A DNA stretch of 39,500 nt, from the IMG/VR virus record IMGVR_UViG_3300022602_000215, positions 1 through 39,500 of that record. One strand, 5' to 3'. The DNA is from a virus. The position numbers and the translations under genes are program-made. Shown here piece after piece: positions 1 to 39,500 of the stretch. Below the pieces are notes generated by a model. That model was not told the DNA's origin. It made no database searches and was given only the letters and a program-made list of their open reading frames with translations. Each line of letters starts with the position of its first letter. Position 1 is the first letter of the stretch.

Positions 1-83
1 CCTTTAAGTGGATTCCAAGTCCCGGAGTTTTCTACGTATGTGACTCCTAGGCCGTATCTAGCTGCTGCATTAGGTATAGTCAT
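1..83 (-). CDS. 5' end of a further tail-fibre-block gene (partial, runs off window)
   Basis: An ATG on the minus strand at 83 opens a frame that stays open to the window edge and gives 27 residues beginning MTIPNAAARYGLGVTYVENS. It starts three bases after the stop codon of the upstream fibre gene, the same tight spacing as the rest of this block, so it is probably co-transcribed with it. Too little is present to name a product. By position it should be another fibre or adhesin component, but that is inference only. Confidence 0.55.
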   Translation of the reverse strand, partial: MTIPNAAARYGLGVTYVENSGTWNPLK

Positions 84-86
84 ATA

Positions 87-1253
87 TTAGATTTGAAACC
101 AGAAGTCGCCAGGGTTGCCTGAGCCGTTAGTGGGTAAACTTGTGCTTACTGTTTTTTGACTTCCCAGCCAAGGTGCAGTGTTACCATTAGTAATAGCATT
201 TTGCACAGAAGCCATTGTTGCGACCTGTGCTGTATTAGTAGCTGCAACAGCAACGTTAGGGGCTGTTGGAACTCCAGCAAATGTTGGACTATAGCTTGGA
301 GCTAATGGGGCTACAGCAGTGGCGATACTGTTATCAGCGTACTGTTTTGTAACAACGCCCAATGCGCTAGATGGGTTCAGCGCAACAGTGATTTCGCCCG
401 TTGTGCCATTTACGTTTAACACGTTGGTCAAAGTACCCACAATGTTTGCGTACAAACTAACGTTGGCATTGTTTCTGTTATTGATTAGCGATGTGTTTGA
501 ACTTGTTGTAAAAATATTCAAGTTCTGATAACCAACACTGATATTACCATAGAATGTGCTATTAATGTCATTACGAGCATAGTTGATAGCAGCAATATTA
601 CCCAACTGTTGTGCGTTCACCGCAGTGCCGTAGAACAAGTTATTTGCTTCTGCACACAGAGTAATACCAGGACTAATTGTGCTAAAGCCAGAGACTGCAC
701 TAGCACTACTCAATACAAAAGGTTGATCGAATGCAACAATAGCACTGACGTTATTGTTTGTGTAAAATTTGATGACTGTGTGAGTACCACCCACATTGTC
801 TGTTACGTCTTCAACAATTGCACCACTGACTCCATCAGGAGCTTTGTACGCAGGTCCAATCACTGACCATCCAGTGCCATTGTACATATTCAACTGGAAG
901 TTTGTGCTGTCCCACCACTGTGTACCTACCAACGAAGTGATAGGTGCTGAGGCAGATACAATGACTGGGCTAACTGGAATAAATGTTGTGCCAGTATAAA
1001 TCTTTAACAAATGTGTGTTCAGGTCATACCACAACTCGCCCTGCAATGGATTTGTAGGAGCTAATGTGTTAGCAAAGTTTTGCAACAACTTGATAAAGTT
1101 TTCGTTTTGGTATTGGCCATACAAGGGGTAGTTTTTACCAAACAGATCCAAGTCAGTGGCATTCAGCCCAGGGTTAATATCTGGACCGTCTGCTGTACCG
1201 TCTGGGATAGTGATTAAAACTTCACCTGTTGTTTTATTAATTGTATATGCCAT
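87..1253 (-). CDS. Tail fibre protein
   Basis: A 388-residue virion protein, probably part of a tail fibre used in host recognition. The N-terminal part (about residues 1-130) has the pattern common in fibre proteins of T4-like marine phages: an opening with TTGEVLITIPDGT, then a segment with NFIKLLQNFANTLAPTNP followed by GELWYD, and later GTQWWD and GTGWSVIG. These Trp-containing short repeats resemble stacked beta modules. Near residues 325-355 there is a PTFAGVPTAPNVAVAATNT-type segment ending in ATMASVQNAI, a short repeat typical of phage fibre shafts. The C-terminus ends in GDFWFQI. No catalytic motif is seen. It is the third gene of a fibre-type cluster that follows the giant baseplate gene on the minus strand. 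The fibre role is a family-level judgement; the receptor is unknown. Confidence 0.75.
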   Translation of the reverse strand: MAYTINKTTGEVLITIPDGTADGPDINPGLNATDLDLFGKNYPLYGQYQNENFIKLLQNFANTLAPTNPLQGELWYDLNTHLLKIYTGTTFIPVSPVIVSASAPITSLVGTQWWDSTNFQLNMYNGTGWSVIGPAYKAPDGVSGAIVEDVTDNVGGTHTVIKFYTNNNVSAIVAFDQPFVLSSASAVSGFSTISPGITLCAEANNLFYGTAVNAQQLGNIAAINYARNDINSTFYGNISVGYQNLNIFTTSSNTSLINNRNNANVSLYANIVGTLTNVLNVNGTTGEITVALNPSSALGVVTKQYADNSIATAVAPLAPSYSPTFAGVPTAPNVAVAATNTAQVATMASVQNAITNGNTAPWLGSQKTVSTSLPTNGSGNPGDFWFQI

Positions 1254-1258
1254 TTGTA

Positions 1259-1906
1259 TTATCCAATGCTACTCAAGTTTGTTAGAGTTTGAATACGGAC
1301 TGTGTAGTCAATTTGAATAAGTCTGTTTAGAGATTTCTGAACTGGGTGGAAGATAACGTGTGTCAACATTGGACCAGTGGTTGTTAGGCCACTTGTACCG
1401 TCAGTACTACGACCAAATAGACCCAACTCGTCAAATGTGTATGTGTCAGTTAGAGTTTGACTGTTATCGAACGCACTTTGTCCAGCTGGCTCGCCGTAGT
1501 CAAGCAAGCAGCTAACAAGAATATCTGTATAGACTGTGCCAGGAACGTGACGAACTTGAATGTAGTTCTGTGTAGGATTACCGTTCGCAGCGGCAGTATC
1601 GTCAACTACTTTACTGTAGGTAGCGCTGTACAAGTTACTGCTTTGTCCAGTAGTGTTTGGAGGCAAGTATGTAATAACACCTGTTGGGTCAACGCTAGTA
1701 CCGCCGTTGCCAAAGTGCATTTCGTAGATATAGTTTTGCTCTTTGTTAGCCAACATATAGGCCAATGCAGCACTGATGTTTTCATAGTGGATAGCATTGC
1801 CTTTATTGACAAGAACTTCCCCAGTTGTTGGGTCAGTGATTTTTATGTGTCCTCTTACGTAGATGCCACTCAAATCATCTGGTTGACGGATTGTGTCTTT
1901 GCTCAT
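1259..1906 (-). CDS. Virion structural protein of the tail-fibre/baseplate block
   Basis: A 215-residue protein that I do not recognise as a T4 gene. It opens with MSKDTIRQPDDLSGIYVRGH and a segment GHIKITDPTTGEVLVNKGNA, which reads like the ITDP.TGEVL strands common in phage structural proteins; the rest is rich in Thr, Asn, Tyr and Gly with no signal peptide, membrane segment or catalytic motif. It lies between two fibre-like genes, five bases upstream of the next start, and has its own exact late promoter octamer (minus strand, 1931-1938), so it is made late and is probably a virion part, for instance a connector between baseplate and fibre. The ATG at 1906 is chosen because a late start about 19 bases upstream would give a normal short leader. 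Confidence 0.65.
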   Translation of the reverse strand: MSKDTIRQPDDLSGIYVRGHIKITDPTTGEVLVNKGNAIHYENISAALAYMLANKEQNYIYEMHFGNGGTSVDPTGVITYLPPNTTGQSSNLYSATYSKVVDDTAAANGNPTQNYIQVRHVPGTVYTDILVSCLLDYGEPAGQSAFDNSQTLTDTYTFDELGLFGRSTDGTSGLTTTGPMLTHVIFHPVQKSLNRLIQIDYTVRIQTLTNLSSIG

Positions 1907-1930
1907 TGTGTTATTTCTCTGATTATTGTA

Positions 1931-1938
1931 TATTTATA
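1931..1938 (-). promoter_or_regulatory. T4-type late promoter octamer TATAAATA
   Basis: The minus strand reads TATAAATA exactly, the late promoter element recognised by T4 gp55-type sigma. In T4 the element lies at about -13 to -6, which would put the start near 1925 and give a 19-base leader before the ATG at 1906. It sits just after the stop codon of the upstream gene. Confidence 0.75.
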
Positions 1939-1941
1939 GGG

Positions 1942-2991
1942 TCAAATTCTGCCTACTACTACTTCTATGATTCCGATATCAGAACCAGAATGGGTACCCA
2001 AAGCCTTGCCAATTACTGTACCAATTTGCGGATCATTAGATGCCATTGCCACTCCTGGGAATGTGCTAGTCACCATCAAATCTCCGCGTTTTACTGTGCC
2101 CATAACCTGACAAGGAACTCTGCCCTGTAGTGCAACAGATACCCCATCAGCCAAGCTGTTCATCAAGTACGCAGGATCTGTAGAAACTACACCCGCTACT
2201 CGTGGATCATTTGCTCGTGTACTGATAGTGACTTCTGTTTCGTCGCCAAAAATCACAACAGTTCCCGGAGCATATTCAGCATCGCTTTGATATTTTTCTG
2301 CCAAGTCAGCGTATTGTGCCTGAGTTGATTTACCAAAAATGTTGTTAAACCAGTAACTTGTTGACCCGATGTTAACTGTAGTGTTTGCGTTTGGTACAAG
2401 TCCACCAGTCACAGTCACAGTGTTGTGTACTGCGTTTACAGAATATAAGTTATTGAACCAGTTAGTGCTTGTGCCCAAGTTAGCCGTTGTGTTAGCAGAT
2501 CCAGTGACTATGCCAGTTGTAACTGTGTTTGCAGTGATTGCGGCAGTAGTCACATTTGAATGCATCGCATTGGCCGAGTACAGTGTGTTGAACCAAGCAG
2601 CAGTAGTACCCAAGTTGGCAGTTACGTTAGATGTAGGAACAATAGTACCACTCAGATTTATGTTTGATGCTACGTTGGCATTAGTAACGATGATGTTACT
2701 GAATGTCAGAGCCGCAGCGGCCTGTGAAAATATCAAGTTACCACCAATTGTCACATCCGACGAAGTTGTTACAGTAGTTGCAGTAATTGCCCCGCTGTAC
2801 AGCGACCCCACAGACAACGCCCCAGATATTGTACCAGATCCAGCTGTGATGCTGGTTAAAGTACCAGAGCTAAGATAGGATTTGATAGAAGACGCTGTAA
2901 TGTGCGCAGTTACCCCTGCGGTTTCTACGGGAATCAGCGTAGTGTCTAGAACGGTACCTTGTAACGGTAAACCTGTAATTGTAATTGTCAT
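1942..2991 (-). CDS. Tail fibre/adhesin protein with chaperone-like C-terminal domain
   Basis: A 349-residue fibre-type protein. Residues about 1-120 are a Thr/Ser/Val/Ile-rich, low-complexity beta shaft. Three spaced repeats follow near residues 125, 169 and 207, each of the form N[LI]G(T/S)xxxWFNxxY/F. The C-terminal 135 residues start with AQYADLAEKYQSDAEYAPGT and hold VAGVVSTDPAYLMNS, VALQGRVPCQV and GDLMVTS. This YADLAE..GTVV layout is frequent at the ends of fibre proteins in T4-like environmental phages and resembles the Peptidase_G2/intramolecular-chaperone type of domain that trimerises the shaft and may cleave itself off; the autocleavage idea is inference. A late-type octamer lies 22 bases upstream of the ATG. 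Confidence 0.7.
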   Translation of the reverse strand: MTITITGLPLQGTVLDTTLIPVETAGVTAHITASSIKSYLSSGTLTSITAGSGTISGALSVGSLYSGAITATTVTTSSDVTIGGNLIFSQAAAALTFSNIIVTNANVASNINLSGTIVPTSNVTANLGTTAAWFNTLYSANAMHSNVTTAAITANTVTTGIVTGSANTTANLGTSTNWFNNLYSVNAVHNTVTVTGGLVPNANTTVNIGSTSYWFNNIFGKSTQAQYADLAEKYQSDAEYAPGTVVIFGDETEVTISTRANDPRVAGVVSTDPAYLMNSLADGVSVALQGRVPCQVMGTVKRGDLMVTSTFPGVAMASNDPQIGTVIGKALGTHSGSDIGIIEVVVGRI

Positions 2992-3012
2992 TTTAAATCT
3001 CGGCCTTTTCTA

Positions 3013-3020
3013 TATTTATT
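3013..3020 (-). promoter_or_regulatory. Late-type promoter octamer AATAAATA
   Basis: The minus strand reads AATAAATA, one base from the T4 late consensus. The distance to the ATG at 2991 (start near 3007, leader about 16 bases) matches the other late promoters of the window. It directly abuts the stop codon of the giant upstream gene. Confidence 0.6.
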
Positions 3021-6000
3021 TTAAGTCAGTCCCTTAAGGAACACGGCTTGCGCTGTAGAAGAACCTTCTAGGCCAGAACCGTCAGTAACAGCATTAGCAT
3101 TTGCACCCGCTGTTGTCAAGATATTACCAAAGTTGTCTGTGATAACATCACCCAAATTATCCACTAGTGTTTTAGGAGCACCAGGACTTGCGTTCAACCA
3201 AGTAGTTGTGTGTACTGTGTTTCCGCCTGGAATCAGCTCATTAATACCACAATCGACAACCTTAGTTCCAGCTAAATGAACTAACGGAGCGCCAGTTCCA
3301 TCAGTTGCTCTACGGAACTGATACAGTCTGTTGTGTGCAGTGTCCAAGCCCCAGAATATAATCTTTTCACCATTAATATAGACTTGTCCAGGAATCAATT
3401 TAGACAAGTTTGGTGCACTCAATGCTGCTGCATTTGCAACAAAGATATTGCTATCTGTGATGTTCAAATTAGCAGTCAGTGTGGTCTGATGTGTTGCGCT
3501 GACCCCGTAGTACTGTGGCCAGTGTGCTGTGTTGTTTGCGCTTACATTGGCATTCATATTGTGTACAACACGATATGTAACGACCTGTGTATTGTTGTTG
3601 ATACCAGTAGAAACTACCATATTCAGACTGTCAAATGTTGCTCCAGGAACAAGTTCTTCTGGTGCGTGACTGCTGTAGGTATCATAATACATACCACCAT
3701 CTATAGTAGAACCTTGATTAGTTCCAGTGTAGGTATTCTGAACAATAGTATCCAAGTAAGTTGGGTTATTGAAGTCATAGTATTTCAACGATACATTAGC
3801 GCCCGCTGGAATAGTTGGCACATTACCGCTGAGAATCATTCTCCAAGTATCAACTTCAGTAATGTTCAAAATATACTGTTGACTTGTATCAACATCTACC
3901 AAGAAGATAGATTGACCGCTGGCATAGTTGTATTTTGTAAAATCAACCAAATTTTGTGTTGTTACTTGTTGGAACGCACGTGACTGTGTTGGAGTTACGT
4001 TCAAGTTTGCAGTGTTAGCAGACAAATAATATCCGTCAGTAACGTCAAATGAACCCACAACGTTTACCAATGTCATAATGTTACCAGTACTTGTTTGATA
4101 CACAGTACCGTAAGCGCCAGAAGTTGCTTGAGTAACAATGTTACCAGAGTAAACAACCGCAGAGTTTGACAGATTCAAAGTCACTGTTGGAATTTGAACG
4201 TTAGAACTGTAGATAGCACGAGTGTTTGACCAAGTGTAAATCAAATTACTGTTGAACACTGATGTTTCTGCTTCATACCCAACACCAGTGACACTGACCC
4301 CCGGATACTTGATACCAGTCATTAACTGAGAAAAATCTTTTGCTGGCATATCTGCTGTGGGCTGATAGTATGCACTGATACGATCTGTGGCTGTGACAAA
4401 ACTGTTTGCATTCAACAATGTGTATTTTGTATAGTCAAATACATTGCTGACAGAAATTGGTCTTGTGTTAGCATCTGAACCATTTACCAAGATGTTGCCA
4501 CCTCTGCGAATGAAGTTCGAAGTCAGATTACCCACAGTGATAATTTTAGAATTACCGCTCACAGACAAGACTCGTGCGTTTGCAGTAGTATTTGCCTGAG
4601 TAATGTATTGACCCACACTGACAGAGGCTGCATTTGCCAATGTCAAAATTGCAGAACTGTAAACATTAGCAGTTGCCTGATATGCTTGTCCGTTGTAGCT
4701 CACTATGCTGCTGTTAGCAACAGTGATATTTGGTTGCCAAGTGACAACGTTGCTGGTATAAGAAGTTCTATCAAACTTGATAGTAGTAGAAACATTACGA
4801 ATAGTGTTGTAACTACGGTTCAAGAACTGTGTATAGCTAGTTGTACTGGTTAGATTTGTTGATAGGTTTGCTGCATCACTAAAGATATAGTCTGTAGTAT
4901 TGAATGTACCAACAGCATCAATCAAGGTCACAGTATTTCCAGTACTTGCTGAATATACAGTACCATATGCCCCAGTGTTTTGCTGAATAATGATATTACC
5001 AACATAGACTGTGACGTTGGCAAACGTGTCTAGTTGTGTAGTTGGCACACTGTCAACCTGATAGTGATTCACAAGTTTTGCATAGCCCACTGCTCCACTA
5101 CCAGTACCGTTGATAAAGATAGTTGGCTGGCTTGTATAGCCTTTACCTGGATTGATAACTTCAAAACTTTCAATGCCGCCAGTATCAAAGTTCACAATGG
5201 CTGCTACGTTAGCACCAGTACCACCGCCACCAACAACGCTGACTGTTGGAGTCAATACGAAACCAAAACCTGCGTTAGCAACGAATACGTCACCGATGCC
5301 ATAGGTATAGTTGTTGTACCACTGATTGTACTGTGACAATGTGCTCAACCAAGTACTGTCAAGAGCATTAGTGCCGTTTGGACTGCGATATCCGTTGATA
5401 TCTGCGATGTAGGTACTTGGAATATCAAAGTCAGTGCTGTCACCATAATACTCATCATTACCCTGATAGTCAATCAAGTAATCTCTGATACTTGTTCTAT
5501 AAGGTTTAACTTCGTTGATGTAGCTTTCGTAGTAGCTTTGGTTGTCTGGGCTATAACTTGCAGGTTGGTCCAAAGTCTTGAACTTGTGCAAGATGCTGAT
5601 AAAGCTGGTTTTGAATACCCAATCAACGCTTGGCTGTTCTGTCAGGATGTAGTTAATCAAGAAGAAAAACATCTGATTGAAATAACCAGACAATGTGTTG
5701 ATAAAGATATAGTCTTTGATGGCATTGAATATAATGCGAATTTCATTTGCTGCTACGTCAGTGGTATACAAGTTGCTGTTCAACTGTATAGTACCATTTT
5801 GTATGCCCACAATGCTAGTTGTTAAGTCGCTGTTGACACGATAGACTGCGAATTCACCTGAACCATTGTTCAATACTTTTACAGTATTGCCCACAGTCAA
5901 GGTCAGTGTAGAAACATCTGCTGCTGTGGCAACAACATAGGTTGGCAACACGGTGCTGTCATAGGTACTGTCGTACCAATCAGTCTTACTCCAGTAGAAT

Positions 6001-9000
6001 GGAGTATAGTAACTTTGTGTGGCTGACAATACCCAAGCACTGCCGCTCCAAGAATACGTAGTCCAAAGACCCTGTTGTGTCTCGTCTGCCAATACCAATA
6101 CAGTATAGCCAGTTATCAGACCAGCAGTTTCTACATAAGTCAATTGTGTATAAGTGCTGACTTGTATGTCATACGTAGTTGCGCTGGGCAATTCTGCTGA
6201 TGCATACAATGGGCTAATATTGAATTCTTCTACAATAGGATACTGAATTAGCACAGCATTTACATATTCTACCCAGTTTTTCAACGCTGCCATTCTGTCA
6301 ACAAACACTGTCTGACTTGGGTTGTTGCCAAGACCAATACGTGATTGTGGGCTTAGACTTGCGCTTGGCACCACTAAGCCATTAGCGTCGATGCCGCTTA
6401 GACTGTCGATCATTTTCTCAACTATTCTTGCTGGGATAGTGCTGCTTGCATTGCCCTCTTGAACAAGTTGATACTCGCTATGAATAATATGTGTGTTACG
6501 AATTGTATCGTAATCAACGTGCAAGACTGTGCTATTGCCACTCAATGAGTTGCTGATACCGTGTAGACTGATAGTGTCGTCACGAATCACTGCTGCATAA
6601 GCAATGTCTTGTGCCTGTGGATTCTCAATCACGTCCTGAATAGTGCTGATTGTGTTGCGATGTACACTGTCTGGTTCAAGACTGTTTTTGCCAGTTACCC
6701 AATAGTAGTAAGTGCTTTTTGCAAGTTTAGTACTTGGGTTGATTGTTGTTTCAACTATATAAGCACTGTTGTCTGCGTATAAAGGAGTACCCAAACCAGT
6801 GTAGGCGCTAGGAGGAACATCGCTTGCGACCCATTCACAGACCTGTACTTGACTACCAGGGAACATTTTGCCCCAGTTGTTAGCACGATAAGTCAAGTTG
6901 CCTTGTTCATAGTCAATATAACGTAGAACTCCGGTATTCCACCAAGTCTTGGTGACTTGTTCTGGGCCCCAGTGATAGTCTAAATTGAATGCAAGATTTG
7001 GAGTACCGTCGATACCACCAATGCTGTTGTACACAGCTGGGTCGTAGGCAGTGATGAAGTCCAAGTCTTCTTGCGCTGCGCCCAATACTTTGCCTTTTGC
7101 AGGATCAATGTAGTCTAAGTTTGTAGTGATGACCTGAGTATTGACATTGTACAAATACAATCTGCTGATACTGTCAATATCTACTTTATTGGTTTCTTGT
7201 GCTACAATGTCCCAACCAACGTTGCCGCTGAAGTTGTTGTATGTGTAGAATGTACCTGCATTTGTTATGCCAGTGTATACTCCGCTAACTGGATCTTGTT
7301 GTACGTGATTGCTGTCGCCAGGAGCTCCAACAATCATAGTATTGCCATTCATAGCAACGCTGTAACCAAACTGATCATGTGCGCTGAGACTGTTGTTTTG
7401 TAGTCGTTGAACAAGCACATATTGATCTTGTATGTTGCCACTCAATCCACCCTCAACTAGACCATAGACGTATACTACACCAGAGCCTTCAATTGTGTCA
7501 ATGAACACACTGTTAGCTTGGTCGAACGTAGTCAACGACAAGTCAAATGTAGTTGTATTTTCAGTGCTGCCACCGTTGGCAGAGATAACCAATGTAGAAC
7601 TATCTGTGCTAGATGCAATCTGAGCACCAAACTGACTTACATCTTCTGTGCCAGGGTGTTTTAGTGATTGTACTGTAGTGAATACATTCAGACCCAAATT
7701 GGCTGCTGCGTTACCAGCGCCTGGTCCAATAATCAATTTCTGATATGGTGTAACTACATTGCTTGTGATGGTCAATGCACCGTAGCCCTGTGCTACAGCA
7801 GTGACCCCAGCAATGTTGGCACTGTTGATATTCTGTGCTGCTGTGATTACATTACCCGCAGTGAATGTAACTGAAATACCATTGATTCTAATAGTATCGC
7901 CTGAGCTAATAACAGGATTATAATTAGTACCAGTAATCGTACCATAAGCTGCTCCCTGATTTACATAGCGATAAACGATACCGCTGAAATATCCAGGAGC
8001 ACTGTAACCTGGACTTGCTACGTAAACATCTGCATCGTTGCCAGAGATCCAAGTAGTTGTACCAAATGCTGCTCCGCTGGTTGGGTTTGGACTTGTCAGA
8101 GTTTCTAACAATTGGAACTTGTTAGTTTCTACAGCAATCAAACTGCCCACGACAGGAGCGTTTGTGAATGTGATTGTATTAAAGCCACGAGTAAAGCCAG
8201 TAGTAACAATGTTGCCGTTGACTGTGACTCTGCTAGTGCTACCGATAGTATATGTTGTTGTATAAGTAGTACTATTGGCAATGAATGCTTCGATGCTACG
8301 ATCAAATACATAGACTGCGCCAGCTGCTGTTACCCCATTGACTGCCTGATATGGGGCGCTGACTGCAACCTGATTACCAGTGCTTGTTGTTTTGACGTTG
8401 TAGCCAAACTGTGATGCTGCACTACTGCCAATACTAATAGTATTAGCGTAGGTATAGTAGCTGGTTGCATTTGATTGATAGACGTATACGTTACCTGCAT
8501 TTGGAGCTGCAACATATAACCAAACGCCGTCAGCACTAGCACTGATGCTTGCACCATACAAGTCACCCACGTTGCTAGAACTTGGGCTGGACAGTGTTTG
8601 TATCCATGGGAAGCTGGCATTGCCATTGAACTGATGTATGTGTACACGACCATATTGTGTTGCACCGTCACCTGGGTTACCAATATACAACAAGTTGCCT
8701 GCTGTATCTAAACTTGCACCAAACTTAGTGCCACCGTTGTGTTGTCCAATATTAGCAACCAATGTAAATGTGTGGTTGTTTGCAACGTTTGATACAAATG
8801 CGTATACATTGCCTGTGTTTAGTAAAGGGCTACTTGCTGCTGCAAATGCACCGTTGGCGCTGATTGTGCTGACTGTACCAAAACCAGTACCAGTGGCATA
8901 GCTGTTGGCATCTAGTTGCATACTTGTGTTAAAGATGCTGACGTTACCAGACCATGGGCTAGATTTGTTGTATACTACCCAACCATTTGTCTGTGCATCG

Positions 9001-12000
9001 TTGTCTACCCATAACTTGTCGTTGTCTATCCAACCGTGTGGCGGAGTAATGGTGTTTAGGTCTGTGGCATTTTGAATACGAACACTTTGTAGCTTGTACA
9101 GTGTACCAGTTCCAGCAATAGTGATTGCTTGCTTGACCTGATCTGCTGCTTGTCCGTAGAATACTACGCTAAAATTGTACGCATCCACAACATTGTAGAC
9201 ACGATAGAAAGCGTTTACACGAACATCAAAACTTTGTACAGCAACAATATCGCCGTAGGCAACACCGTGTGGTTTGTTGGTTGTAACTACGCCAATGTTG
9301 TCAACAGAGTATTTGACCTGTATAACGTTTACATCAGTTTCGTTTACACGATAAACGTTCCAGTTACCTGTTAAATCTTTTGCGCTCCAGACAGTAGATC
9401 CAATGCCAAAGCTATCGATATTTGCGCTTAGGTCAGCAATGTTTGCTGTCAGGTCAAATACAGTAGCGTCTACGTCATTGATGTTGACATAGCCAGCAGT
9501 TTGGATGTCATTCTTGTAGTTACTGCTTGCATCACGATTTACGTAGATGTTTGGAGTATAGTCACCCTCAGTCTTGTACAACTGATTTGGCTGTACACCA
9601 ATGATACCAGTGATGCTAGATCCATTATTTGGCAATAGAGTGAATGTAACTGGATCACCGTTGAATGTGCCTTCAGTTAAGATTAGGTCAACGCTGCGAT
9701 TATTGTCAAGCGCACCGTATTCACCAACACGCATAGCCCATTCTTCATAGACATTAATATCGCTGGTAACACCGTTTACACCAGTAGCAGTAAATGCGTT
9801 GATGGCATTCATTGTACCTTTTTGACGAATATAGCCTTGATAGAACTTGGCCTGTGTTACTTCATCAATACCAAATTCTGTCAGATATTGACGTGGTTGG
9901 AAACCAATTGCGCTGTCACTGTACAAGTGGAAATCGCCCAACAACTCTGGATTATCAACGTCATTGAATCTGTTGAATTTTTCTGCGTTGTAGCTAAAGT
10001 TAGGCAACAGGCCTGTTTTAAGTTCTTGCGTTGTAAGCTGTGCCCACTTAGTAAAGTCAAATGTTGTTGCCGCAGGAATGTCTTGCAAGGCTGTGTAGTT
10101 ATTGCTCTTATACTTGACGATTGTGCCCATCAAGTAGTCAGTGCCCTGTTGCCAAGCATCCACTGTGGTGTTGTTGAATACGAATCCAGGAGGATTCATA
10201 GCACCAGTCCAAGAACCAGTTTTCTTACCAACAAGTTTCAGACGATACTGTCTGTTGCCAAGTTCTGGCACATAGATAACGTCATTGAAAATGTCTTCGT
10301 TGTCAAAGATCATCACGTGTTCAAATTCAACCAGACTTAGTTTAGCCAAGCCCAGTGTTTGACCAGCATTCAGTGTAAGATTACATGTATTGCCCGTAGC
10401 TGTGTTTTGTCTGTTAACACTCATCTGACTATATTTGATGATATTATAGCCAGTGTCAAGCACACAACTTTCATTGACTTGATTTAGGATTTGATCCACG
10501 ACACCGGATTTTGTGAACAAGGTCAAATGATTCAATACTGGGCTAAGAACAATAACGCTGCTCGAACCCCAGCCCTGCTGCGCCCAAGTCATAAATTCTT
10601 TGACGCTCAATAACCAATCACGTTGAGTGCCCAAATCTGGATCAGAGTCTGTGAATTTGAAGCCAACACCACGCAAGTAACGTTGATAGCTGACCAAGAA
10701 GTCTACAACTTGTTGACGAGTAGTGAACTCGTAACCATAAGGGATAGTTACTTTGTATTTTTGATAATCCTGATAGATTACCGCAGAGTCTTCTAACACT
10801 GGTATGCTATAGCTCTTGTTATTTGCCAGACTTGGGATAATTGTAAAGTAGGGCGCTGTGTTATCATAGCCGCTTACTGTGTATCCATTGCCAGTTCTCT
10901 CTACAATAACTGCACTGTAAGTAACAGTGCTGACAGGAGTAGATTTGTATAACTCAATGCTGTAACTCTCGTTAGGAATTACAACGCCGTTGTTTTTACT
11001 TGTTGGACTACTTTGTTCAGCAATAACTTGTATAAAGCTCTGGTCAGTAAAACCTGCCATTTTGTATGCAAGCTGAATAGAAACGTTTTCCAAATAGCCG
11101 TTCAACTTGGTGCTTGGGTCAATGCCCTGGCTGCGTAGGTAGTCTGCGATCCAGTTTAAGTATCCAGCGCCACGAGCAATTTCGTAGCCCTCATAGTCTG
11201 CGTCCACTACACCGTTGATATCAACATCTAATGGGCTGACACGTTGCAGAGTTTCGTCAAAGATGGCCTGACCCAGATCAGCATTGTAATAGTAGCCACC
11301 GATGTCCATCAATGTACCAAAATAGAATGCTGGTTTAGCCAAAGCCAATGCCTGTTGGAATGCGAATGGAAAATCGCTGCTGCGTCTCCAAGCTGTTTCA
11401 ACTGGGCCTTGGTCACCAATTTTGAAATCACCGCTGGCATCACGTTGATTGAATGTTTTGACCAGAATGTCTGCTGGTGCTAGTAGAACACCAGTGTAGT
11501 CTACTGGAATAATTTTTTGTAAGCCAGGACGAACAAAGCGTTGATCGACATAGGGGCTACCACCGTTCCACACAATACCCGCAGCCATATCGTCCCAAAG
11601 AACCATGTTACCGCCAGTGTATGGTGCAGAACCATAACGTGCTTCCCACCAGCTGGGCTGCTCAGTAAGACCGATCATTTCCCAAGGATTAGTATGTGGG
11701 CGGTCTGTGTCATAGAAGTATTTGTAGATGGCTCTCCAGTAGCCCGGCAATTTAGCACCGTTAACTGTGTCAACAAACTTACCATAGTTCCAAGTAAATT
11801 CATTGCTGGAAACAAAAGTAGAGTTTGTGATGTAATCAACACGATTAGAGCCTACCCAAGTCAAGAAACTATCTGTAAGCAACTGAGTAAATTCACTGTT
11901 GCTGTACTCTGTGGTTCTGAACTTGCCTGGCAAGTAATCATAGATATCAAGAATGTTTTTAGCCTGATTGACTTTGATGTTGTTGTAAACACGTTTTTCA

Positions 12001-15000
12001 AACTCTAACAACAAGTCATCTCTAAAGTCGCCAAATGCAGGTGTGATGCTACCATCGTGACCCTGTATCACATAGATAGGAGTAGCGTAAGTAGTATCGT
12101 AGTATTTTGTTGGGGTGAATTTTGGATACAAGCCCAACTTGCTGGGAGTTTCTGGAATATAGTTACCGTCAGTGTCACTGTATTCGTAGATTGTAATACT
12201 GTCACCAATAGTCAATGGGGCAGTGATTGTTACACCCGCACGATTTGTATCAAACACATAATCTTGACCCTTGACCAACTGTACATTGTTCAAGTAGACT
12301 AGCACAGCCTGATTGCTCAAAGTTGTGTCACTGAAAATGCTGCTAATTTCATAGTCAACAATCTCTGCACTCTCTACTGTGTAGTTGATTGTGTTTTTGG
12401 TATCACCGTAGGGTACCATGTCGCTGTAGTACCAAGCAAACGACTTGTTTTTCACAGCGTTGATATTTTTTAGTAATGTATCAAGCAGTGCTGGAATGTT
12501 TGTGAAGTCCAAACCGCTGGTGCGCATACTCAATTCAACAATCTTGTTCTTGAGTTTGCTGTATTCTCTACGAGCTAGGTCTAGGCCTTTGATGAAGTTT
12601 GCGTTCTCGTCAACCAAGAACAATGCGCTGTACAACACAGGACTTGCGTGTTGTAAAATACTACCGCCCTGACCCTTGATGTTCAGGTCACGTAAGTTAC
12701 TAGCACCTGGGAAACTACCAGTAACCTGATTGCTGTTAGCAACCATAGTGCTGATGTGATTACGTAGCTGACCCAGTGTCAGAGTGTTGAAGTTTTTGTT
12801 CTCACTGTTATAGTCCAAGTTCTTTGGAACTTCGTAGTAGCCAAGCTGACTGACCTGACTGCTGTTATAAATCAAAATATCAATCTGGTCACCAGTAGTC
12901 AACGCAGAGTCTGTGATGTGAACATAGTTCAACACCCCAACTGTTACAGTTTCCCATCCAGTAATTTGTATAGCATTTTTGTATACTCTGAAATAAGGGA
13001 CTGTAGCTTCTGTGCTTGCAGCCAAGTCAATTTTAAAGTAGCTGTTCTTACCATCATAGATACCGCTGATAACTTGGAACTGCTTTTCTTTTTCAACATT
13101 GGTATTCCAGCTGTTTTTGATTACAGTAGTTGAAATATCTTTGTTCTTTTGTAGCCAGCCGACACTGTTAATATCAATGCCGCTTTGTGTAGTTCCGTTA
13201 CCGTCTACATAAGTGAATGTATCTGTGTCAAAGTTGTTATCAAATTGAATGTCACCAATCTGATTAAAGTTTCTGTAGGTTAGCGGGAAACCCAATATTG
13301 GATCTGCTACTGCTCCTGTTTTTGTATTAGGAGTATAAGAGAAAATCTTTGTACCAGCAAAAGTACTGTTAGTGTATGTTGAGATACTAACCCCAGATGC
13401 GTCAAAAACATCAAACAAAGGAGCCTGATTTAGCTGAGTTTTCTCTTGACCTTGTATCCAGTTTGAGCCATTGTAGTAGTATTGTACGCCTTGGTATGGG
13501 CCAGAGAGCACAACAATATTGTTATTTGCAACAACTGTTTCTGTTGACGGTACCAAGTTAATTACATTGTTACCCAAAGATGCAATGTAAACTACATTGA
13601 CTTCGAATATTTTGCCTCTGACTGTGGGGTCAAAGTCGTTGGCAAATACGATGCGCATACCCTGCTCTAGTTTGACACCATCTACGTGTACACCATAGTT
13701 CTGCAACTCGATGGCGTTTCTGCTGTCTGTAATATCAAAGTTAATCAGATCGATGGGAGGAATCGCAACACGACCATAGTTGAATAGTTGTGTGTCTGCT
13801 TCAAACTCAATGATCGGACGACTTGCACGTAAGTTTTGATCAAATACTGCTGTTGTATTGTTGTAGGCCGCTGCTGCGTTAATAACGTCAACGTGGAACC
13901 AACGATTACTACGAGACCAAGGGTTCAAGTCAATGCTTGAACGGTTGATAGTGATATAATCCTGTGTGCCCAACCCGTTGGCTGCGAATGCTTCTGGATT
14001 AATCAATGTTGTCACATCAATCAATCTGATTGATTCGCCCACACCTTCTACATAGTATGTGTTATTTTGATATGCTGCTGGAGTTGCAGTATCGTCAAAT
14101 GTGATTTTGAGACCATTGGTAAATGTTACACCATTTGGACTTTTGTATCCATTGGCGCCCAAAATAGTGTTTTCAACATCTATTACGCTGTTAGTTGCCA
14201 CAAGTAAACTGAATGGTCCAACCATTGCTGCGTTAGAGTTATCTTGATAGTAAAGAGTAGTCAAAGGCGCAGTAATATCTGGCATTTGATTGAACAAGTT
14301 CAATTGTAAGTAATCAGGAGCAAGATAGTACGTAAACTCTGCACGAGACAGACCGCTACGCACAAACACTTTTTGCAAAGATCCAATCGTAAATGCCTGC
14401 AACAATGGATTCAACGTGACGATTGGGTCAGTGTCGTTGCTCAAACTAATTTGCCAAGCGTTTCTGCGATTGATTGTAGGCACAGTTGTGCCGTTCACAG
14501 TCCAAGAAGCGTCATCTAGGTCTTTGTTAACAAAGATCAGAGACTTCAAATTGATTTGGTTGATTGCGCTAACGCCGTCAAAGCCGTTTTCACCAGCTGA
14601 CTTGATGGCACTTAGGCGTTGACCTTGAACTTTATTGTAGCTCAGTGCAGTACTTAGGTCAGCACTACCAGCCAATGCCATACGTACAAAGAAATCTTGT
14701 GCTGTTGGTTGTGGAACTTTAAATGTGATTGTACCAACATCTGTACCGTTGTTAGTAACACCCAATACATCACGACTAGAAAGTTTAGTCTGATTGTTTT
14801 TTGTACCGCTTGTGCCAGGATCAGTCTGAATCCAAAATGGGTATCCAGGTTGATTGACGATGAACTTGTATGTACCACCGTAGGCAAGTTGAATCTGTGG
14901 GTTTTCTACCCCAGCTGCTGTGCTGAACTTGTAGCTTCCAGTCGCAGGATCACGAGTTACTGTAAAAGTTTCTGATGTGGGAATTTCACTAGCATAGACA

Positions 15001-15431
15001 CTAACTGCCTGCGGGCCATTTTCTAGCCAGTAGTACTGGTTGAAGTTAATGAATTTGTCAAAGTCAAACAAACCACCATAGCTATAACTCTCGCCGCTGA
15101 ACAGGCGTGTTTGATTGTTTGTGAATCCGCCGTAGTGACCGATCTGTTGCAACAAATCAATGTAACTGCTAAAGAAATCTGTGTTACCAGTAATTTTGTT
15201 TTTTACAACAATGCTAGGTTCTAGCTGATAGTTTTGACGCAACGCTGTGGGTTCAGGTTGATAGTTGTCTGTACTTTTAAAAGTAGGAGCAAACTTACGA
15301 CCCACATAACCATTAATATTACGCAGATCAGGTTGTGTTACCAACTGATCTAGCGTAGCATTTAGAAACTTTTGATTGGTCTCAGTTCTAAAGATTTCTG
15401 GTAAGAAGTTGCTTGTCTTAATTTGTGCCAT
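3021..15431 (-). CDS. Giant baseplate/tail structural protein with FG-GAP propeller (gp7-position)
   Basis: A single 4136-codon frame, the largest gene in the window and about four times T4 gp7. It lies just after gp6, separated by one base, where T4 has gp7. Visible parts: an N-terminal domain (about 1-165) with YSYGGLFDFDKFINFNQYYW; a Trp-rich region near 1245-1310 with WEMIGLTEQPSWWEARYGSA; an FG-GAP/integrin-alpha-like region (about 2180-2740) with repeated FGxxV..., GAPG and VYVY/VYVF elements such as QFGYSVAMNGNTMIVGAPGD; a GYTSQPTIFINGTGSG stretch near 3430; and a C-terminal INGEKIIFW segment near 4017. A GAYGTVY...TSTGN cassette occurs twice, near 3490 and 3774. These are the hallmarks of the very large structural proteins of T4-like environmental phages. 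I infer a baseplate wedge arm or peripheral adhesin; the gp7 equivalence rests on position only. Confidence 0.7.
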   Translation of the reverse strand: MAQIKTSNFLPEIFRTETNQKFLNATLDQLVTQPDLRNINGYVGRKFAPTFKSTDNYQPEPTALRQNYQLEPSIVVKNKITGNTDFFSSYIDLLQQIGHYGGFTNNQTRLFSGESYSYGGLFDFDKFINFNQYYWLENGPQAVSVYASEIPTSETFTVTRDPATGSYKFSTAAGVENPQIQLAYGGTYKFIVNQPGYPFWIQTDPGTSGTKNNQTKLSSRDVLGVTNNGTDVGTITFKVPQPTAQDFFVRMALAGSADLSTALSYNKVQGQRLSAIKSAGENGFDGVSAINQINLKSLIFVNKDLDDASWTVNGTTVPTINRRNAWQISLSNDTDPIVTLNPLLQAFTIGSLQKVFVRSGLSRAEFTYYLAPDYLQLNLFNQMPDITAPLTTLYYQDNSNAAMVGPFSLLVATNSVIDVENTILGANGYKSPNGVTFTNGLKITFDDTATPAAYQNNTYYVEGVGESIRLIDVTTLINPEAFAANGLGTQDYITINRSSIDLNPWSRSNRWFHVDVINAAAAYNNTTAVFDQNLRASRPIIEFEADTQLFNYGRVAIPPIDLINFDITDSRNAIELQNYGVHVDGVKLEQGMRIVFANDFDPTVRGKIFEVNVVYIASLGNNVINLVPSTETVVANNNIVVLSGPYQGVQYYYNGSNWIQGQEKTQLNQAPLFDVFDASGVSISTYTNSTFAGTKIFSYTPNTKTGAVADPILGFPLTYRNFNQIGDIQFDNNFDTDTFTYVDGNGTTQSGIDINSVGWLQKNKDISTTVIKNSWNTNVEKEKQFQVISGIYDGKNSYFKIDLAASTEATVPYFRVYKNAIQITGWETVTVGVLNYVHITDSALTTGDQIDILIYNSSQVSQLGYYEVPKNLDYNSENKNFNTLTLGQLRNHISTMVANSNQVTGSFPGASNLRDLNIKGQGGSILQHASPVLYSALFLVDENANFIKGLDLARREYSKLKNKIVELSMRTSGLDFTNIPALLDTLLKNINAVKNKSFAWYYSDMVPYGDTKNTINYTVESAEIVDYEISSIFSDTTLSNQAVLVYLNNVQLVKGQDYVFDTNRAGVTITAPLTIGDSITIYEYSDTDGNYIPETPSKLGLYPKFTPTKYYDTTYATPIYVIQGHDGSITPAFGDFRDDLLLEFEKRVYNNIKVNQAKNILDIYDYLPGKFRTTEYSNSEFTQLLTDSFLTWVGSNRVDYITNSTFVSSNEFTWNYGKFVDTVNGAKLPGYWRAIYKYFYDTDRPHTNPWEMIGLTEQPSWWEARYGSAPYTGGNMVLWDDMAAGIVWNGGSPYVDQRFVRPGLQKIIPVDYTGVLLAPADILVKTFNQRDASGDFKIGDQGPVETAWRRSSDFPFAFQQALALAKPAFYFGTLMDIGGYYYNADLGQAIFDETLQRVSPLDVDINGVVDADYEGYEIARGAGYLNWIADYLRSQGIDPSTKLNGYLENVSIQLAYKMAGFTDQSFIQVIAEQSSPTSKNNGVVIPNESYSIELYKSTPVSTVTYSAVIVERTGNGYTVSGYDNTAPYFTIIPSLANNKSYSIPVLEDSAVIYQDYQKYKVTIPYGYEFTTRQQVVDFLVSYQRYLRGVGFKFTDSDPDLGTQRDWLLSVKEFMTWAQQGWGSSSVIVLSPVLNHLTLFTKSGVVDQILNQVNESCVLDTGYNIIKYSQMSVNRQNTATGNTCNLTLNAGQTLGLAKLSLVEFEHVMIFDNEDIFNDVIYVPELGNRQYRLKLVGKKTGSWTGAMNPPGFVFNNTTVDAWQQGTDYLMGTIVKYKSNNYTALQDIPAATTFDFTKWAQLTTQELKTGLLPNFSYNAEKFNRFNDVDNPELLGDFHLYSDSAIGFQPRQYLTEFGIDEVTQAKFYQGYIRQKGTMNAINAFTATGVNGVTSDINVYEEWAMRVGEYGALDNNRSVDLILTEGTFNGDPVTFTLLPNNGSSITGIIGVQPNQLYKTEGDYTPNIYVNRDASSNYKNDIQTAGYVNINDVDATVFDLTANIADLSANIDSFGIGSTVWSAKDLTGNWNVYRVNETDVNVIQVKYSVDNIGVVTTNKPHGVAYGDIVAVQSFDVRVNAFYRVYNVVDAYNFSVVFYGQAADQVKQAITIAGTGTLYKLQSVRIQNATDLNTITPPHGWIDNDKLWVDNDAQTNGWVVYNKSSPWSGNVSIFNTSMQLDANSYATGTGFGTVSTISANGAFAAASSPLLNTGNVYAFVSNVANNHTFTLVANIGQHNGGTKFGASLDTAGNLLYIGNPGDGATQYGRVHIHQFNGNASFPWIQTLSSPSSSNVGDLYGASISASADGVWLYVAAPNAGNVYVYQSNATSYYTYANTISIGSSAASQFGYNVKTTSTGNQVAVSAPYQAVNGVTAAGAVYVFDRSIEAFIANSTTYTTTYTIGSTSRVTVNGNIVTTGFTRGFNTITFTNAPVVGSLIAVETNKFQLLETLTSPNPTSGAAFGTTTWISGNDADVYVASPGYSAPGYFSGIVYRYVNQGAAYGTITGTNYNPVISSGDTIRINGISVTFTAGNVITAAQNINSANIAGVTAVAQGYGALTITSNVVTPYQKLIIGPGAGNAAANLGLNVFTTVQSLKHPGTEDVSQFGAQIASSTDSSTLVISANGGSTENTTTFDLSLTTFDQANSVFIDTIEGSGVVYVYGLVEGGLSGNIQDQYVLVQRLQNNSLSAHDQFGYSVAMNGNTMIVGAPGDSNHVQQDPVSGVYTGITNAGTFYTYNNFSGNVGWDIVAQETNKVDIDSISRLYLYNVNTQVITTNLDYIDPAKGKVLGAAQEDLDFITAYDPAVYNSIGGIDGTPNLAFNLDYHWGPEQVTKTWWNTGVLRYIDYEQGNLTYRANNWGKMFPGSQVQVCEWVASDVPPSAYTGLGTPLYADNSAYIVETTINPSTKLAKSTYYYWVTGKNSLEPDSVHRNTISTIQDVIENPQAQDIAYAAVIRDDTISLHGISNSLSGNSTVLHVDYDTIRNTHIIHSEYQLVQEGNASSTIPARIVEKMIDSLSGIDANGLVVPSASLSPQSRIGLGNNPSQTVFVDRMAALKNWVEYVNAVLIQYPIVEEFNISPLYASAELPSATTYDIQVSTYTQLTYVETAGLITGYTVLVLADETQQGLWTTYSWSGSAWVLSATQSYYTPFYWSKTDWYDSTYDSTVLPTYVVATAADVSTLTLTVGNTVKVLNNGSGEFAVYRVNSDLTTSIVGIQNGTIQLNSNLYTTDVAANEIRIIFNAIKDYIFINTLSGYFNQMFFFLINYILTEQPSVDWVFKTSFISILHKFKTLDQPASYSPDNQSYYESYINEVKPYRTSIRDYLIDYQGNDEYYGDSTDFDIPSTYIADINGYRSPNGTNALDSTWLSTLSQYNQWYNNYTYGIGDVFVANAGFGFVLTPTVSVVGGGGTGANVAAIVNFDTGGIESFEVINPGKGYTSQPTIFINGTGSGAVGYAKLVNHYQVDSVPTTQLDTFANVTVYVGNIIIQQNTGAYGTVYSASTGNTVTLIDAVGTFNTTDYIFSDAANLSTNLTSTTSYTQFLNRSYNTIRNVSTTIKFDRTSYTSNVVTWQPNITVANSSIVSYNGQAYQATANVYSSAILTLANAASVSVGQYITQANTTANARVLSVSGNSKIITVGNLTSNFIRRGGNILVNGSDANTRPISVSNVFDYTKYTLLNANSFVTATDRISAYYQPTADMPAKDFSQLMTGIKYPGVSVTGVGYEAETSVFNSNLIYTWSNTRAIYSSNVQIPTVTLNLSNSAVVYSGNIVTQATSGAYGTVYQTSTGNIMTLVNVVGSFDVTDGYYLSANTANLNVTPTQSRAFQQVTTQNLVDFTKYNYASGQSIFLVDVDTSQQYILNITEVDTWRMILSGNVPTIPAGANVSLKYYDFNNPTYLDTIVQNTYTGTNQGSTIDGGMYYDTYSSHAPEELVPGATFDSLNMVVSTGINNNTQVVTYRVVHNMNANVSANNTAHWPQYYGVSATHQTTLTANLNITDSNIFVANAAALSAPNLSKLIPGQVYINGEKIIFWGLDTAHNRLYQFRRATDGTGAPLVHLAGTKVVDCGINELIPGGNTVHTTTWLNASPGAPKTLVDNLGDVITDNFGNILTTAGANANAVTDGSGLEGSSTAQAVFLKGLT

Positions 15432-15432
15432 A

Positions 15433-18400
15433 TTAAATTACGATTCCCAATCCTGCTAAGGTTTGATTAATTTGTGCTGCTGTAATTGCGCTGATAATCT
15501 GTACGTTCTCTGCTGTTGCTGCGCTGACCATGATTTCATCTGGGTTACTATTGATTTGCAATAGACCGCCAAATGCAATATCTGTACTTGATGGAACAAT
15601 GATAACACTGGCTACGTTTGGAGCTAGTGCATTGTGCAAGTATGTGCTCAATTCACTGAAATAGAATGTATCACCAAAGCTCCAGTTTGCTGTATCAAAG
15701 TAGGTATTCAATGCAGAAACGACTCCACTGATAACGTCATTGTCGCTGACGTTGGCATTTGGATTCTTAACTACCTTGAATGTTGCTTGCAGACTTGGAT
15801 CTGCTTTAGCACCAAACAATGGCTTATATTTGCCAGTGTTGTAGACCAGAGTGTCGCTGATTGCTTTGTAGTTTTCTAGACTTGTTGTGCCAGTACCATA
15901 CTCTGATTTCAAATCATCGTTGGTTGGCAAACTTGGTTCAGTAACAGTACCAGTTGTGTCTTGAATCCACGCCAAGTAATCCTGACTGTACTGTGTAGTC
16001 AAGATGTACAAGTCGATCAAGTTGTTTGGAGCTGGATCGATACGACGGTCGTTTGGACTGCTGTGACGATATTGGAACTGTAAATTCTGACGACCAACTT
16101 GTGCAACGTAGTTAGACAACAATGTCAAACTTCTGCTGTTAGTGCTGCTGATTACTAGTTGATAGAAATTGTTTTCGCCGGTAGCGTAGAATACTTGTCC
16201 GTTTAAGTACAAGTTCCAGTTAGCAGTGATTGCACTCTGAGTTGCATAGATACTGACCACAGTTGAGTTATCCACTGGCACTGTGGTCAAGAAGTTGTCT
16301 GTACCAGTTAGTTCTTGAAAATAGACATACTTGTAGGTTGGGTTCACTGTGGGGTTTACAATGTTTGTAAACAGATCAGGATCATCTGGCACACCGTCAT
16401 TGTTAGTTTCTGGGAAAGTAACTTTGACCTGAGTGTTATCTACGTAGCCATCCTGATCGATAACTCTGTCATAGATGTACCAAGTTTGATTTTGACCCAG
16501 TGGCGCTGCACTGTCAGATTGTGTGTTTGTTTGCAACACTGTGATTTGATCATTGATGGTTAGGCCAGTACTACTGTCAAATGTTTTAACATCTGGATCA
16601 AAGTAGAAACGAGTTTCTCTGTTACTTTGGAAGATGTACTCAAGCCCACGCTGTGCAATATTGTAGTTAATACCGTTATAAGTGAGTGCCAGCATCCAGC
16701 TGCTGTCAAGTCCAGCACCCGAAGTATCGCCCTGATTAGTTAAACTAAATGCGCCCAAATTCAAGTTCTGTGGCAAGATGATTTGCCAGCTTTGCGTGCT
16801 GTTGTTGTAGCCAACCCCAACGTTTTGATAACTTTGTAGCAGTCTAACAAGTTGTGCAACAAATGCGCCAGTTGGCAATGCATTTTTAAACACTGGAATG
16901 ATACTGGCTACTACTGCACCAGTTGGGATATTCTGACTTAGTTGTGCCTGATAGCCAGCGTTAGCACTGACTACACTGGCCCACAAATATGTCTTTTGAT
17001 TTGCATATTGTGGAGTTCCAGTTTGAATATTATTCTGTGCGTCAAAGTAGTTACCAGTGCCAGCAGTAAACTTAATCAATGCGCCAGCAGTGATGTATTT
17101 TAAGTTCGAGCTTACACCTGTACCAGTTTGCTGTACAACGTTGCTACCATTTACAAAGTAACCAGTGCTGCTGTTGCTAGAGGCGCTGCTCTTGCTCCAA
17201 GTAGTACCTGCAGGTGCTGTATAGCGTGGGAAGTTGGCATAGTAATACTGCAACATTGGAGTGCCAGCAACTATGGGAGCAACTGTGTTATAGATTGCCT
17301 GATAAACGTCCTGAGCAGAGTTAAAGCTAAATGTAGTAGATACATTTGGTTGTTGTTCGTACAAGATACCATCAGCACAGAAAATGTTTGTGCTGCTATA
17401 CTTGCCAGTAACGTCAAGCACATCCAAGAATCTACTTGTGCCTGAACTTGTGCGGTTAACTGCTTTGGCTTTTAAGATGCTGCTAAAGTTAGTGTATGGG
17501 AAAAGATTGTAATCTTCCCCTGTAACCATACGGTTTTGTGTGTAGTACTGAGCAGGAGCTTTAGCACGAATATCATCAATACTTTCACGAGTTTGTGAGT
17601 TTGTAACTGTGTACTGTAGACTTGCAGTTACTGTCAGAGTTTCGACTGTATTGTTTCTGCTGACATAAGCAAACGATAGAACAACGCTTTGCATTTCGTC
17701 AGGTGTAATCTTGTATTGCAAGCCATTGCTAGTTCTGTAATACAATCTAAAGATGTTTTGTGGGATGTTGGCAAAGCTACCGTCACCAAACACTAGATCA
17801 ATCTGATCGTTGGTACGACTGTTGATTTGATATAGGTTACGATTTGTACTTTGATTGTAGATAACGTTAATACCAGCCACAGCAGGCACAGCAGACCAAG
17901 CTGTCGCTGGGTTACCGTTTACATCTAGCTGATATAGCCAAACATCGTTGTTGTTGATGTTGTTGTAGTTAACGCTGACTACACGATTTGGCAAACTCTG
18001 AGTCAGATTAAAATCTTGTGTAGCCAAGCTGCCCTGTTTGAAGAACAAGAAGTAGCCAGTGTTTACACTGTTTACACCTAAGTTGTCATTTTTATACAAG
18101 ATGTTGAACTTGCCAGCTGGGATTGGATCTGGTTCATAGATATAATCTTGACCAGAACTAGTTGCACTGACTGCTTCAAATGGCATACTGCTGTTCTCAA
18201 CAACGGCATTGAATGTCTGTCTTGGAATAACACCAGGGGTTAAGTTGATTGTGTATTCGTCATTTTGAATACCAGCAATTGTTTTACTATTACCTGGTTT
18301 GCCAATGGCCTGATTGTTGATAAGGGCAGCGTTCAGTACTGTGGTAAACTGCTCTTGCCAATCAGCATTGGCCATATCATTCCAGTTGATTTGGATGTTG

Positions 18401-18813
18401 CTTAGATTAAGACCGTTACTGTCAAATACGTTTTCAGTTGTGCTAACGCTGTCAAACTTTAAATATCCGCTTGCACCAATGTTACGTTTAGGGTTGTAAC
18501 TAATTAGACGAGCAAGTTTAAGAATGCTGTCACGGCGTTCTGCTGTGTCAAAGAAGTTTTCACGGGCATTCATATCCGCGCGGAACGACAAACTCTGACC
18601 CAAGAATGCTATAAGATCGATTAAGGCAATGAACTCACTGCTTTCTGTGAAATCGTTGAAATCTTCTGGATAGTAGGTACGCAAGTAATCAATCATGGTC
18701 TTGCGTAGAGTTTCAAAGTCGTAACTTTGGAAGTCGGCCTGCTTAAATGTTTGGTAAACCGTTGTCCAGTCTTGGTTTACGAGTAGGTTAGTCTGACGAG
18801 TTGTGATTGACAT
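15433..18813 (-). CDS. 6: Baseplate wedge protein gp6
   Basis: A 1126-residue homologue of T4 gp6 (660 residues), the protein that forms the inner iris ring of the baseplate and dimerises between wedges. The N-terminal 130 residues carry the most recognisable pattern: TVYQTFKQADFQSYDFETLR, then TMIDYLRTYYPEDFNDFTES, IALIDLIAFLGQSLSFRADM, NARENFFDTAERRDSILKLA and ARLISYNPKR. The central section is longer than in T4 and rich in Asn/Thr/Tyr, suggesting inserted beta domains. The C-terminus (from about residue 1000) has the DNDVISGVVSALNTYFDTAN and FSELSTYLHNALAPNVASV segments typical of J-like baseplate proteins. It follows gp25, as in T4, and has a late-type octamer 23 bases upstream of its ATG. 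Confidence 0.9.
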   Translation of the reverse strand: MSITTRQTNLLVNQDWTTVYQTFKQADFQSYDFETLRKTMIDYLRTYYPEDFNDFTESSEFIALIDLIAFLGQSLSFRADMNARENFFDTAERRDSILKLARLISYNPKRNIGASGYLKFDSVSTTENVFDSNGLNLSNIQINWNDMANADWQEQFTTVLNAALINNQAIGKPGNSKTIAGIQNDEYTINLTPGVIPRQTFNAVVENSSMPFEAVSATSSGQDYIYEPDPIPAGKFNILYKNDNLGVNSVNTGYFLFFKQGSLATQDFNLTQSLPNRVVSVNYNNINNNDVWLYQLDVNGNPATAWSAVPAVAGINVIYNQSTNRNLYQINSRTNDQIDLVFGDGSFANIPQNIFRLYYRTSNGLQYKITPDEMQSVVLSFAYVSRNNTVETLTVTASLQYTVTNSQTRESIDDIRAKAPAQYYTQNRMVTGEDYNLFPYTNFSSILKAKAVNRTSSGTSRFLDVLDVTGKYSSTNIFCADGILYEQQPNVSTTFSFNSAQDVYQAIYNTVAPIVAGTPMLQYYYANFPRYTAPAGTTWSKSSASSNSSTGYFVNGSNVVQQTGTGVSSNLKYITAGALIKFTAGTGNYFDAQNNIQTGTPQYANQKTYLWASVVSANAGYQAQLSQNIPTGAVVASIIPVFKNALPTGAFVAQLVRLLQSYQNVGVGYNNSTQSWQIILPQNLNLGAFSLTNQGDTSGAGLDSSWMLALTYNGINYNIAQRGLEYIFQSNRETRFYFDPDVKTFDSSTGLTINDQITVLQTNTQSDSAAPLGQNQTWYIYDRVIDQDGYVDNTQVKVTFPETNNDGVPDDPDLFTNIVNPTVNPTYKYVYFQELTGTDNFLTTVPVDNSTVVSIYATQSAITANWNLYLNGQVFYATGENNFYQLVISSTNSRSLTLLSNYVAQVGRQNLQFQYRHSSPNDRRIDPAPNNLIDLYILTTQYSQDYLAWIQDTTGTVTEPSLPTNDDLKSEYGTGTTSLENYKAISDTLVYNTGKYKPLFGAKADPSLQATFKVVKNPNANVSDNDVISGVVSALNTYFDTANWSFGDTFYFSELSTYLHNALAPNVASVIIVPSSTDIAFGGLLQINSNPDEIMVSAATAENVQIISAITAAQINQTLAGLGIVI

Positions 18814-18835
18814 TTAAAATACATCCGTTATGATG

Positions 18836-18843
18836 TATTTATC
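18836..18843 (-). promoter_or_regulatory. Late-type promoter octamer GATAAATA
   Basis: The minus strand reads GATAAATA, one base from the T4 late element, placed so that the start would fall near 18830 with a 17-base leader before the gp6 ATG at 18813. Confidence 0.55.
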
Positions 18844-18866
18844 AAAATCAAAATGTGCGTAGTTTA

Positions 18867-19253
18867 TTAATATGTGCCGCCAGCACTCAGAGTACTAGAG
18901 TTAGAGTCAAATTGCAGACTCATTTTTGACGCCTGATTGGTTGGGATATAGACTAAATCCAGCTCAATTTGTAGCCCATAGTCCTGAGTAATCACTGTGA
19001 TGTTCTGTAAACCCAATCTAGGATCATAGCCTACAATGCGTTTTACATCATCAACAATCACTTGATTGATATGATCATCCATGGGTTCAAACAACAAGCT
19101 CCATATGATGCTACCAAAGTTTGGCTGCATCAGTTTTTCGCCCTTACGTATGCTGAAATGATTCAACAAGTCTTGTTTAACCAAATCAAAATCGTTAGCA
19201 CGAAACTTCTTGCTGCGATTTACTGTACTGAACCCACGATATAATATTGCCAT
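18867..19253 (-). CDS. 25: Baseplate wedge protein gp25
   Basis: A 128-residue protein, close to T4 gp25 (132 residues). gp25 is a lysozyme-fold wedge subunit that joins the inner baseplate and helps start sheath assembly. Visible support: RKGEKLMQPNFGSIIWSLLF followed by EPMDD, the GExxMxPxFGSxxxxxLFEP signature of the gp25/GPW family, then VDDVKRIVGYDPRLGLQNI. It lies between gp5 and gp6, an order shared with T4-like phages. An AATAAATA octamer sits only seven bases upstream of the ATG, so the transcript from it would be almost leaderless; it may instead be read from the upstream gene. Confidence 0.93.
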   Translation of the reverse strand: MAILYRGFSTVNRSKKFRANDFDLVKQDLLNHFSIRKGEKLMQPNFGSIIWSLLFEPMDDHINQVIVDDVKRIVGYDPRLGLQNITVITQDYGLQIELDLVYIPTNQASKMSLQFDSNSSTLSAGGTY

Positions 19254-19260
19254 AGTCTAG

Positions 19261-19268
19261 TATTTATT
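19261..19268 (-). promoter_or_regulatory. Possible late octamer AATAAATA, very close to the gp25 start
   Basis: The minus strand reads AATAAATA with its inner edge seven bases from the gp25 ATG and overlapping the stop codon of the gp5-like gene. At T4 spacing, transcription would begin at about 19255, two bases before the start codon. It may be chance, since the motif is AT-rich. Confidence 0.3.
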
Positions 19269-22200
19269 GCGATGCATTTGCTAGTTGAATGTGAACTGCG
19301 TCAGGTTTAGTAAATGTACCGCCCCAACGTAGACCATAACTTGGCAAATCAACTGTTCTGCTGATCAATGGGCATTGTGAGCTATCGATAGCCACGCCAC
19401 TGTTATGTGGGCTACCTTTGCCACCCTGACTCAATGGTTTAGCAGGAGTTGTGATGCCGCCCGCTGTTGGGTTGTTTGGTCCGCCACCCGCTGCTAGCCA
19501 GCGTTGATAGATTGCATCCTGATCTGCTGGGCTACGATATGCACTGGTGATCGTAACTTTACTACCAGATTTTGCTTTGAAGTCTTTTGCCATTTTTAAG
19601 ATAGCATCTTTGAATGTACCATTCAACTGATCAAAGTTTGCACGAGTTCCGCTTGCACCGCTGAACACAAACACATCATCTGGGTTAATACCTGTAGTGT
19701 TTTCTCCGCTGAGACCAGCAGTTTGTGCTACGCTGCTTACTGCGCCACCTGCTGCTAGAATGTCAATAGCATATCTGCCCTGATTATACATCACAGAACC
19801 AGTCAGTGATGGGTCCATCACATTGCTAGAAGATATAGCTGCGTCGCCTTTATCACGCCATTGTTTTGCTGCGGCTGCTGTGCGTAGTTCGTGTACAACA
19901 AACATCATACCTGCTGCGGTACAAACATCGTCATCAGATTTAATACCACCGTTGGCAACTAGTGCTGTGTAGCTGGCGGTGAACTCATTGAACTGAATAG
20001 TATCTTGTACATTTGGACTGTTAAAGAAGTCGTCTTGACTCTGAATACCGTCACGACCAGTCCAGCTGTTTGTATTGCTCAGAGCAGAGTTGCCGTACTG
20101 TTTGACAGCATCTGGTTTAATATAACCAGCATCTGCTAGATATTGTGCGTCTACTGCATACTTACCAATCAGACCACCACCGCCGCTGGTATAGCTGTAG
20201 TTGAACTGACTCAAGAAGTAGCCCAACTCTGCCATCATGGCTTTGGCCTGCTGTGTGCTTAGATTTGGAGTAGTTGCTCCAAAATTGTTAGCTGGGGCGT
20301 ATGTTGTTGTCTTGGCCAAATACTCTGCTGGACAAGTTGGCTGTGCAACTTCTTGTCCACTGGCGTTAGAGATACCAATGTCTGTGGCTGCTGCCCCGCT
20401 CAGAACTGGGTTGCCACTGCCATCTTTAATAGCATTACCTGAACCGTCTGTGATAGCACCTGCTGGAGCTGCTGGAGTTTGGCTTTGAACACCAGCATTG
20501 GCTAGTGCTTGCTGTATGACCGGCAACCATTTAGCTGCCGCTGCACCTACTGAGGCACAAGTAATGCTACCATCCGCAGCCTGCAAAGATTTATTCTGTG
20601 TTGCTTGTTTACTACCAGCTGGGTTAACAATGTAGCTGTCTGGCTTACCAACTGCTGCGGGCCAGTAGATACACAAATACAAGTCTTGTAGTTTAGGAGT
20701 AGGAGCTTTTTGATTTAGTCGCTGTGCTTGGAAGAACTTCAAGACCCAGTCCATCTGATCAACTCTGCTCAGTGTTTTTAATGTTGCTGTACTTGTGCCA
20801 AGACCTGTAGCAGTCGATGACAAGAATTGAATAAGACCTGTTGCACCAATACTGTTTACTAGTCCAGGGTCAAATGTAGCCCCAGTTTCGTTGGCCATAC
20901 AAGCCAACAAGTCAATATAATTTGCGTTTATGCTGGTTGCAACACTCTGAACTTTAGCAATAAATGCTTTGTCAGTTGACCACGGAGTTGGAACTCCGTT
21001 GACTTTACCCTTATCGTTGCTGTTGCCATTGGCTGCTGGTAAAGTATAACTGCCAGGAACTCCGGCTGTTTTAGGAGCACACACACTGCTGCTTACAGAT
21101 TTAGTTGTAGGAGCAGGAGTGCCTGTTCTGACCCAGGGTTCGTGACTTGGTAAGATTGTGACAACGCTGTCAACACTTTGTGGCACACTGTACCATAGTT
21201 TAGTTGTCTTATCGTCAAATGTTGTATCAGCAAGTTTGTTCTTTTCCAGCGTTGGCATACTGATACTGTTACCACCGCTGCCACCATTGATATCAATAGT
21301 ACTACCACTTACTGTCATAGCACCACCACTGCTCACTGTTAGTTTACCATCTGCACTCATAACAAGTTGTCCAGAACCAATGCTGGTCTTGTTGCCATAG
21401 ATCAAGAAACTCTCGCTACCGCCAAGATTGACTGCTGCACTGTTCAAGTTAAATGCAGTTTCACTGACCATATTGATTGTGCCACCGCTTTGAATATTGA
21501 TATCTTTGTCAGCGTGTAGGTTAAATGTGCCTTCTGCTCTGACACTATAGTCGCCAGCAGTATACATTTTGATACCAGTCTCGTCAATCTCTGCCCAGCT
21601 TGTGCCATCTTTGTGAGCAATGTAAATTGTAGACTTGTCATCGTTCATCAAAATCTGATGACCGTTGGCAGTGCGTAAACGAATCAGTTGATCTACTCCG
21701 TTTATGTCACCGTCATCCATAACAAAGCTGTGACCACCTTTTCTGGTAGGCACTGCATATTGATCTTCTGGGATATTACCCGCTGCTACTTTGGCAGCAT
21801 AGCCTGGATCATCTGCTGGGTCTTTGGTCAGAGCACGACCCGGAGTCGATATACCAAACACGTGGCTAGGTGTTTCACGCTGTGCGCTACTGCTGATTGC
21901 TCCACGAGTAGGATCTCGGTCTAGACCCTGCTTGAATAAGATGTTGGCCTGAAACTCGTGTATGGGTTTGTTGTTGTTAAAGAATGTGCTGTTGATATTA
22001 CTTTCAACATTTTCATTAAATTCTGCAACAGGCAAGACCTGAGGAGGCACATTGGTATCTGGCAATATGCTGGGTTTTATATCTGCGCTGACCGTGGTCT
22101 TGTCTACATTGGCGGCACTGGCGCCCACTGCTGGCAGCATCCAGTTGCTCAGATTAGCTGGCGCACAGGCAAACCAAAAGCCTTTTTCTGGGTCACCGTT

Positions 22201-22536
22201 TACAAAAGTACATAGAACTTGACTGCCAATGTCAGGAGTAACCATCCACATACCATATGTGTGTTGTACACCAGTGAATGTATTGTTCTGACTAGACTGT
22301 GGTTGATATGTAGAGCCAAGATATGGGCTTGCGTAGTTTACTGTTCTCCAGAATAAGGGATTTTTCTGATCTCCGCCAAACTCTGGAATCCAAACACGCA
22401 ATCTACCGTCACGAGCTGGACTCAGATTGTCCACAACTATGCCCAACTGCGTCGCTGTCTCATATCTGTATCCAGGTACCGCATCTCTGTTATAGAACTT
22501 TGACGGTTTTGAACCTTGAACTTTATCCTGTGCCAT
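19264..22536 (-). CDS. 5: gp5-like baseplate hub spike with several wall-hydrolase-like domains
   Basis: A 1090-residue central spike protein, far larger than T4 gp5 (575). Residues about 28-130 are an OB-fold hub domain (DGRLRVWIPEFGGDQKNPLF, then DIGSQVLCTFVNGDPEKGFW). Residues about 335-420 are a VgrG/gp5C-like beta-helix of short repeats (DINIQSGGTINMV). Residues about 530-660 look like an SLT-type lytic transglycosylase: ANETGATFDPG with probable catalytic Glu550, then GATGLIQFL. Residues about 740-930 (GKYAVDAQYLADAGYI, SWTGRDGIQSQDDFF) resemble another muramidase-like module. Residues about 970-1090 are a VanY/M15 peptidase-like domain: AYRSPADQD, SPHNSGVAID with zinc ligands His1044 and Asp1051, and a final HIQL. 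It should puncture the envelope and cut peptidoglycan during DNA delivery. Activity of each module is inference. Confidence 0.85.
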   Translation of the reverse strand: MAQDKVQGSKPSKFYNRDAVPGYRYETATQLGIVVDNLSPARDGRLRVWIPEFGGDQKNPLFWRTVNYASPYLGSTYQPQSSQNNTFTGVQHTYGMWMVTPDIGSQVLCTFVNGDPEKGFWFACAPANLSNWMLPAVGASAANVDKTTVSADIKPSILPDTNVPPQVLPVAEFNENVESNINSTFFNNNKPIHEFQANILFKQGLDRDPTRGAISSSAQRETPSHVFGISTPGRALTKDPADDPGYAAKVAAGNIPEDQYAVPTRKGGHSFVMDDGDINGVDQLIRLRTANGHQILMNDDKSTIYIAHKDGTSWAEIDETGIKMYTAGDYSVRAEGTFNLHADKDINIQSGGTINMVSETAFNLNSAAVNLGGSESFLIYGNKTSIGSGQLVMSADGKLTVSSGGAMTVSGSTIDINGGSGGNSISMPTLEKNKLADTTFDDKTTKLWYSVPQSVDSVVTILPSHEPWVRTGTPAPTTKSVSSSVCAPKTAGVPGSYTLPAANGNSNDKGKVNGVPTPWSTDKAFIAKVQSVATSINANYIDLLACMANETGATFDPGLVNSIGATGLIQFLSSTATGLGTSTATLKTLSRVDQMDWVLKFFQAQRLNQKAPTPKLQDLYLCIYWPAAVGKPDSYIVNPAGSKQATQNKSLQAADGSITCASVGAAAAKWLPVIQQALANAGVQSQTPAAPAGAITDGSGNAIKDGSGNPVLSGAAATDIGISNASGQEVAQPTCPAEYLAKTTTYAPANNFGATTPNLSTQQAKAMMAELGYFLSQFNYSYTSGGGGLIGKYAVDAQYLADAGYIKPDAVKQYGNSALSNTNSWTGRDGIQSQDDFFNSPNVQDTIQFNEFTASYTALVANGGIKSDDDVCTAAGMMFVVHELRTAAAAKQWRDKGDAAISSSNVMDPSLTGSVMYNQGRYAIDILAAGGAVSSVAQTAGLSGENTTGINPDDVFVFSGASGTRANFDQLNGTFKDAILKMAKDFKAKSGSKVTITSAYRSPADQDAIYQRWLAAGGGPNNPTAGGITTPAKPLSQGGKGSPHNSGVAIDSSQCPLISRTVDLPSYGLRWGGTFTKPDAVHIQLANASQ

Positions 22537-22550
22537 TTATTATCCCGTTG

Positions 22551-25376
22551 TTATGCCAATATTGGCGCATCTTGAATTGGTACTATGCTGCCATCACTGC
22601 TTGTTGCCTGATCTAGTGTAAGCGTCTCACCAGCTGTAACTACATCTGACAAATCTTGTTCTTCGGTAGTGGGTGCTTCGTAGTCATAGGCAGCATCTAG
22701 ATCAGATCCTTGAGTTGTTATTACCGCCGTTGACTGCGGAGGTTCGTAATCATAGGCAGCGTCTAGATCAGCCCCAGTTGCAGTGACTGCTGCTGGTGCC
22801 GGTTGATCTGGAGTTTCTGTTGTAGTTGCTGGTTCTTGACCAGCAAACAAGTTAACCCCGCCTTCACTGCGTTGTGTATCAATAGGATCACTCTGAGTAG
22901 TAGCGCTTGCGTTGGGTGAATCTTGTTCTGGTGAACGAATCATATTCAGAGTCTGAGTAAACTTACCGCCCCTAAATTCGCTGTCTACAGTAAGAACTCT
23001 GTAATATCCGCTGAACTCGCTGACCTGATACTTGTTAGTGCTTTTCAAATCATACATACCAGTCTCGTCATTGAAGTCCTTGGGAGTTCTAAATGTGACA
23101 TAGCAATAAATCTCACCGTCATCCATATTCAGACTTTGAACTTTGTCAGAGACAAATAAACTGGGTGCGTCTGAAATTGCATTGTTTGCAATTGGGGGAG
23201 GTGCCATAAACAAATCGTCTTGCTTGATAAAATGCGGATCTCCTATGATCTGCAATTTCAAGTTAATCATATCGCCGCTGGCGCTAGTGTACACACTTTG
23301 CAGCGCACTCTGTGCATTTTGTGTTTCGTTTCTGTTGTTAGAACCACCCACACCAGTCTGCATAGTGCTACCAGTATTCTGTTGTTGTGTGGGCCCAATA
23401 GTTTTCTTGTTGCTGTTATTCTGTGGTGCGTCACTATCGCTGGTCTCGGGGTTGGCCTGCGGACCAGCAGTCTCTACGGTATTGCCTCTGTCAACCTGAG
23501 ATGCAGTAAAGTATAAAGCGTTGAAATCAATGTCAAAGTTGATAATGGCATTGTTTTTACCAGTGTAAAAATAGTCATAGCGTTTTGCTGGCTTTGGAGG
23601 CGGACTCTTTGGTAGTCGTTTATCACGTTGTTGATAGACTTCATATTGTCTGATATAGAAAGTGATGTTTCTGCCCCAAACATTACGAGCAGTATCAAAC
23701 TCACCCAACTTTAATTTAGGTACAATCTTCCATACTTTCAATGTCTTTGCTTGCTCTTGTGTAGCACTATCGCTGGTTGTATTGTTTTCAACCTGTGTCT
23801 TGCCCTCTTGAGTTGAGTCCTTGACTTGATTCAAGAAGAATTCGCTGTTTGGAATAATAGCGTTAATAATTTCATTCACCGAAGTACCAGCTTCAAAACT
23901 ATGCACCACAGTGTTTGTATTCACTGCTACAGCATCTTGCCCTTGAGCGCCCGCTGCTGCCTGTTGTGCTGCTAGATTACCGGTTCGTTTTACTGTGTTC
24001 TTTTTTGGATCAACAATTTTTGAATTTGCAATTGCTGGGTCTATGTCAAATGCAATAGTGTCAGCATACTTGGAATCTTTTGTTTTTGTTGTTGCAATGT
24101 TCCAAGCGTTGTATGCTGCTGTAAAGCTGGTCGTTTTAAACGGCCCAGGAGTAGTTGCATCTGGTACAGAATCTACCCCTTCTTGATTGCCAGAGGTACT
24201 ACCCAACAAACGAGGGTCTTTATACCCAGGAGTTCCTTGTCCACCACCTGCACCACGCTCACCTGATTGATAAGCATATTTTTCTGAGTTCTGTCTGTAG
24301 CTGTCAACATCTGTTGCAACTTGAGGGTCGCTAGAATTAGCAAAGAAATCATTAACTGTGGTCGCAGTTATTTCCATTCTGGTCTTCAATGCCTGAATAG
24401 ACTCTAAGTTTGCACCGTGATTGAATGGTACTGCCTGTATCGTGTACTCAGAACCCTTCACACTGGCTTTTATTTTAAAGTTCAAGAGTTTGATTGGGAA
24501 ACTTTTGGTCTGACTGGTTATCTTTTGCAAATTACCTGCATCGTCTGCACCAAAGAATTCAAGTACTAACAAATAAGGAATATCCAAATAGTTCTGTGCA
24601 GTCAGTTCATTTAAAGAAATATCCATGATACGATCAAGCAGTGTCATACCAAAAGGTTCAATGATGGTGAACTCCATATTGATGGCATTAGTGCCACGAG
24701 AACCAGCACTCATACCTATCACTGTTGAAACTTTGAAACTATCAAAATAAAAATCTTCTTTGAAATGCGAATCACGAACATCCTGATATCTGCCAGCGCT
24801 GCTGATCAATGCCTTTGACGGAGTAAAGTTTTCTGGATCATCAACTAAATTATTGTAGTCTTGTTTAGTTAAAGCAAATAGCGTAAGTCCGTAGGTATAA
24901 CTTGCGTAAGCATCCAATGGATTTGCGGCAGGGTCCGCAGCCGTAGTCTTGTTGCTACCCACTTGAAGATTTTTAACAACCGCAGGGGCTTGCCCAGCAA
25001 ACAAGTTTGTACCAACTTCTGGCTCAACATCTGTGGGCACATCTGCTGGAACTTCATCGTATCTTTCTTCTGCATCTAAACGACTTTGTTCAAATGGATC
25101 TTCGTCTTGTACAGTGTCGGCTTGATTTTCTTCCTCATCAGTAGACAAGGGTTCTTCATCTGGTTGATCTGGATCTTCTGCTAAATTATCTTCTGGATCG
25201 ACTGTGATGTTAGCTTGTTGATTATTGAATTTATTAGCAATACCAGTAAGTGTATCTCCAGGGACAACTGTGTAAGTAGATCCGTCGGGCAAAAATACAC
25301 CCTGACCAGGATAGATCAAGTTAGGATTTGCAATCTGCGGGTTCAGTCCCGCTAAATCTTGCCAAGTTGTTGCCAT
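22551..25376 (-). CDS. LysM-containing baseplate hub protein
   Basis: A 941-residue hub-type protein between gp53-like and gp5-like genes. The position and the LysM domain match the protein annotated as VrlC in several cyanophages; a gp27-like hub role is inferred. Residues about 1-55 hold a LysM module (TYTVVPGDTLTGIANKF) preceded by a second half-repeat (LAGLNPQIANPNLIYPGQGV). Residues about 55-115 are a strongly acidic, Pro-rich linker. The folded core (about 155-700) includes INMEFTIIEPFGMTLLDRIM and YLDIPYLLVLEFFGADDAGN, patterns seen in T4-like hub proteins. The core is flanked by copies of NLFAGQ(A/E)PA (about residues 123 and 850), and the C-terminal tail contains DLDAAYDYE twice. LysM would let the tail tip hold peptidoglycan while the spike cuts it. 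Confidence 0.75.
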   Translation of the reverse strand: MATTWQDLAGLNPQIANPNLIYPGQGVFLPDGSTYTVVPGDTLTGIANKFNNQQANITVDPEDNLAEDPDQPDEEPLSTDEEENQADTVQDEDPFEQSRLDAEERYDEVPADVPTDVEPEVGTNLFAGQAPAVVKNLQVGSNKTTAADPAANPLDAYASYTYGLTLFALTKQDYNNLVDDPENFTPSKALISSAGRYQDVRDSHFKEDFYFDSFKVSTVIGMSAGSRGTNAINMEFTIIEPFGMTLLDRIMDISLNELTAQNYLDIPYLLVLEFFGADDAGNLQKITSQTKSFPIKLLNFKIKASVKGSEYTIQAVPFNHGANLESIQALKTRMEITATTVNDFFANSSDPQVATDVDSYRQNSEKYAYQSGERGAGGGQGTPGYKDPRLLGSTSGNQEGVDSVPDATTPGPFKTTSFTAAYNAWNIATTKTKDSKYADTIAFDIDPAIANSKIVDPKKNTVKRTGNLAAQQAAAGAQGQDAVAVNTNTVVHSFEAGTSVNEIINAIIPNSEFFLNQVKDSTQEGKTQVENNTTSDSATQEQAKTLKVWKIVPKLKLGEFDTARNVWGRNITFYIRQYEVYQQRDKRLPKSPPPKPAKRYDYFYTGKNNAIINFDIDFNALYFTASQVDRGNTVETAGPQANPETSDSDAPQNNSNKKTIGPTQQQNTGSTMQTGVGGSNNRNETQNAQSALQSVYTSASGDMINLKLQIIGDPHFIKQDDLFMAPPPIANNAISDAPSLFVSDKVQSLNMDDGEIYCYVTFRTPKDFNDETGMYDLKSTNKYQVSEFSGYYRVLTVDSEFRGGKFTQTLNMIRSPEQDSPNASATTQSDPIDTQRSEGGVNLFAGQEPATTTETPDQPAPAAVTATGADLDAAYDYEPPQSTAVITTQGSDLDAAYDYEAPTTEEQDLSDVVTAGETLTLDQATSSDGSIVPIQDAPILA

Positions 25377-25377
25377 T

Positions 25378-25683
25378 TTATAGTCCCAAGTTACTTACTA
25401 GAGTAGTTTTCTTGGGTATCATAATAGTGACCCCAGATTTAAAATCGAATATAGGATCGTCTATGGCGTTTGGGTTACGTGCTCTGAACACCCACCACAA
25501 CGCACTGTCACCATACAAGTCAAAGGCCAGCAAGTCTGGACGAAATTGATAAATCTTGTCAATAGTATAGACCACATCGTCTGGTTGTTTTTCAATGGGT
25601 CTGTTGACTAGAACGTCAAGATACTTGTTGGCAAAAGTGTTGGTCTTGAAATAAGGACTTGCCTTAGAATACTGTGCTGTCAT
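25378..25683 (-). CDS. 53: Baseplate wedge protein gp53-like
   Basis: A 101-residue protein resembling the gp53 family of baseplate wedge subunits, which cap the wedge and join it to the hub in T4. Visible pattern: TNTFANKYLDVLVNRP, then YTIDKIYQFRPDLLAFDLYG, DSALWWVFRARNPNAIDDP and DFKSGVTIMIPKKTTL. The ALWW...NP...DP..DF..G..I.IP order is characteristic of this family in T4-like phages and of LysM-adjacent baseplate proteins in general. T4 gp53 is longer (196 residues), so this is a compact version. Its ATG overlaps the upstream stop codon (ATGA), which suggests translational coupling. Confidence 0.8.
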   Translation of the reverse strand: MTAQYSKASPYFKTNTFANKYLDVLVNRPIEKQPDDVVYTIDKIYQFRPDLLAFDLYGDSALWWVFRARNPNAIDDPIFDFKSGVTIMIPKKTTLVSNLGL

Positions 25684-26534
25684 AGGAATCCACCATTACC
25701 CTTCAATAAATGTCCTTGACTGAATGCTGTAAGTGACATATTGTTTGCGATATTTTTTCTACTGTAGATAGGTTGAACTGTTACAGTGATCTGACTGGTT
25801 GTTGGTAATCTTGCTACTTGTTGATTTGCACTGCTGATTGTAGGCCCAGAGCCGTCGCTATACTTGACTTCAACGTAGTCAACTTCTGCTGGCATAGTGT
25901 GCTGAAAACTTGTCACAATACAGGTTACGTGTGGGAAATAGAAATCACCATACCCGTCAAGATAAACGATCGGAGGAGGATTACCTGCATCAGCATCGCT
26001 GCCCCAGAACATCTTGGTACAGCTACGCAAGAAAAATATGCTGGCCAGCAAGTAGATTGCGTCATCGTGATTTTGAACAGTGAAATCACCCTGTATTTGA
26101 ATAGCAGATACATCGCTGCCTTCATAGAAATAGTTTTTGTAGTTGTTGTGTGTCAGTGCTTGTTCTTGATATCTGGCTGTATGCGTAACACTGATACTGG
26201 GAGTATATGGGAACACAAGACCGCTAGGTCTGCCAGGCTGTGAAAGCACCGATAACAGTGCATTGCTTGTCAATAATGGGCTTGATGGTGGTAGACTTAA
26301 TCTAACTCGCCAATCTGATTTTAGTGGATTGTTTGGATCTGTAGCATTGACAATATTAACTGTTGGGCTACTCGCACGATTAAACAGCGAGCTAAGTCCC
26401 CCGTCCAGCAAACCAGAAATTTGTTTTCTGATATTTGATGGGTCAATGAGGTTCAGCGCATTGTTCAACGCTCCGGTCTGCTGTCCGTTGTTTGGACTTG
26501 ACTGAGTTTGTCCAGCTGATGGTAATAATGCCAT
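25680..26534 (-). CDS. Baseplate tail-tube cap/initiator-like protein (gp48/gp54 type)
   Basis: A 284-residue virion protein at the head of the minus-strand baseplate block. It has a Gly/Asn/Ser-rich N-terminus, then DWRVRLSLPPSSPLLTSNAL and LVFPYTPSISVTHTARYQEQ, followed by IQIQGDFTVQNHDDAIYLLA and YGDFYFPHVTCIVTSFQHTM. The PYTP.I...H.A.Y pattern with a FTV.N..DA.Y segment is widespread in tube and tube-cap proteins of T4-like environmental phages and points to a tail-tube fold. By position ahead of gp53 and gp5 I favour a gp48/gp54-type cap on which the tube starts to polymerise, but which of the two cannot be told from this reading. A late octamer CATAAATA lies about 24 bases upstream. Confidence 0.55.
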   Translation of the reverse strand: MALLPSAGQTQSSPNNGQQTGALNNALNLIDPSNIRKQISGLLDGGLSSLFNRASSPTVNIVNATDPNNPLKSDWRVRLSLPPSSPLLTSNALLSVLSQPGRPSGLVFPYTPSISVTHTARYQEQALTHNNYKNYFYEGSDVSAIQIQGDFTVQNHDDAIYLLASIFFLRSCTKMFWGSDADAGNPPPIVYLDGYGDFYFPHVTCIVTSFQHTMPAEVDYVEVKYSDGSGPTISSANQQVARLPTTSQITVTVQPIYSRKNIANNMSLTAFSQGHLLKGNGGFL

Positions 26535-26557
26535 AAGTAAATATATCCCGTTTCTTG

Positions 26558-26565
26558 TATTTATG
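26558..26565 (-). promoter_or_regulatory. Late-type promoter octamer CATAAATA
   Basis: The minus strand reads CATAAATA, one base from the T4 late element, with a predicted start near 26552 and an 18-base leader before the ATG at 26534. It would fire the whole baseplate block and lies back-to-back with the sigma70-type promoter of the late sigma gene. Confidence 0.6.
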
Positions 26566-26599
26566 AATAGAAATAAAGTGCTTACTTAATAAAAAAGCC

Positions 26600-26628
26600 T
26601 TGACATTTTTGTATTCATTTGCTATTAT
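26600..26628 (+). promoter_or_regulatory. Near-consensus sigma70 promoter for gp55
   Basis: TTGACA at 26600-26605, a 17-base spacer and TATTAT at 26623-26628 give a perfect -35 box, ideal spacing and a -10 one base from consensus. The start would fall near 26635, leaving about 18 bases to the inferred AUU start of gp55. This is the clearest host-type promoter in the window. Confidence 0.85.
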
Positions 26629-26652
26629 TACTTTAGTTTTAGGAGACCGAAA

Positions 26653-27534
26653 ATTAAAACCAACTATCTCAACAACAAGGATATTCTTAAAGAAATCCAC
26701 AAGAGCAAGACTACTTACTGTTGTTTCACACAGCCCGAATACGCTGACTACGATATGATTTTGCCAGATTACAGCAAAATCAACAAGAAAAATACACTGG
26801 AAGCACGCAAGTTGCGTGCAGAACGTTTGGCAAAAATTGCACACGAAGCAGCAACTGCTGATGGAACCAAGCGTAAGTTGGATGAATTTGAAGTCAAACT
26901 CAAAGACGTTAAAGACACTGACGTAGTTTTCCGTGTAATGACTTGGGACCATATTCCCCTAGATGATGCCAAGACCAAGAAAGCCCGTATGGCTGCACTA
27001 GAGATCGAAGATGAAAACGATCCCTTGATTGAAGGATTTGACGAGAACGACACTGAACATAACAAGTACGTTAAAGTCAATTTTCCTCCATTCCAGCATT
27101 TCAAACTAGACGAAAATGGTGAACCCTACTGTGTGGGTAAGTCACACTGGAGAGGCGATTTGGACTCTGGCGAATTCAGTAAGGATCACGGTAAGATGAC
27201 CAAAACTCTGGCCAATATGTATATCAAACTATGTGAACGATATGGTACACGTAGCAATTGGCGCGGATACACTTACAATGATGAGATGAGAGCACAGGCT
27301 CTACTTCAACTGACTTATATTGGATTACGCTTTGATGAATCAAAATCGCAGAACCCTTTTGCTTATTATACTGCCGCTGTTACTAATAGCTTTACTCGTG
27401 TTCTAAACATTGAGAAACGCAACCAGAACATTCGTGACGATATTTTGGAGATGAATGGTCTGAACCCAAGTTATACCAGACAGGGTATGGGTAGTAGCTA
27501 TGCTGGTAGCACAGAATCGAGTTATGACGACTGA
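26653..27534 (+). CDS. 55: Late transcription sigma factor gp55, apparent AUU start
   Basis: A 293-residue homologue of T4 gp55 (185 residues), the sigma subunit that directs RNA polymerase to late promoters with the sliding clamp and gp33. The C-terminal half has the conserved core: NWRGYTYNDEMRAQALLQLT, FDESKSQNPFAYYTAAVTNS and FTRVLNIEKRNQ. The first ATG is at 26755, but the frame is open upstream to 26593 and the N-terminal peptide KTNYLNNKDILKEI, which matches the NYVNNKELL start region of T4 gp55, is encoded before it. No ATG, GTG or TTG lies in that stretch; ATT at 26653 has AGGAGA six bases upstream (26641-26646), so I place the start there. An insertion rich in Lys/Asp (about residues 50-150) is absent from T4. 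The stop overlaps the next ATG by 11 bases. Confidence 0.85.
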   Translation: MKTNYLNNKDILKEIHKSKTTYCCFTQPEYADYDMILPDYSKINKKNTLEARKLRAERLAKIAHEAATADGTKRKLDEFEVKLKDVKDTDVVFRVMTWDHIPLDDAKTKKARMAALEIEDENDPLIEGFDENDTEHNKYVKVNFPPFQHFKLDENGEPYCVGKSHWRGDLDSGEFSKDHGKMTKTLANMYIKLCERYGTRSNWRGYTYNDEMRAQALLQLTYIGLRFDESKSQNPFAYYTAAVTNSFTRVLNIEKRNQNIRDDILEMNGLNPSYTRQGMGSSYAGSTESSYDD

Positions 27535-27768
27535 TCAAGTCAGACAGTTATTTGAGAAAAAATATACGGTTGGTGCTTTTATCTTTATCGAAGATTTAGA
27601 GCACCAACCTTCGTCATTGATACCATACTTAAAGGCAGAACAAGCAATGGCCAGAGCTTCTGTGACTTTATACGGCATAAAGACCTGATACGCAACACCA
27701 ACTTCCTGGACACTCATAGAGAAATCGGTGAGGCTATGGGTTACATTTACAAACACAATCTGTTATAA
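27524..27768 (+). CDS. Small conserved-looking ORF that changes frame at an A6 run
   Basis: An ATG at 27524 overlaps the end of gp55 and opens a frame that stops at 27688 (54 residues). Another frame, one base back, is open from 27556 to the TAA at 27766-27768 and looks more like real protein in its second half: KGRTSNGQSFCDFIRHKDLI and RNTNFLDTHREIGEAMGYI. That frame has no usable start codon of its own except very late. A -1 shift in the A6 run at 27557-27562 would join the two into about 81 residues ending seven bases before the gp47 ATG. Either a programmed frameshift, an indel in the phage, or an assembly error could explain this. Function unknown. Confidence 0.45.
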
Positions 27769-27769
27769 T
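27741..27769 (+). promoter_or_regulatory. Possible promoter ahead of gp47
   Basis: TATAAT at 27764-27769 is a perfect -10 box, with TTACAT 17 bases upstream as a poor -35. It overlaps the stop codon of the small upstream ORF and lies too close to the gp47 ATG at 27776 to leave more than a few bases of leader, so it may be coincidental. Confidence 0.25.
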
Positions 27770-27775
27770 CAAACA

Positions 27776-28792
27776 ATGTCTAACCTATTCAAAAAAGCAG
27801 CGCTATTCACAGATATTCACTTTGGCCTAAAGTCAAACAGTCAACTACACAATGAAGATTGTTTGAACTTTGTCAAGTGGGCAACAGCCAAAGCCAAAGC
27901 AGAGGGCTGCGAAACTTGTATGTTCTTGGGCGACTGGCACAACAATCGTGCCAGCATCAACATCTTGACTTTGGGCTACAGTCTCAGAGCATTGGAGCAC
28001 TTAAATGAAAATTTTGATCGGGTCTATTTCATTCCTGGCAATCATGATCTATATTATCGTGATAAGCGGGATGTCCAAAGTGTTGAGTGGGCCAAGCACC
28101 TCCCTAATATACAGATATGCAACGACTGGTTTAGTGACGGCGATGTGGTTATCGCTCCTTGGCTTTGTGCTGACGATCATAAACGTTTACATAAGCTAAA
28201 AGGTCAGTACATCTTTGGTCACTTCGAGTTGCCAGGCTACTTGATGAATGCAATGGTAGCAATGCCAGATCACGGGGAATTCCGCACTGACGACCTAAGT
28301 CATTTCGGACACGTGTTCAGTGGACATTTTCACAAACGTCAGACCAGAAAGAATGTGACTTATATTGGTAACGCTTTCCCACACAACTATGCTGATGCAG
28401 GAGATGATGAGCGTGGTCTTACTATCTTAGAGTGGGGCAAAGAACCAGAGTATCATGCTTGGCCAGATCAGCCCAAGTATCGTGTGTTCAATCTGAGTGA
28501 TATCGTTACGCATACTGAAAAAATGTTGCATCCCGGAATGCACGTTCGTGTGAACTTGGATGTAGATATCAGTTATGAAGAATCGTCTTATATCAAAGAA
28601 AAGTTCACATCTGAATATGGGCTACGAGAACTTACCATAATCCCAGCCAAGACTACCGATCTTACTGATTATCAAATACAGGGCAACATTGAATTTGAAA
28701 GCGTGGATCAGATTGTTACTGGTCAGCTTACCAATATTGAAAGCGATAAATTCAACAAAGCTCTACTCTTGGACATTTATCAAAATCTATGA
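27776..28792 (+). CDS. 47: Recombination nuclease subunit gp47 (SbcD/Mre11-like)
   Basis: A 338-residue calcineurin-like metallo-phosphoesterase, the size of T4 gp47 (339). With gp46 it forms the Mre11/Rad50-type nuclease that resects DNA ends for T4-style recombination-dependent replication and repair. Metal-binding motifs are all visible: FTDIH (residues 11-15), GDWHNNR (52-58), PGNHDLYY (87-94), GHFE (148-151) and GHFHKR (183-188). The ATG at 27776 is preferred over an upstream ATG at 27728 because the protein from 27776 starts with the usual KKAALFTDIHFG. Its stop overlaps the ATG of the radical SAM gene in an ATGA, so the two are translationally coupled. Confidence 0.93.
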   Translation: MSNLFKKAALFTDIHFGLKSNSQLHNEDCLNFVKWATAKAKAEGCETCMFLGDWHNNRASINILTLGYSLRALEHLNENFDRVYFIPGNHDLYYRDKRDVQSVEWAKHLPNIQICNDWFSDGDVVIAPWLCADDHKRLHKLKGQYIFGHFELPGYLMNAMVAMPDHGEFRTDDLSHFGHVFSGHFHKRQTRKNVTYIGNAFPHNYADAGDDERGLTILEWGKEPEYHAWPDQPKYRVFNLSDIVTHTEKMLHPGMHVRVNLDVDISYEESSYIKEKFTSEYGLRELTIIPAKTTDLTDYQIQGNIEFESVDQIVTGQLTNIESDKFNKALLLDIYQNL

Positions 28793-30255
28793 TCTTGGGC
28801 TGCGTGGATATCAGCATTGACTCCAAAGAGTTGTATGAACAATTACTAGAACTGCATCGTACAGAGTTTGGCGCAGAAGACGTTATCATACTTGAGTACA
28901 ATGCCGATGAGTTTGACTACGAGGGCAAGCCAGGTAAACGTTTAACCAAAGCGATAGAATTTCTGAACAAGATAGACATACCTCTATTTTTTGTGCAGAT
29001 TAGCACAGAGTATGAGAATATCGTCGGCGACCTGTCACAGTTAAACGCAGAAATAAAGACAATAAAAAGCAATGTTGCGTTTAACTATCAGTCTGCAACT
29101 GCCAGAAATAGCTTTTGTATTCTACCTTGGATTCACTTGTATGTGGGACCAGATGGTAACGTATTGCCTTGTTGTATAGCAGATATCACAGAACCAATTG
29201 GCAATATAGATACAGCATCTGTACAGTCTATCATAAGCTCTGACCGTGCGGTACAGCTTAGAAAAAATATGCTCAGTGGCAAAAAATGCTCAGAGTGCAA
29301 GAGTTGCTATGTCAGAGAAGATGCTGGGTTGCCCAGTGCCAGAATTCGTGCTAATACTCTTTGGGCAAAATACTTTACTATAGCCAATGATGCTGAGATA
29401 AGAAATTTTAGTCCAAAATATTTGGACATACGAATCAGCAACTTGTGTAATTTAAAATGCAGAATGTGTAGCGACTATTATAGTAGCAGCATAGCACAAG
29501 AAAACAAACAAATATATGGGCAGTCAAACAAGATCATAAAGATAGAAAAGACTGCTGCACTAGAAAATATTAGACCATACTTAGAATCTGCTGAAAAGAT
29601 TTATTTTGCTGGTGGCGAACCATTGCTAATGGCTGAACATTATGCCATTCTGGATACACTGATCGAATTAGGTAATACAGACTTGGAAATTGTTTATACC
29701 ACAAACTTTACTAATCTAGAATTTAAAAATCGCAGTGTACTAGAATTGTGGCATAAGTTTAGCAACGTTACAGTGGGCGCAAGTCTGGATGCAGAAGGCA
29801 CGGCAGCAGAATATCTTAGACACGGTACGGTATGGACAGACATAGAACATAATCGTAGACAACTCAGTGAGCTATGCCCGCAGGTTGGATTTACAGTCAA
29901 CTCCATAGTTCATATGCTCAACGTTGAAAGTTTAATTGAGTTACAACGCAATTGGGCAGATGTTAGATTTACTATGATTCCCTTGATTAGTCCAGATCAT
30001 ATGAGTTTGACTGCTCTGCCAGAGCATCACAAAAATAGATTGGCATCACTGATTGATAATCATATCAGTTGGTTAAAGGTACAGGGTGCCATTTTACTTG
30101 CAGATGAATGGCGAGAAACTGTAAAATACATGTTCAGTTCCAACTCTAGTCATTTGTTAAAAGAATTCCAAAGAGTCACCGCTGAATTAGATGATCGTAG
30201 AAAAGAATCATTCATTACAGTATTTCCACAATACAAAGACCTATTAGATGTTTAA
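28789..30255 (+). CDS. Radical SAM protein with N-terminal twitch domain
   Basis: A 488-residue radical SAM enzyme. The 4Fe-4S cluster motif CNLKCRMC spans residues 220-227 (Cys220, 224, 227), after KYLDIRISN; FAGGEPLL, the usual SAM-binding GGE motif, follows near residue 270. Before the core is a Cys-rich twitch-type domain (about 108-185): FCILPWIHLYVGPDGNVLPC followed by another Cys, and CSECKSC before VREDAGLPSARIR. This order fits the family called N-terminal twitch radical SAM proteins, whose substrates are mostly unknown. The first 100 residues are an extra domain with DVIILEYNADEFDYEGKPGK that I cannot name. The gene overlaps gp47 by four bases and gp46 by eight, so it is locked into the recombination operon. 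A peptide, sugar or nucleotide modification are all possible. Confidence 0.85.
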   Translation: MILGCVDISIDSKELYEQLLELHRTEFGAEDVIILEYNADEFDYEGKPGKRLTKAIEFLNKIDIPLFFVQISTEYENIVGDLSQLNAEIKTIKSNVAFNYQSATARNSFCILPWIHLYVGPDGNVLPCCIADITEPIGNIDTASVQSIISSDRAVQLRKNMLSGKKCSECKSCYVREDAGLPSARIRANTLWAKYFTIANDAEIRNFSPKYLDIRISNLCNLKCRMCSDYYSSSIAQENKQIYGQSNKIIKIEKTAALENIRPYLESAEKIYFAGGEPLLMAEHYAILDTLIELGNTDLEIVYTTNFTNLEFKNRSVLELWHKFSNVTVGASLDAEGTAAEYLRHGTVWTDIEHNRRQLSELCPQVGFTVNSIVHMLNVESLIELQRNWADVRFTMIPLISPDHMSLTALPEHHKNRLASLIDNHISWLKVQGAILLADEWRETVKYMFSSNSSHLLKEFQRVTAELDDRRKESFITVFPQYKDLLDV

Positions 30256-32017
30256 AATAAAAGACCTTACAGTTAAAAACTTTATGAGCGTGGGTAACGC
30301 CACACAGGCTATCAACTTTGACCGAGACGATCTAACACTGGTACTGGGTGAAAACCTAGACTTGGGTGGGGATGACAGCGGGGCACGTAACGGAACTGGT
30401 AAGACTACGATTATCAATGCCCTAAGCTATGGCTTGTTTGGCAATGCGCTGACCAACATCAAGAAAGATAACTTGATTAACAAGACCAACGGCAAGGGTA
30501 TGATGGTCACAATTGAGTTTGAATGCAATGGGGTCGAATACAAGATTGAACGTGGTCGTAAACCAGGTGTACTCAAGTTCTTTGTAGACAACCAAGAACG
30601 AGAAATAACAGACGAAGCTCAGGGTGATAGTCGTGAGACTCAGGCAGAGATTGAACGTATGCTGGGTATGAGTCACGAAATGTTCAAACACATTGTGGCT
30701 CTGAATACCTACACAGAACCATTCCTGAGTTTAAAAGCCAATGATCAGCGAGTAATGATCGAACAGTTGTTGGGTATCACACTACTCAGTGAAAAAGCAG
30801 ACAGACTCAAAGAGCAGATTAAAGATACCAAAGACTTGATTACCAAAGAAGAATTCCGTATCAAGGCTGTGGGTGATGCTAACAAACGTATACAGGATCA
30901 AATCGATGCACTCTTACGACGCCAGAATTTATGGAACAGCAAAAAGACAAACGATGTTGCAGCGTTGCAGACAGCTTATGATGAACTTGCTAAACTCGAC
31001 ATTGAAGCCGAGCTTCAAGCCCACAAAGCATTGACAGATTACAATGCCAAACGCAAAGCAATCAATGATCTTAACGGTTGGATCAAACGTTGTGAACTTG
31101 ACGAGAAGCGTGAGCAAAAAGAAATTGATAAGCTCAAGAACGATATTGCAGCCTTAGAAAATCATACTTGTCACAGTTGTGGGCAAGCCTTCCACGATGA
31201 CAAACAAGAACAGTTGCTGGAAGAAAAACGTCGAGCACTACAGGAAACAGCCCTGCAAGCACTAGCAACCAACACACAGTTAATGGAACATCAGGATGCA
31301 CTAGCTGCATTGGGCGAATTAGGCACTGTACCCAAAGTCTTCTACGACAACGAAAGCGATGCGTTTGAACATCGTAGTAGTATGGGTGCGCTGTTGGCTC
31401 AGCTTACTGCAAAACAAAATGAATCTGATCCCTATGTTGAACAGATCCGAGAAATGCAAGAACAGGCTCTGGAAGAAATTACCTATGACACAATGAATGC
31501 TTTGGATGATCTTAAAAATCACCAGGAATTCTTGTTGAAACTACTGACAAACAAAGATAGTTTTATTCGTAAGCGTATCATTGATCAGAACTTGAGCTAT
31601 CTAAATGCTCGATTAGGACAATACTTAGATCGCATTGGCTTGCCGCATACTGTAAAATTCAACAACGACTTAACTGTAAGTATTACAGAACTAGGACGTG
31701 ATCTAGACTTTGACAACTTGAGTCGTGGTGAGCGCAACAGATTGATCCTGTCACTGAGCTGGGCCTTCCGAGATGTTTGGGAAAGTCTGTATCAGCCCAT
31801 CAACTTGCTGTTTATTGACGAGTTGGTTGATTCGGGTATGGATAGTTCTGGAGTAGAAAATGCTTTGGCTATTCTGAAAAAGATGAGCAGAGACAATCGC
31901 AAAAGTATTTGGTTAGTCAGTCACAAAGACGAACTAGCTGGGCGGGTAAATAACACGCTAAAAGTTGTTAAGGAAAGCGGCTATACTACGTACAATACAG
32001 ACGTAGACATAGTTTAA
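30248..32017 (+). CDS. 46: Recombination nuclease subunit gp46 (SbcC/Rad50-like)
   Basis: A 589-residue SMC-type ATPase, near T4 gp46 (560). It partners gp47 in DNA end processing. The Walker A motif NGTGKTT is at residues 48-54, preceded by an unusually Asp/Gly-rich loop (ENLDLGGDDSGAR). A long coiled coil (about 180-300 and 315-440) is interrupted by the zinc-hook CHSCGQ at 308-313, which dimerises two subunits. The ABC signature LSRGERNRLI begins near 491, Walker B INLLFIDELVDSG near 518, and a switch-type SHKDEL follows near 562. The ATG overlaps the end of the radical SAM gene by eight bases. Confidence 0.95.
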   Translation: MFKIKDLTVKNFMSVGNATQAINFDRDDLTLVLGENLDLGGDDSGARNGTGKTTIINALSYGLFGNALTNIKKDNLINKTNGKGMMVTIEFECNGVEYKIERGRKPGVLKFFVDNQEREITDEAQGDSRETQAEIERMLGMSHEMFKHIVALNTYTEPFLSLKANDQRVMIEQLLGITLLSEKADRLKEQIKDTKDLITKEEFRIKAVGDANKRIQDQIDALLRRQNLWNSKKTNDVAALQTAYDELAKLDIEAELQAHKALTDYNAKRKAINDLNGWIKRCELDEKREQKEIDKLKNDIAALENHTCHSCGQAFHDDKQEQLLEEKRRALQETALQALATNTQLMEHQDALAALGELGTVPKVFYDNESDAFEHRSSMGALLAQLTAKQNESDPYVEQIREMQEQALEEITYDTMNALDDLKNHQEFLLKLLTNKDSFIRKRIIDQNLSYLNARLGQYLDRIGLPHTVKFNNDLTVSITELGRDLDFDNLSRGERNRLILSLSWAFRDVWESLYQPINLLFIDELVDSGMDSSGVENALAILKKMSRDNRKSIWLVSHKDELAGRVNNTLKVVKESGYTTYNTDVDIV

Positions 32018-32057
32018 CTAATATTTTTATCATGGCACATTGAAAACTAAGTAGTTG

Positions 32058-32495
32058 ATGACATGGATATTTCAAGGAAACCCAGTGGAAACTCTTCCCG
32101 ATGACTGCGTGGGTTTCGTCTATCTCATCACAAATAATCTATCTGGCAAAAAGTACATAGGCAAAAAACTAGCGAAATTCGCAAAAACCACTTATAAAAC
32201 AGTAAAACTCAAGAACGGCAAAAAGAAAAAGCAAAAGATTCGAAGCAAAATCGACTCTGATTGGCAAACCTATTATGGCTCAAACGATCAACTAAACAAA
32301 GACGTTCAAACTCACGGCACCGAAAACTTTACCAGAGAAATACTTTATATTTGTAAATCAAAGGCAGAATGTAGCTACATTGAAGCCCGAGAACAATTTA
32401 CACACAGAGTATTAGAATCAACAGATTATTATAACGGACAAATCTCAGTCCGTGTTCATGGCTCACACATTTTAAACAAACTCAATGGATTATAA
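32058..32495 (+). CDS. GIY-YIG family endonuclease
   Basis: A 145-residue small nuclease. The N-terminal motif GFVYLITNNLSGKKYIGKK shows the VYL...YIG form of the GIY-YIG catalytic core, followed by a basic loop (KTVKLKNGKKKKQKIRSKI), a YYGSND segment and an Glu-containing helix (CSYIEAREQF) that should supply the metal-binding Glu. In T4-like phages such proteins are either free-standing homing nucleases or conserved host-DNA nucleases; the absence of an added DNA-binding domain and the recurring MTWIFQGNPVETLPDDCVGF start argue for the second kind. The ATG at 32058 is taken over the TTG just before it. It overlaps the next gene by 11 bases. Confidence 0.75.
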   Translation: MTWIFQGNPVETLPDDCVGFVYLITNNLSGKKYIGKKLAKFAKTTYKTVKLKNGKKKKQKIRSKIDSDWQTYYGSNDQLNKDVQTHGTENFTREILYICKSKAECSYIEAREQFTHRVLESTDYYNGQISVRVHGSHILNKLNGL

Positions 32496-33165
32496 TCCTG
32501 AAGTAGAGAAATTTGTAGATTTTGTAGATTTTACCAAAGACGATCCCTGTATATGGGTTGTTTTCACTGCTGGCGCAGCAGGAGATTTGATAGCTTCTAT
32601 GATTTCATTACATTATGCTAAACCCGCAGCAAGATTCTTGGGTATAGCAGATAATGGACAAGTCATATTTCGGGATTCAAATAGTAAAAAACTTAACAAC
32701 GACAAACGTTTAGAACTAGTAGTAGAGAACATAAACAAAACTTTATCCAACGAATACAATAGCAACTACAGCAAAATCGATCAAATCATACTTTCAAATC
32801 ACAATCATGGCATAATTGAAGTCACTAAAATTTTAGAAAATTTCTCTCAGGCAAAAATCATAAGAATCACTCCGGCAAACTCTTACGAAAACGATATAGT
32901 AAATTGGTTATCAAATTTAAAAAATAAAAATCAATTGACTGATTTTGTTGTAACAAACAAAGCGTACTCGTATAATCACATAGAACATCCCAGTGTATTA
33001 AATCTAACTCTATCTGACATTATTAATCAAGACAAATTTGAACAAACTTATCAGCGAATTACAGAACACTTAAACTTAAAATACAAATTAATCAGATACG
33101 ACCTCATAAACTATTGGCTCTCTAAACAGCATCCTAACATAATCCCCGATTTAAAAAAATTGTAA
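32485..33165 (+). CDS. Protein of unknown function, possibly sulfotransferase-like
   Basis: A 226-residue protein in markedly AT-rich DNA compared with its neighbours. I do not recognise it with confidence. Near residue 28 it has VVFTAGAAGDLIASMISLHY, a loop that resembles the nucleotide-binding loop of sulfotransferase-type folds, followed by IILSNHNH near residue 100 and KIIRITPAN near 125, then a C-terminal helix segment with YDLINYWLSKQHPNIIPDL. This spacing is compatible with a PAPS-dependent sulfotransferase, but the key Lys/Arg and Ser pattern is not clear, so this is a weak suggestion. It starts inside the end of the nuclease gene and is the last gene of the plus-strand block before the structured gap. 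Confidence 0.6.
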   Translation: MDYNPEVEKFVDFVDFTKDDPCIWVVFTAGAAGDLIASMISLHYAKPAARFLGIADNGQVIFRDSNSKKLNNDKRLELVVENINKTLSNEYNSNYSKIDQIILSNHNHGIIEVTKILENFSQAKIIRITPANSYENDIVNWLSNLKNKNQLTDFVVTNKAYSYNHIEHPSVLNLTLSDIINQDKFEQTYQRITEHLNLKYKLIRYDLINYWLSKQHPNIIPDLKKL

Positions 33166-33578
33166 TACAGTACGGCTCGCACAGGCTAACTCCGTGTGCC
33201 CACGATAAGAGGATCTAGGATCACTCGGACGGAAATCTCTTTGCTGTAAAGAGTGCTCAACCACTACCCAGTTGGATGAAGATCGCTTGTAAGACCTGCG
33301 ATTTGGTTGTTTGAATAGGATGTAATATAGGCAAAAAGACGTAGCAGCGATGCTACACGTTCATATAGTATGTTAGCGTATATTATATGAATCGCCGTTG
33401 ATAAGACGGAGCTCGAGGTACCGGTCAACCGCCTCTGTAATTGCTCTAACGCTAGGTGATGTGCTACTCAGATGAAAGCAACTCTTTCCTTTTGTCCCGG
33501 GTAACCGGGCAAAGTGTGACGATTAATCTAGATGAACAGTAATGTCGCTTCGCTCCCCTTGATTATATTCCTTCAATA
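33166..33578 (+). ncRNA. Candidate structured non-coding RNA of unknown class
   Basis: A gene-free stretch with no ORF of note but many inverted repeats: GCACA/TGTGC (33179-33183 with 33195-33199); CTCTTT/AAAGAG (33237-33242 with 33248-33253); an outer CAACCA/TGGTTG helix (33258-33263 with 33304-33309) enclosing ATCGC/GCGAT (33282-33286 with 33298-33302); GTAGCA-GCGA-TGCTAC (33341-33356); TTCATATA/TATATGAA (33360-33367 with 33384-33391); CCGT/ACGG (33395-33398 with 33406-33409); and a nine-pair hairpin around CCCGG-GTAA-CCGGG (33491-33513, one bulged T). The GCGA and GTAA loops, and a GCAA loop at 33602-33605 just beyond, are GNRA tetraloops only on the plus strand, which argues that the plus strand is the functional RNA. 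The ends, promoter and class are not determined; it is not a tRNA or tmRNA by eye. Confidence 0.6.
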
Positions 33579-33579
33579 A

Positions 33580-33616
33580 ATTAAAAATAATATTGATGAG
33601 CGCAAGCGAATCAATG
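33580..33616 (-). terminator. Probable factor-independent terminator of the minus-strand hub pair
   Basis: Read on the minus strand, ATTGAT and ATCAAT (33592-33597 with 33610-33615) form a stem with an inner GC/GC helix and a small loop, followed by an AT-rich, T-containing run (33580-33591). It comes about 20 bases after the stop codon of the small gene ending at 33634. The stem is AT-rich, so strength is uncertain. Confidence 0.45.
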
Positions 33617-33617
33617 G

Positions 33618-33632
33618 ATGTGCGTAGCACAT
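33618..33632. repeat. Perfect inverted repeat ATGTGC-GTA-GCACAT
   Basis: A perfect six-base inverted repeat with a three-base loop sits two bases outside the stop codon of the small minus-strand gene and next to the GNRA hairpin at 33592-33615. It could be the last hairpin of the RNA candidate, or a 3'-end stabiliser for the minus-strand message. Confidence 0.5.
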
Positions 33633-33633
33633 C

Positions 33634-33846
33634 TTAGAAGAATGGAAGTCCTGACTTCTTAGTAGCTTCCATATTGCTCTTAACTATATCCCCGATGATG
33701 TTTCTTTCTTCTAAACTTAGCATCATTGCCTCGTCATAGGTCACACCACCACGCATATACCAGCACAAAGATAGAGTTTCTTGTTTAAGGGCTTTTGCCG
33801 ATGATTCTAGTTCTTCAATGAAACTGATAATCTCAGCTTCATCCAT
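33634..33846 (-). CDS. Small conserved T4-like phage protein
   Basis: A 70-residue protein starting MDEAEIISFIEELESSAKAL. The later segment LSLCWYMRGGVTYDEAMMLS followed by LEERNIIGDIVKSNMEATKK is a pattern I associate with a short conserved gene next to the gp26-type hub gene in T4-like environmental phages; its function is not known. The first half is a predicted amphipathic helix. An ATG at 33846 is preferred to a TTG six bases upstream. It follows the hub gene after 11 bases and is presumably co-transcribed from the late promoter at 34739. It could be a tail-assembly chaperone by position, but that is inference. Confidence 0.7.
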   Translation of the reverse strand: MDEAEIISFIEELESSAKALKQETLSLCWYMRGGVTYDEAMMLSLEERNIIGDIVKSNMEATKKSGLPFF

Positions 33847-33857
33847 CCGCAAAAGCC

Positions 33858-34703
33858 TTAACCGAAAAAATTGCTATGGTCGAATGTCAGCTCAGTGCTA
33901 AATTGTTTTTGGCATTCTTCATTATCGCATTTAAGTTGTAGGGGTTGGATCTTAAAAGTATCTGTTAGTTCTTGTACAGATGATTTGATACTTTCATATA
34001 TCTGACGACTACAACTATCCAAGAACTCAGCAATCATTGCAGGGTCTGTGACAACTACACCTTCTTCTGTGGTAACACTGGCAATGCTGTCTACTACAGT
34101 ATCGATATTCAACTGTCGTATCTTTTCAAATCCCTTTTTGAATTCTAGCATCTTTTGTTCTTCGCTCAGGGTCTCATTCTTGACAACGTTTTGTATTAGC
34201 TTGTCTTGTTCAAATGTAATCATACCCATCTTGTTGATGTTTCTGTACTTTTGTGGTTTGAACTTGAACACTAGATTATCAAACGTAAACGGTCTGTTGT
34301 AATCTGCTTTACCAACACTGTCTAGAACCATGTTTAAGTCTATTGAGTAATCGCTTTCTGTCTTGCAGTGCGTACAAGTAGCGCTGAAATCCATGACTTT
34401 CCCATAACTTGCCAATCTGATGGCAATGAATATAGGGTCAAGATCCACAGCAGGAATCTCCCAAGGGTCCTTGATTCCAGGGCAGCAACTGCGAATAACA
34501 TCAATAACTGCTTGACCGTTCAATAAAGCATCTGGTGTCTTCAAGGCCAACTCATCTTTGACTGTCATTGGGTAAACGGGTATAGTCCCAGTGGCAGATA
34601 GTTCCACTGTGCCCTCAGGGTAAAACACTCCTCTGCTGGGTAGACTAAGATACAGTGCGGGTTGGCGGAAATGCTTGGCTAATGGATTAGCTTGGTTAAC
34701 CAT
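33858..34703 (-). CDS. 26: Baseplate hub assembly protein of the gp26/gp51 family
   Basis: A 281-residue protein of the T4 baseplate hub family (gp26/gp51 type). Typical features: ALYLSLPSRGVFYPEGTVEL near residue 15, TIPVYPMTVKDELALKTPDA near 39, and IDVIRSCCPGIKDPWEIPAV near 66. Two Cys pairs, CTHC near residue 110 and CDNEEC near 260, could bind a metal; this zinc-like pair is seen in related proteins. The ATG at 34703 is chosen over a frame opening at 34763 because GGAG lies nine bases upstream and the extra 20 residues are hydrophobic and overlap the late promoter. In T4 these proteins are needed to build the hub around which wedges assemble. Which of gp26 and gp51 it replaces cannot be told. 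Confidence 0.8.
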   Translation of the reverse strand: MVNQANPLAKHFRQPALYLSLPSRGVFYPEGTVELSATGTIPVYPMTVKDELALKTPDALLNGQAVIDVIRSCCPGIKDPWEIPAVDLDPIFIAIRLASYGKVMDFSATCTHCKTESDYSIDLNMVLDSVGKADYNRPFTFDNLVFKFKPQKYRNINKMGMITFEQDKLIQNVVKNETLSEEQKMLEFKKGFEKIRQLNIDTVVDSIASVTTEEGVVVTDPAMIAEFLDSCSRQIYESIKSSVQELTDTFKIQPLQLKCDNEECQKQFSTELTFDHSNFFG

Positions 34704-34715
34704 GGTTCGAACTCC

Positions 34716-34723
34716 AATAAATA
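34716..34723 (+). promoter_or_regulatory. Late-type promoter octamer AATAAATA for the tape measure
   Basis: AATAAATA on the plus strand, one base from the late consensus, would start transcription near 34729, 28 bases before the ATG at 34757. It lies inside the leader region of the opposing hub gene. Confidence 0.5.
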
Positions 34724-34738
34724 GATGTAGTAATACAA

Positions 34739-34746
34739 TATTTATA
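34739..34746 (-). promoter_or_regulatory. Exact late promoter octamer TATAAATA for the hub gene
   Basis: The minus strand reads TATAAATA exactly, with a predicted start near 34733 and a leader of 30 bases that carries the GGAG ribosome site of the gene starting at 34703. It lies downstream of the opposing plus-strand octamer, so each promoter is crossed by the other's transcript. Confidence 0.7.
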
Positions 34747-34756
34747 GCGACACAAT

Positions 34757-37033
34757 ATGGCAAGTTCAGTAAAGGTCAACATTCCCGGAGTGGGCACAGT
34801 AGAAGCAGAAAATGCAGCTAGTGAAGCCACGCTCTTGGCAATCTTAGCAGCAATGCAGAAAAGCGAAGGCACTAAGAGAAAAGAAGAAAAGGCACGTTCT
34901 GCTGAACTCAAGAAGCAAGAAGCAGAAGCACAAAAAGCTGCAAAAGAGTGGGAAAAGTCTTTAGAAGGACTCACTGCGTCTGAGAGAAAGGCCGCTGAGG
35001 ATAAGAAAAAGCGTGAAAAAGAACGCACTGAGATGTGGGACAAGACCAAAACTGGTATGGGTGCCGCAGGCAAAGAGATATTTGGTGCGTTTGGTAGTAT
35101 TGCAAAAAGTGCTGTCAGTGTAGCTACTGCATTCTTAACATCATACGATGACATTGCCAACAATCCTATTGCTGCTGGTGCCGCTGTATTAAATGCTGGG
35201 ATTGACGCAGGTAACACAGCAGTTCACGGTGTAGCCAATGCTGCTGCTGGACTTGCTAATGCATTCGGTCCTGTTGCAGGCGCATTTGTCGGTGGGCTAG
35301 CCAGTCTGGTCACTGGTATCAGTGACGCTGCGGCTGCTATCCTAAAAGCCACAAACGAAGTTATGGCAAAAGAATTTCAGAAGTCTACACAGGCTCTGAA
35401 AGATTATACCAAACAGGGTGCTAGTTTTGCTGGTGGTATGGCAGAGATGCGTAATCTTGCCAATGACGCTGGTCTAAGTCTTACCACCTTATCTAAGGCA
35501 TCATCAACATCAAGTGAATCGTTGAGACAAGCAGGATTTTCACAGGGTGAGGGTACTGCAATGCTGGCAAAGGGGTTTGCGGCAGCTACCAAAACTATTG
35601 GTAAAAGCGGTGCAAGTCTGAGTAACGAAATGTTGGCTTTGGGTTACAGCTATGAAGACCAAATGGCTATTCAGGCTGATTATATGTCTCAGCTAAAACG
35701 TACTGGGGTAGATTTAAAGAATCTTTCTCCCACAGAGCTTGCCCAAGGTACTCGTGAATATGCTAAGAATTTAAAAGTTATCAGTGACATTACTGGTCAA
35801 GATGCTAAAAAACTCATGGACAAAGCTGCGGCTGAAACACAACGAGCAAGTTTGATGAGTGATTTGGATGCAAAACAAAAGACTGCGTATCAGGCTAGCT
35901 TTGCTGCGCTAGAGAAAATGGGCCCAGACGCTGACAAAGCACGACAAGCGTTGTATCAGATTATGAAAACTGGTACTACTAACGTTGTTGGATATACTTC
36001 GGGTCCTGCTCGTAAGATGATTGAAGACATGGCCAAAGGTGTCAAGTCTGGTACTATGGACTTTAAAGGTGCTATTGGTACAATGGCTAGCGCTTCAAAA
36101 GAAGCCGCCGCAGCAAACAAAGGATCTGTTGGGGCTGCTACTGACTTTGCAAAAGGTATGGGTGCAACGGGTGAAGCTATTGACGCATTCTCTCAAACTC
36201 AAAACTCTATGCTATCGTTGAGTACTCAAAATTTAGGTGAGATGGTAGACAGCAGCAGTAAGAGCGCAGATGCACAGGCTAATCTTGCTGGCAAAACTGG
36301 TAGTACAGAACAAAGTTTTGCCAACATCACAGCACAATCTCAAAAAGCAGCGGCTGCGATGGAGCAGTTTACGGGTAGTCATTTAGATACCTATGCAAAA
36401 CTATTGGCAGACACATTCCAAAAAGCAGCAGAAGAAGTCCAAAAGGGTGTCAAGATAGCCAATATGACTACCAAAGAGAAAGCAATTGGTGCAGGTGAAC
36501 AGGCGCTTGGTTACGGTGCAGCAGGTGCAGGTGCAGGTGCTCTTGTCGGTAGTGTTGTGCCAATTGTGGGTACTGCTCTTGGTGCTGCACTGGGTGGTAT
36601 TGGTGGCGCAATCTACGGTGGATTTAAGGGTTGGTCTGGTATGGCTGACGGGGGATGGGCTTCAGGTGACCCATCGGGATTCTTAGAGAAACTACACGGT
36701 ACTGAACTTGTCATTCCAACAACTGGAGGTATGCTAGACACTAATAGCACTGGATATACCGAATTGGTTAAAGCTGTTGGCGGAACTCCTGCGTCAGGAG
36801 CAGGTGGTGGTAGCGAAGAATTGATGCAAAAAATTGATCAATTGATTACAGTATTGGGAGCACAGACTGGTGCAACAGTAGTAGCACAGTCTGATAAGGG
36901 CGATATGATTGCAAACGCATTCAATGGTCTACAAGATATGATGGCCAAGCATCTAGATATAAGCTCAGAAATGGCTGTCCACGCTAAAGACAACAAAGAC
37001 CTAATGCAGAAACTTCTTAATGTAAGTATGTAA
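34757..37033 (+). CDS. Tail tape measure protein
   Basis: A 758-residue protein with the make-up of a tape measure, which sets tail length and leaves the tube ahead of the DNA. Residues about 38-95 form a highly charged coiled coil (KRKEEKARSAELKKQEAEAQ). Ala/Gly-rich helical segments follow, with hydrophobic stretches near 115-205 (AAGAAVLNAGIDAGNTAVHG, GPVAGAFVGGLASLVTGI) and near 575-620 (GAAGAGAGALVGSVVPIVGT) that could insert in the host membrane. Near 630-655 the MADGGWASGD and LHGTELVIPTTGG motifs are typical of tape measure C-termini. It is longer than T4 gp29 (590), suggesting a somewhat longer tail if the usual length rule holds. It precedes the portal gene by 31 bases. Confidence 0.8.
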   Translation: MASSVKVNIPGVGTVEAENAASEATLLAILAAMQKSEGTKRKEEKARSAELKKQEAEAQKAAKEWEKSLEGLTASERKAAEDKKKREKERTEMWDKTKTGMGAAGKEIFGAFGSIAKSAVSVATAFLTSYDDIANNPIAAGAAVLNAGIDAGNTAVHGVANAAAGLANAFGPVAGAFVGGLASLVTGISDAAAAILKATNEVMAKEFQKSTQALKDYTKQGASFAGGMAEMRNLANDAGLSLTTLSKASSTSSESLRQAGFSQGEGTAMLAKGFAAATKTIGKSGASLSNEMLALGYSYEDQMAIQADYMSQLKRTGVDLKNLSPTELAQGTREYAKNLKVISDITGQDAKKLMDKAAAETQRASLMSDLDAKQKTAYQASFAALEKMGPDADKARQALYQIMKTGTTNVVGYTSGPARKMIEDMAKGVKSGTMDFKGAIGTMASASKEAAAANKGSVGAATDFAKGMGATGEAIDAFSQTQNSMLSLSTQNLGEMVDSSSKSADAQANLAGKTGSTEQSFANITAQSQKAAAAMEQFTGSHLDTYAKLLADTFQKAAEEVQKGVKIANMTTKEKAIGAGEQALGYGAAGAGAGALVGSVVPIVGTALGAALGGIGGAIYGGFKGWSGMADGGWASGDPSGFLEKLHGTELVIPTTGGMLDTNSTGYTELVKAVGGTPASGAGGGSEELMQKIDQLITVLGAQTGATVVAQSDKGDMIANAFNGLQDMMAKHLDISSEMAVHAKDNKDLMQKLLNVSM

Positions 37034-37035
37034 TC

Positions 37036-37043
37036 TATAAATA
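37036..37043 (+). promoter_or_regulatory. Exact late promoter octamer TATAAATA for the portal gene
   Basis: TATAAATA two bases after the tape measure stop codon; predicted start near 37049 gives a 16-base leader that contains AGGGAT upstream of the portal ATG at 37065. Confidence 0.75.
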
Positions 37044-37064
37044 TAGCATTACAGGGATATATTC

Positions 37065-38774
37065 ATGGCCGGATGGAAAAAGTATTTTAAGACCAGCAAC
37101 TTTCAGGGTTCAGTAAGCCCGATTGGCAGCGGGTCACAGACAGTAAACCCAGCGTATCGTGCCACAGCCAGCACACTACCTGAAGTTTATATCGGACACC
37201 CAAACCGTATTGAACGTTATAATCAGTACGAACAAATGGACATGGACAGCGAAGTTAACGCTGCCCTAGACATTCTTGCTGAGTTCAGCACACAGAAGAA
37301 TACAGAGAACGTCAGTGCATTTGATCTGCACTTCCACGAAAAACCCACAGACAACGAAGTCAAAATCATCAAAGAACAGCTACAACAGTGGATTACTTTG
37401 AATGAATTTAACAAGCGTATCTTTAAAATTTTCCGCAATACTATCAAGTATGGCGATCAAGTTTTCATCAGAGACCCAGAGACATTCAAGTTATTTTGGG
37501 TTGAAATGTCAAAAGTTACCAAAGTTATTGTTAACGAGAGTGATGGCAAAAAGCCAGAACAATACGTTGTCAAAGACATTAACCCTAACTTTCAAAACTT
37601 GACTGTGACTGCGGTTAGTACGTCAGACACATTCACTAATCACCCACAAGTAGGTGGCCCAAGCGGTAGTTATGTTCAACCTCGCAGCCCTTACAGTGGT
37701 GGTTCAAGATTTAGTCACGCACAAAACGAAGCAGTGGTCAACGCTGAACACGTTGTACACTTAAGTTTAACTGAAGGTCTTGATATATTCTGGCCTTTTG
37801 GTAACTCAGTACTAGAAAACATCTTTAAAGTTTTCAAACAAAAAGAATTGCTTGAAGATTCGATCATTATCTATCGTGTGCAACGTGCGCCAGAACGCCG
37901 TATGTTCAAGATTGACGTGGGTAATATGCCAACACATATGGCTATGGCCTTTATTGAACGTATTAAAAACGAAATCAATCAACGCAGAATCCCAACACAA
38001 TCAGCAAGTGGTCAGAATATGATGGATGCTACATACAATCCATTGCAGACTAACGAAGACTTCTTCTTTCCACAGACTGCTGACGGACGTGGAAGTAGTG
38101 TTGAAATCTTGCCCGGTGGTCAAAACTTAGGTGAGATCACAGACTTGAAGTTCTTTACTAACAAACTATTCCGTGGTCTACGTATTCCTGCAAGTTACTT
38201 GCCAACTGGTATTGACGATGGTTCACAGACTATCAGCGATGGTAAAGTTGGTACAGCCCTGATTCAGGAATGGCGTTTCAATCAGTATTGTAAGCGCTTA
38301 CAGGGTATGGTCATTGACAAGCTGGATCAAGAGTTTAAGATGTTTATGCGCTGGAGAGGCATCAACATTGACGGACAGATTTTTGATCTACAGTTCAATG
38401 AGCCACAGAACTTTGCGCAGTATCGTCAGGCAGATATTGACGGTGCCAAGATTGGGACATTCACACAGTTAGAGCAATATCCATACTTCTCAAAACGTTT
38501 CTTGATGAAGCGTTATTTGGGCTTAAGTGAGATGGAGATGAGCGAAAACGAGATTATGTGGGCCGAAGAAAAAGGCAAAGCAGAAAGCGCAGATGCTGGT
38601 CAAGCCAACTTGCGTAACGTTGGTGTTACTCCTGGCGGTCTTGCAAGTGATCTTGAAAACGTTACTCCCGAAGCTGGCGCACAACCAGCTGGCGGTGCAT
38701 TAGATCAGGGTGCAGAAGCTGGCGCAGCTCCTGCTGCAGGCGCTCCCGCAGCAAGCCCACCCGGTGTAATGTAA
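37065..38774 (+). CDS. 20: Portal vertex protein gp20
   Basis: A 569-residue portal protein (T4 gp20 is 524). Twelve copies form the channel through which DNA is packaged and ejected, and prohead assembly starts on it. Family features: RIERYNQYEQMDMDSEVNAA with LDILAEFS near residues 48-75, NTIKYGDQVFIRDPETFKLF near 127, a long central helix region with LENIFKVFKQKELLEDSIII and YRVQRAPERRMFKIDVGNMP (about 245-290), DATYNPLQTNEDFFFPQTAD near 322, and GLRIPASYLP followed by the tail helix EWRFNQYCKRLQGMVIDKLD. The last 45 residues are an Ala/Pro/Gly-rich tail not present in T4 and probably disordered. It heads the head-gene module. Confidence 0.95.
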   Translation: MAGWKKYFKTSNFQGSVSPIGSGSQTVNPAYRATASTLPEVYIGHPNRIERYNQYEQMDMDSEVNAALDILAEFSTQKNTENVSAFDLHFHEKPTDNEVKIIKEQLQQWITLNEFNKRIFKIFRNTIKYGDQVFIRDPETFKLFWVEMSKVTKVIVNESDGKKPEQYVVKDINPNFQNLTVTAVSTSDTFTNHPQVGGPSGSYVQPRSPYSGGSRFSHAQNEAVVNAEHVVHLSLTEGLDIFWPFGNSVLENIFKVFKQKELLEDSIIIYRVQRAPERRMFKIDVGNMPTHMAMAFIERIKNEINQRRIPTQSASGQNMMDATYNPLQTNEDFFFPQTADGRGSSVEILPGGQNLGEITDLKFFTNKLFRGLRIPASYLPTGIDDGSQTISDGKVGTALIQEWRFNQYCKRLQGMVIDKLDQEFKMFMRWRGINIDGQIFDLQFNEPQNFAQYRQADIDGAKIGTFTQLEQYPYFSKRFLMKRYLGLSEMEMSENEIMWAEEKGKAESADAGQANLRNVGVTPGGLASDLENVTPEAGAQPAGGALDQGAEAGAAPAAGAPAASPPGVM

Positions 38775-38781
38775 CCAAAGA

Positions 38782-38789
38782 TATAAATA
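38782..38789 (+). promoter_or_regulatory. Exact late octamer TATAAATA at the start of the small head gene
   Basis: TATAAATA ends five bases before the ATG at 38795. At the T4 spacing the first transcribed base would be the A of the start codon, so this promoter would make a leaderless message. Confidence 0.5.
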
Positions 38790-38794
38790 ACAGT

Positions 38795-39037
38795 ATGTTT
38801 ATATCAGATTTATTTGAATCACCAGAGCCTGCAAAGCCAGGCTATCAGAGTGAACAAGATGATAACAGCGTAATGAAACTCAGTGATTTACGCAAGACTC
38901 GTCTTACTCTAGCACATCTAAACCGTCTACGTATGGCTAACGATGTGCGTAAATTTGAATTCGAAACCAAGATGAAAGATATCAAGGATCAGTACGGTGC
39001 CAGTGCTGAACCAGTTGCGGGGCCAGGTGGTATCTGA
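38795..39037 (+). CDS. Small head-module protein downstream of the portal gene
   Basis: An 80-residue protein, acidic at the N-terminus and basic in the middle. The segment DDNSVMKLSDLRKTRLTLAH followed by LNRLRMANDVRKFEFETKMK and IKDQYGAS is a pattern seen in small proteins between gp20 and the prohead protease genes of T4-like environmental phages. T4 has gp67 and gp68 (prohead core) at this site, so a core or scaffold-associated role is plausible, but there is no clear similarity to either. Helical throughout, no membrane segment. Its start overlaps the zone of an exact late octamer. Confidence 0.7.
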   Translation: MFISDLFESPEPAKPGYQSEQDDNSVMKLSDLRKTRLTLAHLNRLRMANDVRKFEFETKMKDIKDQYGASAEPVAGPGGI

Positions 39038-39094
39038 TTTATCTTGGAAAAATCCTCAAAAAACACGCATAAAACCCCCAAATCTGCGTAGTTA

Positions 39095-39102
39095 TCTAAA
39101 TA
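39095..39102 (+). promoter_or_regulatory. Possible late octamer TCTAAATA
   Basis: TCTAAATA differs by one base from the late element and would give a leader of about 29 bases with AAGGAG (39123-39128) eight bases before the ATG at 39137. Confidence 0.4.
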
Positions 39103-39136
39103 AATTATACAAAGCCAAACAAAAGGAGTTCCTTAA

Positions 39137-39500
39137 ATGAACAAGTATGAACAACTCATTGAGAGCATTCTTAATGAAGACGAACAAGCAGCACGTGCTT
39201 TATTCCACGATATCGTGGTTGCTAAGTCACGTGAAATCTACGAAAGTCTAATGGACGAAGAAATGGGCGGAAACGCTTCACAAGGTTTCGTTCAAGACAT
39301 TACTAACCAAAACGATCAAGCTCAAGACATGGGTCTAGGCGAAGACGATATGGAAGGTGGAGAAATTGAATTAGGTGGCGACGGCATGGGCGACGATGAA
39401 TTCGGTGACGAAGAAACATTCGGCGATGACGGCGAAATGGGCGGCGAACACGGTGAACACGAAGAAATCGCAACTAAACTTGACGATCTAGAAGCACAAT
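39137..39500 (+). CDS. Acidic prohead core/scaffold-like protein (partial)
   Basis: The 5' part (121 codons) of a gene that runs off the right edge. It has the strongest ribosome site in the window (AAGGAG, eight-base spacing), fitting a highly expressed protein. The N-terminus MNKYEQLIESILNEDEQAAR with FHDIVVAKSREIYESLMDEE is a helical segment, followed by a long Gly/Asp/Glu-rich tract (EDDMEGGEIELGGDG, GDDEFGDEETFGDDGEMGGE) and then a new helix beginning ATKLDDLEAQ. Strongly acidic helical proteins just after gp20 are the prohead core or scaffold components in T4-like phages (gp67/gp22 type). The exact counterpart cannot be set without the rest of the gene. Confidence 0.65.
   Translation, partial: MNKYEQLIESILNEDEQAARALFHDIVVAKSREIYESLMDEEMGGNASQGFVQDITNQNDQAQDMGLGEDDMEGGEIELGGDGMGDDEFGDEETFGDDGEMGGEHGEHEEIATKLDDLEAQ

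Follow-up and report, generated by a model that had tools for sequence, protein, structure and literature searches.

To our knowledge, few non-canonical start codons have known roles, and nearly all of them are bacterial. The Escherichia coli gene infC, whose start region reads GGAGGAATAAGGTATTAAA, begins with AUU and encodes the autoregulated initiation factor IF3, and E. coli pcnB also begins with AUU, which limits its yield. In vitro, IF3 lowers AUU/CAU initiation while raising initiation on cognate pairs (PMC10158994). In Staphylococcus aureus, AUU and AUA starts with extended Shine-Dalgarno (SD) sequences give ~10% of the AUG yield in poor medium (PMC13009471). The Streptomyces sigma factor gene sigR begins with GTC and has AGGAGGTG; IF3 represses it, and replacement of its start codon deregulates the sigR regulon (PMC5472188).

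The DNA analyzed here (the window), 39.5 kb in length, is part of the genome of an uncultivated virus. One of its frames encodes a protein matching PHROG 12791, "sigma factor for late transcription" (E = 3.6e-81), PHROG 234 (E = 3.8e-23), and the solved T4 gp55 structure (7D7C chain F, E = 4.6e-5); in a weak alignment, residues 7–26 of T4 gp55 (KYNYVNNKELLQAI) pair with KTNYLNNKDILKEI of the window protein. By these matches, the frame from 26653 to 27534 encodes gp55. The frame is open from a stop codon 63 nt upstream of an ATT at 26653, and the first-pass annotation had proposed that translation begins at this AUU. The features of the locus are as follows.

26558 to 26565, – strand: CATAAATA, a T4-type late promoter-like element belonging to the divergent structural gene and standing back to back with the promoter of gp55
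26600 to 26628, + strand: predicted sigma70-type promoter of gp55 (TTGACA at 26600–26605, 17-base spacer, TATTAT at 26623–26628, TGn before the –10)
26641 to 26646, + strand: predicted SD sequence AGGAGA, with 7 bases between AGGAG and the ATT start
26653 to 26655, + strand: predicted gp55 start codon ATT (AUU), aligned with ATT/ATC in relatives, with codon periodicity from the next codon on
26653 to 27534, + strand: gene for the T4-type late sigma factor gp55 (293 codons and a stop codon), matched to PHROG 12791 and structure 7D7C
26662 to 26688, + strand: conserved N-terminal segment NYLNNKDIL, missing from the product if the start is the ATG at 26755

T4 and jumbo phages (PA5oct, GAP32, RaK2, 121Q, and others) encode the same protein family, and the gene order of divergent structural gene, gp55, and gp47 is common to the window and most of the cultured jumbo phages examined. 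Unlike in the window, however, the gp55 start is ATG in all 15 cultured homologues checked. Between gp47 and gp46, the window has a gene for a radical SAM/SPASM protein (28789–30255, + strand; PF13186, E = 1.1e-11; PF04055, E = 4.7e-8), and a SegE-type GIY-YIG endonuclease gene follows gp46 (32055–32495, + strand; PF19835, E = 2.4e-34).

We collected gp55 loci by an IMG/VR protein search and pattern scans, the scan pattern being neutral among ATT, ATC, and ATA, and added the cultured homologues, which gave at least 235 distinct loci. The aligned start codon was ATT in 64 (window counted), ATC in 7, GTG in at least 24, TTG in at least one, and ATG in at least 139; the NTG-start loci are those among the matches listed, and the counts are not frequencies. 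Proteins from ATT/ATC-start loci were 41–90% identical to the window gp55, and the close relatives L133 (90%), L168 (87%), L096 (86%), and L002 (85%) have ATT. No in-frame NTG lay between the upstream stop and the start codon in 54 of the 71 ATT/ATC loci, and no NTG in any frame lay within 20 nt in 53 of the 71. In three loci (L024, L108, and L102), an in-frame stop lies 6 nt (two codons) upstream of the ATT. The substitution pattern across codon positions changes at the same place: in 1115 pairs of ATT loci, substitutions at the three positions were 0.10/0.04/0.49 in codons 2–12 and 0.54/0.57/0.56 in the 11 codons upstream of the ATT, so coding constraint sets in precisely with the codon that follows the ATT. 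The relatives thus confirm and extend the observation of an AUU start, making it stronger than it was from the window alone: the aligned ATT or ATC in 71 distinct loci, with constraint beginning right after it, bears out the proposed start at 26653, and the window sequence bears out the companion statement that the frame contains no ATG, GTG, or TTG before 26755. On this comparative evidence, we consider it close to certain that the gp55 start codon is AUU, and a large group of uncultured T4-like giant phages shares such predicted starts.

The codon itself appears to be under selection. ATT, ATC, and ATA occurred in a ratio of 64:7:0 at the start, compared with 26:27:14 at isoleucine codon 11 of the same genes (Fisher, 1e-10); as read from these alignments, start codon choice is specific, with ATT far above ATC and ATA. 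On a tree of gp55 from which the first codons were left out, made by a quick method and a simple model, the ATT label required 17 changes, against a mean of 53.7 in shuffles, and ATH versus NTG required 18. The tree includes a distant ATH pair, L145 (ATT, 46% identity) and L105 (ATC, 41%). In this reconstruction, the AUU start is an old state with repeated switching, kept through deep evolution. Some close relatives have a GTG or ATG start with a weaker SD sequence, so AUU itself is not indispensable.

The AGGAGA that had been noted at good spacing before the ATT is likewise supported as a strong SD by the relatives. GGAG was present in 66 of 68 ATT/ATC loci and in 23 of 152 NTG-start loci among the matches listed; when relatives of at least 60% identity were considered, the figures were 61 of 61 ATT/ATC loci and 4 of 82 others, again among the matches listed. 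Across 11 supported independent pairs, the SD moved with the codon 7–8 times and in the opposite direction mostly 0–1 times (median sign-test p = 0.016). For example, L168 (AGGAGATGCAAAATT) has ATT with AGGAGA, and its close sister L209 (AGGAAACACACGTG) has GTG with AGGAAA, in genes whose proteins are ~95% identical. These comparisons show that predicted SD strength co-varies with the start codon. Leader folding showed no clear difference between ATT loci and NTG loci.

The gp55 start combines a conserved codon other than ATG, GTG, or TTG with a strengthened SD, as expected of the group that holds infC, pcnB, and sigR, and it belongs in kind with them. Like gp55, sigR encodes a sigma factor and has a conserved non-canonical start with an extended SD that gene callers miss (PMC5472188), but its codon is GTC and not AUU, and its product serves in the bacterial stress response and has an anti-sigma partner. 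For sigR, repression by IF3 has been demonstrated experimentally; for gp55, it is a prediction from sequence. The E. coli infC start resembles that of gp55 in having AUU followed by AAA and a purine-rich SD, but infC closes a loop in which IF3 controls its own synthesis. Since the gp55 gene does not encode IF3, any effect of IF3 on gp55 would be open-loop. The S. aureus genes cvfC1 (AUU) and ccpN (AUA) share with gp55 conserved non-canonical starts and an extended SD, with limited yield (PMC13009471). In contrast to gp55, however, cvfC1, ccpN, and pcnB are cellular genes with no role in a viral developmental switch.

The near-perfect sigma70 promoter, TTGACA-17-TATTAT, that the first-pass annotation had placed upstream of gp55 is present, and most ATT-start relatives have a promoter of the same type. 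With 11 of 12 consensus matches, it ranked first among 13 sigma70-like hits in 5 kb; since that number of hits is about the chance expectation, the claim rests on the score and on conservation. The predicted transcription start lies near 26635, ~18 bases before the ATT. The best promoter score in the 80 nt upstream averaged 9.37 over 63 ATT relatives, compared with 7.78 in shuffles, and the –10 usually ends 21–29 nt before the ATT. In ~20 relatives (L003, L004, L091, L109, L115, and others), an inverted repeat, GTTAG-N6-CTAAC, overlaps the –10 region 30–50 nt upstream of gp55 and may be an operator; it is absent from the window.

The intergenic region of the window (26535–26652) houses both the gp55 promoter and the late promoter-like CATAAATA. 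In a similar arrangement, a late promoter-like element was found within 150 nt upstream of gp55 in 25 of 62 ATT loci, compared with ~3% in shuffles. Other T4-type late promoters in the window are as follows.

1938, – strand: T4-type late promoter TATAAATA
34746, – strand: T4-type late promoter TATAAATA
37036, + strand: T4-type late promoter TATAAATA, 29 nt before the gene at 37065
38782, + strand: T4-type late promoter TATAAATA

As expected of a genome with a gp55-family factor, T4-type late promoters stand before structural genes, and because they are present, the genome appears to carry the expected gp55 targets.

We also asked how far AUU starts extend beyond gp55. Among the contigs with an ATT/ATC gp55 start, ATG begins gp47 in 58 of 60 cases and gp46 in 44 of 47. 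In a strict scan of ~690 kb of related genomes, gp55 was the only convincing SD-led ATT start, with one further weak match, in G004; a looser scan, whose matches mostly fell within long genes, was set aside. On these results we rejected a general use of AUU starts in these genomes, and the comparisons show the predicted AUU start to be specific to gp55 among the genes checked. Searches for a phage-encoded IF3, in which positive controls worked, found PF00707 absent in 20 related contigs and PF05198 in 6, many contigs being fragments; IF1 and IF3 genes have been reported in huge phages elsewhere (PMC7162821). No AUU-reading initiator tRNA was evident in the tRNA lists of two contigs (338 kb and 154 kb) or in that of the first 160 kb of a third. 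The 338 kb contig (G001, that of L115) has three CAT-anticodon tRNAs, one of them initiator-like (121650–121725, – strand; L318:1650-1725), with an A1/A72 mismatch and without the full GGG/CCC anticodon stem. This tRNA belongs to an array of ~40 tRNAs and has a homologue in the GTG-start jumbo contig G019. In L338 (4352–5279), from the 360 kb contig G002 of a distant ATT-start jumbo phage, ARAGORN predicted tRNAs with stop-reading anticodons (cta twice and tta once), which are possible suppressor tRNAs.

We propose that the gp55 start acts as a translational attenuator. The gene would be transcribed from the host-type sigma70 promoter into a message with a leader of ~18 nt and translated from the AUU at 26653, where the strengthened SD would place the ribosome and offset the poor pairing of AUU with the initiator tRNA. 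The combination of a strong early promoter with slow, IF3-discriminated initiation would keep the late sigma factor low at first, so that late genes are not switched on too early. We put the probability that AUU, strengthened SD, and sigma70 promoter together limit late sigma factor synthesis at roughly two in three. Attenuation is the likely reading of the conserved start region, and these phages probably hold the late switch down at the level of translation. By analogy with the known cases, we infer that AUU with a strengthened SD would lower the amount of gp55 made from each message and render its synthesis sensitive to IF3. In those cases AUU is discriminated against by IF3, which makes it plausible that late onset depends on host IF3 or the state of the translation machinery, as the first-pass annotation had suggested. 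It is speculative that a shift in IF3 or ribosome state during infection releases gp55 translation. A further idea, that the start is a checkpoint at which late expression waits for less free IF3 and more initiator tRNA, with translation fidelity as the timer, is a tentative one, and we think it rather doubtful.

The alternative that survives best is that the AUU start is real but only one of several equivalent solutions, a weak codon with a strong SD equaling AUG or GUG with a weak SD, among which lineages drift with no dedicated regulation. The 18 ATH/NTG changes on the tree with the SD moving in step, and the close sisters L168 and L209, are what such drift would leave behind, and relatives in which GTG or ATG is paired with a weaker SD are also compatible with plain equivalence of output. 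The strengthened SD may bring gp55 output back to normal, and attenuation would then be slight. The ATG starts of the cultured relatives and the lack of an IF3 gene in the related contigs searched likewise count against the attenuator reading. Against equivalence, ATA, which is one transition from ATG, never occurs, ATC is rare, neighboring genes lack such starts, and the state extends to the 46% and 41% identity of L145 and L105. Since ATA is absent and conservation is deep, equivalence is disfavored as pure drift, and we regard it as unlikely, if still a serious contender. It is far less probable that the region is a site for a RegA-like translational repressor or other factor, with AUU kept as part of the binding site. 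The block AGGAGA-N-N-N-AAA-ATT-AAA is indeed conserved around the start, but SD, start codon, and coding explain its conserved bases, and the bases between the SD and AAA vary. A search with the RegA profile PF01818 gave no match, and its positive control was likewise silent.

Translation from the internal ATG at 26755 (codon 35), with the upstream frame untranslated, is very improbable. Although no canonical start precedes this ATG in the window frame, codons 2–34 show a strong third-position substitution bias, and this constraint upstream of 26755 led us to reject it. The NYLNNKDIL segment that an internal start would remove had been described as conserved, and it is kept in all the gp55 relatives listed, with NYVNNKELL as its equivalent in T4 gp55. 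Moreover, the first internal NTG in relatives ranges from codon 6 to codon 96, and there is no conserved SD at 26755. A sequencing or assembly error hiding a true ATG, for which nothing but the rarity of the codon speaks, is ruled out by 71 distinct loci, drawn from many separate metagenomes, that have ATT or ATC with a co-varying SD, the 90%, 87%, and 85% relatives all having ATT where near-identical phages with ATG would have pointed to such an error.

In the literature searched, mostly without subscription papers, and among the cultured relatives checked, we found no phage AUU start; a conserved viral non-canonical start on a developmental sigma factor appears to be new in the literature that could be searched. 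Gene callers that accept just ATG, GTG, and TTG as starts would cut this master regulator short in these genomes, in the window by 34 codons. Dozens of phage lineages have kept a non-canonical start on the gene governing the switch from early to late expression, and the AUU start of gp55 would offer a model, open to direct testing, of how translation could control phage timing.
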